DNA from: a virus
Reading direction: 5' to 3' (one strand)
IMG/VR virus record: IMGVR_UViG_3300035670_000589
Span: 1 to 38,793 of that record
DNA length: 38,793 bases
The notes below the pieces were generated by a model. The model did not search any database. It was not told the DNA's origin and saw nothing but the letters and a program-made list of their open reading frames with translations. Positions 1 through 38,793 of the stretch are shown here, in pieces; the first letter of the stretch is position 1; the number at the start of each line of letters is the position of its first letter. The position numbers were made by a program, and so were the translations under genes.

Positions 1-84
1 TTAAACGTGAAAATATCTTTTATGCTTTCCCCGATATTCAATTTTATGACTATACGAAAATTGCTAACCGTCGCAATATTCCGT
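1..84. repeat. 84-bp terminal direct repeat, left copy (circle closure)
   Basis: Bases 1-84 are identical to bases 38710-38793. The reading frame of the GP88-like gene passes through the repeat without interruption, so the two ends are the same piece of sequence read twice. This is what a circular assembly graph, or a circularly permuted phage genome, produces. A true 84-bp terminal repeat in the virion would be unusually short and cannot be excluded from sequence alone. Confidence 0.95.
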
Positions 85-356
85 CAAACTATGATTTAAC
101 CTTTAGCTATAGCGGCGTTGCGGCGTTCCAGCCCTATGTCGCAAAAGCAATTGCCAATGGCGATCGAATTGCCGTTGTTTTCCGCAATCGCGCAATTGTT
201 GACGCAATGCTTGCCAATGGGGAAACATTTTTAGGGCTCCCCGTTGTCGACGGTGATGATAGCGACATACGGCACTTAGACCCCAAGGCGGCCATTGTGG
301 CGCTATATGCAAAAGGCAAGGCAAAGCTTGATCAATCTGGTTTTGTTGTCGGTTAA
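1..356 (+). CDS. GP88-like conserved phage protein, C-terminal part (gene split by the contig ends)
   Basis: The frame is open from base 3 to the TAA at 354-356 and continues the gene that starts at 38229. Joined across the 84-bp overlap, the product is 278 aa. This part carries the C-terminal half: a DIQFYDYTKI segment, an LTFSYSG segment, an AVVF strand and the conserved end VDGDDSDIRHLDPKAAIV followed by a GKAKLDQSGFVVG-type tail. These match a family I know from many phages as gene product 88 (GP88, also filed under DUF7227; accession from memory). Its molecular function is unknown. It belongs to the rightward micro-gene operon that begins at 37551 and is followed after 23 bp by the next small gene. 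Confidence 0.8.
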   Translation, partial: KRENIFYAFPDIQFYDYTKIANRRNIPSNYDLTFSYSGVAAFQPYVAKAIANGDRIAVVFRNRAIVDAMLANGETFLGLPVVDGDDSDIRHLDPKAAIVALYAKGKAKLDQSGFVVG

Positions 357-379
357 TTAAAACAGGAAAGGAAATTAAA

Positions 380-610
380 ATGCATCGGAAAATTTATGTC
401 ATTGCAAGTGAAATTGTCCGCGACTGGAAAAACCCAAACTATGCGGCAAGGCCTTATTTGCAGGCGATGCAATCAATCGAAAATATCGGTGATAGCTATT
501 TTGAAGATAGCGCAAAATTAGTTGTTTTGTATTTCCTGTCAAATGCAGGCACATGGCGCGGTGAAACGGCGAAACGGATTAAGGCAGAATTAAAGGAAAT
601 GGTGAAATGA
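380..610 (+). CDS. Hypothetical protein, 76 aa
   Basis: ATG at 380 lies downstream of an AGGAAAGGAA Shine-Dalgarno stretch, and the stop codon overlaps the next start in an ATGA arrangement at 607-610. The product is charged, with a helical look and a lysine-rich C-terminus, and has no signal peptide, membrane segment or cysteine motif. I do not recognise the family. The tight coupling to its neighbours, consistent frame and good ribosome binding site support it as a real gene of the micro-gene operon rather than a chance frame. Confidence 0.7.
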   Translation: MHRKIYVIASEIVRDWKNPNYAARPYLQAMQSIENIGDSYFEDSAKLVVLYFLSNAGTWRGETAKRIKAELKEMVK

Positions 611-762
611 AAAGCTTTGTAATCACCGACAACAATCCAAATGTGCCATATAGCAAAGAGGCAGTAGACCATTCGATACGTTCGCATAACCGCCATTCGC
701 GCCACAAAATAGGAAAGCGCGAAGCGCAATTGATACATGCTCTTTTAAAGGGAAGAGGATAA
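607..762 (+). CDS. Hypothetical basic protein, 51 aa
   Basis: ATG at 607 overlaps the upstream stop by 4 bp, an arrangement that suggests coupled translation, and AAGGA lies about 10 bases upstream. The TAA is at 760-762, one base before the next start. The 51 residues include a His/Arg-rich central stretch (SIRSHNRHSRHK) and a basic C-terminus, which would suit nucleic-acid binding, but I recognise no family. The case for it is position: without it there would be an unexplained gap in a densely packed operon. Confidence 0.6.
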   Translation: MKSFVITDNNPNVPYSKEAVDHSIRSHNRHSRHKIGKREAQLIHALLKGRG

Positions 763-763
763 C

Positions 764-970
764 ATGGACAGAATAGCTTATTCTTATGATCAAGCTTTAT
801 ATCGTCTAGCGATATATTGCCTAACCAATAAACAGGCAAAGGCGATCATGGCCGGTTGTCCGATTGCCGCCCGATTTAACGGCGCGCCATATTATTATCC
901 AGCGGACATTGACAAGGCCGCTGATAAATATCTGGCAAGCATAACCATTGACCATATCGGGGGTGAATAA
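764..970 (+). CDS. Hypothetical protein, 68 aa
   Basis: A strong GGAAGAGG ribosome binding site sits just before ATG 764, inside the end of the preceding gene. The product is tyrosine-rich (short YSYDQALYRLAIY and APYYYPADID segments) and predicted soluble. The stop TAA overlaps the next start in a TAATG junction at 968-972. I do not recognise the family. The central PIAARFNGAPYYYPADID could be a small fold with a metal- or nucleotide-binding loop, but that is only an impression. Confidence 0.65.
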   Translation: MDRIAYSYDQALYRLAIYCLTNKQAKAIMAGCPIAARFNGAPYYYPADIDKAADKYLASITIDHIGGE

Positions 971-1122
971 TGATAGATGTAAAAGCATGGCGCAAGGCGC
1001 GCAACTTAACGCAAGAAAAGGCCGCCGATATTTTAGGCATATCGCCTAGGCATATGCAGCGATTAGAAGCGGGCGATAGGCGATTAACCCAAACAATGGC
1101 TAAGCTTATGCAATTGTCATAG
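970..1122 (+). CDS. Small Xre/Cro-type helix-turn-helix regulator, 50 aa
   Basis: ATG 970 overlaps the previous stop (TAATG). The 50-aa product is almost entirely one HTH: a WRKARNLTQEKAADILGISP helix-turn-helix at about residues 7-26, then RHMQRLEAGDRRL with the recognition-helix pattern of the HTH_3 family (Q/R-x-x-x-x-E-x-G). It would bind DNA as a dimer. It is the last gene of the operon, directly before a strong intrinsic terminator and the palindrome-rich region in front of the terminase genes. A role in controlling this operon or the start of late transcription is plausible but inferred from position only. Confidence 0.75.
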   Translation: MIDVKAWRKARNLTQEKAADILGISPRHMQRLEAGDRRLTQTMAKLMQLS

Positions 1123-1144
1123 GCCTTGCCACAATCGATAGGAC

Positions 1145-1175
1145 AAGGGCGGCCATTGTGCCGCCCTTTTCTTTT
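1145..1175 (+). terminator. Intrinsic terminator closing the micro-gene operon
   Basis: A perfect 9-bp stem (AAGGGCGGC at 1145-1153, GCCGCCCTT at 1160-1168) with a 6-base loop is followed by a T-rich tail, TTTTCTTTT. It lies 22 bases after the stop of the HTH gene and points rightward. Confidence 0.85.
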
Positions 1176-1242
1176 GCTCTTTGCGGGCAATGACAGGCGA
1201 TAGGCGCGGTCGATTTTAAGGCGATTTGAGCATAGGGTAAGG

Positions 1243-1278
1243 GCGGCAGCTAGGTGACTAGCGGGCCGCTTTTCTTTT
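1243..1278 (+). terminator. Second hairpin with GNRA-type loop and T-rich tail
   Basis: GCGGC (1243-1247) pairs with GCCGC (1265-1269) and, inside it, CTAG pairs with CTAG around a GTGA loop; the two stems are separated by a small asymmetric internal loop. TTTTCTTTT follows. It could be a backup terminator for the micro-gene operon or a structural element of the packaging site. Confidence 0.45.
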
Positions 1279-1300
1279 GCGTCTAGCGGGCTTGTGGGCG

Positions 1301-1312
1301 GCCCCTAGGGGC
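1301..1312. repeat. Perfect 12-bp palindrome GCCCCTAGGGGC
   Basis: The sequence equals its own reverse complement over 12 bases. It lies in the non-coding region upstream of terS, close to a second CCTAGG at 1330-1335. It is a candidate protein-binding or nicking site within the putative packaging region. Confidence 0.5.
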
Positions 1313-1412
1313 ATTGCAGAGGCCCTATGGCCTAGGTTCTTCTGGCCGATCCGGCGGGGCGGGTGATTAGGAGTCCAAAGCATTTCCAGAGAGAGAAATT
1401 TCCAGACCCATT

Positions 1413-1431
1413 TTTGAAATATTGTTTCAAA
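1413..1431. promoter_or_regulatory. Inverted repeat TTTGAAA-N5-TTTCAAA upstream of terS
   Basis: Perfect 7-bp arms flank the 5-base spacer TATTG. The length and spacing are typical of operators for small dimeric HTH proteins, and the nearest such gene is at 970-1122. It lies about 110 bases upstream of terS. I found no convincing -35/-10 pair over it. Confidence 0.4.
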
Positions 1432-1541
1432 GACCGGCAACATTAAAATCATGGACAAAATCCGTCGTTGCTGGCAAGGTTGGCTTTAACTGAAATCAAC
1501 TGACCCAGATTGAGGATTTTTACCGAATTTCGGGAACCATT

Positions 1542-1982
1542 ATGAAGCAGGAACGGAAACCAACCACTGGCGGCGTGATCATAGGCTCATCCTATGACGA
1601 AGCCCGCACCCGCAAGATCAACGCCGAAGCTGAGATTGCGGAGTTGGAACTGGCAAAAATCAGAGGAACCCTCTGTCTGACCTCGGATGTGGTCAAGGCA
1701 TGGGAAACTGTGCTACATGCCTGCAAGGCAAAGTTCCTGTCGCTGCCCACGAAGGTGGCTCCGATCTTGGCGAACGAGACTGATGTGGCGGTCATCAAAG
1801 ACCACATGGAGAATGCTATAAGGGAGGCATTGCTTGAACTCTCAAATTATCAACCAGCAATTGATCCAGTCAACACGGGGGCCTCTACTCCAGAACCTAT
1901 TGCAGGCGATGAAGCGCCTGAACAGGCGGTAGCGCCAAAGAAAAAGGTTGGAAGGCCGAAGAAGGTTAATGCTATAGGTTGA
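1542..1982 (+). CDS. Terminase small subunit (Nu1-like), TerS
   Basis: The 146-aa product matches the body of phage DNA-packaging Nu1-like proteins: YDEARTRKINAEAEIAELEL, then AKIRGTLC, then an AWETVLHACKAKFLSLPTKVAP helix. TerS recognises the packaging site and loads TerL. The usual N-terminal winged HTH is mostly absent from ATG 1542. In-frame codons upstream, back to the TGA at 1491-1493, read LTQIEDFYRISGTI, which looks like the HTH start of Nu1, but no ATG/GTG/TTG is there, so 1542 is kept. The C-terminus ends in a basic KKKVGRPKK, an AT-hook-like tail that could supply DNA binding. It is followed immediately by an HNH gene and then TerL. Confidence 0.85.
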   Translation: MKQERKPTTGGVIIGSSYDEARTRKINAEAEIAELELAKIRGTLCLTSDVVKAWETVLHACKAKFLSLPTKVAPILANETDVAVIKDHMENAIREALLELSNYQPAIDPVNTGASTPEPIAGDEAPEQAVAPKKKVGRPKKVNAIG

Positions 1983-1983
1983 T

Positions 1984-2508
1984 ATGCTTAAAAAATGCTC
2001 AAAATGCCTTGAAGAAAAGATGGTGTCTGAATTTAACAATCAGAAATCTGGGCGCAATGGCAAATGCGCTCATTGCAAGGCTTGTGCACAAAAGTTATAC
2101 AAAGAATATAGAGAAAAAAACTTACAAAACGAACTTAAAAGAGCGAACGCATATAAGGCAAAAAATAAAGATAAAATGCTGAATTATTACAAAAAATACA
2201 GGCAAAAAAATCCACATATTAAGGCTCAAAATCAGGCCAAAAGAAGGGCGAATTTATCGAAAAGTCCTCTATCTTTTTTTTATAAAAAAGAGATAAATGA
2301 AATATATCAACTTGCCAAACAAAAATCTCTTTCGTTTGGTGAGGATTTTCATGTTGATCACATTTACCCCCTTAAAGGCAAGGATTTTTGCGGCCTCCAT
2401 GTTCCTTGGAATTTGGAAATATTGAAAGCAAAAGAAAATATGTCTAAGGGTAATAAGTTGCCAAATTTGCCTTCTATTAATTTTGATTGGCTGAAAAATG
2501 CTATTTGA
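1984..2508 (+). CDS. HNH homing-type endonuclease 1
   Basis: The N-terminus has a zinc-binding cysteine cluster (C5-x2-C8, C28-x2-C31-x2-C34). A long lysine-rich linker follows, then an HNH core: VDHIYPL at about 124-130, WNLEIL around 142-147 and NMSKGNK near 152. It should cut dsDNA with a divalent metal. The gene is visibly more AT- and Lys-rich than terS and terL and sits exactly between them, with its last 11 bases overlapping the terL start. This is the usual position of free-standing homing endonucleases in phages. It looks related in architecture to the second HNH gene at 14624. Confidence 0.85.
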   Translation: MLKKCSKCLEEKMVSEFNNQKSGRNGKCAHCKACAQKLYKEYREKNLQNELKRANAYKAKNKDKMLNYYKKYRQKNPHIKAQNQAKRRANLSKSPLSFFYKKEINEIYQLAKQKSLSFGEDFHVDHIYPLKGKDFCGLHVPWNLEILKAKENMSKGNKLPNLPSINFDWLKNAI

Positions 2509-4357
2509 TCCCTCTATAAGGCAACATGCTTTAGAGCGCATGGGCGAGGCAATGAAGCGCCTTACCCCGCCCCCGCGCATGAGTGTGGCTCAATGGGCTG
2601 ACGCAGAAAGACGGCTGGACTCTCAAAGTAGCGCGGAGCCGGGCCGCTGGGTAACAGCCCGCGCAGAGTATCAGCGCGGCATCATGGACTCTTGCTCTGA
2701 CCCGCTCGTTAAGGAAGTGGTGGTTATGTGCGGGGCGCAGCTTGGCAAGTCCGAAATGCTGCTAAACACCATTGGCTATCATATGGCGCATGATCCTGCA
2801 CCGATCCTGATGATGCAGCCTACAGTGGACATGGCGCAGGCTTTCTCTAAAGACCGCATCACGGCGGGCTTGCTTCGTTCAACTCCCTGCTTGCGGGAAA
2901 AGGTAAAGGACTCGAAGGCAAAAGATGCAAATAATACGACTCTGCACAAGGTATTCGCTGGTGGCGCTCTGTCTCTTGTTGGCGCTAACAGTCCATCTTC
3001 CCTTGCTTCTCGCCCGATCCGTGTCGTTCTCTGTGACGAAGTTGATCGATATCCCCCTTCTGCTGGTGAGGAAGGCGATCCGATTTCTCTGGCTAAGAAG
3101 CGAGCAGCTACTTTCTGGAACCGAAAGATAGTTCTGGTTTCCACGCCGACCAATCGCGGTGCCAGCCGGATCGAGTCTGCGTATCAGGAAAGTGACCAGC
3201 GCAAATTCTTGGTGCCTTGCAAGGATTGCGGGCATGAGCAGGAACTTGTCTGGGCGAACGTTCACTGGAGTGACGATAATCCGCACACAGCGCACTATAG
3301 CTGCCCAGACTGCGGCTCGATCTGGAGCGACATTGACCGGCACAGGGCTGTGTCCAAGGGGAAGTGGGTGGCCCAGAAGCCGTTCAACGGCGTGGCTGGC
3401 TTTCACCTGAATTCACTATACTCGCCGTGGACGGTGCTTTCGGATGCCGTCGAGGAATTTCTTTACGCTCGGCGCGATCCTATGCGCCTGAAGACTTTTG
3501 TTAACACCTTCTTTGGCGAGACATGGGAAGATCAGGGCGAGGGCGTAGATGACTACGCAGTGGCCCAGCGAAAGGAAGAATATGAAGGCATTCCTGAAGA
3601 GGTTGTGGTTCTTACTTGCGGTGTCGACGTTCAGGATGACCGTCTGGAACTCGAAATTGTCGGATGGGGAGCCGGTGAAGAAAGCTGGCAAATAGAATAT
3701 CACGTTCTGTACGGCGATCCGTCTTCGCCATCGCTCTGGGCAAAGTTAGATGAAATTATCTTAGCCACCTATGAGCATCCTTCCGGCGAACCTATGCTAA
3801 TTCGTGCAACTTGCATTGACTCTGGTGGTCACCACACCCGCGCAGTTTATAATTACGCCAAGACAAGGGCTGGGCATCGAGTGTTTGCGGTCAAGGGGGT
3901 CGGCGGCGAGGGTAAGCCGATTGTTGGCCGTCCGTCGCGCAACAATATTGGCAAGGTTCCGCTCTATCCAATCGGCGTGGATACCGCGAAAGAATTGCAT
4001 TACGCACGATTAAGGATCGAAGATGCTGGCGGCGGCTATTGTCACTTCCAAGCCAAGCGCGATGATGAATATTTTAAGCAATTGACGGCTGAAAAACAGG
4101 TTATTCGCTATCACAAAGGCTATCCAGCCAGAACTTGGATCAAAACGCGCACCAGAAACGAGGCCCTTGACGTTCGCGTTTATGCAATTGCGGCTTTTCA
4201 TATCCTGAACATTAATATAGATAGCATTGTGAAGCGATTTTATGCTAATATCGAGCGAAGGTCGGACATACCGGCTAAAAACGAAGAGGTGAAGCCTCAT
4301 CCGCTGGTTCCCAAGAAGGGTATTAAGCGTGGTGGTTTTGCTAATAGCTGGCGTTGA
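2498..4357 (+). CDS. Terminase large subunit (lambda gpA-like), TerL
   Basis: The 619-aa ATPase/nuclease translocates DNA into the prohead. A Walker A-type CGAQLGKS is at about 78-85, Walker B VVLCDE at 176-181 and a coupling motif STPTNRG at 215-221. A zinc-ribbon pair C241/C244 and C269/C272 is typical of the GpA family. The nuclease domain shows GVDVQDD (D377), CIDSGG (D441) and a C-terminal NEALDVRVY. The length is close to lambda gpA (641 aa). ATG 2498 overlaps the end of the HNH gene; later methionines at about residue 15 or 19 are possible alternative starts. Confidence 0.95.
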   Translation: MLFDPSIRQHALERMGEAMKRLTPPPRMSVAQWADAERRLDSQSSAEPGRWVTARAEYQRGIMDSCSDPLVKEVVVMCGAQLGKSEMLLNTIGYHMAHDPAPILMMQPTVDMAQAFSKDRITAGLLRSTPCLREKVKDSKAKDANNTTLHKVFAGGALSLVGANSPSSLASRPIRVVLCDEVDRYPPSAGEEGDPISLAKKRAATFWNRKIVLVSTPTNRGASRIESAYQESDQRKFLVPCKDCGHEQELVWANVHWSDDNPHTAHYSCPDCGSIWSDIDRHRAVSKGKWVAQKPFNGVAGFHLNSLYSPWTVLSDAVEEFLYARRDPMRLKTFVNTFFGETWEDQGEGVDDYAVAQRKEEYEGIPEEVVVLTCGVDVQDDRLELEIVGWGAGEESWQIEYHVLYGDPSSPSLWAKLDEIILATYEHPSGEPMLIRATCIDSGGHHTRAVYNYAKTRAGHRVFAVKGVGGEGKPIVGRPSRNNIGKVPLYPIGVDTAKELHYARLRIEDAGGGYCHFQAKRDDEYFKQLTAEKQVIRYHKGYPARTWIKTRTRNEALDVRVYAIAAFHILNINIDSIVKRFYANIERRSDIPAKNEEVKPHPLVPKKGIKRGGFANSWR

Positions 4358-4363
4358 GGGGTA

Positions 4364-4951
4364 ATGGCAAATCTTTTTGATGAAAGCAATGCTCCTGAAG
4401 GTGAGCCGCTAAAGATCGTAGCCGGCGACTTCATTCAGTGGAAAAAAACTTCGCTAGCGGAAAGTTACCCGCCTGCGACCCATAGTGCTGCCTATGTTGC
4501 GCGGATCACTGCCGGCGGCGCCAGCGAAATAACTATTCCTGCTACAGAGCGGACGGATTATTATCTTTTCGAAATTACCAGTGCAGCGTCGGCTGCTTTT
4601 GTGGCCGGCTATTATCATTGGCAGCTTGAAATCACCCAGACGGCGACCAGCAATCGCATCGTTGTCGAGCGCGGTGACTTCGAAATTATCCCAGACTTGG
4701 ATAACAACGGCGCTGACCCGCGCAGCCATGCTGAAATTATGCTCAGTAAGATTGAAAGTTTGCTTGAGGGTCGTGCTGACAAGGATGTTTCCTCTTACAG
4801 CATCCAAGGTCGCTCTATTTCCAAAATGAGCATCAGCGATCTCATCCAGTGGCGCGACTATTACCGCAAGGAAGTGGCAAAAGAGCGCCGCGACAACGCT
4901 ATTGCACTGGGCAAGCCCACTAAAACCACCGTGAAGGTTCGATTCCTATGA
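4364..4951 (+). CDS. gpW-like head-tail joining protein with an extra N-terminal beta domain
   Basis: The gene lies between TerL and portal, where lambda has W. Residues about 120-180 (AEIMLSKIESLLEGR, then SIQGRSISKMSISDLIQW) follow the gpW pattern of a helix, a short hairpin with an xxGR turn, and a second helix. Lambda gpW is only 68 aa. Here about 110 residues with alternating beta strands precede it, which looks like an added immunoglobulin-like or decoration domain. GGGG before ATG 4364 gives the ribosome site, and the gene overlaps the portal start by 4 bp (ATGA). Confidence 0.7.
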   Translation: MANLFDESNAPEGEPLKIVAGDFIQWKKTSLAESYPPATHSAAYVARITAGGASEITIPATERTDYYLFEITSAASAAFVAGYYHWQLEITQTATSNRIVVERGDFEIIPDLDNNGADPRSHAEIMLSKIESLLEGRADKDVSSYSIQGRSISKMSISDLIQWRDYYRKEVAKERRDNAIALGKPTKTTVKVRFL

Positions 4952-6435
4952 GTTTGTGGCGCGATATTCTGGGTTTGCCGTCCAAACCCTCTAAGATTTC
5001 AAAGCGTTCCTACCACGCAGCCAATACTGGTCGGCTTTTTGCCGACTTTTTGGCGTCCAGCCGCAGTCCTGATAGCGAACTGAAGTCTGACCTTGTCACC
5101 ATGCGTAACCGTTCGCGGGCGCTGGCGCGAGACGATGTCTATGTAAAGCGTTACTTGACACTACTGAAGACCAACGTGGTTGGCGATAATGGCATGACCC
5201 TACAGGTCAAAGCCCGTAATACCAACGGCTCAATGGACACCATTGGCAACCAGATCATTGAGGAATCCTTCTATACCTTTGGGCTGAAGGGTAACTGCAC
5301 CGCTGATGGCCGCCTAAGCTGGGTGGACTTGCAGAAATATGTGATGGAAGCCACGGCCCGCGACGGCGAGGCTTTCATTCAGGTGGTTCGCAACCGCGCC
5401 TTCCTGCACGGCATCGCATTCCATCCGATTGAGGCCGACTTGATCGATGAGCAGAAGAATGAGCGCCTGAAGGGTGGCGGACAAATCCGCATGGGCATCG
5501 AAGTTGACCAATATCAGCGCCCTGTTGCCTATTGGGTGAAGAAGAAGCACCCCGGCGACCACGATTTTGCCACCGTCACCGTGAATGAGTCCCAGCGCAT
5601 TGATGCGAAGAACATCATCCACGTTTATGACCCAATCCGCGCCGGTCAGAGCCGTGGCGAACCTTGGATGGCTTCTGCAATCAGCCAGTTGAAGATGCTG
5701 AACGCTCACCGCGAGGCAGAGTTGGTTGCCAGCCGCATGGCGGCTTCCAAGATGGGCTTCTTCACCTCTGACAGTGGCGAAGATGTGCCTGCCGACGATT
5801 ACGACAACAGTGTTCCGATCATTGATGCAGAGCCGGGGACGTTCCACCAGCTTCCCAATGGCGTCGACTTCAAGCCGTTTGATCCAAGCCATCCGGCAAC
5901 GGCATTCTCGGATTTCCAGAAAGGCATCCTGCGCGGCATTGCTTCTGGCCTCGGCGTGTCTTATGCCTCGCTGTCGAATGACCTTGAGGGAACTTCGTAC
6001 AGTTCGATCCGTCAGGGTGCGCTTGAAGAGCGTGACGCCTACAAGATGATGCAGAAGTTCCTTCTGGATCACTTTGTCATCCAAGCATACGCCACTTGGC
6101 TGCGCCATGTGATGGAGTTTGGCTATATTCCGATTCCAGTCACTCGCTTTGACAAGTTCTTCGCTGCAAGCCACTTCCGTGGGCGCGGCTGGCAGTGGGT
6201 TGACCCACAGAAGGAAGTCAACGCAGCCGTGGAAGCCATGCACAACGGCATTATGTCCATGCAAGATGTTGCAACGCAATATGGCCGTGACGTTGAGGAG
6301 ACGTTCAGCCAGTGGCAGCGCGATAAGGAAATGGCTGACCAGTTCGGTCTTGAACTGGCGTTCTTCCCGTTTGGCGCAAACAAGGCCAATAAGGGCAATG
6401 ACTCGGAACAACAAGAGCCTGCAATTGACGAGTAA
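4948..6435 (+). CDS. Portal protein (lambda gpB family)
   Basis: The 495-aa product fits the lambda-family portal, the dodecameric ring through which DNA enters and leaves the head. Typical segments are RARALARDD(V)Y-like near residues 52-62, NVVGDNGMTLQ, the RDGEAFIQVVRN strand, the FHPIEADLIDE segment and the IRAGQSRGEPWMA loop, followed by the long helical GTSYSSIRQGALEERDAYK region. It begins in an ATGA overlap with the gpW-like gene, so its translation is probably coupled. The antisense strand is open for more than 1 kb here, but it is only a shadow. Confidence 0.95.
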   Translation: MSLWRDILGLPSKPSKISKRSYHAANTGRLFADFLASSRSPDSELKSDLVTMRNRSRALARDDVYVKRYLTLLKTNVVGDNGMTLQVKARNTNGSMDTIGNQIIEESFYTFGLKGNCTADGRLSWVDLQKYVMEATARDGEAFIQVVRNRAFLHGIAFHPIEADLIDEQKNERLKGGGQIRMGIEVDQYQRPVAYWVKKKHPGDHDFATVTVNESQRIDAKNIIHVYDPIRAGQSRGEPWMASAISQLKMLNAHREAELVASRMAASKMGFFTSDSGEDVPADDYDNSVPIIDAEPGTFHQLPNGVDFKPFDPSHPATAFSDFQKGILRGIASGLGVSYASLSNDLEGTSYSSIRQGALEERDAYKMMQKFLLDHFVIQAYATWLRHVMEFGYIPIPVTRFDKFFAASHFRGRGWQWVDPQKEVNAAVEAMHNGIMSMQDVATQYGRDVEETFSQWQRDKEMADQFGLELAFFPFGANKANKGNDSEQQEPAIDE

Positions 6436-6472
6436 GGCAAATTGTTATATTGTTGCGTAAAGGGGTAATGCC

Positions 6473-8332
6473 GTGGATGAAAATGAGCAAGTAATCGAGG
6501 AAGTGGTTGAGGAGACGGTTGAGGCCGTTGAGGAAGCCGCTGAGATTGCAGAAGAAGGCGAGCGCAAGGAAGTTATCGAGCGCCGCTCCGGTGCCTTTGA
6601 CATGGAAGTGCGCGGCGTTGACGAAAAGAAACGCACCGTCTCCATTGCTGTATCGTCGGAACTCCCCGTCGAACGCTCTTTCGGAAAAGAAATTCTCGTT
6701 CACGAGGCTGGAGCCATTGACATGGCTTTCCTCGCTTCTGGGCGTGCGCCGTTGCTCCTCGATCACGATATGGAGCGTCAAATCGGCGTTATTGAGTCTG
6801 TGGAACTTTCTGAGGACAAAGTGCTGCGAGCCAATGTCCGGTTCGGGCGCTCTGCTCTTGCTCAGGAAGTTTTTCAGGATGTTGTCGATGGTATTCGGGG
6901 GAACGTCTCCGTCGGTTATCGCGTCAACAAAATGGAGCGTTCCAAGGTGAATGGAGATGAATATCTCGTTCGCTCTTGGTCTCCCTTAGAGGTTTCCGTC
7001 GTGAGCATCCCCGCCGACCCGTCCGTCGGTGTAGGGCGTAGCGCGGCTGCCGCTGAACCCAAACCTACCGTTGAACCATCCATTCGTAAGGAGGACAAAA
7101 TGTCCGAAGTTGATCTGGACGCGGTTCGGGCCGAAGCCGCCGCTGCTGCTGCCCGTAATGCCGCTGACATTATCGCGCTTGGCGCCCGCCACAATAAGCG
7201 CGATCTCGCTGATGCCGCCATCAAGGCTGGCAAAAGCATTGAACAGTTCCGTGGTGAACTGCTCGACGTAATCGGCAACGACAAGCCGCTCGAAAACGAA
7301 AACATCGGCATGAACTCGAAAGAAATCCGCCAGTTTTCTATCGTTCGCGCTATCGCTGCTCTCGCCAACCCCGGCGACCGCCGTCTGCGTGAAGCTGCTG
7401 CATTCGAGTTTGAAGTCTCGGAAGCTGCTGCCGCTCGCTATGGCCGCACGGCTCAGGGCCTCATGGTTCCCACCGACGTTCTCGGTGTCTGGAAGCAGCG
7501 TGACCTGAATACGACGGACGACAACGAAATCGTTGCAACCAATCTGCTTGCTAACGAGTTCATTGACGTTCTGCGTAACTCGGCTTCGGTAATGCAAGCT
7601 GGCGCTCGCATGATGCCGGGCCTTGTTGGCAACGTCGCGATCCCGAAGAAAACCGCTGCTTCGACTGCTGGCTGGATCAGCCCCGAAGGTGGCGCCGCAA
7701 GCGAGTCTGAGCCGACCTTCGGCACCGTCAGCCTGACGCCCAAGACTGTTGGCGCGTTCTCTGACATGACCCGCCAGCTTATCCTCCAGTCAACCCCTGC
7801 AGTCGAAGCACTGGTTCGTGACGACCTCACGCAAGCCCTTGCTCTCGCAATTGACAAGGGCGCTCTGGAAGGTACCGGCCTATCGGGTCAGCCGACCGGC
7901 ATTCTCAGCACTGTTGGCGTCAACAAGCCCGCCAACTTTGCCGCTGCCGTGCCGACCTTTGCTGAAATGGTTGCTCTGGAAACTGCTCTTGCAGAGGACA
8001 ATGCTCTGTTCGGCAATCTGGCGTACATCACCGACGCTTCGACCTTTGGCGGCCTGAAAACCAAAGCCAAGGACGCTGGTTCGGGCATGTTCGTTCTGGA
8101 AAACGGCGAAGCCAACGGCTACAACGTGATCCGCTCGCAGCAAGCAACCGCTGGCAACGTGTACTTCGGCAACTTTGCCGACTGCATGATCGGCATGTGG
8201 GGCGGCCTCGACCTTACCGTCGATCCGTACACCGCTTCGTCGAGCGGCACCGTTCGCATTGTGGCGCTCCAGTCGGTTGACGTTGCCTTGCGCAACCCCG
8301 TCTCGTTCGCTTACAACAACGACGGCATATAA
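6473..8332 (+). CDS. Prohead protease - major capsid protein fusion (HK97 fold)
   Basis: GTG 6473 lies 6 bases after AAAGGGG. The 619-aa protein has an acidic N-terminal 40 residues, then an S78/U35-type prohead protease (H98 in LLLDHD, S146 in GNVSVGY, and E173 in PLEVSVV as likely catalytic residues). A helical scaffold-like delta region (about 210-300) follows, then an HK97-fold major capsid protein to the C-terminus (AAARYGRTAQGLMVP onward). Such fusions are known, mainly in alphaproteobacterial phages. An in-frame ATG at 7100 (residue 210), with a perfect AAGGAGG ribosome site, could make the capsid part alone; see the separate entry. Confidence 0.92.
   Translation: MDENEQVIEEVVEETVEAVEEAAEIAEEGERKEVIERRSGAFDMEVRGVDEKKRTVSIAVSSELPVERSFGKEILVHEAGAIDMAFLASGRAPLLLDHDMERQIGVIESVELSEDKVLRANVRFGRSALAQEVFQDVVDGIRGNVSVGYRVNKMERSKVNGDEYLVRSWSPLEVSVVSIPADPSVGVGRSAAAAEPKPTVEPSIRKEDKMSEVDLDAVRAEAAAAAARNAADIIALGARHNKRDLADAAIKAGKSIEQFRGELLDVIGNDKPLENENIGMNSKEIRQFSIVRAIAALANPGDRRLREAAAFEFEVSEAAAARYGRTAQGLMVPTDVLGVWKQRDLNTTDDNEIVATNLLANEFIDVLRNSASVMQAGARMMPGLVGNVAIPKKTAASTAGWISPEGGAASESEPTFGTVSLTPKTVGAFSDMTRQLILQSTPAVEALVRDDLTQALALAIDKGALEGTGLSGQPTGILSTVGVNKPANFAAAVPTFAEMVALETALAEDNALFGNLAYITDASTFGGLKTKAKDAGSGMFVLENGEANGYNVIRSQQATAGNVYFGNFADCMIGMWGGLDLTVDPYTASSSGTVRIVALQSVDVALRNPVSFAYNNDGI
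7088..7102 (+). promoter_or_regulatory. Internal ribosome binding site and in-frame start for a capsid-only product
   Basis: Within the protease-capsid gene, AAGGAGG (7088-7094) lies 5 bases before ATG 7100, in the same frame as GTG 6473 (627 bases, 209 codons). It is one of the strongest Shine-Dalgarno matches in the window and sits exactly at the junction between protease and delta/capsid regions. Initiation here would give a 410-aa delta-capsid precursor. The logic is the same as lambda C/Nu3, where an internal start makes scaffold in excess over protease. Confidence 0.75.
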
Positions 8333-8340
8333 TAGATGTT

Positions 8341-8373
8341 GGGGAGCTGGATTTGGAAGTCGTCCGGCTCCCC
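8341..8373 (+). promoter_or_regulatory. Stem-loop after the capsid gene
   Basis: GGGGAGC at 8341-8347 pairs perfectly with GCTCCCC at 8367-8373 across a 19-base loop, 8 bases after the capsid stop codon. There is no T tract, so it is more likely a transcript-stabilising or processing hairpin, or a weak attenuator, than a full terminator. High capsid mRNA stability would be the expected benefit. Confidence 0.45.
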
Positions 8374-8392
8374 GACTTCATCGGAGAAGAAT

Positions 8393-8605
8393 ATGCAGTA
8401 TAAGTGCATCCGTGGCGTGGTTACGTCGCAAGGCCCGCTCAATGCGGGTGATATTGTTTCACTCCCTGCCAATGAGGCCGTGGCGCTTATTGCCGCCAAA
8501 AAGCTTGTCATTGCAGAGGAAGAAATTCGCGTCGCAGAAGCTCCTGAGATTGAGCATCGCGATCCTGTAATGCCTAAGCGAGGCCGTCCGGCTCGTGGGC
8601 GTTAA
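8393..8605 (+). CDS. Small head protein with AT-hook-like tail, 70 aa
   Basis: ATG 8393 is preferred over the upstream in-frame ATG 8336 because GGAGAAG precedes it and the upstream 19 codons cover the post-capsid hairpin. The product starts with a beta-rich MQYKCIRGVVTSQGPLNAGDIV segment followed by LPANEAVALIAAKKLVI. This looks like a small domain (about 45 residues) of the kind often encoded after capsid genes. It ends PKRGRPARGR, a good AT-hook match. Role unknown; the position is that of lambda FI. Confidence 0.7.
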   Translation: MQYKCIRGVVTSQGPLNAGDIVSLPANEAVALIAAKKLVIAEEEIRVAEAPEIEHRDPVMPKRGRPARGR

Positions 8606-8621
8606 TTAAAGGGGATTGGTT

Positions 8622-8897
8622 ATGCCTTACGACAGAAATAATTACGCAAGCGGCCCGAACGCTTTGGGCTGGGACGGCGCAACAATAAGCTTGGCTGGCG
8701 GAAACTACACCGTGCCCGACACGGTAAAGTCAATTGTCGTAGTGGCTGCCGGGAATATTGTGTTGCGCCCGAAAAGGGCGGGCGCTGACATTACAATTAC
8801 CTCGGCTCCGGTTGGCTTTGTCATTCCTTGGCACTGCCAAACAATAGTGGGGGTGGGAACGACCGCAACCCTAGCGACGGTTATTGGCCAAGATTAA
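8622..8897 (+). CDS. Head spike base protein (GTA RCAP_rcc01079-like)
   Basis: ATG 8622 follows AAAGGGG at the right distance; a TTG two codons upstream is less likely. The 91-aa product has the pattern of the spike-base family known from the Rhodobacter gene transfer agent: a short N-terminal DRNNYASGPNALGWDG stretch, a KSIVVVAAGNIVLRP strand pair, a TITSAPVGFVIPW turn and an end in VGTTATLATVIG. In the GTA this protein anchors fibres on the capsid. Its place right after the capsid genes agrees. Family assignment is from memory of these motifs. Confidence 0.7.
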   Translation: MPYDRNNYASGPNALGWDGATISLAGGNYTVPDTVKSIVVVAAGNIVLRPKRAGADITITSAPVGFVIPWHCQTIVGVGTTATLATVIGQD

Positions 8898-9208
8898 TGG
8901 GCGTTGAGTCCGCCGCTGATATTTTAGATTTCTTCGAAGTCGATGATTTCGGAGAGGCGGCGACTTATACGCCGACAGGAGGCGCGGCCTCCACTATTTT
9001 GGGCATTTTTGATGCGCCGCAAGCAAGCCGCAACGCGACTGATTTGCTCGGCGTGACAATCCCGTCGCCTCAGTTTGTTTGCCGCACGGCGGACACGCCA
9101 AATGCGGCAGACGGCGACACCATTGTCATTCGCAGCGTCACCTACACCGTGCGCGTCGTCCTGACAGACGGCACTGGCGTCTCCACGCTCATTCTGGAAA
9201 AGGCATAA
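8897..9208 (+). CDS. gpFII-like head-tail joining protein
   Basis: ATG 8897 overlaps the preceding stop (TAATG) and is preferred over an upstream in-frame start inside the spike-base gene. The 103-aa product fits the lambda FII/head-tail joining class: an N-terminal helix (ESAADILDFFEVDDFGEAATY), beta strands with TILGIFDAP, then TIVIRSVTYTVRVVLTDGTGVSTLILEKA, the usual C-terminal strand pair with a (D)GTG turn. It would form the ring on which the tail attaches below the portal. It is followed one base later by the tail-terminator gene. Confidence 0.75.
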   Translation: MGVESAADILDFFEVDDFGEAATYTPTGGAASTILGIFDAPQASRNATDLLGVTIPSPQFVCRTADTPNAADGDTIVIRSVTYTVRVVLTDGTGVSTLILEKA

Positions 9209-9209
9209 C

Positions 9210-9653
9210 GTGGCTCATGTTAGGCAGCAAATCAGGGATCGTGTGGCGACCCTTGTGACTGGCTTGCCAGTGACGGGTGCCAATGTCTATAAGATGCGCC
9301 GGTATGCGCTTGACGACGCCAAGTTGCCCGCGATCTGCGTTTATAGCAACGATGAGTCAAGCACTCTGATTACGGTCGGCACGCGCACCCTGCGCCGCGT
9401 TATTAACATTGTCGTGGACATTGTTATCAAAGGCGCAAGCACGGCTGTTTCTGATACGCTTGACGGCATTTGCGTTTCAGCCGAGGAAGCCATTGCAGCC
9501 GATTTCACGCTTAATGGGCTGGCAAAATCTTGCGTCTTGTCCGGCACCGAAATCAATATTAATGTCGAGGGCGAAAATTCAGTTGCCTCTGCACGGCTGG
9601 TTTATGTCGTGGAGTATGTGACAACGATTGACGATGTGGAGACTGCTCGATGA
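9210..9653 (+). CDS. Tail terminator / gpU-like protein
   Basis: GTG 9210 starts a 147-aa protein with a leading amphipathic helix (VRQQIRDRVATLVTG), a LPAICVYSNDE strand, RRVINIVVDIVIKG and an ARLVYVVEYVT strand near the C-terminus. This is the order seen in lambda gpU and related tail-completion proteins, which cap the tail tube. Its location after the FII-like gene and before the tail-tube genes matches lambda (FII-Z-U-V). It overlaps the next small gene by 4 bp (ATGA). Confidence 0.7.
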   Translation: MAHVRQQIRDRVATLVTGLPVTGANVYKMRRYALDDAKLPAICVYSNDESSTLITVGTRTLRRVINIVVDIVIKGASTAVSDTLDGICVSAEEAIAADFTLNGLAKSCVLSGTEININVEGENSVASARLVYVVEYVTTIDDVETAR

Positions 9654-9802
9654 AAATGGTCAAAGTCTATAACGCCACTGGTGACGAAATTCTTGCTTGT
9701 CATTGCGATTTGGAGTATTACGAAAGCATTGGCTGGACGCAAGAGGCGCCGAAAAAGGCTGCCGCGAAAGCTAAACCTGTTGAAGTCGAGGAGCAAGAAT
9801 AA
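9650..9802 (+). CDS. Small basic-acidic protein, 50 aa, before the tail tube genes
   Basis: ATG 9650 overlaps the upstream stop (ATGA) and its TAA overlaps ATG 9802 of the tail-tube gene. The first 30 residues (KMVKVYNATGDEILACHCD and then LEYYESIGWT) resemble the short KVYNxxGxE...YxxxGW proteins found next to head-tail genes in many phages. The rest is a low-complexity tail of Lys/Ala then Glu. Function unknown; a tail assembly or coupling role is possible. Confidence 0.65.
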   Translation: MKMVKVYNATGDEILACHCDLEYYESIGWTQEAPKKAAAKAKPVEVEEQE

Positions 9803-10200
9803 TGGCAACCCATACTGGCAGCGAGGGCACGGTAAAGGTCGGCGCGAACACGATTGCCGAAATCCGCTCCTATTCGATTGAGGAAACGTCGGACACCGCC
9901 GAGGACACCTCGATGGGTGACTCGTATCGCACCTTTAAGACGACCCTCAAGGCTTGGACAGCCTCGGTTGACGTATTCTGGGATGAAACCGACACCAATG
10001 GCCAAGTAGCTATGACGGTTGGCAGCGAAGTGACGCTTAATGTCTATCCCGAGGGTGCGACGGCTGCCGTTTCTGAAAAGTATCTTACCGGCACTGCAAT
10101 CGTGACCGGCAAAACCGTTACGGCGTCTTTTGACGGCATGGTCGAGTCAACGATCACGCTGCAAGGCACCGGCACGCTGACACAAGCCACGCTGGCTTAA
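9802..10200 (+). CDS. Major tail (tube) protein, copy 1
   Basis: The 132-aa product has the size and beta-rich composition of a siphophage tail-tube protein: an N-terminal GSEGTVKVG, an IRSYSIEETSDTAEDTSMGDS loop, a KAWTASVDVFWDETD strand pair and a C-terminal SFDGMVESTITLQGTG, as in many tail-tube proteins of alphaproteobacterial phages. Subunits would stack as rings around the tape measure. A second, about 80% identical gene follows after 12 bp, so this is a tandem duplication. Confidence 0.88.
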   Translation: MATHTGSEGTVKVGANTIAEIRSYSIEETSDTAEDTSMGDSYRTFKTTLKAWTASVDVFWDETDTNGQVAMTVGSEVTLNVYPEGATAAVSEKYLTGTAIVTGKTVTASFDGMVESTITLQGTGTLTQATLA

Positions 10201-10212
10201 GGGGGCATAGAA

Positions 10213-10605
10213 ATGGCAACGCACACTGGATCAGAGGGCACCGTTCGCGTAGGGGCGTCGAACAACATTCTGGAAATCCGCTCTTACTCGGTCGAGGAAA
10301 CTTCGGACACTGCCGAAGATACTTCGATGGGCGACAGCTATCGCACGTTCAAGACTACGCTCAAGGCATGGACTGGCTCAGTCGATGTTTTCTGGGATGA
10401 GACTGACACCACCGGCCAAGGCGCATTGACTGTGGGCAGTGAAGTTGCTGTTCGCTTTATGCCAGAGGGCGCCGCGGTTGGCGACACCTATCTCACCGGC
10501 AGCGCCATTGTTACCGGCAAGACGATCACAGCCAGCTTTGACGGCATGGTTGAGTCCACCATCACTTTGCAGGGGACGGGAAGCCTAACATCTGCTACAG
10601 CTTAA
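10213..10605 (+). CDS. Major tail (tube) protein, copy 2
   Basis: This 130-aa paralogue of the preceding gene is preceded by AAGGGGG at 10200. By hand alignment about 109 of 133 columns match. Differences cluster at residues about 85-100 (VTLNVYPEGATAAVSEK in copy 1, VAVRFMPEGAAVGDT in copy 2), while the MGDSYRTFKTTLKAW core is unchanged. Many synonymous DNA differences suggest the duplication is not recent. Which copy makes the tube, or whether both mix, cannot be told from sequence. Confidence 0.88.
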   Translation: MATHTGSEGTVRVGASNNILEIRSYSVEETSDTAEDTSMGDSYRTFKTTLKAWTGSVDVFWDETDTTGQGALTVGSEVAVRFMPEGAAVGDTYLTGSAIVTGKTITASFDGMVESTITLQGTGSLTSATA

Positions 10606-10622
10606 CATAAAGAGGAGTTTAT

Positions 10623-10961
10623 ATGAGTATTGCGAAACGTATTGCAGAGCGTACTGGTTCGAAAAAGCATATTGAAGTCGCTGAATGGGGGGAACCCGGC
10701 AAGCCAGAGAAGGTCTATTATGGCCCTCTGCTTGCCGGGGAACTAAATCGCATCCAGCGCAAGCACCCGTCATTCTTGACCTCTGCCTCGCTTGAGGCAA
10801 TGGTGGACTTGATTATTCTCAAGGCCGAGAATGGGCAGGGTGAAAAGCTGTTCACGCTTGAGGATAAGGCCGTTCTCATGCGCGAGGAAGTCGGTGTTAT
10901 CTCGACCGTTGCCGCCGCCTTTATGAGCGGCACAACGGCGGATGAACACGAAAAAAACTGA
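10623..10961 (+). CDS. Tail assembly chaperone, short form (gpG-like)
   Basis: AAAGAGGAG precedes ATG 10623. The 112-aa zero-frame product lies between tail tube and tape measure, as lambda G does, and is alpha-helical with GPLLAGELNRIQRKHPSFL and LMREEVGVISTVAAAF segments. Chaperones of this type coat the tape measure during tail assembly. The gene ends in an A AAA AAC slip site at 10952-10958 directly followed by TGA, the textbook arrangement for making a longer G-T product; see the frameshift entry. Confidence 0.85.
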   Translation: MSIAKRIAERTGSKKHIEVAEWGEPGKPEKVYYGPLLAGELNRIQRKHPSFLTSASLEAMVDLIILKAENGQGEKLFTLEDKAVLMREEVGVISTVAAAFMSGTTADEHEKN

Positions 10962-11122
10962 GAGACGATCCGCTAAGGTATAATTTGCTCACTTTGGCGG
11001 ATCGGCTTGGAAAAACAATTGCAGAAATTGAAGAAATCTCTATTGAGGAATTAAATGAATGGGCTGCGTACCACAAGCTGAGCGAGGAAAGGCAAAAGCG
11101 TGGCACAGGATCAAAGAGTTGA
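10623..11122 (+). CDS. Tail assembly chaperone, long form by -1 frameshift (gpGT-like)
   Basis: A -1 slip on A AAA AAC (10952-10958) bypasses the TGA at 10959-10961 and continues as LRDDPLRYNLLTLADRLGK, then EEISIEELNEWAAYH, ending at TGA 11120-11122. The full product is 166 aa. The LxxLADRLGxTxxE and ExxEWAAYxxL segments are the standard T-domain signature of siphophages, so the extension is clearly coding although it lacks its own start. It overlaps the tape-measure start (11100) by 23 bp. Confidence 0.85.
10952..10958 (+). promoter_or_regulatory. Programmed -1 ribosomal frameshift site A AAA AAC
   Basis: The heptamer fits X XXY YYZ in frame with the chaperone ORF, and the zero-frame stop follows at once. 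The -1 frame carries a conserved T-domain. This is the same type of site used by lambda G/GT and most long-tailed phages to set the ratio of short and long chaperone. Confidence 0.88.
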
Positions 11123-12935
11123 GTTTCTTTTTGCCGCGCAAGTCACCGGCCAAAATCAGCTTGAAAAGCTAACTCAGACTGTTGACAAACTGCGTCAAGA
11201 GACTGAGCAGCTAAAGAACGCAAACACCACCCTTGCCTCATCGACGGACGCCGTTATTCGTAATGGCGTCCGCTATAACAATGCGCTCGATGCGCAGTCG
11301 AAATCCCTTCGCCAAGCCCGCCAAGGTACGCAACAGCTTGGGATGCAGATAAACGACTTTGCGACCTCGGTATCGACTGGCGCAAGTCCTATCCAAGCAT
11401 TTAACCAACAGATTGGCCAAGTTGGCTATGCTATGTCCATGATGGGCGGCACGGCTGGTAAGGTTGGCGCGTTTCTTGCTGGGCCTTGGGGTGCCGCAAT
11501 CACCATTGCAACTATGGTGCTCGGGGAAATGATTTCCGGCCTTTTGGACTTTGCTGGAGCGGCGGAGGACGCGAGAAAGGCTGCGGACGACCTTGCGAAG
11601 CAAGAGTCTGAAAATCGCCAAGCCACGCTTGATCTTATAGAGGCCAGATTTAATCTTGGCACTGCCACAAAGGAAAATATCCAGCAATACAAATTGCTGC
11701 AAGTTGCGGCTATGGCGGCGGCGCAAGCGGATATGGCTTCCGCGTCTGCGGCCCTAACTGCATCTTTGACCAGAATGAAGGCGGCTCAAAAAGAGGCCTC
11801 ATTTATGGCTGCCCTTAGCCAAACCGGCCCTATGGGCAAAGTCGCCTCTATGGTTGGCGGCTGGCTTGGCTTTGGAGATACAGAAACCGCGATTAAAAAC
11901 GTGGAGGAGGACACCTCTAAGCTAACAAAGTCAATCACTAACGCTTGGCAAAAGATTAACGCTGTTCGGACTGCTGGCGATAATATAAAAGACGACAAAA
12001 AGCGTGCCATGAAAGGCGCGAAAGATAAGGTTTCAGAGGCCGAAAAAGAAGCCAAGCGTATGCGCGAAGCTTATCTTAAAGAACAGCAAAAAGCTGTAAC
12101 TGACTTCATGGATTTGCTGAGTAAGGCAAATCAAAAGACCATGACTCAGTATCAGCGTGATATTTATGAACTTCAAGGCTCATTTAATAAAATGGGCATG
12201 GATGAGCGTATCAAATATCAAGAGGATTTTAACAAGGCCCTTGGCGATCTTGATATTGCTCAAATTGCTCGTGATAATGAGGCGCTGAATAAGTCTCTCA
12301 AGGATGGCGTGCTGCCGCAACTTGCCGATACGCTCGGCAAGATAACGCCCCTGCAAGACGCAATTGTGAAGCGCAACGAAGAAATGCAAAGTTCTTTTGA
12401 GGCTATTGGGAATAGCGTTTCCGAGGCATTTAAGGGTATGCTTACTGGCGCAATGTCGTGGAAAGAGGGAATGCGCGGAATAATTGGCGCAGTAATCAAT
12501 GAACTTTGGCGGCTGTTTGTCGTGCAGCAAATTGTCGGCTTTGTAAGTAAGGCATTGGGCGGTCTTGCCGGGGGCGCTGGGGCTTCAACTTCTGCCTCGA
12601 ATGGGTTTAGCGTTGACATTGGCGGAGGGCCTTCTTTCCGAGCAAATGGCGGCTCAGTAATGAGCAACAGTCCGTATATTGTCGGTGAGCGCGGGCCTGA
12701 ATTGTTTGTGCCTAATGGCAATGGCACAATCATTCCTAACCGTAACCTAGGTAGCGGCAAAGGCGGCTCTGGCATGGTTATCAATGTCGATGCTCGCGGC
12801 TCGGCTGATCCGGCGGCTGTTCGCGCTCAAGTGCAGCAAGGCATTCTTGAGGCGGCTCCTGCCATCATCGCGGCGGCAGAGGCACGCACGGTGGGCGGCT
12901 TGCGTAGGCCGCGCCTTGGCGGAGTTATCCAGTAA
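11100..12935 (+). CDS. Tape measure protein
   Basis: GTG 11100 starts inside the T-domain frame. The 611-aa protein is alanine-rich and mostly helical, with a coiled-coil N-terminus (about 20-75), a hydrophobic GTAGKVGAFLAGPWGAAITI and following segment near 115-145 that can cross a membrane, further coiled coils at 280-400, and a C-terminal FRANGGSV...YIVGERGPELFVPNGNGTIIPN module typical of lambdoid tape measures. It fixes tail length and probably helps DNA cross the inner membrane. At about 0.15 nm per residue this predicts a tail near 90 nm; that is an estimate. Confidence 0.92.
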   Translation: MAQDQRVEFLFAAQVTGQNQLEKLTQTVDKLRQETEQLKNANTTLASSTDAVIRNGVRYNNALDAQSKSLRQARQGTQQLGMQINDFATSVSTGASPIQAFNQQIGQVGYAMSMMGGTAGKVGAFLAGPWGAAITIATMVLGEMISGLLDFAGAAEDARKAADDLAKQESENRQATLDLIEARFNLGTATKENIQQYKLLQVAAMAAAQADMASASAALTASLTRMKAAQKEASFMAALSQTGPMGKVASMVGGWLGFGDTETAIKNVEEDTSKLTKSITNAWQKINAVRTAGDNIKDDKKRAMKGAKDKVSEAEKEAKRMREAYLKEQQKAVTDFMDLLSKANQKTMTQYQRDIYELQGSFNKMGMDERIKYQEDFNKALGDLDIAQIARDNEALNKSLKDGVLPQLADTLGKITPLQDAIVKRNEEMQSSFEAIGNSVSEAFKGMLTGAMSWKEGMRGIIGAVINELWRLFVVQQIVGFVSKALGGLAGGAGASTSASNGFSVDIGGGPSFRANGGSVMSNSPYIVGERGPELFVPNGNGTIIPNRNLGSGKGGSGMVINVDARGSADPAAVRAQVQQGILEAAPAIIAAAEARTVGGLRRPRLGGVIQ

Positions 12936-13525
12936 TGGCAACAATCACCTTCCCATCGACACCAAAGGCTCAGTCAATGGCATGGCGCTTTGTCATGCCG
13001 AGCCAAACCAATGTCTCTGAGTGGACAGGCAAGCGCCAGACGATTGCCTCTGGGCGCGGCTGGTGGGAGTGTCAGCTAACGCTTCCACCGATTGTCGGCT
13101 CAAGCAATATCAATGCTTGGCGCTCGTTCATTGCTCAGGCTCGTGGGCGCACCAATGACTTCCAAGTGCCAGTCGATCCCACAGCGCAGTCGTCGGCCTC
13201 TGCTTCACCGCTTGTGAATGGCGCTGGGCAGACTGGCCGCACATTGGCCACGGACGGCTGGCCTGTGTCAAGCACCGTTTTACAGGCCGGGCAGTTTGTG
13301 ACTATCAACAACCAGTTGCTCCAGCTTACCGCAAACGTAACTTCGAACGGCTCTGGGCAAGCCACGCTGACATTCGAGCCGCCAATCCGCACGGCGCCGT
13401 CTGACAATGCGGCTATCGAGTTCAAAAACCCTTACGCACTGATGTATATGGTGGAGGAGCCGACCCTTTCAGTCGAGGCGGGCTATGTCTATAGCCTCTC
13501 GCTCAACCTCAGAGAGTCCTTTTAA
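12935..13525 (+). CDS. Tail tip protein in gpM / distal-tail position
   Basis: ATG 12935 overlaps the tape-measure stop (TAATG). The 196-aa product is beta-rich: ITFPSTPKAQSMAWRFVMP, then RGWWECQLTLPP, INAWRSFIAQARGRTNDFQVP, ending LSVEAGYVYSLSLNLRESF. These look like strands of a distal-tail (Dit-like) ring protein joining the tube to the tip. I cannot name the exact family. In lambda the gene order after the tape measure is M-L-K-I-J, and this gene takes the M place. Confidence 0.65.
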   Translation: MATITFPSTPKAQSMAWRFVMPSQTNVSEWTGKRQTIASGRGWWECQLTLPPIVGSSNINAWRSFIAQARGRTNDFQVPVDPTAQSSASASPLVNGAGQTGRTLATDGWPVSSTVLQAGQFVTINNQLLQLTANVTSNGSGQATLTFEPPIRTAPSDNAAIEFKNPYALMYMVEEPTLSVEAGYVYSLSLNLRESF

Positions 13526-14235
13526 TGGTTGACGCAACGACACAGGCCGCTCTTGAGGCGCCGATTGTTCATTGGCGCGTTCTTCTCTACGCGGACTTCG
13601 ATGGTGACGTTTTTCGCGGCACCAGCGGGCTTTATGATAAAGTAATTTCTGGTTCGGGCGACTCTGAGTTGGACGGGACATACGAAAGCTACGACCACAA
13701 TCTCATTCAAATTTCTCCCGTAAAGCACAACGAGTCCGGCTCAGACACAGTTACTATCTCATTGGGCGGCTTGATCGTCAATCTTGACTTTCTGCAAGAG
13801 CGCGATGGTGACTTTATTTTTGACCGCTCCGGCGAACTAATACGCGCTCGCACATCAGACTTTCTTAACCTTATTGGCGACAAGTCGCGCTGGCAGGGGC
13901 GCACCGCTCGGCTCTGGTTCTATTGCGTGGACGAGAATGAAAACCAAGTCGGCTCGATCATTCCTTACTACACAGGCTATATGAACGAGGTCGGCATTGC
14001 TGGCAGCGCCGATAGTCAGATTGTCTCGCTTACAGTCGAGAACTATCTGGTTAGCCTATCTGGCTCACAGAATAAAACTTATCTCATTCAAAACATATTC
14101 GACTCTGGCGACCTTAGTGGTGAAGCCGCAATCGCTGCCGCAAATGGCACGACAGGCGCAGGGCTTTCGGATGGGGCAACGCGCTTTGGTGGCGGTTTTG
14201 GTGGCGGCTTGCTTAATGGAGAGGCATTCAGATGA
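13525..14235 (+). CDS. Tail tip protein in gpL position
   Basis: The 236-aa product starts in a TAATG overlap with the gene before. It has an APIVHWRVLLYADFDGDVFRG-type opening, a DTVTISLGGLIVNLDF strand pair, a WQGRTARLWFYCVD segment and a glycine-rich C-terminus (FGGGFGGGLLNGE). It probably forms part of the baseplate hub. Unlike lambda gpL, no C-terminal cysteine cluster is visible. Position between the M-like gene and the NlpC-like K-position gene supports a tip role; the family is not certain. Confidence 0.6.
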   Translation: MVDATTQAALEAPIVHWRVLLYADFDGDVFRGTSGLYDKVISGSGDSELDGTYESYDHNLIQISPVKHNESGSDTVTISLGGLIVNLDFLQERDGDFIFDRSGELIRARTSDFLNLIGDKSRWQGRTARLWFYCVDENENQVGSIIPYYTGYMNEVGIAGSADSQIVSLTVENYLVSLSGSQNKTYLIQNIFDSGDLSGEAAIAAANGTTGAGLSDGATRFGGGFGGGLLNGEAFR

Positions 14236-14624
14236 TCCGTAAAACGACATGGGAGGCAGAACTCTCAGACTACATCTCCAGCAAGCGGGGCGAGCCATTT
14301 GAGTATGGCGTGAATGACTGCTGCATGTTCGCTGCTGGCGCCGTCGAAGCCATGACTGGCGTTGACCCTATGGAGGAGTTTCGCGGCTCCTACACCGATT
14401 TAAAGGGCAGTTTAAGGGCGCTTAAGGACATTGGTGAAGGCAGCCTTGAGGCAACGCTTGACGGCAAATTTGAGGAAGTCGAGATTGGCCGCGCCCAGCG
14501 TGGAGACTTGGCTTTCTTTGACAACAGTGTTGGTGTAGTATCTGGCGGCTTCGCCTACTTTGTCTCAGATGATGGCTTGGAGCGCGTACCCAGAGAGTTC
14601 TGGGAAAAGTGCTGGAGGGTCTAA
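14232..14624 (+). CDS. NlpC/P60-like tail protein in gpK position (DUF6950-like)
   Basis: ATG 14232 overlaps the preceding stop by 4 bp (ATGA). The 130-aa product starts with a helix, then FEYGVNDCCMFAAGAVEAMTG, with C30 or C31 where NlpC/P60 peptidases have the catalytic Cys. The RGDLAFFDN turn follows, then the C-terminal PREFWEKCWRV. The His normally found after the RGD turn is not present (VGVVSGGFAYF instead), as I recall for the DUF6950 group, so peptidase activity is doubtful. Lambda gpK also carries NlpC/P60 at this locus. Confidence 0.7.
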   Translation: MIRKTTWEAELSDYISSKRGEPFEYGVNDCCMFAAGAVEAMTGVDPMEEFRGSYTDLKGSLRALKDIGEGSLEATLDGKFEEVEIGRAQRGDLAFFDNSVGVVSGGFAYFVSDDGLERVPREFWEKCWRV

Positions 14625-15166
14625 TGACCCAATTTTTATGTGGGAAATGTAAAAACATGCTGCCGATTGCGCTAAAGCCAATCGGTAAAAGTACTTGGTG
14701 TAAGCCGTGTCACAAAGAATATTACAAACAGAATAAGGCTCGCATAGCAGAGAGAAAGGCTCTTTTGCACGCACAAAGAATGCAAGACCCAGAATATAGA
14801 AAAAAGCATAACGAGAGCAATACTTCTTGGCGCAAAAAAAATCCGCAAAAGGCGCGATCTGCTAAAAACAATTGGAGAAAAAGATTTCCAGAAAGGCACG
14901 TTATTCATCAGTCCAATCGCAGGGCAAAAATAAATGGGGGTGGCGGAACGCATGCTGTAGAAGATATTTTGCAATTGCTTGATTTGCAAAATTTTAAATG
15001 TGCATATTGCGGCAAGGATTTGGAAAAATATCACGTAGATCATAAAATTCCTATTTGTCGCGGAGGGTGCAACGACAAGAGTAATCTTGCGATTTCTTGC
15101 CCTTCGTGTAATCTAAGGAAGGGGCGCAAGACTGTCGAAGAATTTATAGGAGGCTACCATCGGTAA
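14624..15166 (+). CDS. HNH homing-type endonuclease 2
   Basis: ATG 14624 overlaps the preceding stop (TAATG). The 180-aa product has an N-terminal zinc pair (C6-x2-C9, C26-x2-C29), a long basic linker rich in Lys and Arg, and a classic HNH-Zn core: CAYC at 126-129, HVDHKIPICRGG at 137-148, N154 and SCPSC at 158-162. It is AT-rich compared with its neighbours and was inserted exactly between the K-like and J-like genes. Its last codons contain the ribosome binding site and apparent start of the J-like gene. Confidence 0.88.
   Translation: MTQFLCGKCKNMLPIALKPIGKSTWCKPCHKEYYKQNKARIAERKALLHAQRMQDPEYRKKHNESNTSWRKKNPQKARSAKNNWRKRFPERHVIHQSNRRAKINGGGGTHAVEDILQLLDLQNFKCAYCGKDLEKYHVDHKIPICRGGCNDKSNLAISCPSCNLRKGRKTVEEFIGGYHR
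15148..15161 (+). promoter_or_regulatory. Shine-Dalgarno AGGAGG with apparent AUC start codon
   Basis: AGGAGG at 15148-15153 is followed after 5 bases by ATC at 15159, in frame with the 2.5-kb J-like gene. An in-frame TAG at 15147-15149 lies just upstream, and the only standard start downstream within the first 27 codons is TTG 15237, which has no ribosome site. The codons from 15159 encode the expected hydrophobic N-terminus. Confidence 0.65.
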
Positions 15167-17711
15167 GGTTGTCAAGGGTTTAGCACTAGCCGCCGTATTT
15201 GTCGGCCTTGCTTTTGCTACCGGCGGCGCGAGCATTTTGGCCGCTGGCGCGACGGCTGCTGCTGGCTCCACAGTCATAGCTGGCGTTGCCTTTACCGCCG
15301 GACTTGGCTCCATGTTTTTGGGCATGGCTGCCGCTGCAATCCTGACTGGTATTAGCCAGCAATTTTTCGGGCCGAAAGTTCCTCGCAGCCAACTCAGCCG
15401 CCTCAATGTTAGTCTCGATCCTACGACGCCGCGCAAGGCTGTATTTGGCACTACAGCAATGCCGTTGGATTTGCGGTATCACGAGGCCAGCGGAACCAAC
15501 CAAGAATATATCGACTATATTATTGCTGTGGCCGCTCACAAGGTTACGTCAATCGACGAAATCTGGTTCGAAGAAAAGCAAGCGTGGACTGCCTCTGGTG
15601 GCGTGACTGGCACTTATACCGGCTATCTTACGGTGGCGACGCGCACCGAAGGTACGGCTGGCAACACGATTGCGATTAACGGCGGAACTAAGTGGGGAAC
15701 GTCTCGCCGCATGACGGGGCTTGCTTATATTCATCTTCGCATCAAGCGTACTGGCAACTCCAAGAAGGCTGAAAGTCCGCTTGTGAACGGCTTGCCTAGC
15801 CGCATCACAATTATCGGCAACGGTGCGCTGCTTTACGATCCCCGCAAGGACAGCACGATTGCTGGCGGCTCCGGCAGCCATCGCGCCAATGACCAGACGA
15901 CTTGGGGCGTTTATACAGACGCCGATGATTGTGATAATCCGGCGCTGCAATTGCTCTGGTGGTTGCTGGGCTGGAAAATTAATGGCAAATTGTCAGTTGG
16001 TTGCGGCGTTCCATACACCCGCATAGACATGCCCTCTTTTATCACAGCCGCTAATATTTGCGATGAAAACATCGCCTTGGCTACTGGCGGCACACAGAAG
16101 GCTTATAGGACTTCTGGCACAGCAAGCGATGCTGATGACAGGCAGGAAATTATTAACGCCCTTCTAGCGTGTATGAACGGCACGCTTCGGGACAATGGCG
16201 GCAAGTTGACGCTAACGATTTTCCGCAATGACTTGGCCGATTACACTCTCGACCTTGATGAGAATGATTTGATCGGGCCTTTTGATTGGCAGCAAACTCG
16301 CGGCTTGACAGAGAATTACAATGTGGCTCGCGGGCGCTATGTCGATCCGTCGAATAACAGCCTTTATCAGATGGTGGACTATCCCGAGGTTGGATTTACG
16401 TCCATCGACGGCATCGAGCGCGTTATGTCTGTTGACCTTCCCTATGTCGAGGACGGACGCCGCGCCCAGCGCATTGCCAAGCAGATTTTGCAGCGCAACC
16501 AGTATCGCGGCATGTTCTCGGCTACTTTCAACGCAAAAGCACTCGGCTGCCAAGTTGGCGATATTGTCCGCTTGAGCATTGAGGCGCTGGGATGGTCGAA
16601 TAAGCCCTTCCGCGTTGTCAGCCAAGAAATCCGCTTCGACGGCCAAGTTCCTTTGGCGCTGGTGGAGGAAAACGCCGCTATCTATGCTTGGGGTCGCGAG
16701 GACTCGGCGCCAGTGACGCCGACGGCGCCGACCGTCTATGATCCGCTCAACAGTCCATTCATTCTGGGCATTGACGAGGCTCTGGAGAGCGCGGCCACTG
16801 CTCAGGCGACAGCGGACGGCAAGATTGAGAGTTTCTATCAGGCAACCATGCCCGCTGGCGGCTCTGAGGGCGACCTCTGGATTGACACAGACGACGGCAA
16901 CAAATTGTACCGCCATAATGGCATTACCTTCATCGAGGTGCAGGACGATGCTATCTCGACGGCGATTACCGCTGCCTCAAATGCTCAGGCAACGGCAGAC
17001 GGTAAGGTTATTACGTTCTATCAGGCTTCGGCCCCGACCGCCTCTGCTATTGGCGATCTCTGGTTCGATACAGACGACTCCAACAAATTGTATCGCTGGA
17101 GCGGCTCTGCGTGGGTTGAGGCGCGAGATGCGGCGGCTGCGGCTGCTAGCCTTGCTCTTAACGCAGATGGCACCGTCAAGAGCGCAAAGGTATTGGCTAC
17201 TTCACTTTCCGCCGACGCGCTCAACAAGATTGTCTCCGCCACAGCAACGAACGTAACTGCTACGGACGGTGGGGTTTTGCTGCTTACACTTTCTAATGTT
17301 CCAGCAAAGCCAAGCCAAGGCGGCTTTATACATTTGATTTTGACTTGCAGCCTCAAGCTATCGACGCCGCTAGGTAAAACGTCGGCTGTTTTGTATGGCC
17401 GATTGCAGCGCAGCCCTGCTGGTGCCGGAACTTGGACAGAAATACATAGCTGGCTAATGGGAAATAAAGAGGTTGGTGAGTATGTATATGACCCCGGCCC
17501 GCCAGAGGTTTTTGACTTTGTGTCGAATGAAATTCTGCAAGTTTCTGCGGCATCGCAGTATATCGACGTTCCGGCATCCGATGGGAACTATGACTACCGC
17601 TGGTTGGCGTCTAAAACTCCAGATGGCACAGGATCGACGGCGCCAGAAGTTGCTGCCGGGGTGGCCGATAAAGCCTACGGCTTGGCTTTGTCTGTCAAAG
17701 TGGCATCATAG
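15159..17711 (+). CDS. J-like central tail tip / host-specificity protein, apparent ATC start
   Basis: From ATC 15159 the product is 850 aa. It opens with a hydrophobic stretch (IGKVVKGLALAAVFVGLAF). The QLSRLNVSLDPTTPRKAVFGTTAMPLDLRY segment and HKVTSIDEIWFEEKQAW follow, as in tip proteins of lambda-like and alphaproteobacterial phages. A central beta region includes LIGPFDWQQTRG and YVDPSNNSLYQMVDYPEVG. Near the C-terminus a 61-residue unit is repeated twice (DLW.DTDD.NKLYR motif). Such proteins form the trimeric central fibre that binds the host. If translation begins at TTG 15237, the first 26 residues are lost. Confidence 0.82.
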   Translation: MGKVVKGLALAAVFVGLAFATGGASILAAGATAAAGSTVIAGVAFTAGLGSMFLGMAAAAILTGISQQFFGPKVPRSQLSRLNVSLDPTTPRKAVFGTTAMPLDLRYHEASGTNQEYIDYIIAVAAHKVTSIDEIWFEEKQAWTASGGVTGTYTGYLTVATRTEGTAGNTIAINGGTKWGTSRRMTGLAYIHLRIKRTGNSKKAESPLVNGLPSRITIIGNGALLYDPRKDSTIAGGSGSHRANDQTTWGVYTDADDCDNPALQLLWWLLGWKINGKLSVGCGVPYTRIDMPSFITAANICDENIALATGGTQKAYRTSGTASDADDRQEIINALLACMNGTLRDNGGKLTLTIFRNDLADYTLDLDENDLIGPFDWQQTRGLTENYNVARGRYVDPSNNSLYQMVDYPEVGFTSIDGIERVMSVDLPYVEDGRRAQRIAKQILQRNQYRGMFSATFNAKALGCQVGDIVRLSIEALGWSNKPFRVVSQEIRFDGQVPLALVEENAAIYAWGREDSAPVTPTAPTVYDPLNSPFILGIDEALESAATAQATADGKIESFYQATMPAGGSEGDLWIDTDDGNKLYRHNGITFIEVQDDAISTAITAASNAQATADGKVITFYQASAPTASAIGDLWFDTDDSNKLYRWSGSAWVEARDAAAAAASLALNADGTVKSAKVLATSLSADALNKIVSATATNVTATDGGVLLLTLSNVPAKPSQGGFIHLILTCSLKLSTPLGKTSAVLYGRLQRSPAGAGTWTEIHSWLMGNKEVGEYVYDPGPPEVFDFVSNEILQVSAASQYIDVPASDGNYDYRWLASKTPDGTGSTAPEVAAGVADKAYGLALSVKVAS
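16800..17130 (+). repeat. Tandem 61-residue repeat inside the J-like gene
   Basis: Two copies begin near 16800 and 16983. Both read AQATADGK, then FYQA, GDLW-DTDD-NKLYR and a Trp/Phe-containing end. The repeats differ at many synonymous sites. Similar GDLWxDTDxxNxxYR units occur in host-specificity proteins and may bind cell-surface sugars. Confidence 0.75.
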
Positions 17712-17771
17712 AGCATCTGCTGTTGGCAGCTAACGACAAAAATGCTAAAAGATTTTAAGAAGAGGTAAGCA

Positions 17772-19529
17772 ATGGCCTATATTTACGACCTGACTGACAC
17801 TTGGAATGCTGGCGGAACCACGTTCAACGCCATCAAAATGAATGTGACTGACAGCGCCTCTGCTTCGGCGTCGAAGCTTGTCACACTTCAGACCAATGGA
17901 ACTGAGCATTTTAGTGTTACTAAGGGTGGTCAAGGGTATTTTAGTGGCAATGTGGGGATTGGCACAGCATCACCCAGTGCGAAATTGCATGTTGTCGGCG
18001 GAACCTCAACGCTAAAGTTGACTAACACTACCGTTGCCGATTTTAGTGGTATCGAGTTTACCGATGGCACGAACACCAAAGGCCAAATTTGGGTAGGGAA
18101 CGGCAGTTACGGTGGTTTCGGTGGTGCGGGGTCTATAAATTACTCCGCCAACAGCGGCCCGCATGTATGGCTCACGAATTACGTCGAACGTATGCGCATC
18201 GACAGCAGCGGCAACCTTGGTGTCGGGACAAGTTCACCCCTATCTGCCACGCAGGCTGCTGGCTCCATTACCGCAGCAGGCTTCCTAGGAGTTAAGAGCT
18301 ATCTCTCGTCACACCAAGCTGATGTTGGGGTCATCGAGTACAACAGCGGGAAGATGACACTGCGGCCATACGGCCCAACAGCAGGCACTGGCTACCTAGC
18401 CTTTAATACTGGCGGCGGCGGTGGGTCAGCCGACACCGAACGCATGCGCATCACCAGCGGCGGTGATGTTGGTATAGGCACTACCTCGCCAAGCACAAAA
18501 CTAGATGTTACGCTAAATTCAGGTGGTTATTGGACAGGATCAGGCTGGAGTGCCACACCAACTGCTGTAACCGTTACCAATACTACTTCTGGCGGCTATG
18601 ACCCAGTCTTTATAGGCCGCATGACCGACAGCGGCGGCACCTCGAAAAATGCCTTTGCTATAGGCGCAGTCGGAACCAATTCTTGGACTGCCGGTAATGA
18701 CGGAACACAAACCGCTGACCTATATTTTGCTGTCCGCAACACTACTGGCGGCATTGCGGAACATATGCGTATTCGCAGCTCTGGTAATGTCGGTATTGGC
18801 ACCTCGTCGCCAAGCGTAAGACTTCACGCAAAAAGCACCATAGCGGAAGCCTTCCGCCTTGAGACAGCAAGCGCAAGAGGCGCTGGCAACCTTTATTCTT
18901 CTTGGTATGATACAACCGGACGAAAAGGGTATTTTGGCTACGGCGCATCTGATGATTCACTATTTTTAGCAAATGAGACAAATGCGCCGATTTTGTTTTT
19001 GACTAATTCTGCGGAGCGCGCCCGCATTGACTCCAGCGGGAATTTGTTGGTTGGGACGGCGAGTACAGCGATGGGGCAGACAGGCATTGTCATGGTGCCT
19101 GCTCTAGGTGGCCAAGTTGGATACATGCTTATTGGCCATGCAAATGGAACCGCTTCCGGCAATGGTTATATGGAATTTGGTTACAACGCTTCAACCATAG
19201 GCTCAATAACTCAAAGCGGAACAACAGCCGTAGCTTACAATACATCATCTGATTATCGCCTAAAAAATATTGATGGCCCAATTATAAACAGCGGATCATA
19301 CATTGATGCGTTGAAGCCGGTGCAGGGTAGCTGGAAGTCTGACGGAAGCCGTTTCATAGGTCTTCTCGCTCATGAGGTTCAAGAAGTATCAGAAACACCA
19401 ATCGCAACTGGCGAAAAAGACGGTGAGAAAATGCAGGCAATGGATTATTCCGCACCTGAAATTATTGCCAATCTGATTGCAGAAATCCAATCCCTACGCC
19501 AGCGCGTAGCCCAACTGGAAGGAAACTAA
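17772..19529 (+). CDS. Tail fibre with peptidase S74 intramolecular chaperone
   Basis: AAGAGG precedes ATG 17772 by a short gap. The 585-aa protein has a repeated beta motif of the type ERMRI-SSGN-GIGTxSPxxKL at roughly 17945, 18209, 18461, 18782 and 19038, the signature of long trimeric beta-helical fibres. The last about 93 residues are an S74 chaperone: SDYRLKNI (S493 and K498 as the Ser-Lys dyad), RFIGLLAHEVQEV, MDYSAPEIIANLIAEIQSLRQRVAQLE coiled coil. The domain assembles the trimer and then cuts itself off. It is likely the variable receptor-binding fibre. Confidence 0.92.
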   Translation: MAYIYDLTDTWNAGGTTFNAIKMNVTDSASASASKLVTLQTNGTEHFSVTKGGQGYFSGNVGIGTASPSAKLHVVGGTSTLKLTNTTVADFSGIEFTDGTNTKGQIWVGNGSYGGFGGAGSINYSANSGPHVWLTNYVERMRIDSSGNLGVGTSSPLSATQAAGSITAAGFLGVKSYLSSHQADVGVIEYNSGKMTLRPYGPTAGTGYLAFNTGGGGGSADTERMRITSGGDVGIGTTSPSTKLDVTLNSGGYWTGSGWSATPTAVTVTNTTSGGYDPVFIGRMTDSGGTSKNAFAIGAVGTNSWTAGNDGTQTADLYFAVRNTTGGIAEHMRIRSSGNVGIGTSSPSVRLHAKSTIAEAFRLETASARGAGNLYSSWYDTTGRKGYFGYGASDDSLFLANETNAPILFLTNSAERARIDSSGNLLVGTASTAMGQTGIVMVPALGGQVGYMLIGHANGTASGNGYMEFGYNASTIGSITQSGTTAVAYNTSSDYRLKNIDGPIINSGSYIDALKPVQGSWKSDGSRFIGLLAHEVQEVSETPIATGEKDGEKMQAMDYSAPEIIANLIAEIQSLRQRVAQLEGN

Positions 19530-19530
19530 A

Positions 19531-19845
19531 ATGGAATGGAAGGTTGTAAGCCTAGAATGCTATCCTGAGCATGAGGGTCAAGAAAATGTGGTAACCACCG
19601 CGCACTGGACATTGACCACTATTGATGGCGAGTATGTCGGCAGCGCATACGGCAGCGCATCTTTTACGCTTGATCCAGAAGCTGAATTTATTCCCTTTGC
19701 TGATCTTACAGAAACAACCATTATTGGTTGGGTTAAGAACCATATTGGTGAAGAACAAGTTGAAGTTTTAGAGAATTCTGTTACAAAGCAGATCGAGGAG
19801 CAGAAGAATCCGCCTATCGTGAAGCCTGCGCTTCCTTGGGCATAA
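19531..19845 (+). CDS. Small fibre-associated protein, 104 aa (DUF7936-like)
   Basis: The gene begins 1 base after the fibre stop. The pattern is TAHWTLTTIDGEYVGSAYGS, then FIPFADLTETTIIGWVKNHIGEEQVE, then KQIEEQKNPPIV with a final LPW. It is common in small proteins encoded next to phage tail fibre or endolysin genes. Its function is not known to me; a structural or fibre-assembly role is inferred from position. No signal peptide or membrane segment is visible. Confidence 0.7.
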   Translation: MEWKVVSLECYPEHEGQENVVTTAHWTLTTIDGEYVGSAYGSASFTLDPEAEFIPFADLTETTIIGWVKNHIGEEQVEVLENSVTKQIEEQKNPPIVKPALPWA

Positions 19846-19857
19846 GGGGATAGTGGA

Positions 19858-20058
19858 ATGAGCGTCCACACGGTGTTTAAGTCAATGGGGGAAAACGTGA
19901 AGCACTTTGCGGATGCAACTGCCGCCGTTGCCGCTTTTGGGGCGCTCGTTCAAATATTGCCACCTTTGGCTTCTTTACTGACCATAATCTGGATGGGATT
20001 GCGGATTTTTGATTGGGTAGAGGCAAGGTGGCAGGGCCGCAAATTGTCAGGGGATTAG
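19858..20058 (+). CDS. Holin-like small membrane protein, 66 aa
   Basis: AAGGGG lies before ATG 19858. An N-terminal amphipathic part (HTVFKSMGENVKHFADATA) leads into one long hydrophobic region (AAVAAFGALVQILPPLASLL and TIIWMGLRIFDW), which could form one long or two short membrane helices, then a basic tail EARWQGRKL. Small proteins of this composition often precede endolysin genes and act as holins or holin partners. It overlaps a 41-aa membrane peptide gene by 31 bp. Confidence 0.65.
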   Translation: MSVHTVFKSMGENVKHFADATAAVAAFGALVQILPPLASLLTIIWMGLRIFDWVEARWQGRKLSGD

Positions 20059-20153
20059 CCCTCGCAATCACGGCGTTCGTGATGTGGAATTTGCCTAATT
20101 ATGCCGTCTTCATTGCTCTGTCGTTTATGTGTGGGATTATAAGCAAGAGGTGA
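20028..20153 (+). CDS. 41-aa membrane peptide overlapping the holin-like gene
   Basis: GTG 20028 follows AGGCAAG within the end of the holin-like gene, in another frame. The product is almost wholly hydrophobic (IVRGLALAITAFVMW, then YAVFIALSFMCGIISKR) with a basic end, and its TGA lies just before the next gene. This matches tandem small membrane proteins at lysis loci (holin/antiholin or accessory). The frame choice rests on composition and packing, not on a known family. Confidence 0.55.
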   Translation: MAGPQIVRGLALAITAFVMWNLPNYAVFIALSFMCGIISKR

Positions 20154-20156
20154 TTG

Positions 20157-21329
20157 ATGGCATATGTCGATCCTAAGCTTTATGATTTTTGCGATACCGA
20201 AAAGCAAAGGCAGATTTTAGAACTTTTTGATGAGTTAGGCAGCGGTAAAGCTGTCGCAGAAAGGATCGGGGTTCATCGATCCCTGCCTCAAAAAACAATC
20301 AAGATTTTAAAAGAGAAAGCCGCTCGGCGCGGATATTCGCCTGAGCATAATATGAGCCGGACGGTTCCTGAAGGCTATATCGTCAAGGGCGTCTCGACAT
20401 ATTTTGACAGTGATGGAAACCCAAGGGGCCAGTGGGTTAAATCCGCCATCGACAATGACAGGCAACTAGACATCATTCGCGGTGTCGTTGAAGGCATTGT
20501 CGAAAGTTCCAAAGGAATTTTCCCAGCCGCACCAGCGCCGCAGTTAACTGATGCTGACCTTTTGACAGTGATCCCAATGGGTGATCCACACTTTGGCTTA
20601 ATGGCTTGGGCCAAGGAAGTTGGCGAAAACTTTGATCTCAATATAGCAGAGAAAATAACTTTTGAAGCCGTTGACCGGCTTTGTATTCAAGGGCCTGAGT
20701 CCGAAACCGCTTTGCTGCTAAACCTTGGTGACTATTTCCACGCTGATAATAGCACAAACAGAACGCCGCAGTCAGGAAACAGTCTCGACATCGATGGCCG
20801 CTTTCAGAAGATAGCGGAAGTTGGCCTTCGCGCTATGGTTCGCTGCATTCAACGCCTGCTTGAAAAGCACAAGACCGTTCTGGTTCGAAACAATCGCGGC
20901 AACCATGATCCGCACCAAGCCTTCATGCTATCGCTATGCCTTTCGGCGTGGTTCAATAACGAGCCAAGGGTGATGGTGGATACGTCACCAAGTGGTTTTT
21001 ATTATCACCGGCATGGTAGAGTTTTGCTGGGTTCAACGCATGGCGACGGGGCCAAACTTGCTGAACTTCCCCTAATTATGGCAACGGACGTTCCAAAGGA
21101 TTGGGCAGAGGCTGACTTTCGCGTCTGGCATTGCGGCCATTTCCACCACGATCAGCTAAAAGACTATCAGGGCTGCACGGTTGAAACGCACCGTACAATG
21201 GCCCCCAACGATGCTTGGCACCGATACCAAGGTTATCGCTCTTTTCGAGACATGAAAGCTATAGTATATCACAAAGAGTTTGGTGAATTGCAGCGCATTC
21301 GCTGTGGAGCAGAAAGGATAGTATTATGA
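20157..21329 (+). CDS. Phage metallophosphoesterase with N-terminal HTH
   Basis: ATG 20157 (AAGAGG upstream) is preferred over TTG 20154. The 390-aa protein has an HTH-like start (KQRQILELFDELGSGKAVAE and RIGVHRSLPQKTIKILKEKA). A calcineurin-type phosphoesterase core follows: GDPHFG at 142-147, GDYFHAD at 191-197, GNHD at 248-251, THGD at 294-297 and GHFHHD at 327-332, all the expected metal ligands. It should hydrolyse phosphodiesters, probably DNA ends or a nucleotide. Homologous HTH-phosphoesterase genes occur in late regions of many phages with no clear role. It overlaps the endolysin start by 4 bp (ATGA). Confidence 0.85.
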   Translation: MAYVDPKLYDFCDTEKQRQILELFDELGSGKAVAERIGVHRSLPQKTIKILKEKAARRGYSPEHNMSRTVPEGYIVKGVSTYFDSDGNPRGQWVKSAIDNDRQLDIIRGVVEGIVESSKGIFPAAPAPQLTDADLLTVIPMGDPHFGLMAWAKEVGENFDLNIAEKITFEAVDRLCIQGPESETALLLNLGDYFHADNSTNRTPQSGNSLDIDGRFQKIAEVGLRAMVRCIQRLLEKHKTVLVRNNRGNHDPHQAFMLSLCLSAWFNNEPRVMVDTSPSGFYYHRHGRVLLGSTHGDGAKLAELPLIMATDVPKDWAEADFRVWHCGHFHHDQLKDYQGCTVETHRTMAPNDAWHRYQGYRSFRDMKAIVYHKEFGELQRIRCGAERIVL

Positions 21330-21859
21330 ACAATAATTTTAATCGCTGCCTCGAACTGGTGCTGGAGCATGAGGGTGGCTATGTGAACCACCCGAAAGAC
21401 CCCGGCGGCGCTACCAACTTCGGCGTGACGCAGAAGGTCTACGATGCCTACCGCAAGACCCGCGCCAGAGGCTACCAGTCCGTCAAATATATCACAGAGG
21501 CTGAAGTTAATGCCATCTACAAAATCCAGTACTGGGATCGTATCCAAGGTGACATGCTGCCTATGGGCGTTGACTATGCCGTTTTCGATTTTGCCGTCAA
21601 TTCTGGCGTCGACAGGGCATCCAAAACTCTTCAGGCTGTCTGTGGCGTTGCTACGGATGGCGTCATTGGCGCAGTCACGATTGCGGCGGTAGGTAAGCCG
21701 GTGGATGTCATCAATGCCATCTGTGATCGGCGCATGAGTTTCCTGCGCCGCCTGAAGCACTTTGTCACTTTCGGCAAAGGCTGGACTCGGCGCGTAGAAG
21801 GCAGTGATCCCAAGAAGGTTGACGGCGTTCGCGAAGTCGCTCTGGATATGGCTACATGA
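21326..21859 (+). CDS. Endolysin, glycoside hydrolase family 108 muramidase
   Basis: The 177-aa product has the GH108 signature: LVLEHEGGYVNHPKDPGGATNFGVT, with E16 of EGGY as the catalytic acid. The YWDRIQGDMLP(M)GVDYAVFDFAVNSG segment follows, then a peptidoglycan-binding-like KTLQAVCGVATDGVIGAVT stretch. It cleaves the sugar backbone of peptidoglycan. No signal peptide or SAR anchor is visible at the N-terminus, so release should depend on a holin. It is followed by a two-helix membrane protein and spanins in one tight lysis cassette. Confidence 0.92.
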   Translation: MNNNFNRCLELVLEHEGGYVNHPKDPGGATNFGVTQKVYDAYRKTRARGYQSVKYITEAEVNAIYKIQYWDRIQGDMLPMGVDYAVFDFAVNSGVDRASKTLQAVCGVATDGVIGAVTIAAVGKPVDVINAICDRRMSFLRRLKHFVTFGKGWTRRVEGSDPKKVDGVREVALDMAT

Positions 21860-22128
21860 AACTACCGCCGATCCTGACGCCAGATGGTCGCCGCGCATGG
21901 GCCTTCGGGGCCATTCTGGGCGCTTGTATTGTGATGACTTGCTTCGCAGCCATTGCAGTCTATCTGGTGTCTGGAAACGCTCTGTATTCGTTTCTGCTGG
22001 GTCTGGCAGCACATTTCCAAATTCTTGTAGGCACCACGGCATTCGGCTGGGCGCTTGGCCGCAGGATGAGCCTAGAGGCAAATAAGGACGGTGCTAAGAT
22101 TAGCGATGGGGGCAGCCAAGATGTTTAA
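21856..22128 (+). CDS. Two-TM membrane protein of the lysis cassette (holin candidate), 90 aa
   Basis: ATG 21856 overlaps the endolysin stop by 4 bp. Two membrane helices are clear: about 16-39 (WAFGAILGACIVMTCFAAIAVYL-like) and about 44-66 (LYSFLLGLAAHFQILVGTTAF-like), with short charged ends. The position between endolysin and Rz suits a class II holin. The small membrane proteins at 19858 and 20028 are competitors for that role, and I cannot decide between them from sequence. Confidence 0.65.
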   Translation: MKLPPILTPDGRRAWAFGAILGACIVMTCFAAIAVYLVSGNALYSFLLGLAAHFQILVGTTAFGWALGRRMSLEANKDGAKISDGGSQDV

Positions 22129-22642
22129 TCCGTTCAGCGCGATTGCCGCAAAGGTGTACGGCATTGCCGCAGTCCTTTTTCTGACTTTCGGATTGATCCA
22201 GACTGCGCGGATCGAGGGCTTTTTGTTCTGGGATGGGCTATATGAGCAACTTGGCGATGCCCGTGACACCATAGCCGGAATGAAGGTAGCTTCAGAAAAC
22301 GCCCGCACCCAGCAAATTGCACTAAATAATGCTGTGCAGGGTAAACAAACCGAAATAGCGAGGATGACAGATGAAAACGAAACTAACCGCCTCAAGCTTG
22401 CTGCCGCTGCTGACGCTTATGCTCGGCGGATGCGGTGGGCAGATCGTTGTCCAGCCCAAGCCGGTGCCACCGCCCAAGGTAATACTGCCCAAGGCAGTGA
22501 CAGACCCGATCCAGATGCCGTCGTACTTTCCAGATCAGACTTCGACATCCTCAACGCCAATACAGCCAGATTGATGGATGTGAAGGCTTGGGGCGACAAG
22601 TTAATTAAGGAAGGATTGGCAGATGTTTATCAAGATCGTTGA
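22121..22642 (+). CDS. i-spanin (Rz-like)
   Basis: ATG 22121 is preferred to an upstream in-frame TTG/ATG because GGGGGCAG precedes it and it overlaps the holin-candidate stop by only 8 bp. The 173-aa product has one N-terminal membrane helix (KVYGIAAVLFLTFGLIQTA) and then a long coiled coil (YEQLGDARDTIAGMKVASEN, continuing through LKLAAAADAYARR). It ends in a periplasmic domain. A second lipoprotein gene is nested inside it in another frame, the classic Rz/Rz1 layout. It acts in outer-membrane disruption at lysis. Confidence 0.85.
   Translation: MFNPFSAIAAKVYGIAAVLFLTFGLIQTARIEGFLFWDGLYEQLGDARDTIAGMKVASENARTQQIALNNAVQGKQTEIARMTDENETNRLKLAAAADAYARRMRWADRCPAQAGATAQGNTAQGSDRPDPDAVVLSRSDFDILNANTARLMDVKAWGDKLIKEGLADVYQDR
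22371..22574 (+). CDS. o-spanin (Rz1-like) lipoprotein nested in the Rz gene
   Basis: ATG 22371 opens a 67-aa frame wholly inside the i-spanin gene. It has a lipoprotein signal (MKTKLTASSLLPLLTLMLGG then C21) with a good lipobox LGG-C, followed by a proline-rich mature part (VVQPKPVPPPKVILPKA), both typical of Rz1. The nested arrangement matches lambda Rz/Rz1. It would sit in the outer membrane and pair with the i-spanin C-terminus. Confidence 0.88.
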   Translation: MKTKLTASSLLPLLTLMLGGCGGQIVVQPKPVPPPKVILPKAVTDPIQMPSYFPDQTSTSSTPIQPD

Positions 22643-23240
22643 GAATGATCGTCACTTTGCCCAGAACGGGCCGACGGGGATCACGATAAACACCGGCACT
22701 CGATACTTTGCCGCTGTTCTGCTTCAGGAATGGTATGAATTTGTTAGATACGCAGCTTGGTTCTGGGGCTTGCCAGCAATCTTCCTCGCGGCTGCTGGCG
22801 GGGCTTATTTTGCTGGCTTCGGAAATAATGTGGCTGGCGCTTTAGCTGGTGCTGGCATTTCAGCCATGATCCTTGTGTCTGCAAGATTGCTGCCATTCAA
22901 TGTTGCTGATCGTGAGTTGAACGGTCAGGCAATTGAGATAGCGGCTATTCGATATTTCTATGGCCGCAAAGGCATGGATGCTGAGTATCGGCTTCAAGCC
23001 CGCTCCATGATCCGTATTGACAGCCCTTATGTGGCCAAGGGCTACTGGCCAGATGTTGAGCCAATAAATCCGGCTGAGTACACCAATGAGATGGCTTTGG
23101 CTGGCGTCCCGCACCCTAGCATTGATAAGATCATATCAATGTTGAAGGCGCGAGAGCCTTTCGCCAAACGCTATGTTCTCAAGCATTGGGACAAATTGAT
23201 AAAGTGGCAACCATTGGGTGCGGATAGTATAGGCTATTAG
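22623..23240 (+). CDS. Membrane protein of unknown function, 205 aa
   Basis: ATG 22623 lies inside the end of the i-spanin gene with GGAAGG upstream. The N-terminal 40 residues are soluble; two membrane helices follow (about 45-62 AAWFWGLPAIFLAAAGGAYF and 68-90 NVAGALAGAGISAMILVSARL). The rest is a cytoplasmic or periplasmic helical domain of about 110 residues (IEIAAIRYFYGRKGMDAEYR). I recognise no family. As the last gene of the late block it may serve lysis or exclusion of other phages. Its stop overlaps the stop of the convergent leftward operon by 4 bp, with no terminator between. Confidence 0.7.
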   Translation: MFIKIVENDRHFAQNGPTGITINTGTRYFAAVLLQEWYEFVRYAAWFWGLPAIFLAAAGGAYFAGFGNNVAGALAGAGISAMILVSARLLPFNVADRELNGQAIEIAAIRYFYGRKGMDAEYRLQARSMIRIDSPYVAKGYWPDVEPINPAEYTNEMALAGVPHPSIDKIISMLKAREPFAKRYVLKHWDKLIKWQPLGADSIGY

Positions 23241-23428
23241 CCTTCCGGCTCCGCCTCTTCCCTGTTGGCGATCAATATCCTTTCCGCCTCTGGCAACCAC
23301 TTGGTTATCATCGTGCCTTTGTCGTAGGCGCCCTTGAGGATTGCTCGATGCACAACAAGCCCCGGCTGCATATGCTCAATAGCAAGTTCGCGGGCCTTGA
23401 TATAAATTGCTTCAGAATCTGATGTCAT
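23237..23428 (-). CDS. Hypothetical protein, 63 aa, last gene of the leftward operon
   Basis: I chose the ATG at 23428 (MTSDSEAIYIKARELAIEHM) over upstream in-frame codons at 23443 and 23458, which overlap the previous gene more deeply. The product is a short helical, charged protein with no motif that I recognise. It overlaps the 40-aa gene upstream by 17 bp, and its stop is interlocked with that of the convergent membrane protein gene. Confidence 0.55.
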   Translation of the reverse strand: MTSDSEAIYIKARELAIEHMQPGLVVHRAILKGAYDKGTMITKWLPEAERILIANREEAEPEG

Positions 23429-23534
23429 GTTCGTTCCATTCATAAATGTCCCAACCAAAGTTGTCGTAGAGGAATTGGCGTAGGTTCATAACTTGGCTGG
23501 TGTCTCCTGCTGCAATGCGGTCTGATAAGGTCAT
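23412..23534 (-). CDS. Hypothetical protein, 40 aa
   Basis: On the minus strand AAGGAGA lies 6 bases before ATG 23534, which overlaps the preceding stop (TGATG). The short product (MTLSDRIAAGDTSQVMNLRQ, then a Trp/Tyr-rich FGWDIYEWNEHDIRF) has no recognised family. The good ribosome site and coupling support translation. Confidence 0.55.
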   Translation of the reverse strand: MTLSDRIAAGDTSQVMNLRQFLYDNFGWDIYEWNEHDIRF

Positions 23535-23827
23535 CACTGTTCTCCTTGCTCTAGTGCTGCGCGGGCTTCCCCACATCCGGGGCAGTCTGTCCACAATTCA
23601 TCGCCGGTAACGATATCCTCTTCAATGATAGCACCGCGACCATGACAGATGTTGCAATACTCGGTGTATGCGGACAAAGCCTCACGAAGCCGCTCCACCT
23701 CGGCGGCGAGGGTTTCGAGGCGTTCGTGGATTTCAGTATAACTTACCGCCTTGCCGATTTTTGCAGCTTCAAAAATACCATAATCTCGACAATAGCGAAC
23801 CCGCGCAATCAGTTCAGCATCATCCAT
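23534..23827 (-). CDS. Small zinc-finger protein with shared ELIAR module, 97 aa
   Basis: ATG 23827 (MDDAELIARVRYC) is inside the end of the upstream gene. A GTG four codons further upstream is also possible. A central coiled coil (ERLETLAAEVERLREALSAY) leads to CNICHGRGAIIEED and then DCPGCGEA. This is the CxxCxGxG...CxxCG pattern of DnaJ-type zinc fingers. The N-terminal ELIAR and the ETLxxExERLREAL coil are shared with the neighbour at 23820-24113, and the DNA is 43/47 identical over that coil. It may bind protein or RNA; function unknown. Confidence 0.65.
   Translation of the reverse strand: MDDAELIARVRYCRDYGIFEAAKIGKAVSYTEIHERLETLAAEVERLREALSAYTEYCNICHGRGAIIEEDIVTGDELWTDCPGCGEARAALEQGEQ
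23676..23722 (-). repeat. 47-bp repeat shared by two adjacent small genes, copy 1
   Basis: This segment matches 23929-23975 at 43 of 47 positions and encodes the shared LETLxxExERLREAL coil of both proteins. It shows recent duplication or exchange between neighbouring genes. Confidence 0.8.
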
Positions 23828-24113
23828 CGTTCTGGTCACCTTGCTTTAGTGCTGCGATAGCTATTTCTATGTTGTGGAACGGCTCGCTACCATCAAACTT
23901 AACTGTCTTGACGCCAGCTATTTTTTCCAAAGCCTCACGAAGCCGCTCATTCTCGGCGGTGAGGGTTTCGAGGCGTGTGGCTGCTTCAATGACCACAGGG
24001 TCAGTCACGATACCGAAGTGGTTTACAAGGCATCCCTTTATCCCATCAGGGCAAGGGACGCACACCTCTTCACCTACTTGCAGCAACCGCGCAATCAGTT
24101 CATCGTCAGGCAT
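23820..24113 (-). CDS. Small coiled-coil protein with shared ELIAR module, 97 aa
   Basis: GAAAGGA lies upstream of ATG 24113. The protein starts MPDDELIARLLQVGEEVCVP, has a CVPCPDGIKGC cysteine group, then the same coil as its neighbour (TRLETLTAENERLREALEKI), and ends EIAIAALKQGDQ. The N-terminal DELIARL and C-terminal IAALK motifs recur in nearby genes and in many small phage proteins. Function unknown. It overlaps both neighbours by about 8 bp in a tight leftward operon. Confidence 0.65.
   Translation of the reverse strand: MPDDELIARLLQVGEEVCVPCPDGIKGCLVNHFGIVTDPVVIEAATRLETLTAENERLREALEKIAGVKTVKFDGSEPFHNIEIAIAALKQGDQNDG
23929..23975 (-). repeat. 47-bp repeat shared by two adjacent small genes, copy 2
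   Basis: Partner of 23676-23722. The start regions of the two genes also match: CCGCGCAATCAGTTCA occurs at 23801-23816 and 24087-24102, each 24 bases from a shared CATCGTTCTG. Confidence 0.8.
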
Positions 24114-24510
24114 CGTTCTGTGTCCTTTCGATCTGGTCGAGCATGGCCTTGTTCATCAAAGAAACCATAAGCCGCGCTGGTGGGCGAATAGGGCTGTTTG
24201 GGCCAAACACTGCTTGCTGGGCCTCAACGACTTCTTCTTTCCACGCTTGTTCACGGATGAAGGCAAAGGTGGCTGCTCGTTCCTGCCGTTTGGCCTCTCG
24301 GATTGCCTTGGCAAAGCACTGCACCAGATAGTCATCCTCGGTGATGCCGATCTCGCTATCCTTCCAAGGCCCATTGCCGCGAAGGTAGTCTTTGGCTGCT
24401 TCTAGGGCGTGTTGCGTCACGGCTTCTGGTTTAGTCGTCATGTTCTGCCTTTCTTTGAGATAGCGCACATAGGCTTCTGGGTCTTGCCCGCCCTTCCATC
24501 CATCATCCAT
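24106..24510 (-). CDS. Hypothetical protein, 134 aa
   Basis: AAGGAGT lies 7 bases before ATG 24510, so I prefer this start to the GTG three codons upstream. The product is charged and helical. The central part (THALEAA-type QHALEAAKDYLRG, ITEDDYLVQCFAKAIREAKR) resembles short phage proteins of unknown role. A second methionine (MTTKPEAVTQHALEAAKDYL) is a possible later start. It overlaps the genes on both sides by 8 bp. Confidence 0.65.
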   Translation of the reverse strand: MDDGWKGGQDPEAYVRYLKERQNMTTKPEAVTQHALEAAKDYLRGNGPWKDSEIGITEDDYLVQCFAKAIREAKRQERAATFAFIREQAWKEEVVEAQQAVFGPNSPIRPPARLMVSLMNKAMLDQIERTQNDA

Positions 24511-24853
24511 TGTCAGCACTCCTTGCCTTCAAAGCCGCGATGCACAGGGCGATTGCAGCATTGTCTCCGTTACCCTCATATTCGCGCCCGCTTGTGTCCA
24601 TAATGGTAGCAACGGGGCCATCCATTGAGTTGCGTATCATCCAAAATGGTGTGCTTACGAGCGTCATGGCGCTGTCGATGCTTGCGGTGTAGTTTTTGGC
24701 GCACTCTTCAACATACCAGTGGTCGCCATTGTCGCTGTTGCACCACCCGCTGTCCGGCCCATGTTTCGCGCCGATAGCTTTGGCAATCTCTGCGTCAACC
24801 TCACGATCCGGCCCACTCAACGCTTCCAATCGTGCAATCAGGTCACTGGTCAT
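24503..24853 (-). CDS. Hypothetical protein with LIARLEALSGPDRE module, 116 aa
   Basis: AAGGAGA before ATG 24853 decides this start; the frame is open further but lacks such a site. The sequence MTSDLIARLEALSGPDREVD is a very common opening of small phage proteins in proteobacteria. It is followed by a Trp/Tyr-rich body (DSGWCNSDNGDHWYVEECAK) and the usual end NAAIALCIAALKARS. Similar proteins are often annotated only as hypothetical. It shares its opening module with the genes at 23534 and 23820. Confidence 0.7.
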   Translation of the reverse strand: MTSDLIARLEALSGPDREVDAEIAKAIGAKHGPDSGWCNSDNGDHWYVEECAKNYTASIDSAMTLVSTPFWMIRNSMDGPVATIMDTSGREYEGNGDNAAIALCIAALKARSADNG

Positions 24854-25004
24854 CTTCTGTCTCCTTGATGTGATCGCCGCGCTCGATCTGGTATGATTTC
24901 TGGCGCAAGAAATCGCCCATCCAAACATCGCCAAAAAGGCACATGGCGTCAAATCCGGCTGCCTGCTCCCGCAACCACGCAACAATAGCTTCTCTCTCTG
25001 TCAT
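24843..25004 (-). CDS. Hypothetical protein, 53 aa
   Basis: ATG 25004 overlaps the preceding stop by 4 bp (ATGA), and TGA 24843-24845 overlaps the next gene's start region. The product reads MTEREAIVAWLREQAAGFDA, then a hydrophobic/aromatic MCLFGDVWMGDFLRQ and a charged ending IERGDHIKETEDDQ. The IERGDH end is another module frequent in small phage proteins. It fills what would otherwise be a 150-bp hole in a compact operon. Confidence 0.6.
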   Translation of the reverse strand: MTEREAIVAWLREQAAGFDAMCLFGDVWMGDFLRQKSYQIERGDHIKETEDDQ

Positions 25005-25348
25005 TGGTTGGCCTCAAGTGCATTCCGATGATCAATCTCAACCCGCTCACGTTGGCGACCCTTAATCTTTATATAATTCGGATCATCATTGGCTGGGTCA
25101 AAGATATAAATGCCGCTCTGGGCCAATTCATGATCTGTGTATGCCCGCAGATCGGACATAAGTTCATCAAGCGGCACACGCTGCTTCACGGCATCAATTG
25201 GCACCGAATATATGGTGCCCATGATCCAGTTTGGCGATAGCGGCTGGCCAAAAGGAATCTCAGGATAAAGCCCCCAAGGCATATCGTCATTCCACATTGG
25301 CGGCTTGTCGCCAGTGAACGCGCATTCCCATTTTGCGAAATCCGTCAT
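25001..25348 (-). CDS. Hypothetical protein, 115 aa
   Basis: ATG 25348 overlaps the stop of the upstream gene (ATGA), and its own stop overlaps the next start in the same way. The product has an aromatic first half (KWECAFTGDKPPMWNDDMPW, YPEIPFGQPLSPNWIMG) and a charged second half ending KGRQRERVEIDHRNALEANQ. I recognise no family or catalytic motif. Confidence 0.65.
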   Translation of the reverse strand: MTDFAKWECAFTGDKPPMWNDDMPWGLYPEIPFGQPLSPNWIMGTIYSVPIDAVKQRVPLDELMSDLRAYTDHELAQSGIYIFDPANDDPNYIKIKGRQRERVEIDHRNALEANQ

Positions 25349-25545
25349 GCTGCCACCTCAAGAATTCCACGGGCTTCAGCAGCGCGACGAAGGTGGTGAG
25401 GCTGGAAACCCCACACTCCACCGGCAACATCGAACTGGCGGCATAAATGGCGAATACGCTCATCAAGGCGACGCTTCTCAGCGTTGACCTTGTCAAGTTC
25501 GCGGAAAACTTCGGCGGCTTCGGTTAGGATTTCATTTTCAGTCAT
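25345..25545 (-). CDS. Hypothetical coiled-coil protein, 66 aa
   Basis: AAAGGAAGAG before ATG 25545 favours this start over ATG 25560, which has no ribosome site. The product is a short helical protein (ILTEAAEVFRELDKVNAEKR, RLDERIRHLCRQFDVAGG) ending with a basic PHHLRRAAEARG segment. The helix-rich, charged make-up suggests a dimer. No family recognised. Confidence 0.6.
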   Translation of the reverse strand: MTENEILTEAAEVFRELDKVNAEKRRLDERIRHLCRQFDVAGGVWGFQPHHLRRAAEARGILEVAA

Positions 25546-25563
25546 TACTCTTCCTTTCATTTA

Positions 25564-25797
25564 TTAAATTTTTGCCAAAGCAAGGGTTCTGCTTTCGATC
25601 CATGAATTAGCCTTAGCTTTAGCCTTTTCTATGGTTTTAACCCTCACTCTGCTTTTAAGGTCATAATATACTTTGCCATAAAATTCGAATGTTCCCTCGT
25701 ACATCTCTACGATGTAAGATGAGGGAAATACGTCAAAATGAATCTCTACCCTAATCGGAGTTTCTTCAACGCAATGGCTATATGTTTCGACGATCAT
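25564..25797 (-). CDS. Hypothetical beta-rich protein, 77 aa
   Basis: AAAGGGA lies 6 bases before ATG 25797. The sequence alternates strand-like segments (PIRVEIHFDVFPSSYIVEMY, GTFEFYGKVYYDL) with a basic C-terminal helix (VKTIEKAKAKANSWIESR). No family recognised. It sits between the recombination genes and the small-gene mosaic and is preceded by a 69-bp gap holding a consensus DnaA box. Confidence 0.6.
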   Translation of the reverse strand: MIVETYSHCVEETPIRVEIHFDVFPSSYIVEMYEGTFEFYGKVYYDLKSRVRVKTIEKAKAKANSWIESRTLALAKI

Positions 25798-25805
25798 AGT
25801 TAATC

Positions 25806-25828
25806 CCTTTCATTTATTATGTGGATAA
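25806..25828. promoter_or_regulatory. Consensus DnaA box in a short intergenic gap, with a repeated leader
   Basis: TGTGGATAA at 25820-25828 is the exact complement of TTATCCACA, the consensus DnaA box. The 14 bases before it (CCTTTCATTTATTA, 25806-25819) are repeated exactly at 25553-25566, just upstream of the next small gene. About one such 9-mer in three genomes this size is expected by chance. Confidence 0.4.
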
Positions 25829-25866
25829 CTTATCGCCTCTCCAGCCATATGCAAGAAAAAAATTAC

Positions 25867-26202
25867 TTACGACAAAATTTTGTCAATTTCCTCTTTTGCA
25901 TGATCCGCACCGTAGCAAATAAGAACTGTATTTCCCAGCATTTGCAAATAGTTAATCCAGTCTCGTTGCTCTGGTGAAAGCTTGCCACCCTTGACCCGCT
26001 TCATCTCGATCCAGAGGTTTTTGGCTGGCACAAACAGGTCTGGCACACCTCGCGAAACGCCTTCGGCTTTTAATTTTGCTGCGGTAGCCCTCGATCTCAT
26101 ACCACCATTCGGGATGGCGAAGATGCGGACACCCTTGTATTTTTGCCTAAACCAGCGAACAACTTCGCGCTGCTCGAAATGCTCTGTTGGGATGTTTTCC
26201 AT
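25867..26202 (-). CDS. VRR-NUC domain nuclease, 111 aa
   Basis: The product matches the stand-alone phage VRR-NUC family: QREVVRWFRQKYKGVRIFAI, then PNGGMRSRATAAKLKAEGVS, then GVPDLFVPAKNLWIEMKRVK with D55, E66 and K68 as the PD-(D/E)xK catalytic set, and GKLSPEQRDWINYLQMLG. Family members cut branched or structured DNA. It overlaps the PP-loop gene by 1 bp in the leftward recombination operon and likely resolves or trims recombination intermediates. Confidence 0.9.
   Translation of the reverse strand: MENIPTEHFEQREVVRWFRQKYKGVRIFAIPNGGMRSRATAAKLKAEGVSRGVPDLFVPAKNLWIEMKRVKGGKLSPEQRDWINYLQMLGNTVLICYGADHAKEEIDKILS
25871..25884. repeat. 14-bp perfect palindrome GACAAAATTTTGTC
   Basis: It lies at the very 3' end of the VRR-NUC gene, about 45 bp from the consensus DnaA box. 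It could be a protein-binding site or a weak RNA hairpin. No T-tract follows on the minus strand. Confidence 0.4.
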
Positions 26203-27071
26203 TATACTTCACCGCACCATAAGCCACATTCGGCATCCATTTCTGGGTCATCATCAAAACATCCAGCAAACAAATCACCCTGATTGCGAACTGCCTCTAT
26301 TATGCTTTTATAGCTATAATCTTTATTAAAATTTCTTAAAGATTTCTTTGAGTTAATTTGAGTAGCATAGTCTTCAAGATCAGCCCACCACTGCAATGTA
26401 TTTGGCTTAGTTCTTTCAATCTCCATCAATTTCGCCCTGCCTTTAAGAAAACAGGCATCGCAATTGCCTTCAAAGGGCAATAGATTGAGATCAAAGTTTT
26501 GCTCCTTCCACCAATTCATAATATCGCGCTGCGTAATTTTTGCATCATATAGCGGAAAAACTGAAACCCACGGGTCTTTACCTTTTTCGTTAGATGCCAT
26601 GCCCCGCTCTACCCTATGGCGCTCATCCACGCGAAGGCCGACAACATTAGTCCATTTTTTATACCCAAGAGATTTCATAAAAAACTTCATAGGTTCAATT
26701 TTAAGTTGCGTTGTGCAGAAACGCATCACCCCGCATGGAAGATATTTCTTATCCTCAACAAGGGATATGAATGGTTCACCATTTCTGCTTGCACTATTAT
26801 AACCAACCTCTGAAAAGCGATCAGACCAGTCCTTTGCTTTGCGATCAGCCATCTCAAGCCAACGAATGCGAACGCCCCATCTAGCCTCACATTCATGGAC
26901 AAAGCGCAAAGTCTCTTCGCGTTCTTTGCCAGTGTTGGCAAAAGTTACATGCACATCATCTGGTAGTTTGCCACCATGCGCCTCAACAATTTTGTAAAGC
27001 ATGTAGCCGCTAGTGCGCCCACCACTAAAAGAAACAAGCGCGGGGCCTGTAATATGGAATGGATTTTTCAT
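26202..27071 (-). CDS. PP-loop ATPase of the PAPS reductase/DndC-like family
   Basis: ATG 27071 is preferred (TAATG overlap with the upstream stop) over an ATG eight codons earlier. The 289-aa protein has a PP-loop SFSGGRTSG at about 14-22, TFANTGKEREETLRFV, a CGVMRFCTTQLKIEPM segment and a GNCDACFLKGR cysteine pair, as in phosphoadenosine-phosphosulfate reductase-like proteins. These enzymes adenylate or transfer sulfur; relatives act in DNA phosphorothioation (DndC) and tRNA thiolation. In this phage no other dnd gene is visible, so the substrate is unknown. The Cys set suggests an Fe-S cluster or zinc. Confidence 0.82.
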   Translation of the reverse strand: MKNPFHITGPALVSFSGGRTSGYMLYKIVEAHGGKLPDDVHVTFANTGKEREETLRFVHECEARWGVRIRWLEMADRKAKDWSDRFSEVGYNSASRNGEPFISLVEDKKYLPCGVMRFCTTQLKIEPMKFFMKSLGYKKWTNVVGLRVDERHRVERGMASNEKGKDPWVSVFPLYDAKITQRDIMNWWKEQNFDLNLLPFEGNCDACFLKGRAKLMEIERTKPNTLQWWADLEDYATQINSKKSLRNFNKDYSYKSIIEAVRNQGDLFAGCFDDDPEMDAECGLWCGEV

Positions 27072-27265
27072 TAAAACGGCACCTCTTGACTCCACTTATC
27101 ACACTGCCCCTTGGTGTTAACAAATTCCACCGGCACTGTCATTTTGAAAATAAAGCACTGTCCTGTGCCAGAGTAGTGATCACAATTGTGGCAAAATTGT
27201 GGCGGCCCTGCGGTGATCCACTCTTCCCATTGCACCAGTTCAGGCGGCTTCGGTGGCCTCGACAT
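27071..27265 (-). CDS. Four-cysteine small protein, 64 aa
   Basis: It overlaps the helicase end by 26 bp and its TAA overlaps the PP-loop gene start. The product has C25-x2-C28-x8-C37-x17-C55 (QFCHNCDHYSGTGQCFIF), a small zinc or Fe-S binding fold. Being translationally linked to the PP-loop protein, it could act with it, for example as a sulfur or electron carrier, but this is inference. A similar Cys pattern occurs at 35583-35795. Confidence 0.7.
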   Translation of the reverse strand: MSRPPKPPELVQWEEWITAGPPQFCHNCDHYSGTGQCFIFKMTVPVEFVNTKGQCDKWSQEVPF

Positions 27266-28850
27266 CCCAAATCCTTTCTATCACTCGGTAAAATTTACCG
27301 TCTCGCTTGTACTTTATTTCAACTGGAATTTCCCCGTCGGTCATCCCCTTGGCAACAGACTCCAGATCAGGTTTCCCTGCCAGCGTAACGCCGCTAAGAC
27401 CTGCGAGTTCACCCAGTGACCTTAGCGCCTTGGTGCCTGCATAGCCATCGTGCAACACCGGCAAATACTCTGTGACCGAAGGATCGGATAGTGATCCGTA
27501 ATAAGTTACAGCCAGCATATCCTTACCACTGGTGCGGCTGGTATGCTTGCGCCACCACCATTTGGTAACTTCCATTGTGTTGACCGCCATGCCCATGATG
27601 TCGTCTTGGTGCAGCTTCAGCTTTTTTGCTTCTGGCTCAGGAAACGCAAAACCACAGGCATCACAGGTTCTGGCACTGATCGGCACAAGTTCATTGCAAT
27701 TGTCGCAGACTTTTACCGGCGCCTCACTCTGTCCCTCACCTTTCTTCGTGACAGACCTTGGATTAATTGCAGTGATCGGCCCGTGCTGGGCTACAACTCC
27801 AGCAAAGTCCAGTACCAAGCAGTGATCGGTATGACTTTTGACACGCATCCCGCGCCCAGCCATCTGGACGTAGAGGCTAGTACTCATCGTCGGCCTGAGC
27901 ATGGCGATGAGATCGATGTCAGGATAATCAAAGCCAGTGGTCAGCACGTTGGCGTTTGTCAGCGCCCGCAGCCTGCCAGCCTTGAAATCAGCAATAATTC
28001 GTTCGCGCTCTGCTTTTGGTGTCGACCCCACAACAAAATTTGCCGGTATCCCGTTTGCATTAAGCATATCCGAAATTGCCTCTGCGTGAGCAACACCTGA
28101 GCAAAAGAATAACCAAGCTTTGCGATCACCAGCCAGCTTTATGACTTCGCGCACAACCGCCTCATTGTTCTCAAGCGTGTTGACGGCTGCGGCTAACTCC
28201 CCCTCGACATACTCGCCGCCACGCTTGTGAACACCACTCAAGTCAAAGTGTGCCTCGGTGATCTTGCTGCGAAGAGTTGACAGGAAGCCCTTGTAAATAA
28301 GTTCCTCGATCAGCACCGGCTCCAGCAGTTCGTGGAACAGCCCGTCGCCCTCATTGATGCGGCCATGACCAAGCCTGTATGGCGTTGCAGTCAAGCCCAC
28401 CACCCGAAGGTTTGGGTTGATCTGTTTCAGGTCATTAATCAGCTTTCTATAGCCACCCTCATCTTTGTGGCTAACCAGATGACATTCATCAATTATGATC
28501 AGGTCAATATATCCAAGAAGCGTCGCCTTTGTCCGCACAGACTGGATGCCAGCAAAAGTGATTGGCTCCCCAAGCTGGCGCTTGCCAATACTGGCGGAAT
28601 AGATGCCCATTGGCGCATTTGGCCAATGCTCACGCATTTTAGCGGCGTTCTGTTCGATCAGTTCCTTGACATGCGTCAGCATCAAGATGCGCGTATTGGG
28701 CCAATTCTCCATCGCATCCTTACACAGTGCTGCGACAATATGGCTCTTACCAGACCCAGTCGGCAAGACAAGACACGGGTTCCCTTTCGGGTTGGCGCCA
28801 AACCAATCATACAACTGGCCTATGGCGCGTTTTTGATAGTCACGGAGCAT
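27240..28850 (-). CDS. SF2 DEAD/DEAH-type helicase with zinc ribbon
   Basis: ATG 28850 (MLRDYQKRAIGQLYDWF) is the natural family start; the upstream extension is shadow. The 536-aa protein shows Walker A PTGSGKS at 30-36, DECH at 121-124, TATPYR at 154-159, the helicase C-domain VLTTGFDYPDID near 302-313 and QMAGRGMR at 329-336. A zinc ribbon C382-x2-C385 / C396-x2-C399 follows, then a C-terminal OB-like extension. This is the usual phage replication/recombination DEAD-box helicase, unwinding forks or branched DNA. Confidence 0.93.
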   Translation of the reverse strand: MLRDYQKRAIGQLYDWFGANPKGNPCLVLPTGSGKSHIVAALCKDAMENWPNTRILMLTHVKELIEQNAAKMREHWPNAPMGIYSASIGKRQLGEPITFAGIQSVRTKATLLGYIDLIIIDECHLVSHKDEGGYRKLINDLKQINPNLRVVGLTATPYRLGHGRINEGDGLFHELLEPVLIEELIYKGFLSTLRSKITEAHFDLSGVHKRGGEYVEGELAAAVNTLENNEAVVREVIKLAGDRKAWLFFCSGVAHAEAISDMLNANGIPANFVVGSTPKAERERIIADFKAGRLRALTNANVLTTGFDYPDIDLIAMLRPTMSTSLYVQMAGRGMRVKSHTDHCLVLDFAGVVAQHGPITAINPRSVTKKGEGQSEAPVKVCDNCNELVPISARTCDACGFAFPEPEAKKLKLHQDDIMGMAVNTMEVTKWWWRKHTSRTSGKDMLAVTYYGSLSDPSVTEYLPVLHDGYAGTKALRSLGELAGLSGVTLAGKPDLESVAKGMTDGEIPVEIKYKRDGKFYRVIERIWDVEATEAA

Positions 28851-29283
28851 TATATTTCTCAACAGGTTTAAACCAATTAATGGGTAGGTGAACGACAGGC
28901 TCGATGTCGCCGTCGCGACCACGGGCCGCATTCCCGCCGACGGTGTATTCAAGCTTCGCACCCAGCGCACCATACACACTGACGAAATGTAGATCGGCAT
29001 CGATCCACTTTACAAATAGCAATGAGTTAAGCCCGCTGTCACCGGAAAGCTGTACAAGCTTTGACCACTTATCAGCAGAGAGAATTAGTGTCGGAAAGGC
29101 GTCCTTTTTTACGCTGCGATATTTGAACTCGCCCCAGCAGGCCATGCCCCTCTTATTGGAAAGCGCCCAATCAACCCTGTATTTTATTTCACCAAGCTTG
29201 GTGCAAAAAAGCCCCCAGCGTTCATGGATAATTTGAGCAGCTTCCTTTTCTTTCTCCAGATCGGAGTCGCTTTCGTATCTCAT
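28840..29283 (-). CDS. Possible PD-(D/E)xK nuclease, 147 aa
   Basis: ATG 29283 overlaps the upstream stop (ATGA). Residues 34-56 read KYRVDWALSNKRGMACWGEF followed by KYR, giving D38-x13-E52-x-K54. This is the D...ExK spacing of restriction-endonuclease-fold nucleases, with helices before (EAAQIIHERWGLF) and strands after. The rest is beta-rich (LNSLLFVKWIDADLHFVSVY). The assignment rests on this motif alone. The position between a Cas4/RecB-like exonuclease and the helicase supports a nucleic-acid role. Confidence 0.55.
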   Translation of the reverse strand: MRYESDSDLEKEKEAAQIIHERWGLFCTKLGEIKYRVDWALSNKRGMACWGEFKYRSVKKDAFPTLILSADKWSKLVQLSGDSGLNSLLFVKWIDADLHFVSVYGALGAKLEYTVGGNAARGRDGDIEPVVHLPINWFKPVEKYNAP

Positions 29284-30290
29284 CCTATCACCTCTGCATC
29301 AAGAAACGCCGCTCTAGCTGCCAGCACCATCGGGCTGTCCATAGCTTCTGGGTTGGCAATGATCTCACGGCTCTTATAGCCGTCTCCACCATTTTTGATC
29401 CGGCGTCCGTCAATCTCGAACGTGGCGGTTTGGCCGTCCTCTGAGCCTTCCATAGGCCAAGGCACAGTGTCGGGATGGATCACATGATCATCGCAGCCTG
29501 TGCGCTGGAAATCCTCTGGGATGCCGTCGGAGTCGTGCCGTTCGCAGCGCCAAGTGTTGTTCTCCATCGCAGTCGCATGGGCGCAAGTGCGGCAGTTTAC
29601 ATTCTTGGTCGGCTGCTGCTTCCAGCAGAAATCATAAGCGGGGCAGAATTTGCACTGATACCACTCAGGGCTTCCACCCGCCAAAGGTTCAGGCATCCTA
29701 TCCGAAAGGGTTATGCGCCTACCCCTCTCAATATATTTCAGCGCCACTTCCTTGTCGTACTCAACGCGCTCGGTGTAAATGCGGTCATCATCCTTGCAGA
29801 CGGCAAAATACAATGCTCGCCTGATCTCGGTGCCATGCATGTAGACTTGCATCTGGACAAAGTGCTGTGGCTTTGATTTCTCAACGCCATGCTTCAGCAA
29901 ATCTTCGAACGATTTCTTTGAGTGCGTCTTGAACTCAGCCACATGTCGGGCCTTCGGCGCCTCAGGAACACCCTTCTCAATCACACCGTCCAAGCTGCCG
30001 GATACATGCGCCCCAAACTCAACTCGGCGCTGGCTTGAGCGGATGTCGATGCCAATTGAGCGAAGATCACGAATAATCATGTCTTCCTCATTGTGACCGC
30101 GACGGAACAGGCGCAGCAAGCGCCCATCGAATTTCTCGGTCACAACCCAGCGAAAAGAGAGCCACAACCACCGATCACAAGGGTGGCCAAGAAGACTTGC
30201 TCCCAGATGAGGACGGGGCTTGCCCTGACGTTCAGAATGATATTGATCAATCAGACTGGATATACTATGAACCGGCTCGGGCAAACGCAT
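29280..30290 (-). CDS. Cas4/RecB-like PD-(D/E)xK exonuclease with likely Fe-S cluster
   Basis: AAGGAGA precedes ATG 30290. The 336-aa protein has GHPCDRWLWLSF (C38), a GSLDGVI strand with D101, AEFKTH with E119 and K121, and QMQVYMH with Q146 and Y150, the RecB-family motifs. A YQCKFCPAYDFCW cluster lies near 213-225. One early Cys plus C-x2-C-x5-C is the pattern that binds 4Fe-4S in Cas4/AddB nucleases. A further cysteine-rich C-terminal part follows (CRTCAHATAMENNTWRC). It should resect DNA ends for Sak4-mediated annealing. Confidence 0.87.
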   Translation of the reverse strand: MRLPEPVHSISSLIDQYHSERQGKPRPHLGASLLGHPCDRWLWLSFRWVVTEKFDGRLLRLFRRGHNEEDMIIRDLRSIGIDIRSSQRRVEFGAHVSGSLDGVIEKGVPEAPKARHVAEFKTHSKKSFEDLLKHGVEKSKPQHFVQMQVYMHGTEIRRALYFAVCKDDDRIYTERVEYDKEVALKYIERGRRITLSDRMPEPLAGGSPEWYQCKFCPAYDFCWKQQPTKNVNCRTCAHATAMENNTWRCERHDSDGIPEDFQRTGCDDHVIHPDTVPWPMEGSEDGQTATFEIDGRRIKNGGDGYKSREIIANPEAMDSPMVLAARAAFLDAEVIG

Positions 30291-30313
30291 GGCCCTCTCT
30301 CCTTTCCTGCTTT

Positions 30314-30345
30314 CCCCCAGCCGTAAAAAGCTGGGGGATTTTTTT
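30314..30345 (+). terminator. Strong intrinsic terminator facing rightward, inside the leftward operon
   Basis: CCCCCAGC (30314-30321) pairs perfectly with GCTGGGGG (30330-30337) around an 8-base loop, then A and seven Ts (30339-30345). On the plus strand this is a textbook terminator. On the minus strand there is no T tract after the hairpin, so leftward transcription should pass. It would stop antisense or late read-through before the early control region. Confidence 0.8.
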
Positions 30346-30347
30346 GC

Positions 30348-30851
30348 TTACTTTTCCCAAGGTGCCTTTGCACCACCAGCAGAAGCAGTGGTTGTCGAAG
30401 CTGCGGGAGCAGCAGCCATTGGAACGCCGCCAAGGGCGAGTGCCTTAAAGCCACCAACTTCGTTCTTGGGGTCATTGTAGCCAGCAGCTTTATCGCGATC
30501 AGACGGTTGCTTGATCTTGATTTTGATTTGGCATTCACCACCAATCAACTGGTCGCTGTCTTCAACACGGCTAAGACCGATAGCCCGCATCAGTTCGCCA
30601 AGTTGCTGGCGGCCAATTTCCTCTGCCTTCTGGCTTTGGTTGCGGACATTGATCGAAGAGAAAATCACGCGACCTTCATGGGTCGGGCCAAGGATGTCAT
30701 AGCGGACATCGATCTGCTGGCCGGTGCCGCTTGAAGTGTCCTTCAAGTCAGCCTTGGTGATTTTGACTGTGTACCAGCCTTCGGGAATGAGGTCGTAGCT
30801 GCGACCTTCGGGCAGCGTGTCAACGCTGAAAGCTTCACCTAAAAACGCCAT
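30348..30851 (-). CDS. DUF669-type recombination-associated protein, 167 aa
   Basis: AAAGGA lies before ATG 30851. The opening FSVDTLPEGRSYDLIPEGWY and the YTVKITKADLKDTSSGTGQQ strand, then GRVIFSSINVRNQSQKAEEI and QLGELMRAIGL, match DUF669 proteins, which are found next to phage Sak4/Erf recombination genes. They may act as single-strand DNA-binding partners. The C-terminus is a Gly/Ala-rich flexible tail ending PWEK, which recalls the protein-interaction tips of SSBs. A gap of only 3 bp separates it from the upstream gene. Confidence 0.8.
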   Translation of the reverse strand: MAFLGEAFSVDTLPEGRSYDLIPEGWYTVKITKADLKDTSSGTGQQIDVRYDILGPTHEGRVIFSSINVRNQSQKAEEIGRQQLGELMRAIGLSRVEDSDQLIGGECQIKIKIKQPSDRDKAAGYNDPKNEVGGFKALALGGVPMAAAPAASTTTASAGGAKAPWEK

Positions 30852-30854
30852 AAC

Positions 30855-31232
30855 TTAATCCTTTACTGTGATTGAAAATGAAGGGCGGCCATCCTTGGCG
30901 GTAATCGCGCCAAGCAGCGGGCCTGTGATCGAACCGTCAGCGGCCTTCCATGCAGTCATGTTGATTTCCGGCTTCCACCGAAACAGACTGCTAAGATGGG
31001 CTGACAGCCCGTTTTCTGCCGCAATCTCTTGCAGCTTGTCAGAATCAATCTTGCGATCAATTCGGCCTTGGATGCGAACCTTGTAGGGGCCAGCATCGTA
31101 GGTTTTTGAGCCGTCAAAGGTGGTGCTAAAGCCCAGTTCCTTGACGATCATGTCTTCAATCTCGCGGCGCTCGGCGGTTGCCTTCTGCTCACGATTTTTG
31201 GCTTCGAGCCAGTCTTGGTAGAGGGTGGTCAT
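30855..31232 (-). CDS. Hypothetical protein of the recombination operon, 125 aa (DUF7173-like)
   Basis: AGGGAG before ATG 31232, which overlaps the upstream stop (ATGA). An N-terminal helix-rich half (YQDWLEAKNREQKATAERRE, IEDMIVKELG) is followed by a strand-rich YDAGPYKVRIQGRIDRKIDS segment and a WKPEINMTAWKAAD stretch. Proteins of this layout often lie between DUF669 and Sak4 genes in phages. They have no assigned activity that I know of. Confidence 0.7.
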   Translation of the reverse strand: MTTLYQDWLEAKNREQKATAERREIEDMIVKELGFSTTFDGSKTYDAGPYKVRIQGRIDRKIDSDKLQEIAAENGLSAHLSSLFRWKPEINMTAWKAADGSITGPLLGAITAKDGRPSFSITVKD

Positions 31233-31696
31233 TGGAAACTCCCTAATTTGTCATAAATTTCCTTGGCTTCTTTTATTCTGGGGAATCGTATGGCCCGCTC
31301 ATCGTCGAAGCGAGATACATAATAACGCCAAATATTTTTTGTTACTATCCCAGCGTGGCTTTGAGAAATGCCATACAGAGTCGACAATTCACGCAAAGTC
31401 ATTCCGTTGCAGCGATGCCAATACATTTCCAAATTTCGCTGCAATATCGTTCTTTGTCTCTCCTGCTCCTTCGGATTAATTTTTATCTGCGGACGGGGTT
31501 GGCTTCCCTTCATTCTAAGCCCAAATGACGCCATTATTGCCTTTAATTCATTCAATGACTTTCTGCCAAAATTGCGTTGAGACAAAAAATCATATTCAGA
31601 ATATTGGGATAACAAATCAAGGTTTATTGACCCGTCATCTGTTATGGCACCATCAATTGCCTGTAGCAAATTCGATAGCCTAACTGACATGTCCAT
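31229..31696 (-). CDS. Chimeric regulator: RNA polymerase alpha-CTD-like plus sigma region 4-like HTH
   Basis: ATG 31696 overlaps the Sak4 stop (TGATG). Residues about 4-62 follow the bacterial RNA polymerase alpha-CTD: MSVRLSNLLQAIDGAI aligns with LTVRSANCLKAEAIHYI of E. coli, and FLSQRNFGRKSLNELKAIMA aligns with [20 protein letters not shown], the helix-hairpin-helix DNA- and factor-contact motif. After a basic linker, residues about 99-125 (MTLRELSTLYGISQSHAGIV plus TKNIWRYY) follow sigma70 region 4.2. The combination should contact promoter DNA and polymerase. A tRNA or other role for the HTH is less likely. Confidence 0.72.
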   Translation of the reverse strand: MDMSVRLSNLLQAIDGAITDDGSINLDLLSQYSEYDFLSQRNFGRKSLNELKAIMASFGLRMKGSQPRPQIKINPKEQERQRTILQRNLEMYWHRCNGMTLRELSTLYGISQSHAGIVTKNIWRYYVSRFDDERAIRFPRIKEAKEIYDKLGSFQ

Positions 31697-32370
31697 CACT
31701 CACCCCCAATCTTGCGAATGATTGAACCCAAATCAGGCGCTTCCCACGGCTCAAGTTTGCCGGAACGATCCTTGGCCAACCAAAGGCCGTCAGTGTCGCA
31801 CATAATTGCGCGTTGATTGACGCCTTCACTGTCGCGCTCCACCCGAAGCGCAAGCACTTCATCGAAGAAATAAGGTAGCGACTGGGTCAGTGACTTCCCC
31901 GGCATAGACGGGTTGTAAAGCAACTTGCCCATCTCATCCTGCGACTTTTCCAGCTTGGCGCTGAAATAGACATGCTTGGAAGGCAGATCGCGGAAGGCGC
32001 GGATCAAGCTGGTCATCTGGGTATTCAATTCCCCATATGCAGCGCGGCCATCCTTGTTGTTCTTCAACTCATAGTTGAGAACGACTTCGGCAACCTCGGA
32101 GATCGAGTCCAAAGCGATGGTTTCAAACGCCTTGGCTTCTTCGCTATCGCGGCACCAAATATATGCCTCTTGGAGTTCTTCCATCGAGGTGATCTCAATG
32201 AAAGGAATGTCTGCGTCCTGAATTGAAAGCAGACCACCCTCTGCTGAAAGCACGACTGGGTTTGGCAGTGTGCGGATCAGAGAGGTCTTGCCAGCGCCAG
32301 CCTGTCCGTAGACAAGAAGCTTAACGCCATTGGCGGATAGGCCGCCAGTCCTTTTAAGATTAATTGCCAT
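31696..32370 (-). CDS. Sak4-like RecA-fold single-strand annealing ATPase
   Basis: CAGGAGAG lies upstream of ATG 32370. The 224-aa product has Walker A GQAGAGKTS at 22-30, a SAEGGLLSI strand, ETIALDSISEVAEVVL (Walker B-like) and the YPSMPGKSL-type NPSMPGKSLTQSLPYFFDEV segment. These are features of the AAA_24/Sak4 phage family, which anneals or pairs single strands with an SSB partner. It is the first gene of the leftward operon and directly follows the bidirectional promoter and operator region. Confidence 0.87.
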   Translation of the reverse strand: MAINLKRTGGLSANGVKLLVYGQAGAGKTSLIRTLPNPVVLSAEGGLLSIQDADIPFIEITSMEELQEAYIWCRDSEEAKAFETIALDSISEVAEVVLNYELKNNKDGRAAYGELNTQMTSLIRAFRDLPSKHVYFSAKLEKSQDEMGKLLYNPSMPGKSLTQSLPYFFDEVLALRVERDSEGVNQRAIMCDTDGLWLAKDRSGKLEPWEAPDLGSIIRKIGGE

Positions 32371-32386
32371 AAAGGCTCTCCTGCTT

Positions 32387-32415
32387 CACACCAGTCGGAC
32401 AATCCGTTCGGTGTG
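32387..32415. promoter_or_regulatory. 29-bp nested dyad, candidate early operator
   Basis: CACACC-agt-CGGA-caa-TCCG-ttc-GGTGTG is symmetric around base 32401, with 10 bp on each side able to pair and equal 3-base spacers. It overlaps the expected start point of the leftward promoter and lies upstream of the Cro/CI-like gene at 32487. A dimeric or tetrameric repressor could bind here; as RNA it would fold in the Sak4 leader. Confidence 0.6.
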
Positions 32416-32423
32416 TGAAAAGT

Positions 32424-32454
32424 TCTTTACGTCATGAAATCCTCATTGTAAAGC
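32424..32454. promoter_or_regulatory. Near-symmetric bidirectional promoter candidate
   Basis: Leftward (minus strand): TTTACA (32447-32452), 17-bp spacer, TAAAGA (32424-32429). Rightward (plus strand): TTTACG (32426-32431), 17-bp spacer, TAAAGC (32449-32454). The two share the inverted repeat CTTTAC...GTAAAG, so each -35 overlaps the other's -10. The -10 boxes are weak (3 of 6), so activation, perhaps by the alpha-CTD/sigma4-like protein, may be needed. Confidence 0.5.
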
Positions 32455-32486
32455 GTCTATGCAAATTAATTTTGAAAGGAGAAAAT

Positions 32487-32660
32487 ATGCTTACCCTGCA
32501 AGAGATAATGGACGGCCTTCGGGATCGTCGCATAAATGTGATTTCTGAGGCGACTGGAGTTTCCCGCTCCACGATCAGCCGAATTCGCCAAGGCAAGAAT
32601 GCCAACCCAACCTTCGGCGTGATGAAGGCTTTGTCTGACTATCTGACTGGGGGCCAATAA
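32487..32660 (+). CDS. Cro/CI-like helix-turn-helix regulator, 57 aa
   Basis: GAAAGGAGAAAAT before ATG 32487 is an excellent ribosome site; the upstream in-frame ATG 32415 lies in the promoter/operator and is rejected. The product is essentially one HTH: RDRRINVISEATGVSRSTIS, then RIRQGKNANPTFGVMKALSDYL, the lambda-repressor-like five-helix core with NPT after the recognition helix. It is first in the rightward early operon and next to the dyad at 32387-32415, the natural operator. Its stop overlaps the next start by 1 bp. Confidence 0.85.
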   Translation: MLTLQEIMDGLRDRRINVISEATGVSRSTISRIRQGKNANPTFGVMKALSDYLTGGQ

Positions 32661-33004
32661 TGTTTCCGAAATGGTATACCCCACCGCCACGGCGGAAGCC
32701 TAAGGGTGCGCCTGCCAAAATGGTCATCAATACCGTGAGCAAGATCACTGGTATATCAGTAGATGATATCATGTCGAGGCGGCGTCACAAACCTATCGCC
32801 AAGGCTCGGCAAATCGCATATTATATGATGAAGCGTCACTGCCAGCATTTGTCTTATGATCGCATCGCCTACAGCATCAACCGCACCGATCACACAACGA
32901 TCATGCATGGCTGCGCGGTGATCGAGGATTTGATGAACAAAGACAATGTTGTACGTCGGCAAGTTGATTCCATTAGTAAGCTTATAGAGGGGGCTAAAAA
33001 GTGA
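32660..33004 (+). CDS. Stand-alone DnaA domain IV-like replication protein, 114 aa
   Basis: After a Pro/Arg-rich leader (about 1-20), residues 25-95 follow the C-terminal DNA-binding domain of DnaA: VSKITGISVDDIMSRRRHKP, IAKARQIAYYMMKRHCQHLS, YDRIAYSINRTDHTTIMHGC, with the DHTTxxH(G)C signature that contacts the DnaA box. The ATPase domain is missing. Such a protein may bind phage or host DnaA-type sites and mark the origin, or block host DnaA. It overlaps the primase/helicase start by 4 bp and is likely made with it. Confidence 0.88.
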   Translation: MFPKWYTPPPRRKPKGAPAKMVINTVSKITGISVDDIMSRRRHKPIAKARQIAYYMMKRHCQHLSYDRIAYSINRTDHTTIMHGCAVIEDLMNKDNVVRRQVDSISKLIEGAKK

Positions 33005-35019
33005 GCGGGAACCTAACAAACATCTTCGGTGGTGCATGGTCACCGCCCACACCCGCCAAACCCGAATCACCTGAGAAACAATTAATAGATGCTATGCTGG
33101 CCGCTGGGCTTACACCGCCGAAGGAAATTTACTTCGATGGCAAGTTGCATCGCTTTAATTCCAATACCAAAGGAAAGGCTGGCCACGATAAGCCGGGCTG
33201 GTATGTGGTTTTCAGTGACGGCGTACCGGCTGGCCGCTTCGGTTGCTGGCGGGCCGGTGTGGAAGTCACCTTCTGCGCCGACATAGGCCGCCAGCTTACC
33301 GACAGCGAAAAGATGGTGAACGCTCGGCGGCTGGCAGAGGCTCGAACAATCCGCGATGCTGATTTGAAGCGCACCCGCGAGATGGCGTCCGACACCGTCG
33401 AGAAAATCTGGTCAAACGGAATGCTGGCAACGCCTGAACATCCATATCTTGCTCGTAAAGGGATAGGCCTGCACGGCGCCAGAATGACGGGAGACGGACG
33501 GCTCATGCTTCCGCTCTACACGCCTGACGGCCAATTGGCTTCGCTCCAGTACATAGATAATGACGGCGGCAAGCTTTATCACAGCGGCGGCCAGACTGGC
33601 GGATGCTTCTGGATGCTCGGAACCCTCGATGAGGCTGGTGTCATTTACATCGCAGAGGGCTTTGCGACGGCGGCCACAATCAATGAGGTGACCAACCGTC
33701 CCTGCATCGTTGCCTATTCAGCATCAAACCTTGTGCCGGTCACAGGCACGATCCGCGAGAAGCACGGCGCGGCACAAGAGATTGTGATTGTGGCTGACAA
33801 CGATGCCAGTGGCGTTGGGCTTAAATATGCCGACCAAGCCTCGGCCAAATACGGCGCACGGGTGGTAATGCCGCCCAGCCTAGGGGATGCCAATGACTTT
33901 GTGGCTGAAGGTGGCGACTTGAAGCTGCTGCTCCAGCCGGATGTCAGTGACTGGCTGATCCCCGCAGATGAGTTCTCGACGAGCCCCAAGCCAATCCGCT
34001 GGCTGGTCAAGCACTGGCTGCAAGAAGAGGCTCTCATAATGGTTCATGGCCCATCAGGCGGCGGCAAGACCTTTGCAGCCCTCGATTGGTGCCTGCACAT
34101 GGCGGCTGGCCTACCAGATTGGCACGGCCACAAGGTAAAGCAGGGGCCGGTGGTCTATCTGGCCGGTGAAGGCCATCACGGCCTCAGAAGTCGTATTGCC
34201 GCATGGAAGCAGCATCACAATGTGCAGAACCTCGATATGTGGCTCTCCAAGGCTGGCTGCGACCTCAACACCCCAGAAGGGTATTTAAGGGTAGTCGAGG
34301 CAATCAGGGCGCTGCCCAAGAAACCGTCGGCCATCACGGTGGACACCCTGCACCGCTTCCTTGCTGGCGATGAGAACAGCGCACAGGACGCAAAGACGAT
34401 GATCGATGCCTGCGCCAACCTGATGCGCGAGTTCCAGTGCAGTGTCGTTCTGGTGCATCACACTGGCGTATCTGAAGAGGCCCAGCATCGAGCGCGTGGA
34501 TCGTCTGCGTGGAAGGGTGCGCTCGAAATCGAGATCAGCATCATCCCAAGGAAGGGCGATAAGCCTATGCAGATTGTCCAGCGCAAGTCCAAGGATGCCG
34601 AAGAGGCACAGCCACTCTGGGTCAAGTTGGAAATCGTTCCGATCAACGGCTGGCTCGATGAGGACGGTGAACAGGTCAAGAGTGCTGTGCTGGCCCTTGA
34701 TGAGGCTCCGCCTGAGCGGAAGAAGGAATCTTCCCTAGATCGGCACAGGCGCGTCTGGGAAGGCGCTTGGGAGTTGAAGGGAAGGGAAGTCAAGGATGGC
34801 AAGCCGTACCTGACCAAATCCGCCCTTAAAGATAAGCTGCAAGCTGATGGGGTGAAGGAGCGGACAATCCGCAATATGGTCAATCCGTCCTACAATGAAA
34901 AGCTGATCGGGGCGCTTATTGATGCTCGTATGATTGAGCCTTTTGAGCATGGGTGGATATGGATCGAAGAGGTCAATGGGAGCGTCATGATGCAAAAGAA
35001 AAATGAGGATAAAAGTTGA
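33001..35019 (+). CDS. Primase-helicase: Toprim domain plus RepA-like AAA ATPase
   Basis: GTG 33001 overlaps the preceding stop, with GAGGGGG upstream. The 672-aa protein has an N-terminal DUF3987/CHC2-like region (LHRFNSNTKGKAGHDKPGWY), and a Toprim core VIYIAEGFATAATI (E219), VIVADNDASG (D266, D268) and LGDANDF (D297). The hexameric helicase ATPase has HGPSGGGKT at about 349-357, VVYLAGEGHHGLRSR and ITVDTLHRFLAGDEN, followed by VVLVHHTG. A winged-helix-like C-terminus ends it. It should prime and unwind at the phage origin. Its stop codon is the first GGGTCA-type iteron. Confidence 0.92.
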   Translation: MSGNLTNIFGGAWSPPTPAKPESPEKQLIDAMLAAGLTPPKEIYFDGKLHRFNSNTKGKAGHDKPGWYVVFSDGVPAGRFGCWRAGVEVTFCADIGRQLTDSEKMVNARRLAEARTIRDADLKRTREMASDTVEKIWSNGMLATPEHPYLARKGIGLHGARMTGDGRLMLPLYTPDGQLASLQYIDNDGGKLYHSGGQTGGCFWMLGTLDEAGVIYIAEGFATAATINEVTNRPCIVAYSASNLVPVTGTIREKHGAAQEIVIVADNDASGVGLKYADQASAKYGARVVMPPSLGDANDFVAEGGDLKLLLQPDVSDWLIPADEFSTSPKPIRWLVKHWLQEEALIMVHGPSGGGKTFAALDWCLHMAAGLPDWHGHKVKQGPVVYLAGEGHHGLRSRIAAWKQHHNVQNLDMWLSKAGCDLNTPEGYLRVVEAIRALPKKPSAITVDTLHRFLAGDENSAQDAKTMIDACANLMREFQCSVVLVHHTGVSEEAQHRARGSSAWKGALEIEISIIPRKGDKPMQIVQRKSKDAEEAQPLWVKLEIVPINGWLDEDGEQVKSAVLALDEAPPERKKESSLDRHRRVWEGAWELKGREVKDGKPYLTKSALKDKLQADGVKERTIRNMVNPSYNEKLIGALIDARMIEPFEHGWIWIEEVNGSVMMQKKNEDKS

Positions 35020-35154
35020 CCCTAATTGACCCTAGGGTCAAAAAAAGGGTCAGGGTCAAAAAGGGGCAAAAGCATGATTTTTTGATCCCGAAATGACCCT
35101 GACACCCTACCCCCTTTTAAGGCAGGGGTAGGGTCAAAGGGTCAGGGTCAAAAA
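35017..35154. promoter_or_regulatory. Iteron array, candidate replication origin
   Basis: Nine copies of the hexamer GGGTCA/TGACCC lie in 134 bp (starts 35017, 35027, 35035, 35047, 35053, 35094, 35131, 35139, 35145). They include a perfect 14-bp palindrome TGACCCTAGGGTCA (35027-35040) and an exact 19-bp direct repeat AAAGGGTCAGGGTCAAAAA at 35044-35062 and 35136-35154. A 10-bp stem-loop lies between them (35104-35134), with an AT-rich stretch at 35068-35094. Its place right after the primase/helicase gene suits an origin. Confidence 0.7.
35104..35134. repeat. 10-bp stem-loop inside the iteron array
   Basis: ACCCTACCCC (35104-35113) pairs perfectly with GGGGTAGGGT (35125-35134) across an 11-base loop. 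No T tract follows, so it is not a standard terminator; a cruciform or single-strand initiation structure at the origin is possible. Confidence 0.6.
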
Positions 35155-35229
35155 TGAATGCAGTGATTTTCGGGGTTGAAACTTTCAAAGAATGGTAGCA
35201 CCTATAGGGAACACTATAGGAGTAAGGAA

Positions 35230-35544
35230 ATGGGACGAACATATTCAGGAAATCACGAGGGCGAGGAGACGGGCTGGATCAGGCTTGGTGAAGTCGGCAA
35301 GTTCGAGAATGTTAAGTGGGTGCTTTATCGTAAACCTCAGCCAAGCGGTGGTGAGTGGGATTATATTAAACTTGTCGCCAACGGCAGAGTTGTGAATAAA
35401 GCAAATTACTGGCTATCATGGAATGGTGCGAGATTTGCTATGGGTGGTGATTTTTCAAAACTGGCCCAGCACCGAAACGAACTTTGCGACATGGTTGTTT
35501 TGTTTATGGAAGAGTTTGAAGATGAGCAGGCCCCGTATTGCTAA
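35230..35544 (+). CDS. Hypothetical protein, 104 aa
   Basis: ATG 35230 follows AGGAGTAAGGAA; an in-frame ATG at 35176 is rejected as it is far from any ribosome site. The product (HEGEETGWIRLGEVGKFENV, KWVLYRKPQPSGGEWDYIKL, NYWLSWNGARFAMGGDFSKL) is beta-rich then helical. It has no catalytic motif that I can see and no family I recognise. It is the first gene after the candidate origin. A DnaA-box-like TGTGAATAA (35391-35399) lies inside it. Confidence 0.65.
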   Translation: MGRTYSGNHEGEETGWIRLGEVGKFENVKWVLYRKPQPSGGEWDYIKLVANGRVVNKANYWLSWNGARFAMGGDFSKLAQHRNELCDMVVLFMEEFEDEQAPYC

Positions 35545-35582
35545 ATTATGTTTGGCGATGTACAAGGTCGCGGGGGCATAAA

Positions 35583-35795
35583 ATGGAAAAGGTAAAAATG
35601 AGCATTGAAATGACTGAACGGGTTGAGCGTTGCATCGACTGCTATTTCTTCCAGCCAAGCCCCTCTGGGTCTCATGGCTATTGTCGGCGTATGCCACCGG
35701 TGTTCACTTCGACGGATGAGGCTGGTAGGCCGAAGTTCTTTTCACCTGTGGTGTCTCCACACGCTTGGTGTGGTGAATTTGAGGACATGGACTGA
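35583..35795 (+). CDS. Four-cysteine small protein, 70 aa
   Basis: ATG 35583 follows GGGGGCAT; ATG 35598, with GGAAAAGG upstream, is an equal alternative start. The product has C17-x2-C20-x13-C34-x28-C63 with the frame ERCIDCYFF...GYCRRMPP...WCGEFE. This is a common small phage and bacterial pattern, probably binding zinc or an Fe-S centre. Role unknown. It shares the Cys layout with the protein at 27071-27265. Its stop overlaps the next start by 1 bp. Confidence 0.7.
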   Translation: MEKVKMSIEMTERVERCIDCYFFQPSPSGSHGYCRRMPPVFTSTDEAGRPKFFSPVVSPHAWCGEFEDMD

Positions 35796-36532
35796 TGTTG
35801 GCGATGAAGCTGGACGCCAGCGATCTTGATCGTAAGTTTGCGGCTCTGCAACAGATGCCGCAGCTTATTGAGAAGGCTGTTGTCGGCGCCATGACCGAAA
35901 CGGTTAATGATATTCATCGTCGCCAGACCGATGAGATGAAGGTTGCGTTTGATAAGCCGACGCCTTGGCTCCTAAAGGGGCTGGTGAAGTCTTTGCCCTA
36001 TGGGAAGGACAGACAAGTTGGTGGAAGGCGCTTTGGGCAGTCGCTGGCTAACGCTGGGACGTATTTCGAAGAGTTTCCAGTTGGGCGCAGTCAGAACGAT
36101 GTAATCCGGCCCCATGTGTTTGGCGGATCGCGTCGACGCAAGGCCAGTGAAAAAAGATTACAGAGCATTGGTGCTTTTCCGCAGGGTGGCTTTACCATTA
36201 TGGGGAACGGCTACCCGCGAAACATGTATGGCAACATCACTGGTGCCGTTTATGCAAAAATGCTGGCTGACTTGGGGGCAGTTCCCACCGCTATGGGCGC
36301 TGGGAAAAATAAATCGAAGGCAGCCAAGTTTTTCGTCATGACTGACGAAGGGGGAAGGCCGACTCATATCGCGGAGCGTATGGGGGACGATTTGCGGACA
36401 GTTCTTGTGTTTTCGCAAAGCGTAAATTACACTCCGCGATATGATTTTTATAAGGCTGGGCGAGAGCAGCTTGCGTATAGTCTGCCACGCCACTTTGACA
36501 GGATATTGAAGCGATATTTAGATAGGATGTGA
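35795..36532 (+). CDS. Minor tail protein Z-like virion protein in the early region
   Basis: The 245-aa basic protein starts with LDRKFAALQQMPQLIEKAVV, then TETVNDIHRRQTDEMKVAFD and KPTPWLLKGLVKSL. This is the helix-plus-basic pattern of lambda gpZ-like/virion-morphogenesis proteins (an AxxxNxxA-type first helix, then a FDxPTPxT(L) stretch). A SRRRKASEKRLQSIG region and YGNITGAVYAKMLADLG follow. Such genes normally sit in the head-tail block. Here it lies between replication genes, so it could be a displaced tail-completion gene or a related accessory protein. Confidence 0.6.
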   Translation: MLAMKLDASDLDRKFAALQQMPQLIEKAVVGAMTETVNDIHRRQTDEMKVAFDKPTPWLLKGLVKSLPYGKDRQVGGRRFGQSLANAGTYFEEFPVGRSQNDVIRPHVFGGSRRRKASEKRLQSIGAFPQGGFTIMGNGYPRNMYGNITGAVYAKMLADLGAVPTAMGAGKNKSKAAKFFVMTDEGGRPTHIAERMGDDLRTVLVFSQSVNYTPRYDFYKAGREQLAYSLPRHFDRILKRYLDRM

Positions 36533-36535
36533 CAT

Positions 36536-36730
36536 ATGAATGATAATATTGATTTCGAGGGGCCAAGGCACCTGTTTGCGACGAACTTGCTCAATGATCT
36601 GATGATCCTTTTGGGCAATGCGTCCAAACAGGGTCTTGAGCGGTATGATGAGAACGGGGAACCCGTTTTTGACTTCGCTTTTTGGGAAAAAGAGTGCGCT
36701 AAGGCGCTTAATGTGAGAAAGGTAGCATAA
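36536..36730 (+). CDS. Hypothetical protein, 64 aa
   Basis: AGGATG lies just upstream of ATG 36536, and the stop overlaps the next start (TAATG). The product is acidic with a helical first half (RHLFATNLLNDLMILLGNAS) and an aromatic DFAFWEKECAKALN end. No signal, membrane helix or known family is seen. Confidence 0.6.
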   Translation: MNDNIDFEGPRHLFATNLLNDLMILLGNASKQGLERYDENGEPVFDFAFWEKECAKALNVRKVA

Positions 36731-37101
36731 TGATTAAGAAAATTCTGTTTGGAGCCGCAGCACTGGCACTTGCGGTAATTCCCGTTTCAGGGGCAATTGC
36801 GAAAGATAGGGCTAATGACATCTGCCCGCTGATGGCGATCACCGCCAAAAACGCTATGGCGTTTCGCCAGCATAATCGCTCGATCAGCGAATATATCAAC
36901 AGGCACATTGATGTAATTGATCGGTCTGGGCTGCCTGACAAGGCCAAGGAAGGCATGAAGACGCTGGTGCGGATATATGCTGTTGAGGCTTATGAGATGC
37001 CGGTGTTCATTACGCCAGAGGTCAGAGATCGGGCGATCCAGCAGTTTGCAAATGATAAAGAGGCTGAGTGTTATAAAATAATTTTTTCCGACACGATTTG
37101 A
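36730..37101 (+). CDS. Secreted or periplasmic protein, 123 aa
   Basis: A clear Sec signal peptide is present: MIKKILFGAAALALAVIPVS then GAIA with likely cleavage after A24. The mature part is about 99 aa and helical (DICPLMAITAKNAMAFRQHN, YINRHIDVIDRSGLP, MKTLVRIYAVEAYEMP), with two cysteines (one early, one near the C-terminus) that may form a disulfide. Exported early phage proteins often act on the cell envelope or exclude other phages. It is the last gene before the terminator at 37145. Confidence 0.7.
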   Translation: MIKKILFGAAALALAVIPVSGAIAKDRANDICPLMAITAKNAMAFRQHNRSISEYINRHIDVIDRSGLPDKAKEGMKTLVRIYAVEAYEMPVFITPEVRDRAIQQFANDKEAECYKIIFSDTI

Positions 37102-37119
37102 AAATTTTTTCCGCCGGAG

Positions 37120-37221
37120 TTTTTGCTCCATAAATCGTATGAGGGGGTGGTGGCCGGCTCGGCTGCCGCCCATTTTTTTGCTCCATAAATCGTATGGGGG
37201 GTCATAAATCGTATGGGGGGT
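37120..37221. repeat. 22-bp direct repeat and 19-bp tandem repeat
   Basis: The 22-mer at 37120-37141 recurs exactly at 37175-37196 (core CTCCATAAATCGTATG). CATAAATCGTATGGGGGGT occurs in tandem at 37184-37202 and 37203-37221. The copies contain or border the GGGTCA hexamer (37199-37204, 37218-37223) also found in the iteron array at 35.0 kb. They look like iterons or operators. Confidence 0.75.
37145..37179 (+). terminator. Intrinsic terminator after the rightward early operon
   Basis: GGGTGGTGGCC (37145-37155) pairs with GGCTGCCGCCC (37161-37171) with three wobble pairs, a 5-base loop and then ATTTTTTT. It lies 44 bases after the secreted-protein gene and points rightward. Confidence 0.75.
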
Positions 37222-37362
37222 CAATTTTTTGACCACTTGCGACACAAAATTACAATTTTGAGCAATAAAATTACAATGTGAAATTATATTTCACCGTTCG
37301 CGGAAACCGCGCAATTTTATTACAATTTTCAGCAACTTTGTATTTTATCGCCGATTTTATGG

Positions 37363-37397
37363 CTAGGGCCGGAAAAACATGCAAAATCCGGCCCTAG
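37363..37397. repeat. 11-bp perfect inverted repeat
   Basis: CTAGGGCCGGA (37363-37373) and TCCGGCCCTAG (37387-37397) pair perfectly across a 13-base A-rich loop. No T tract follows. It may be a binding site or a structural element of the control region. Confidence 0.65.
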
Positions 37398-37485
37398 TGG
37401 TGGCCATATTATAAGGCGTGATTTTGGTGAACACGGCCTTTGGTCAAAAAAATGCATTTAAGGCGCAAAAAATGCATTTTATGGG

Positions 37486-37514
37486 TTTACACGACCATTG
37501 GACGTCATTATAGA
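37486..37514 (+). promoter_or_regulatory. Sigma70-like promoter of the micro-gene operon
   Basis: TTTACA (37486-37491), a 17-bp spacer and TATAGA (37509-37514) match the -35/-10 consensus at 5 of 6 and 4 of 6 positions. The first gene starts 36 bp downstream at 37551. It is the best promoter I find by eye in the window. Confidence 0.7.
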
Positions 37515-37550
37515 AAATGGCATAACAATTGAGAGTGAAGGGAAATCGAT

Positions 37551-37724
37551 ATGTCACTAGATGAAAAAACAATGGATTTGATTAATCGCGTAAACCTAGC
37601 AAAGGCTGCGCCGGATTTGCTTCAAATTTTGCAGGAAGCGGTAAACAAGGGTTATATGTGGGATAATGACTCGCAACTATGGTCAAGGGCTGTTGCTGCA
37701 ATCGCCAAAGCAAAGGGCGAATAA
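37551..37724 (+). CDS. Hypothetical protein, 57 aa, first gene of the micro-gene operon
   Basis: AAGGGA lies 7 bases before ATG 37551, shortly after the promoter. The product (MSLDEKTMDLINRVNLAKAA, PDLLQILQEAVNKGYMWD, LWSRAVAAIAKAKGE) is a compact helical, mildly acidic protein. No family recognised. It is followed by 1 base and then a membrane peptide gene. Confidence 0.65.
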   Translation: MSLDEKTMDLINRVNLAKAAPDLLQILQEAVNKGYMWDNDSQLWSRAVAAIAKAKGE

Positions 37725-37725
37725 C

Positions 37726-37884
37726 ATGCAAAAGCTTCTAATAGCAGCAATCGCCATTATCGCATTTTGGCTTATTCTCCCCGATAGTTTCCTAATCGGT
37801 ATCGATTGCGAAAATGGCGCAATCCAATTTGAAAAAGAGGAAAGCGATTTTTCGGGCAATTGTGCAATTATTGAAAGGATATAA
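37726..37884 (+). CDS. Small single-pass membrane protein, 52 aa
   Basis: I chose ATG 37726 since the upstream open frame overlaps the preceding gene. Residues about 3-19 (KLLIAAIAIIAFWLILP) form one membrane helix or a signal anchor. The short outer part has two cysteines (DCENGAIQFEKEESDFSGNC) that could form a disulfide. Early phage membrane peptides of this size often serve exclusion or host modification; the function here is unknown. Confidence 0.6.
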   Translation: MQKLLIAAIAIIAFWLILPDSFLIGIDCENGAIQFEKEESDFSGNCAIIERI

Positions 37885-37886
37885 AA

Positions 37887-38141
37887 ATGAACGATTTCAT
37901 TCACGTTGATAGCGTTACCGTTCGCGATTTATTGCTTGGCAATATGTATGCAACTCGCATCGCGCTATCTTATGCAATTGGCTATAGCGCCGCCTGCATT
38001 GATCATGACGAAAAAAGCGAATTCGTCATGCCTGAAACGCTAGAGGCAAGAATAGCGGCGCTGGAAAGCGCAAAGCTTGCCCTAGTTGACGACAAGCCGG
38101 CCGATTGCCTTTCCGCATTGCGTCAATTGTGGGCCATTTAA
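37887..38141 (+). CDS. Hypothetical protein, 84 aa
   Basis: ATG 37887 is 2 bases after the previous stop, with GAAAGGA upstream. The product is helical (VRDLLLGNMYATRIALSYAI, EARIAALESAKLALVDD) with a C-terminal ADCLSALRQLW. No family recognised. The tight packing supports the call. Confidence 0.65.
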   Translation: MNDFIHVDSVTVRDLLLGNMYATRIALSYAIGYSAACIDHDEKSEFVMPETLEARIAALESAKLALVDDKPADCLSALRQLWAI

Positions 38142-38142
38142 A

Positions 38143-38214
38143 ATGACATATAAGCCGCTTTATATCGCAATTGCTCTTTGCCTGTTAGGCGCAATTATCA
38201 TTGAAACTTTTTAA
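38143..38214 (+). CDS. 23-aa membrane micropeptide
   Basis: The short frame MTYKPLYIAIALCLLGAIII ending ETF is nearly all one membrane helix preceded by a Lys. It starts 1 base after the upstream stop and lies 14 bases before the GP88-like gene. The ribosome site is weak, so translation would be coupled to the gene before. The hydrophobic composition and exact packing are the only support. Confidence 0.45.
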   Translation: MTYKPLYIAIALCLLGAIIIETF

Positions 38215-38228
38215 TAGGGAATAAAATC

Positions 38229-38793
38229 ATGCTTAAGAAAACATCACTTGTTTATGATATTTCCGGCTTGTCGCTGGAATTGCAAAATCAGATTTTATCA
38301 TCACCCAAAAATGTTAAGCTTTTTGGGCACTTTCCCGATAAGCTTTTGGGCTTAGACACTAACGCAAAAACCGTTAAAGGCGAAAAATACGGCATTAGAA
38401 CGGCAATTCTTTACCTTATGCCGGCCAATGGCAGCGGCATTAATCTTTGCGCTATGGCCGATTTGGCATTGTGCAAAAATCCATGCCTTTTTTCGGCTGG
38501 TCGCGGCGCAATGTCGAATGTTATGCTTTCCAGATTGCGGAAAACATTGTTTTTCAATCAACATAGGCAAATGTTTATGGCGCAATTGGCAATGGAAATT
38601 GCGGCATTGCAAGCAAAGGCAAAGCGAGACGGTTTTAAGCTTGTTGTGCGTCTCAATGGCACAAGTGATATTCGATTTGAAAACATTCCATTAATTGATC
38701 AAATCGGCGTTAAACGTGAAAATATCTTTTATGCTTTCCCCGATATTCAATTTTATGACTATACGAAAATTGCTAACCGTCGCAATATTCCGT
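38229..38793 (+). CDS. GP88-like conserved phage protein, N-terminal part (continues at base 1)
   Basis: AATAGGGA lies before ATG 38229. The N-terminal part ends in the 84-bp overlap and continues as 1-356, giving 278 aa. Typical GP88 features are YGIRTAILYLMPANGSGINL, the cysteine group C-x7-C-x3-C in LCAMADLALCKNPCLFSAG, RGAMSNVMLSRLRKTLFFNQ, KLVVRLNGTSDIRFENIP and DIQFYDYTKIANRR. The family is widespread in phages but has no known activity that I can cite. The conserved Cys cluster suggests a bound metal or Fe-S centre. Confidence 0.85.
   Translation, partial: MLKKTSLVYDISGLSLELQNQILSSPKNVKLFGHFPDKLLGLDTNAKTVKGEKYGIRTAILYLMPANGSGINLCAMADLALCKNPCLFSAGRGAMSNVMLSRLRKTLFFNQHRQMFMAQLAMEIAALQAKAKRDGFKLVVRLNGTSDIRFENIPLIDQIGVKRENIFYAFPDIQFYDYTKIANRRNIP
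38710..38793. repeat. 84-bp terminal direct repeat, right copy (circle closure)
   Basis: Identical to bases 1-84; see the left copy. Because the same gene frame continues through both copies, they represent one locus and the unique genome is about 38,709 bp. Confidence 0.95.

Follow-up and report, generated by a model that had tools for sequence, protein, structure and literature searches.

The virus record IMGVR_UViG_3300035670_000589, whose 38,793 bases make up the stretch of DNA analysed here (the window), carries a head gene in which a prohead protease, a scaffold and a major capsid protein are joined in one open frame, from GTG6473 to TAA8332. This raises the question of how capsid subunits are supplied in excess of the protease when both are encoded as a single protein. 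From sequence comparison it is highly likely that two starts are used on one mRNA. Most of the protein made would then be a 410-aa capsid precursor, and a minority product, the complete fusion, would carry the protease into the prohead.

In the 619-aa fusion, Pfam places Peptidase_S78 at residues 80–185, above the cut-off, and Phage_capsid at residues 359–613. The phrog_617 profile (major head protein) gives a full-length match over residues 45–615 with 510 bits. The NCBIfam profile NF045541, for a protease/capsid fusion, reaches only 156.7 bits, over residues 49–326, and thus stays below its cut-off of 525 bits. An AlphaFold2 model made with 42 aligned homologues has a mean pLDDT of 78.5 and a pTM of 0.52, and its best solved match by Foldseek is the R4C capsid, 8gta_A (E 2.7e-21), followed by the GTA, phiXacJX1, D3 and HK97 capsids. 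The R4C capsid chain (PDB 8gta, 268 aa) aligns from residue 353 of the window fusion, which is in line with a maturation cut that would fall somewhere in the second low-confidence break of the model, at residues 341–361. In the protease domain, His98 is present in 123 of 124 representatives of the homologous fusions and Ser146 in all 124; we take these two to be the catalytic residues of the S78 protease.

The stretch between the VGxGR motif of the protease and the scaffold helices shows low conservation among homologues. The sequence-only reading had placed an internal start at the boundary between the protease and the delta/capsid regions, and the Pfam domains, the linker at residues 192–211 and a first scaffold helix at residue 215 bear out this position. 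Because the scaffold and the HK97 fold both lie 3′ of Met 210, a product begun there would have the layout of HK97 gp5. Coordinates are listed in the table.

Table. Features of the fusion gene and its surroundings, in window coordinates
Feature	Position	Strand	Basis
Protease-scaffold-capsid fusion gene, 619 aa from GTG6473	6473..8332	+	Open frame, Pfam S78 and Phage_capsid, phrog_617
Weak SD-like AAGGGG 5′ of the fusion GTG, 4-nt match to the SD consensus	6460..6465	+	Sequence
S78 prohead protease domain, residues 47–191	6611..7045	+	Pfam, AlphaFold2 model
Stretch of unusually low synonymous diversity, 5′ of the internal RBS, window clade	7040..7078	+	Codons -21 to -6
Predicted disordered linker, residues 192–211, holding internal Met 210	7046..7105	+	pLDDT <50
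Internal Shine-Dalgarno (SD) sequence TAAGGAGG	7087..7094	+	Sequence; AAGGAGG at 7088–7094
Putative internal start, in-frame ATG, residue 210	7100..7102	+	Sequence; ATG in 74/74 distinct window-clade genes
Predicted separate capsid precursor, 410 aa (scaffold and HK97-fold capsid)	7100..8332	+	Frame, domain layout, separate capsid genes (445 and 447 aa) in two more distant relatives
Helical scaffold (delta) domain, residues 215–340	7115..7492	+	Model: helices 215 to 342
Predicted maturation cleavage zone, residues 341–361	7493..7555	+	Second low-confidence break in the model
HK97-fold capsid domain	7556..8329	+	Foldseek best solved match 8gta_A
Strong 15-bp GC-rich RNA hairpin directly 3′ of the capsid stop, without a T-run	8335..8379	+	-30.1 kcal/mol in 50 nt

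At the nucleotide level, the element TAAGGAGG is separated from the internal ATG by the spacer ACAAA (7095–7099). The AAGGAGG with its five-base spacing, an ATG at 7100 in frame with GTG6473..TAA8332, and a remaining product of 410 aa are all found as first described. The SD match is 8 nt long, which is longer than at any of 27 plus-strand ORF starts hand-picked from a mechanical, uncurated ORF list. AAGGAGG occurs once on both strands of the 38,793 bases, where 3.96 copies are expected from shuffled sequences, and AAGGAGG-N4-8-ATG likewise occurs once, with 0.26 expected anywhere and in any frame. Since 24 of 100 shuffles contain at least one copy of the latter, the bare motif is weak evidence; what makes the site notable is where it lies, and not simply how rare it is. 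The N-terminal start of the fusion differs between relatives, and it is uncertain that GTG6473 is the true one.

Conservation of the site was followed in 316 loci from viral contigs, bacterial genomes, named phages and the window itself, in sets drawn from the best 80 of 126, the best 80 of 287 and the best 80 of 508 relatives. Twelve loci (fragments, the frameshifted L079, the split L232 and capsid-only loci) were left out. The other 304 are full-length fusions, which fall into 124 groups at 80% identity and 68 groups at 60%. The first linker ATG is defined as the first ATG after the protease VGxGR motif, and an SD match was counted when it lay at the proper distance.

An SD match of at least 4, 5 or 6 nt precedes the first linker ATG in 92, 51 and 23 of the 124 representatives, respectively. 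For matches of at least 5 nt, the control counts are 6/231 at other linker ATGs, 59/1714 at in-frame ATGs elsewhere and 12/364 at out-of-frame linker ATGs; among the groups at 60% identity they are found at the first linker ATG in 27 of 68, versus 25 of 839 elsewhere. Fisher tests on the representatives ignore the relatedness among them. When linker codons are permuted, matches of at least 4, 5 and 6 nt are expected in 19.5, 5.3 and 1.4 of the 124; random synonymous recoding that keeps the protein gives 55.9, 28.4 and 12.9, and the excess beyond the encoded amino acids is only about 1.8-fold. The recoding control is conservative, since selection may act on the protein sequence itself for its ability to encode an SD. 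The mere presence of a linker ATG was dropped as evidence: all 124 representatives have one, and 116 would be expected to by Met frequency. In 18 of the 124 representatives every linker ATG is without an SD of 4 nt or more, and one cluster of 28 genes at 50% is represented by an SD-less gene, from cyanophage S-LBS1. A lack of SD/ATG conservation in homologues had been set beforehand as an outcome that speaks against the internal start. The test was run, and the pair proved to be conserved in the S78 family, and also in fusions of the ClpP type described below.

At the codon level, the ATG and AAGGA are invariant in all 74 distinct genes of the window clade. The Lys codon within the SD is AAG in 74/74, with no parsimony changes on a tree from the capsid part, while the Lys codon just before it (34 AAA, 34 AAG) has undergone 13 changes, more than any other of the 15 conserved Lys columns; two further columns of the 15 are likewise without change. 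The codon after the SD Lys is GAA, GAG, GAC or GAT across the clade, which indicates that nucleotides are kept, and not the residue.

In each of the three largest clades, every gene has the linker Met (74/74, 34/34 and 62/62), and normalised synonymous diversity reaches its minimum for the gene either just 5′ of this residue, over it, or over it and beyond. For the window clade, the best diversity window overlapping the Met is only in 48th place among 461. Members of the 62-gene clade, in which the invariant Met mostly has no SD, are among the 18 representatives that lack one. In the large clade with few SDs (L106 group), 54% of 140 neighbouring ORFs have an SD match of 4 nt or more, and thus a host that does not use SDs is not a sufficient account of their absence there. 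Around Alexa (L083), in a clade of 8 distinct genes, 7 have the Met, and synonymous diversity is not lowered at it.

The sequence 5′ of the first linker ATG is A-rich and has G in 73% at position -9; this base pattern is unlike that at other in-frame ATGs and looks like that of a ribosome binding site. The first linker ATG is also predicted to be easier to open, with a median opening energy of 5.66 versus 8.95 kcal/mol (124 versus 1631 sites). All 74 genes of the window clade have an internal SD of 5 nt or more; the best possible N-terminal start has 5 or 6 nt in 22/74. In the window itself, a 100-nt fold at the site is no better than shuffles (z 0.28), and Rfam and tRNA scans of the whole window gave no matches.

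A second family of fusions was approached with the NF045541 profile, which in 274 genomes matches in 24, none over the cut-off. Among six such loci analysed as ORFs, a fusion-like frame is found in L325, L327 and L328; L326 and L332 have no frame passing the length filter, and L329 has spurious-looking frames only. L325 as a query returned one relative only. The fusions found in this way join a ClpP-type protease to a Mu gpT-like capsid part, domain names that rest on PMC6536676, on section 2.5 of PMC8508860, on the names in phage records and on a reading of the sequences. The ClpP-type set, from the best 80 of 221 relatives, has 83 loci, of which 80 are full-length (three were dropped), in 56 groups at 80%. 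An SD of at least 5 nt is found at the first linker ATG in 22 of 56, versus 20/1023 elsewhere and 2/127 out of frame. At 60% clustering the 5-nt counts are 8/23 at the first and 6/37 at other linker ATGs, a difference that is not significant (p 0.09). The junction ATG is preceded by AGGAG in phages MD8, JBD68 and F10, and by a 4-nt match in mEp213. It is thus probable that the two-start arrangement originated, or has been retained, in two lineages of fusions. A third type of fusion is perhaps present in locus L328, where a long open frame (1–2421) seems to include a gpT-like capsid part; an ATG that follows AGGAG in this frame would give a 506-aa product.

The same genes could instead make only the full-length fusion, with one protease per capsid protein, autocleavage freeing the capsid and the SD-like sequences arising as a by-product of a Lys/Glu-rich linker. 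Phage annotation is of this kind: of 145 phage records that match the fusion, 60 were listed, and in each of the 19 annotated records examined the match falls in one long gene, for the most part annotated as major capsid protein. AAGGA is a frequent outcome of KE-rich linkers, as the 28.4 of 124 expected under synonymous recoding attest, and cleavage of HK97-type capsid proteins happens anyway. A by-product of composition, however, does not account for SDs in excess of both recoding and permutation, for an invariant AAG that adjoins a freely changing Lys codon, for a G peak and an accessibility specific to the position of the first linker ATG, or for the recurrence of the signal in ClpP-type fusions, and production of the fusion alone is accordingly unlikely.

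The diversity minimum of the window clade (codons -21 to -6) is 5′ of the SD, and this would suit a junction block that is mainly another nucleotide signal, such as an RNA processing site, an internal promoter or a pause, with initiation secondary. This explanation is very improbable, as a consensus search found no sigma-70-like promoter at the junction, no consensus RNA stem was found over the low-diversity block in the window clade, and the diversity minimum of two further clades covers the Met or lies 3′ of it. It is hardly credible, finally, that the SD-ATG is an unused relic of protease and capsid genes that were formerly separate, in the order of HK97 gp4/gp5. Two more distant relatives, L232 (1120–3087) and L236 (220–2559), do have separate genes in the same order, encoding 198- and 320-aa proteases and 445- and 447-aa capsid proteins. 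Against a relic are the full-length fusions in 304 of 316 loci over a wide divergence, and an SD that is still under synonymous constraint, old fusions included.

With two starts in use, the weak upstream start would give a minority protease-scaffold-capsid fusion, and the strong internal SD-ATG would presumably give the 410-aa scaffold-capsid precursor as the majority product. Through the shared scaffold and capsid parts, the fusion would co-assemble as a minority subunit and bring the protease into the prohead, where the enzyme would remove linkers and scaffold, leaving shells of ~268-residue capsid domains. The retention of His98 and Ser146 indicates that the full-length product is needed too. 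The HK97 prohead has about 60 proteases per 415 capsid proteins and that of D3 about 90 proteases for 540 (PMC12749128), and the R4C virion contains 415 copies of the product of its homologous fusion gene (PMC10276861). By the HK97 figures the fusion need not be very rare, about one in seven, which corrects the initial argument of few proteases against hundreds of capsid subunits. A pair of starts on one mRNA would provide such a proportion. It is likely, if less so than two starts at the window locus, that two ribosome binding sites set the ratio of enzyme to capsid in at least two fusion lineages (S78 and ClpP-like), with the fusion serving as the vehicle of the protease.

Lambda C/Nu3 is a head gene with an N-terminal protease in which initiation inside the frame gives a shorter C-terminal product, as proposed here, and the shared domain carries the enzyme in. 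The window gene too is a head gene with an N-terminal protease, here Peptidase_S78. Lambda has a separate capsid gene, E, whereas in the window the capsid domain (359–613) is in the same frame as the S78 protease. In herpesvirus UL26/UL26.5, a protease is fused to the scaffold and an abundant shorter in-frame product is made; UL26.5 differs from the window in its separate transcript, in having no internal RBS, and in a product that is scaffold and not capsid. That the lambda protease and scaffold share one gene is noted in section 2.5 of PMC8508860. The likeness to C/Nu3 drawn in the sequence-only reading holds for the proposed mechanism but not for the product, which here would be scaffold and capsid, the equivalent of HK97 gp5, and not scaffold alone.

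HK97 gp4/gp5 and the window share an S78-type protease followed by a scaffold-capsid precursor, with an HK97-fold capsid behind an N-terminal scaffold, and the internal product would have the gp5-type layout; HK97 has two separate genes, the window one frame with two candidate starts. MD8, F10, JBD68 and mEp213 resemble the window in that protease, scaffold and capsid are in one gene (PMC8508860, section 2.5), but differ in their ClpP-type protease and Mu gpT-like capsid part. Homologous fusions with 36–39% identity to the window protein are those of Dinoroseobacter phage R4C (ORF006) and Rhodobacter phage RcRhea. The junction of R4C ORF006 reads cggaggacgcaATG, and the solved R4C capsid chain is its C-terminal 268 aa. 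A term search of the R4C structure paper (PMC10276861) returns no mention of a protease.

Strong hairpins after the stop codon, as in the window, are found in 100 of 121 representatives, versus 38 of 121 in-gene control stretches, and some have terminator-like T-runs; 3 of the 124 representatives were left out of this count, with fewer than 110 nt after the stop. The hairpin is in line with a strongly expressed unit, and it may protect the capsid mRNA or lower downstream transcription. The mechanical ORF that follows (8336–8605) begins inside the hairpin, and ATG 8393, with GGAGAAG before it, is a better-looking start for the next gene. Elsewhere in the window, minus-strand genes at 26202–29000 encode a PAPS-reductase-like protein and a ResIII/DEAD helicase.

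Protease-capsid fusions have been described in the RcC phages (PMC8601537), in Paracoccus prophages (PMC6536676) and in MD8 (PMC8508860, section 2.5). The last-named section does not propose an internal start, and no proposal of an internal capsid start in such a fusion was found in the literature covered, outside which most subscription papers fall. The fusion itself is thus known. The mechanism that, judging from the sequence comparisons, is very probably at work is C/Nu3-like, with a capsid precursor in place of the scaffold. Two starts would resolve the stoichiometry puzzle that the published descriptions of these fusions, as far as covered, leave open. If this is correct, the abundant protein would lack roughly the first 200 residues of the annotated product, a point of relevance to proteomics, structural work and capsid-based taxonomy, and many capsid proteins of 600–700 aa in the databases would be misannotated minority forms.

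Follow-up and report, generated by a model that had tools for sequence, protein, structure and literature searches.

RSF1010 has an iteron origin, P4 alpha has an SF3 helicase, and the Rep helicases of SaPIs and PICIs are D5/SF3-like; iteron sites on plasmids can also serve autoregulation, copy control or partition. In the SaPI/PICI Rep-ori systems, the origin is described as lying directly 3′ of the replication gene and as being recognised by the C-terminal domain of the helicase (PMC7581432, citing Ubeda 2007; PMC6092414). PICIs share the SaPI origin organisation and have been called the only bacterial replicons so organised (PMC6092414). The alpha protein of satellite phage P4 is described as combining a TOPRIM primase, a helicase and a winged-helix origin-binding domain on one polypeptide, with an iteron origin (PMC4234260, citing Yeo 2002 and Ziegelin & Lanka 1995), and RSF1010 splits initiation over three polypeptides, RepA, RepB′ and RepC (PMC4234260). 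In pRN1, a small repressor gene accompanies ORF904, a primase-helicase with a C-terminal winged helix, and a stem-loop origin lies downstream of the gene (PMC4234260). RepA of the Vibrio cholerae PLE is an initiator of the RepA_N type, for which neither a helicase nor a primase is predicted (PMC7145576); only its DNA-binding domain varies along with the origin, the remainder being conserved, and the origins are modular (PMC8263062).

The DNA analysed here, referred to as the window, is the whole 38,793-nt stretch of IMG/VR virus record IMGVR_UViG_3300035670_000589, in which terminase, portal and tail genes are present. It contains an origin-like array of GGGTCA words directly behind a gene whose product carries a TOPRIM primase, a helicase and a C-terminal winged helix on one chain, as judged by Pfam domains and models. 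Upstream of the primase gene lie a DnaA domain IV-like gene, a small HTH gene and a divergent Sak4-like gene. The features are as follows.

32415–32660, + strand: small HTH regulator, encoded ahead of the replication gene and with homologues in roughly half of the relatives
32660–33004, + strand: DnaA domain IV-like protein (Bac_DnaA_C), accessory, rare among relatives
33001–35019, + strand: primase-helicase, 672 aa; Toprim_3 at residues 215–305, AAA_25 at residues 321–491, C-terminal winged helix at about 575–672
34723–35016, + strand: C-terminal winged-helix domain, residues 575–672, proposed iteron binder (model pLDDT 84; covariation with the word)
34852–34896, + strand: recognition-helix region, residues 618–632 (VKERTIRNMVNPSYN), with proposed specificity positions R621, R624, N625 and N628
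35017–35150, no strand assigned: origin-like iteron array of nine GGGTCA words (word positions and density)
35017−, 35027−, 35035+, 35047+, 35053+, 35094−, 35131+, 35139+, 35145+: starts and strands of the words (exact GGGTCA/TGACCC)
35017–35058, no strand assigned: left cluster of five words, the first overlapping the primase stop codon
35059–35093, no strand assigned: AT-rich spacer between the word clusters, with the GGGGCAA element of relatives
35094–35150, no strand assigned: right word cluster and hairpin (stem search, folding, hairpins in relatives)
35104–35113 with 35125–35134: inner stem, 10 bp
35094–35103 with 35141–35150: outer stem, formed by the GGGTCA words themselves (folding)
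35044–35062 and 35136–35154, + strand: two copies of a 19-bp exact direct repeat, AAAGGGTCAGGGTCAAAAA

The locus resembles the SaPI/PICI systems in several respects: the array, which we infer to be an origin, stands immediately 3′ of the initiator gene, two iteron clusters flank an AT-rich region in the window, and the covariation described below supports iteron binding by the C-terminal domain. However, those elements are described as satellites with a D5/SF3-like Rep (PMC7581432), whereas here a phage carries a RecA-fold motor of the AAA_25 type, and its array has a hairpin and short words of 6–7 bp. As in P4 alpha, primase, helicase and C-terminal winged helix are fused in the phage protein, but the motor is AAA_25 instead of SF3. 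The motor belongs to the same helicase family as that of RSF1010, which has an iteron origin; RSF1010 RepA (PDB 1g8y, E 7e-12) was its sole sequence relative among solved structures. The RSF1010 helicase stands alone, however, while the phage fuses motor, primase and proposed iteron reader. The small regulator gene, the C-terminal winged helix and the downstream stem-loop recall pRN1 ORF904, which differs in having an archaeo-eukaryotic primase, an SF3 helicase and a large stem-loop without iterons. Covariation of a DNA-binding domain with the origin is shared with PLE RepA, in which there are few types, compared with many words and a residue-level rule in the phage family. Because its motor is different, the phage family is filed under none of these known systems; the best reading of the sequences is a phage origin that would be bound by the phage's own primase-helicase in the mode of P4 alpha and SaPI Rep-ori, with an RSF1010 RepA-type motor. 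We found no description of this array family in a literature search that covered few subscription journals.

An earlier note on this DNA had described nine dense hexamers as a probable origin. Exact-word counting confirms the density: the 134-bp array holds nine words against 0.087 expected from the rate outside it (the note had given about 0.07), with a Poisson P(≥9) of 7e-16. The array is the densest 6-mer cluster of the window, and only its own overlap AGGGTC reaches a comparable density. Outside the array, 25 copies of GGGTCA were counted, a mild excess over the 13.75 expected for the whole window, and no second cluster of the word is present elsewhere in the window. The 19-bp direct repeat and the 10-bp stem-loop of the earlier note were both recovered by coordinates, as was its AT-rich segment, at 35059–35093 between the word clusters. 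The note had further let the end of the primase gene run into the first iteron; the stop codon TGA (35017–35019) is indeed the first half of that word, but the last sense codon lies outside it. Folding of the 149-nt array strand gave a z of −6.8 against shuffles. Some 2 kb away, the window holds two exact tandem copies of a 19-bp sequence (CATAAATCGTATGGGGGGT) at 37184–37223, and a similar sequence near 37125 makes a third copy; two of the repeats in 37125–37223 run into GGGTCA, beside an AT-rich stretch. These repeats were considered as a second origin-like site and rejected, as only two words occur there and the iteron array is of another kind.

Relatives of the primase-helicase were gathered from viral and genome contigs and phage records, giving several hundred loci, 246 of them distinct after duplicate removal. 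In about 200 relatives with the TOPRIM and AAA_25 combination, an array follows straight after the primase stop codon, and 179 full-length relatives have at least five copies of one 6-mer directly 3′ of the gene. The word itself differs between phages and includes GGGTCA, GGTAAC, GGGGGC, GGGACA, GGACAA, GGGGCC, GGGAAC, GGTACT, GGTACC, GGTTCA and others, and at least 21 words stay unconnected even when related ones are chained by lenient clustering. The word that belongs to a given phage occurs at 27.2 per kb in the array versus 0.38 per kb outside it, a difference of about 70-fold, and just 2 of 196 loci had another cluster with at least three copies of it. A strong hairpin is present in 64% of the relatives' arrays (97 distinct hairpins), compared with 0% of shuffles and 2% of coding sequence. 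The element GGGGCAA stands ahead of the hairpin in 49% of relatives versus 1% in shuffles, and in those relatives about 44 bp separate the two. The two clusters flanking an AT-rich region are an arrangement of the window that varies among relatives.

These comparisons support the earlier proposal of an origin: the array recurs in about 200 relatives, is found at that place only, usually carries a hairpin and is accompanied by host DnaA boxes. Perfect DnaA boxes (TTATCCACA) occur at 1.73 per kb in the 400 bp at the arrays versus 0.065 per kb elsewhere in the same loci, a 27-fold enrichment that supports origin function; 52 loci, including a few scored as array-less, have such a box at the array. 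No perfect box lies near the window's own array, the nearest TTATTCACA being at 35391. GC skew, which had been suggested as a mark of the origin, proved uninformative, with a minimum near 32 kb that tracks gene direction. On this comparative evidence, the array is very probably where the phage starts copying its DNA. Plasmid iterons are capable of other roles, and the primase-helicase could bind the array for autoregulation, copy control or partition while replication starts elsewhere. We regard this as unlikely, given the DnaA-box enrichment, the recurrent hairpin, the SaPI/PICI-like position of the array at the initiator gene, and the single cluster. Scans of the array region for a terminator or promoter stayed at chance level, and no Rfam match pointed to a known RNA.

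To the question of which protein would read the words, the earlier note had offered the DnaA-IV protein or the primase. Both the DnaA-IV-like protein and the small HTH regulator look DNA-binding and are encoded just upstream, and either could in principle be the reader. Of the 192 relatives with enough upstream sequence, 161 have arrays, but a profile search, more sensitive than tblastn, found DnaA-IV in 12 and the HTH gene in 109; we consider reading of the words by another phage protein very improbable. With its gene in just 12 of 192 relatives, DnaA-IV was rejected as the word reader and, judged by this distribution, is dispensable for the array system; of the two proteins named in the note, it is the primase-helicase that stands, as its C-terminal winged helix covaries with the word. 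As separate observations, the phage gene at 32660–33004 encodes only domain IV of DnaA and could compete for host DnaA boxes, and a DnaA-IV gene also occurs in some relatives with other words, e.g. L012 and L025.

The C-terminal domain was predicted by AlphaFold2 as a helix-strand-helix-helix-wing fold with a mean pLDDT of 84, in which helix 3 comprises residues 620–627. Its best structural matches in the PDB were mostly winged helices, at a Z of about 7, which is below the firm level. By sequence, it matched no solved structure up to E 1; Foldseek returned nothing below E 0.001, and the P4 alpha domain was absent among the matches listed.

We compared same-word with different-word pairs of the 179 full-length proteins, matched on identity of the core (residues 1–570); such pairs are non-independent, and the comparison is strongly weighted towards big word groups, GGGTCA among them. 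At a core identity of 0.90–0.97, the C-terminal domains were 0.88 identical in same-word versus 0.58 in different-word pairs, and at 0.70–0.75 the values were 0.61 versus 0.43. The primase and AAA domains of the 179 proteins showed no such difference at matched core. Below a core identity of 0.65, same-word pairs show little or no extra C-terminal-domain similarity, suggesting that some words shared by remote lineages are convergent or due to chance. Per residue, the covariation signal peaks at 616–633.

The domain adjoins the array, and the 3′ end of the gene could be swapped together with it as one recombination block, the domain not reading the words at all. Fourfold-site identity at core 0.85–0.97 is moderately higher in same-word pairs, both at residues 575–608 (0.64 versus 0.49) and in the helix (0.68 versus 0.60), and part of the covariation thus reflects joint inheritance. 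However, helix amino-acid identity is 0.89 in same-word versus 0.34 in different-word pairs, and the signal is low in the tail, which is closer to the array. Sister proteins L066 (GGTACC) and L070 (GGGACA), with 92% core identity, differ chiefly in the helix, and L232 (GGTAAC) differs from L290 (GGGAAC) by the helix change Q625V and a few others elsewhere in the domain. Among remote relatives only (core <70%), the nearest helix has the same word in 48% of cases versus a base rate of 8%, and the residue-to-base rule described below holds across lineages. Joint inheritance exists in part, as read from these alignments, yet it leaves the helix signal unexplained, and we give hitch-hiking as the whole explanation only a slight chance. 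Instead, the words appear to be read by the C-terminal winged helix of the primase-helicase. Between phages, the helix changes along with the word, whereas the layout and the remainder of the protein are kept, so that each phage would have a private origin specificity.

The rule concerns the R621/N625 helix family, with words of the form nnXCCCT, in which residue 628 sets X. It was spotted by eye in a first set, in which N goes with A (47/47), D/E/S with C (27/27) and K with G (2/2), 76/76 in total, and was then written down before further loci were fetched. All 50 covered cases among the later-fetched loci agree, giving 126 covered sequences overall without exception; 45 of these 50 carry glutamate and are essentially one clade, with few new helices or words beyond it. 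The combination R621 and N625 goes with CCCT in 127/127 sequences; counted as independent pairs on a tree of residues 1–560, the association is about 15:0 (median p 6e-5), and that of N628 with A is 5:0 (p 0.06). Outside this family, where K628 is present, Q625 goes with GGT words (33/33) and V625 with GG(G)AAC (11/11). Residue 624 is a weaker guide than 628: lysine occurs there with G, A or T, and in the later-fetched set R goes with G in 3/3, E with C in 4/4 and V with T in 0/1. Asn-A, Lys-G and Asp/Glu-C are common protein–DNA contacts, which the pairs at residue 628 match. Since the word changes in step with the putative reading part of the protein, it is partly predictable from the protein. 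A compact, largely modular residue-to-base code at 621, 624, 625 and 628, with words diversifying under selection for private origins, is a tentative proposal, for which our doubt slightly outweighs our confidence. If true, origin specificity would be readable from the protein sequence alone, and private origins would be selected against rivals, satellites or origin-directed nucleases.

Taken together, we consider it highly likely that the array is a replication origin whose words are bound by the C-terminal winged helix of the upstream primase-helicase, which would open the DNA and start synthesis. GGGTCA, read as TGACCCT, would be bound by this domain of the protein encoded immediately upstream, and several copies would occupy the word clusters that flank the AT-rich spacer, including the words at the hairpin. 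The bound protein would open the DNA at the array, the RecA-type, RSF1010 RepA-like helicase ring would then be loaded, and the TOPRIM domain would prime synthesis. In many relatives, host DnaA would probably assist via the adjacent DnaA boxes. Sequence alone would thereby point to the origin, and probably to the initiator domain, in a large phage family that is mostly uncultured, and self-contained replicons of the SaPI/P4 style would extend to phages whose motor is of the RSF1010 type. Changes of the word are many and come with matching changes of the helix, which amounts to a natural experiment on the co-change of domain and site, and origin exclusivity between co-infecting phages becomes directly testable.

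Some relatives depart from this layout. About 25 (clade L392–L428) keep the primase gene but lack the array, and their proposed reading helix is altered or shortened; a conserved small ORF (MNRLTQLKAKLRAAQAELA...) replaces the array downstream of the gene. As a natural control, the changed helix counts in favour of the proposed origin reading, and the retention of the gene without the array counts against it. In L069, L072 and L073, T replaces R at 621, and the array, made of AGGTGA words (10 copies each in L069 and L072) and accompanied by a DnaA box, is displaced downstream by about 185 bp. The N-terminal part of these three proteins is like that of L003 and the motor region aligns poorly (L069), and the genes are apparent chimeras on this alignment. 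Elsewhere in the window, a PAPS-reductase-domain gene (26202–27095) lies beside a helicase gene (27240–29000), and the small gene next to it (25867–26202) resembles a VRR-type nuclease by eye.
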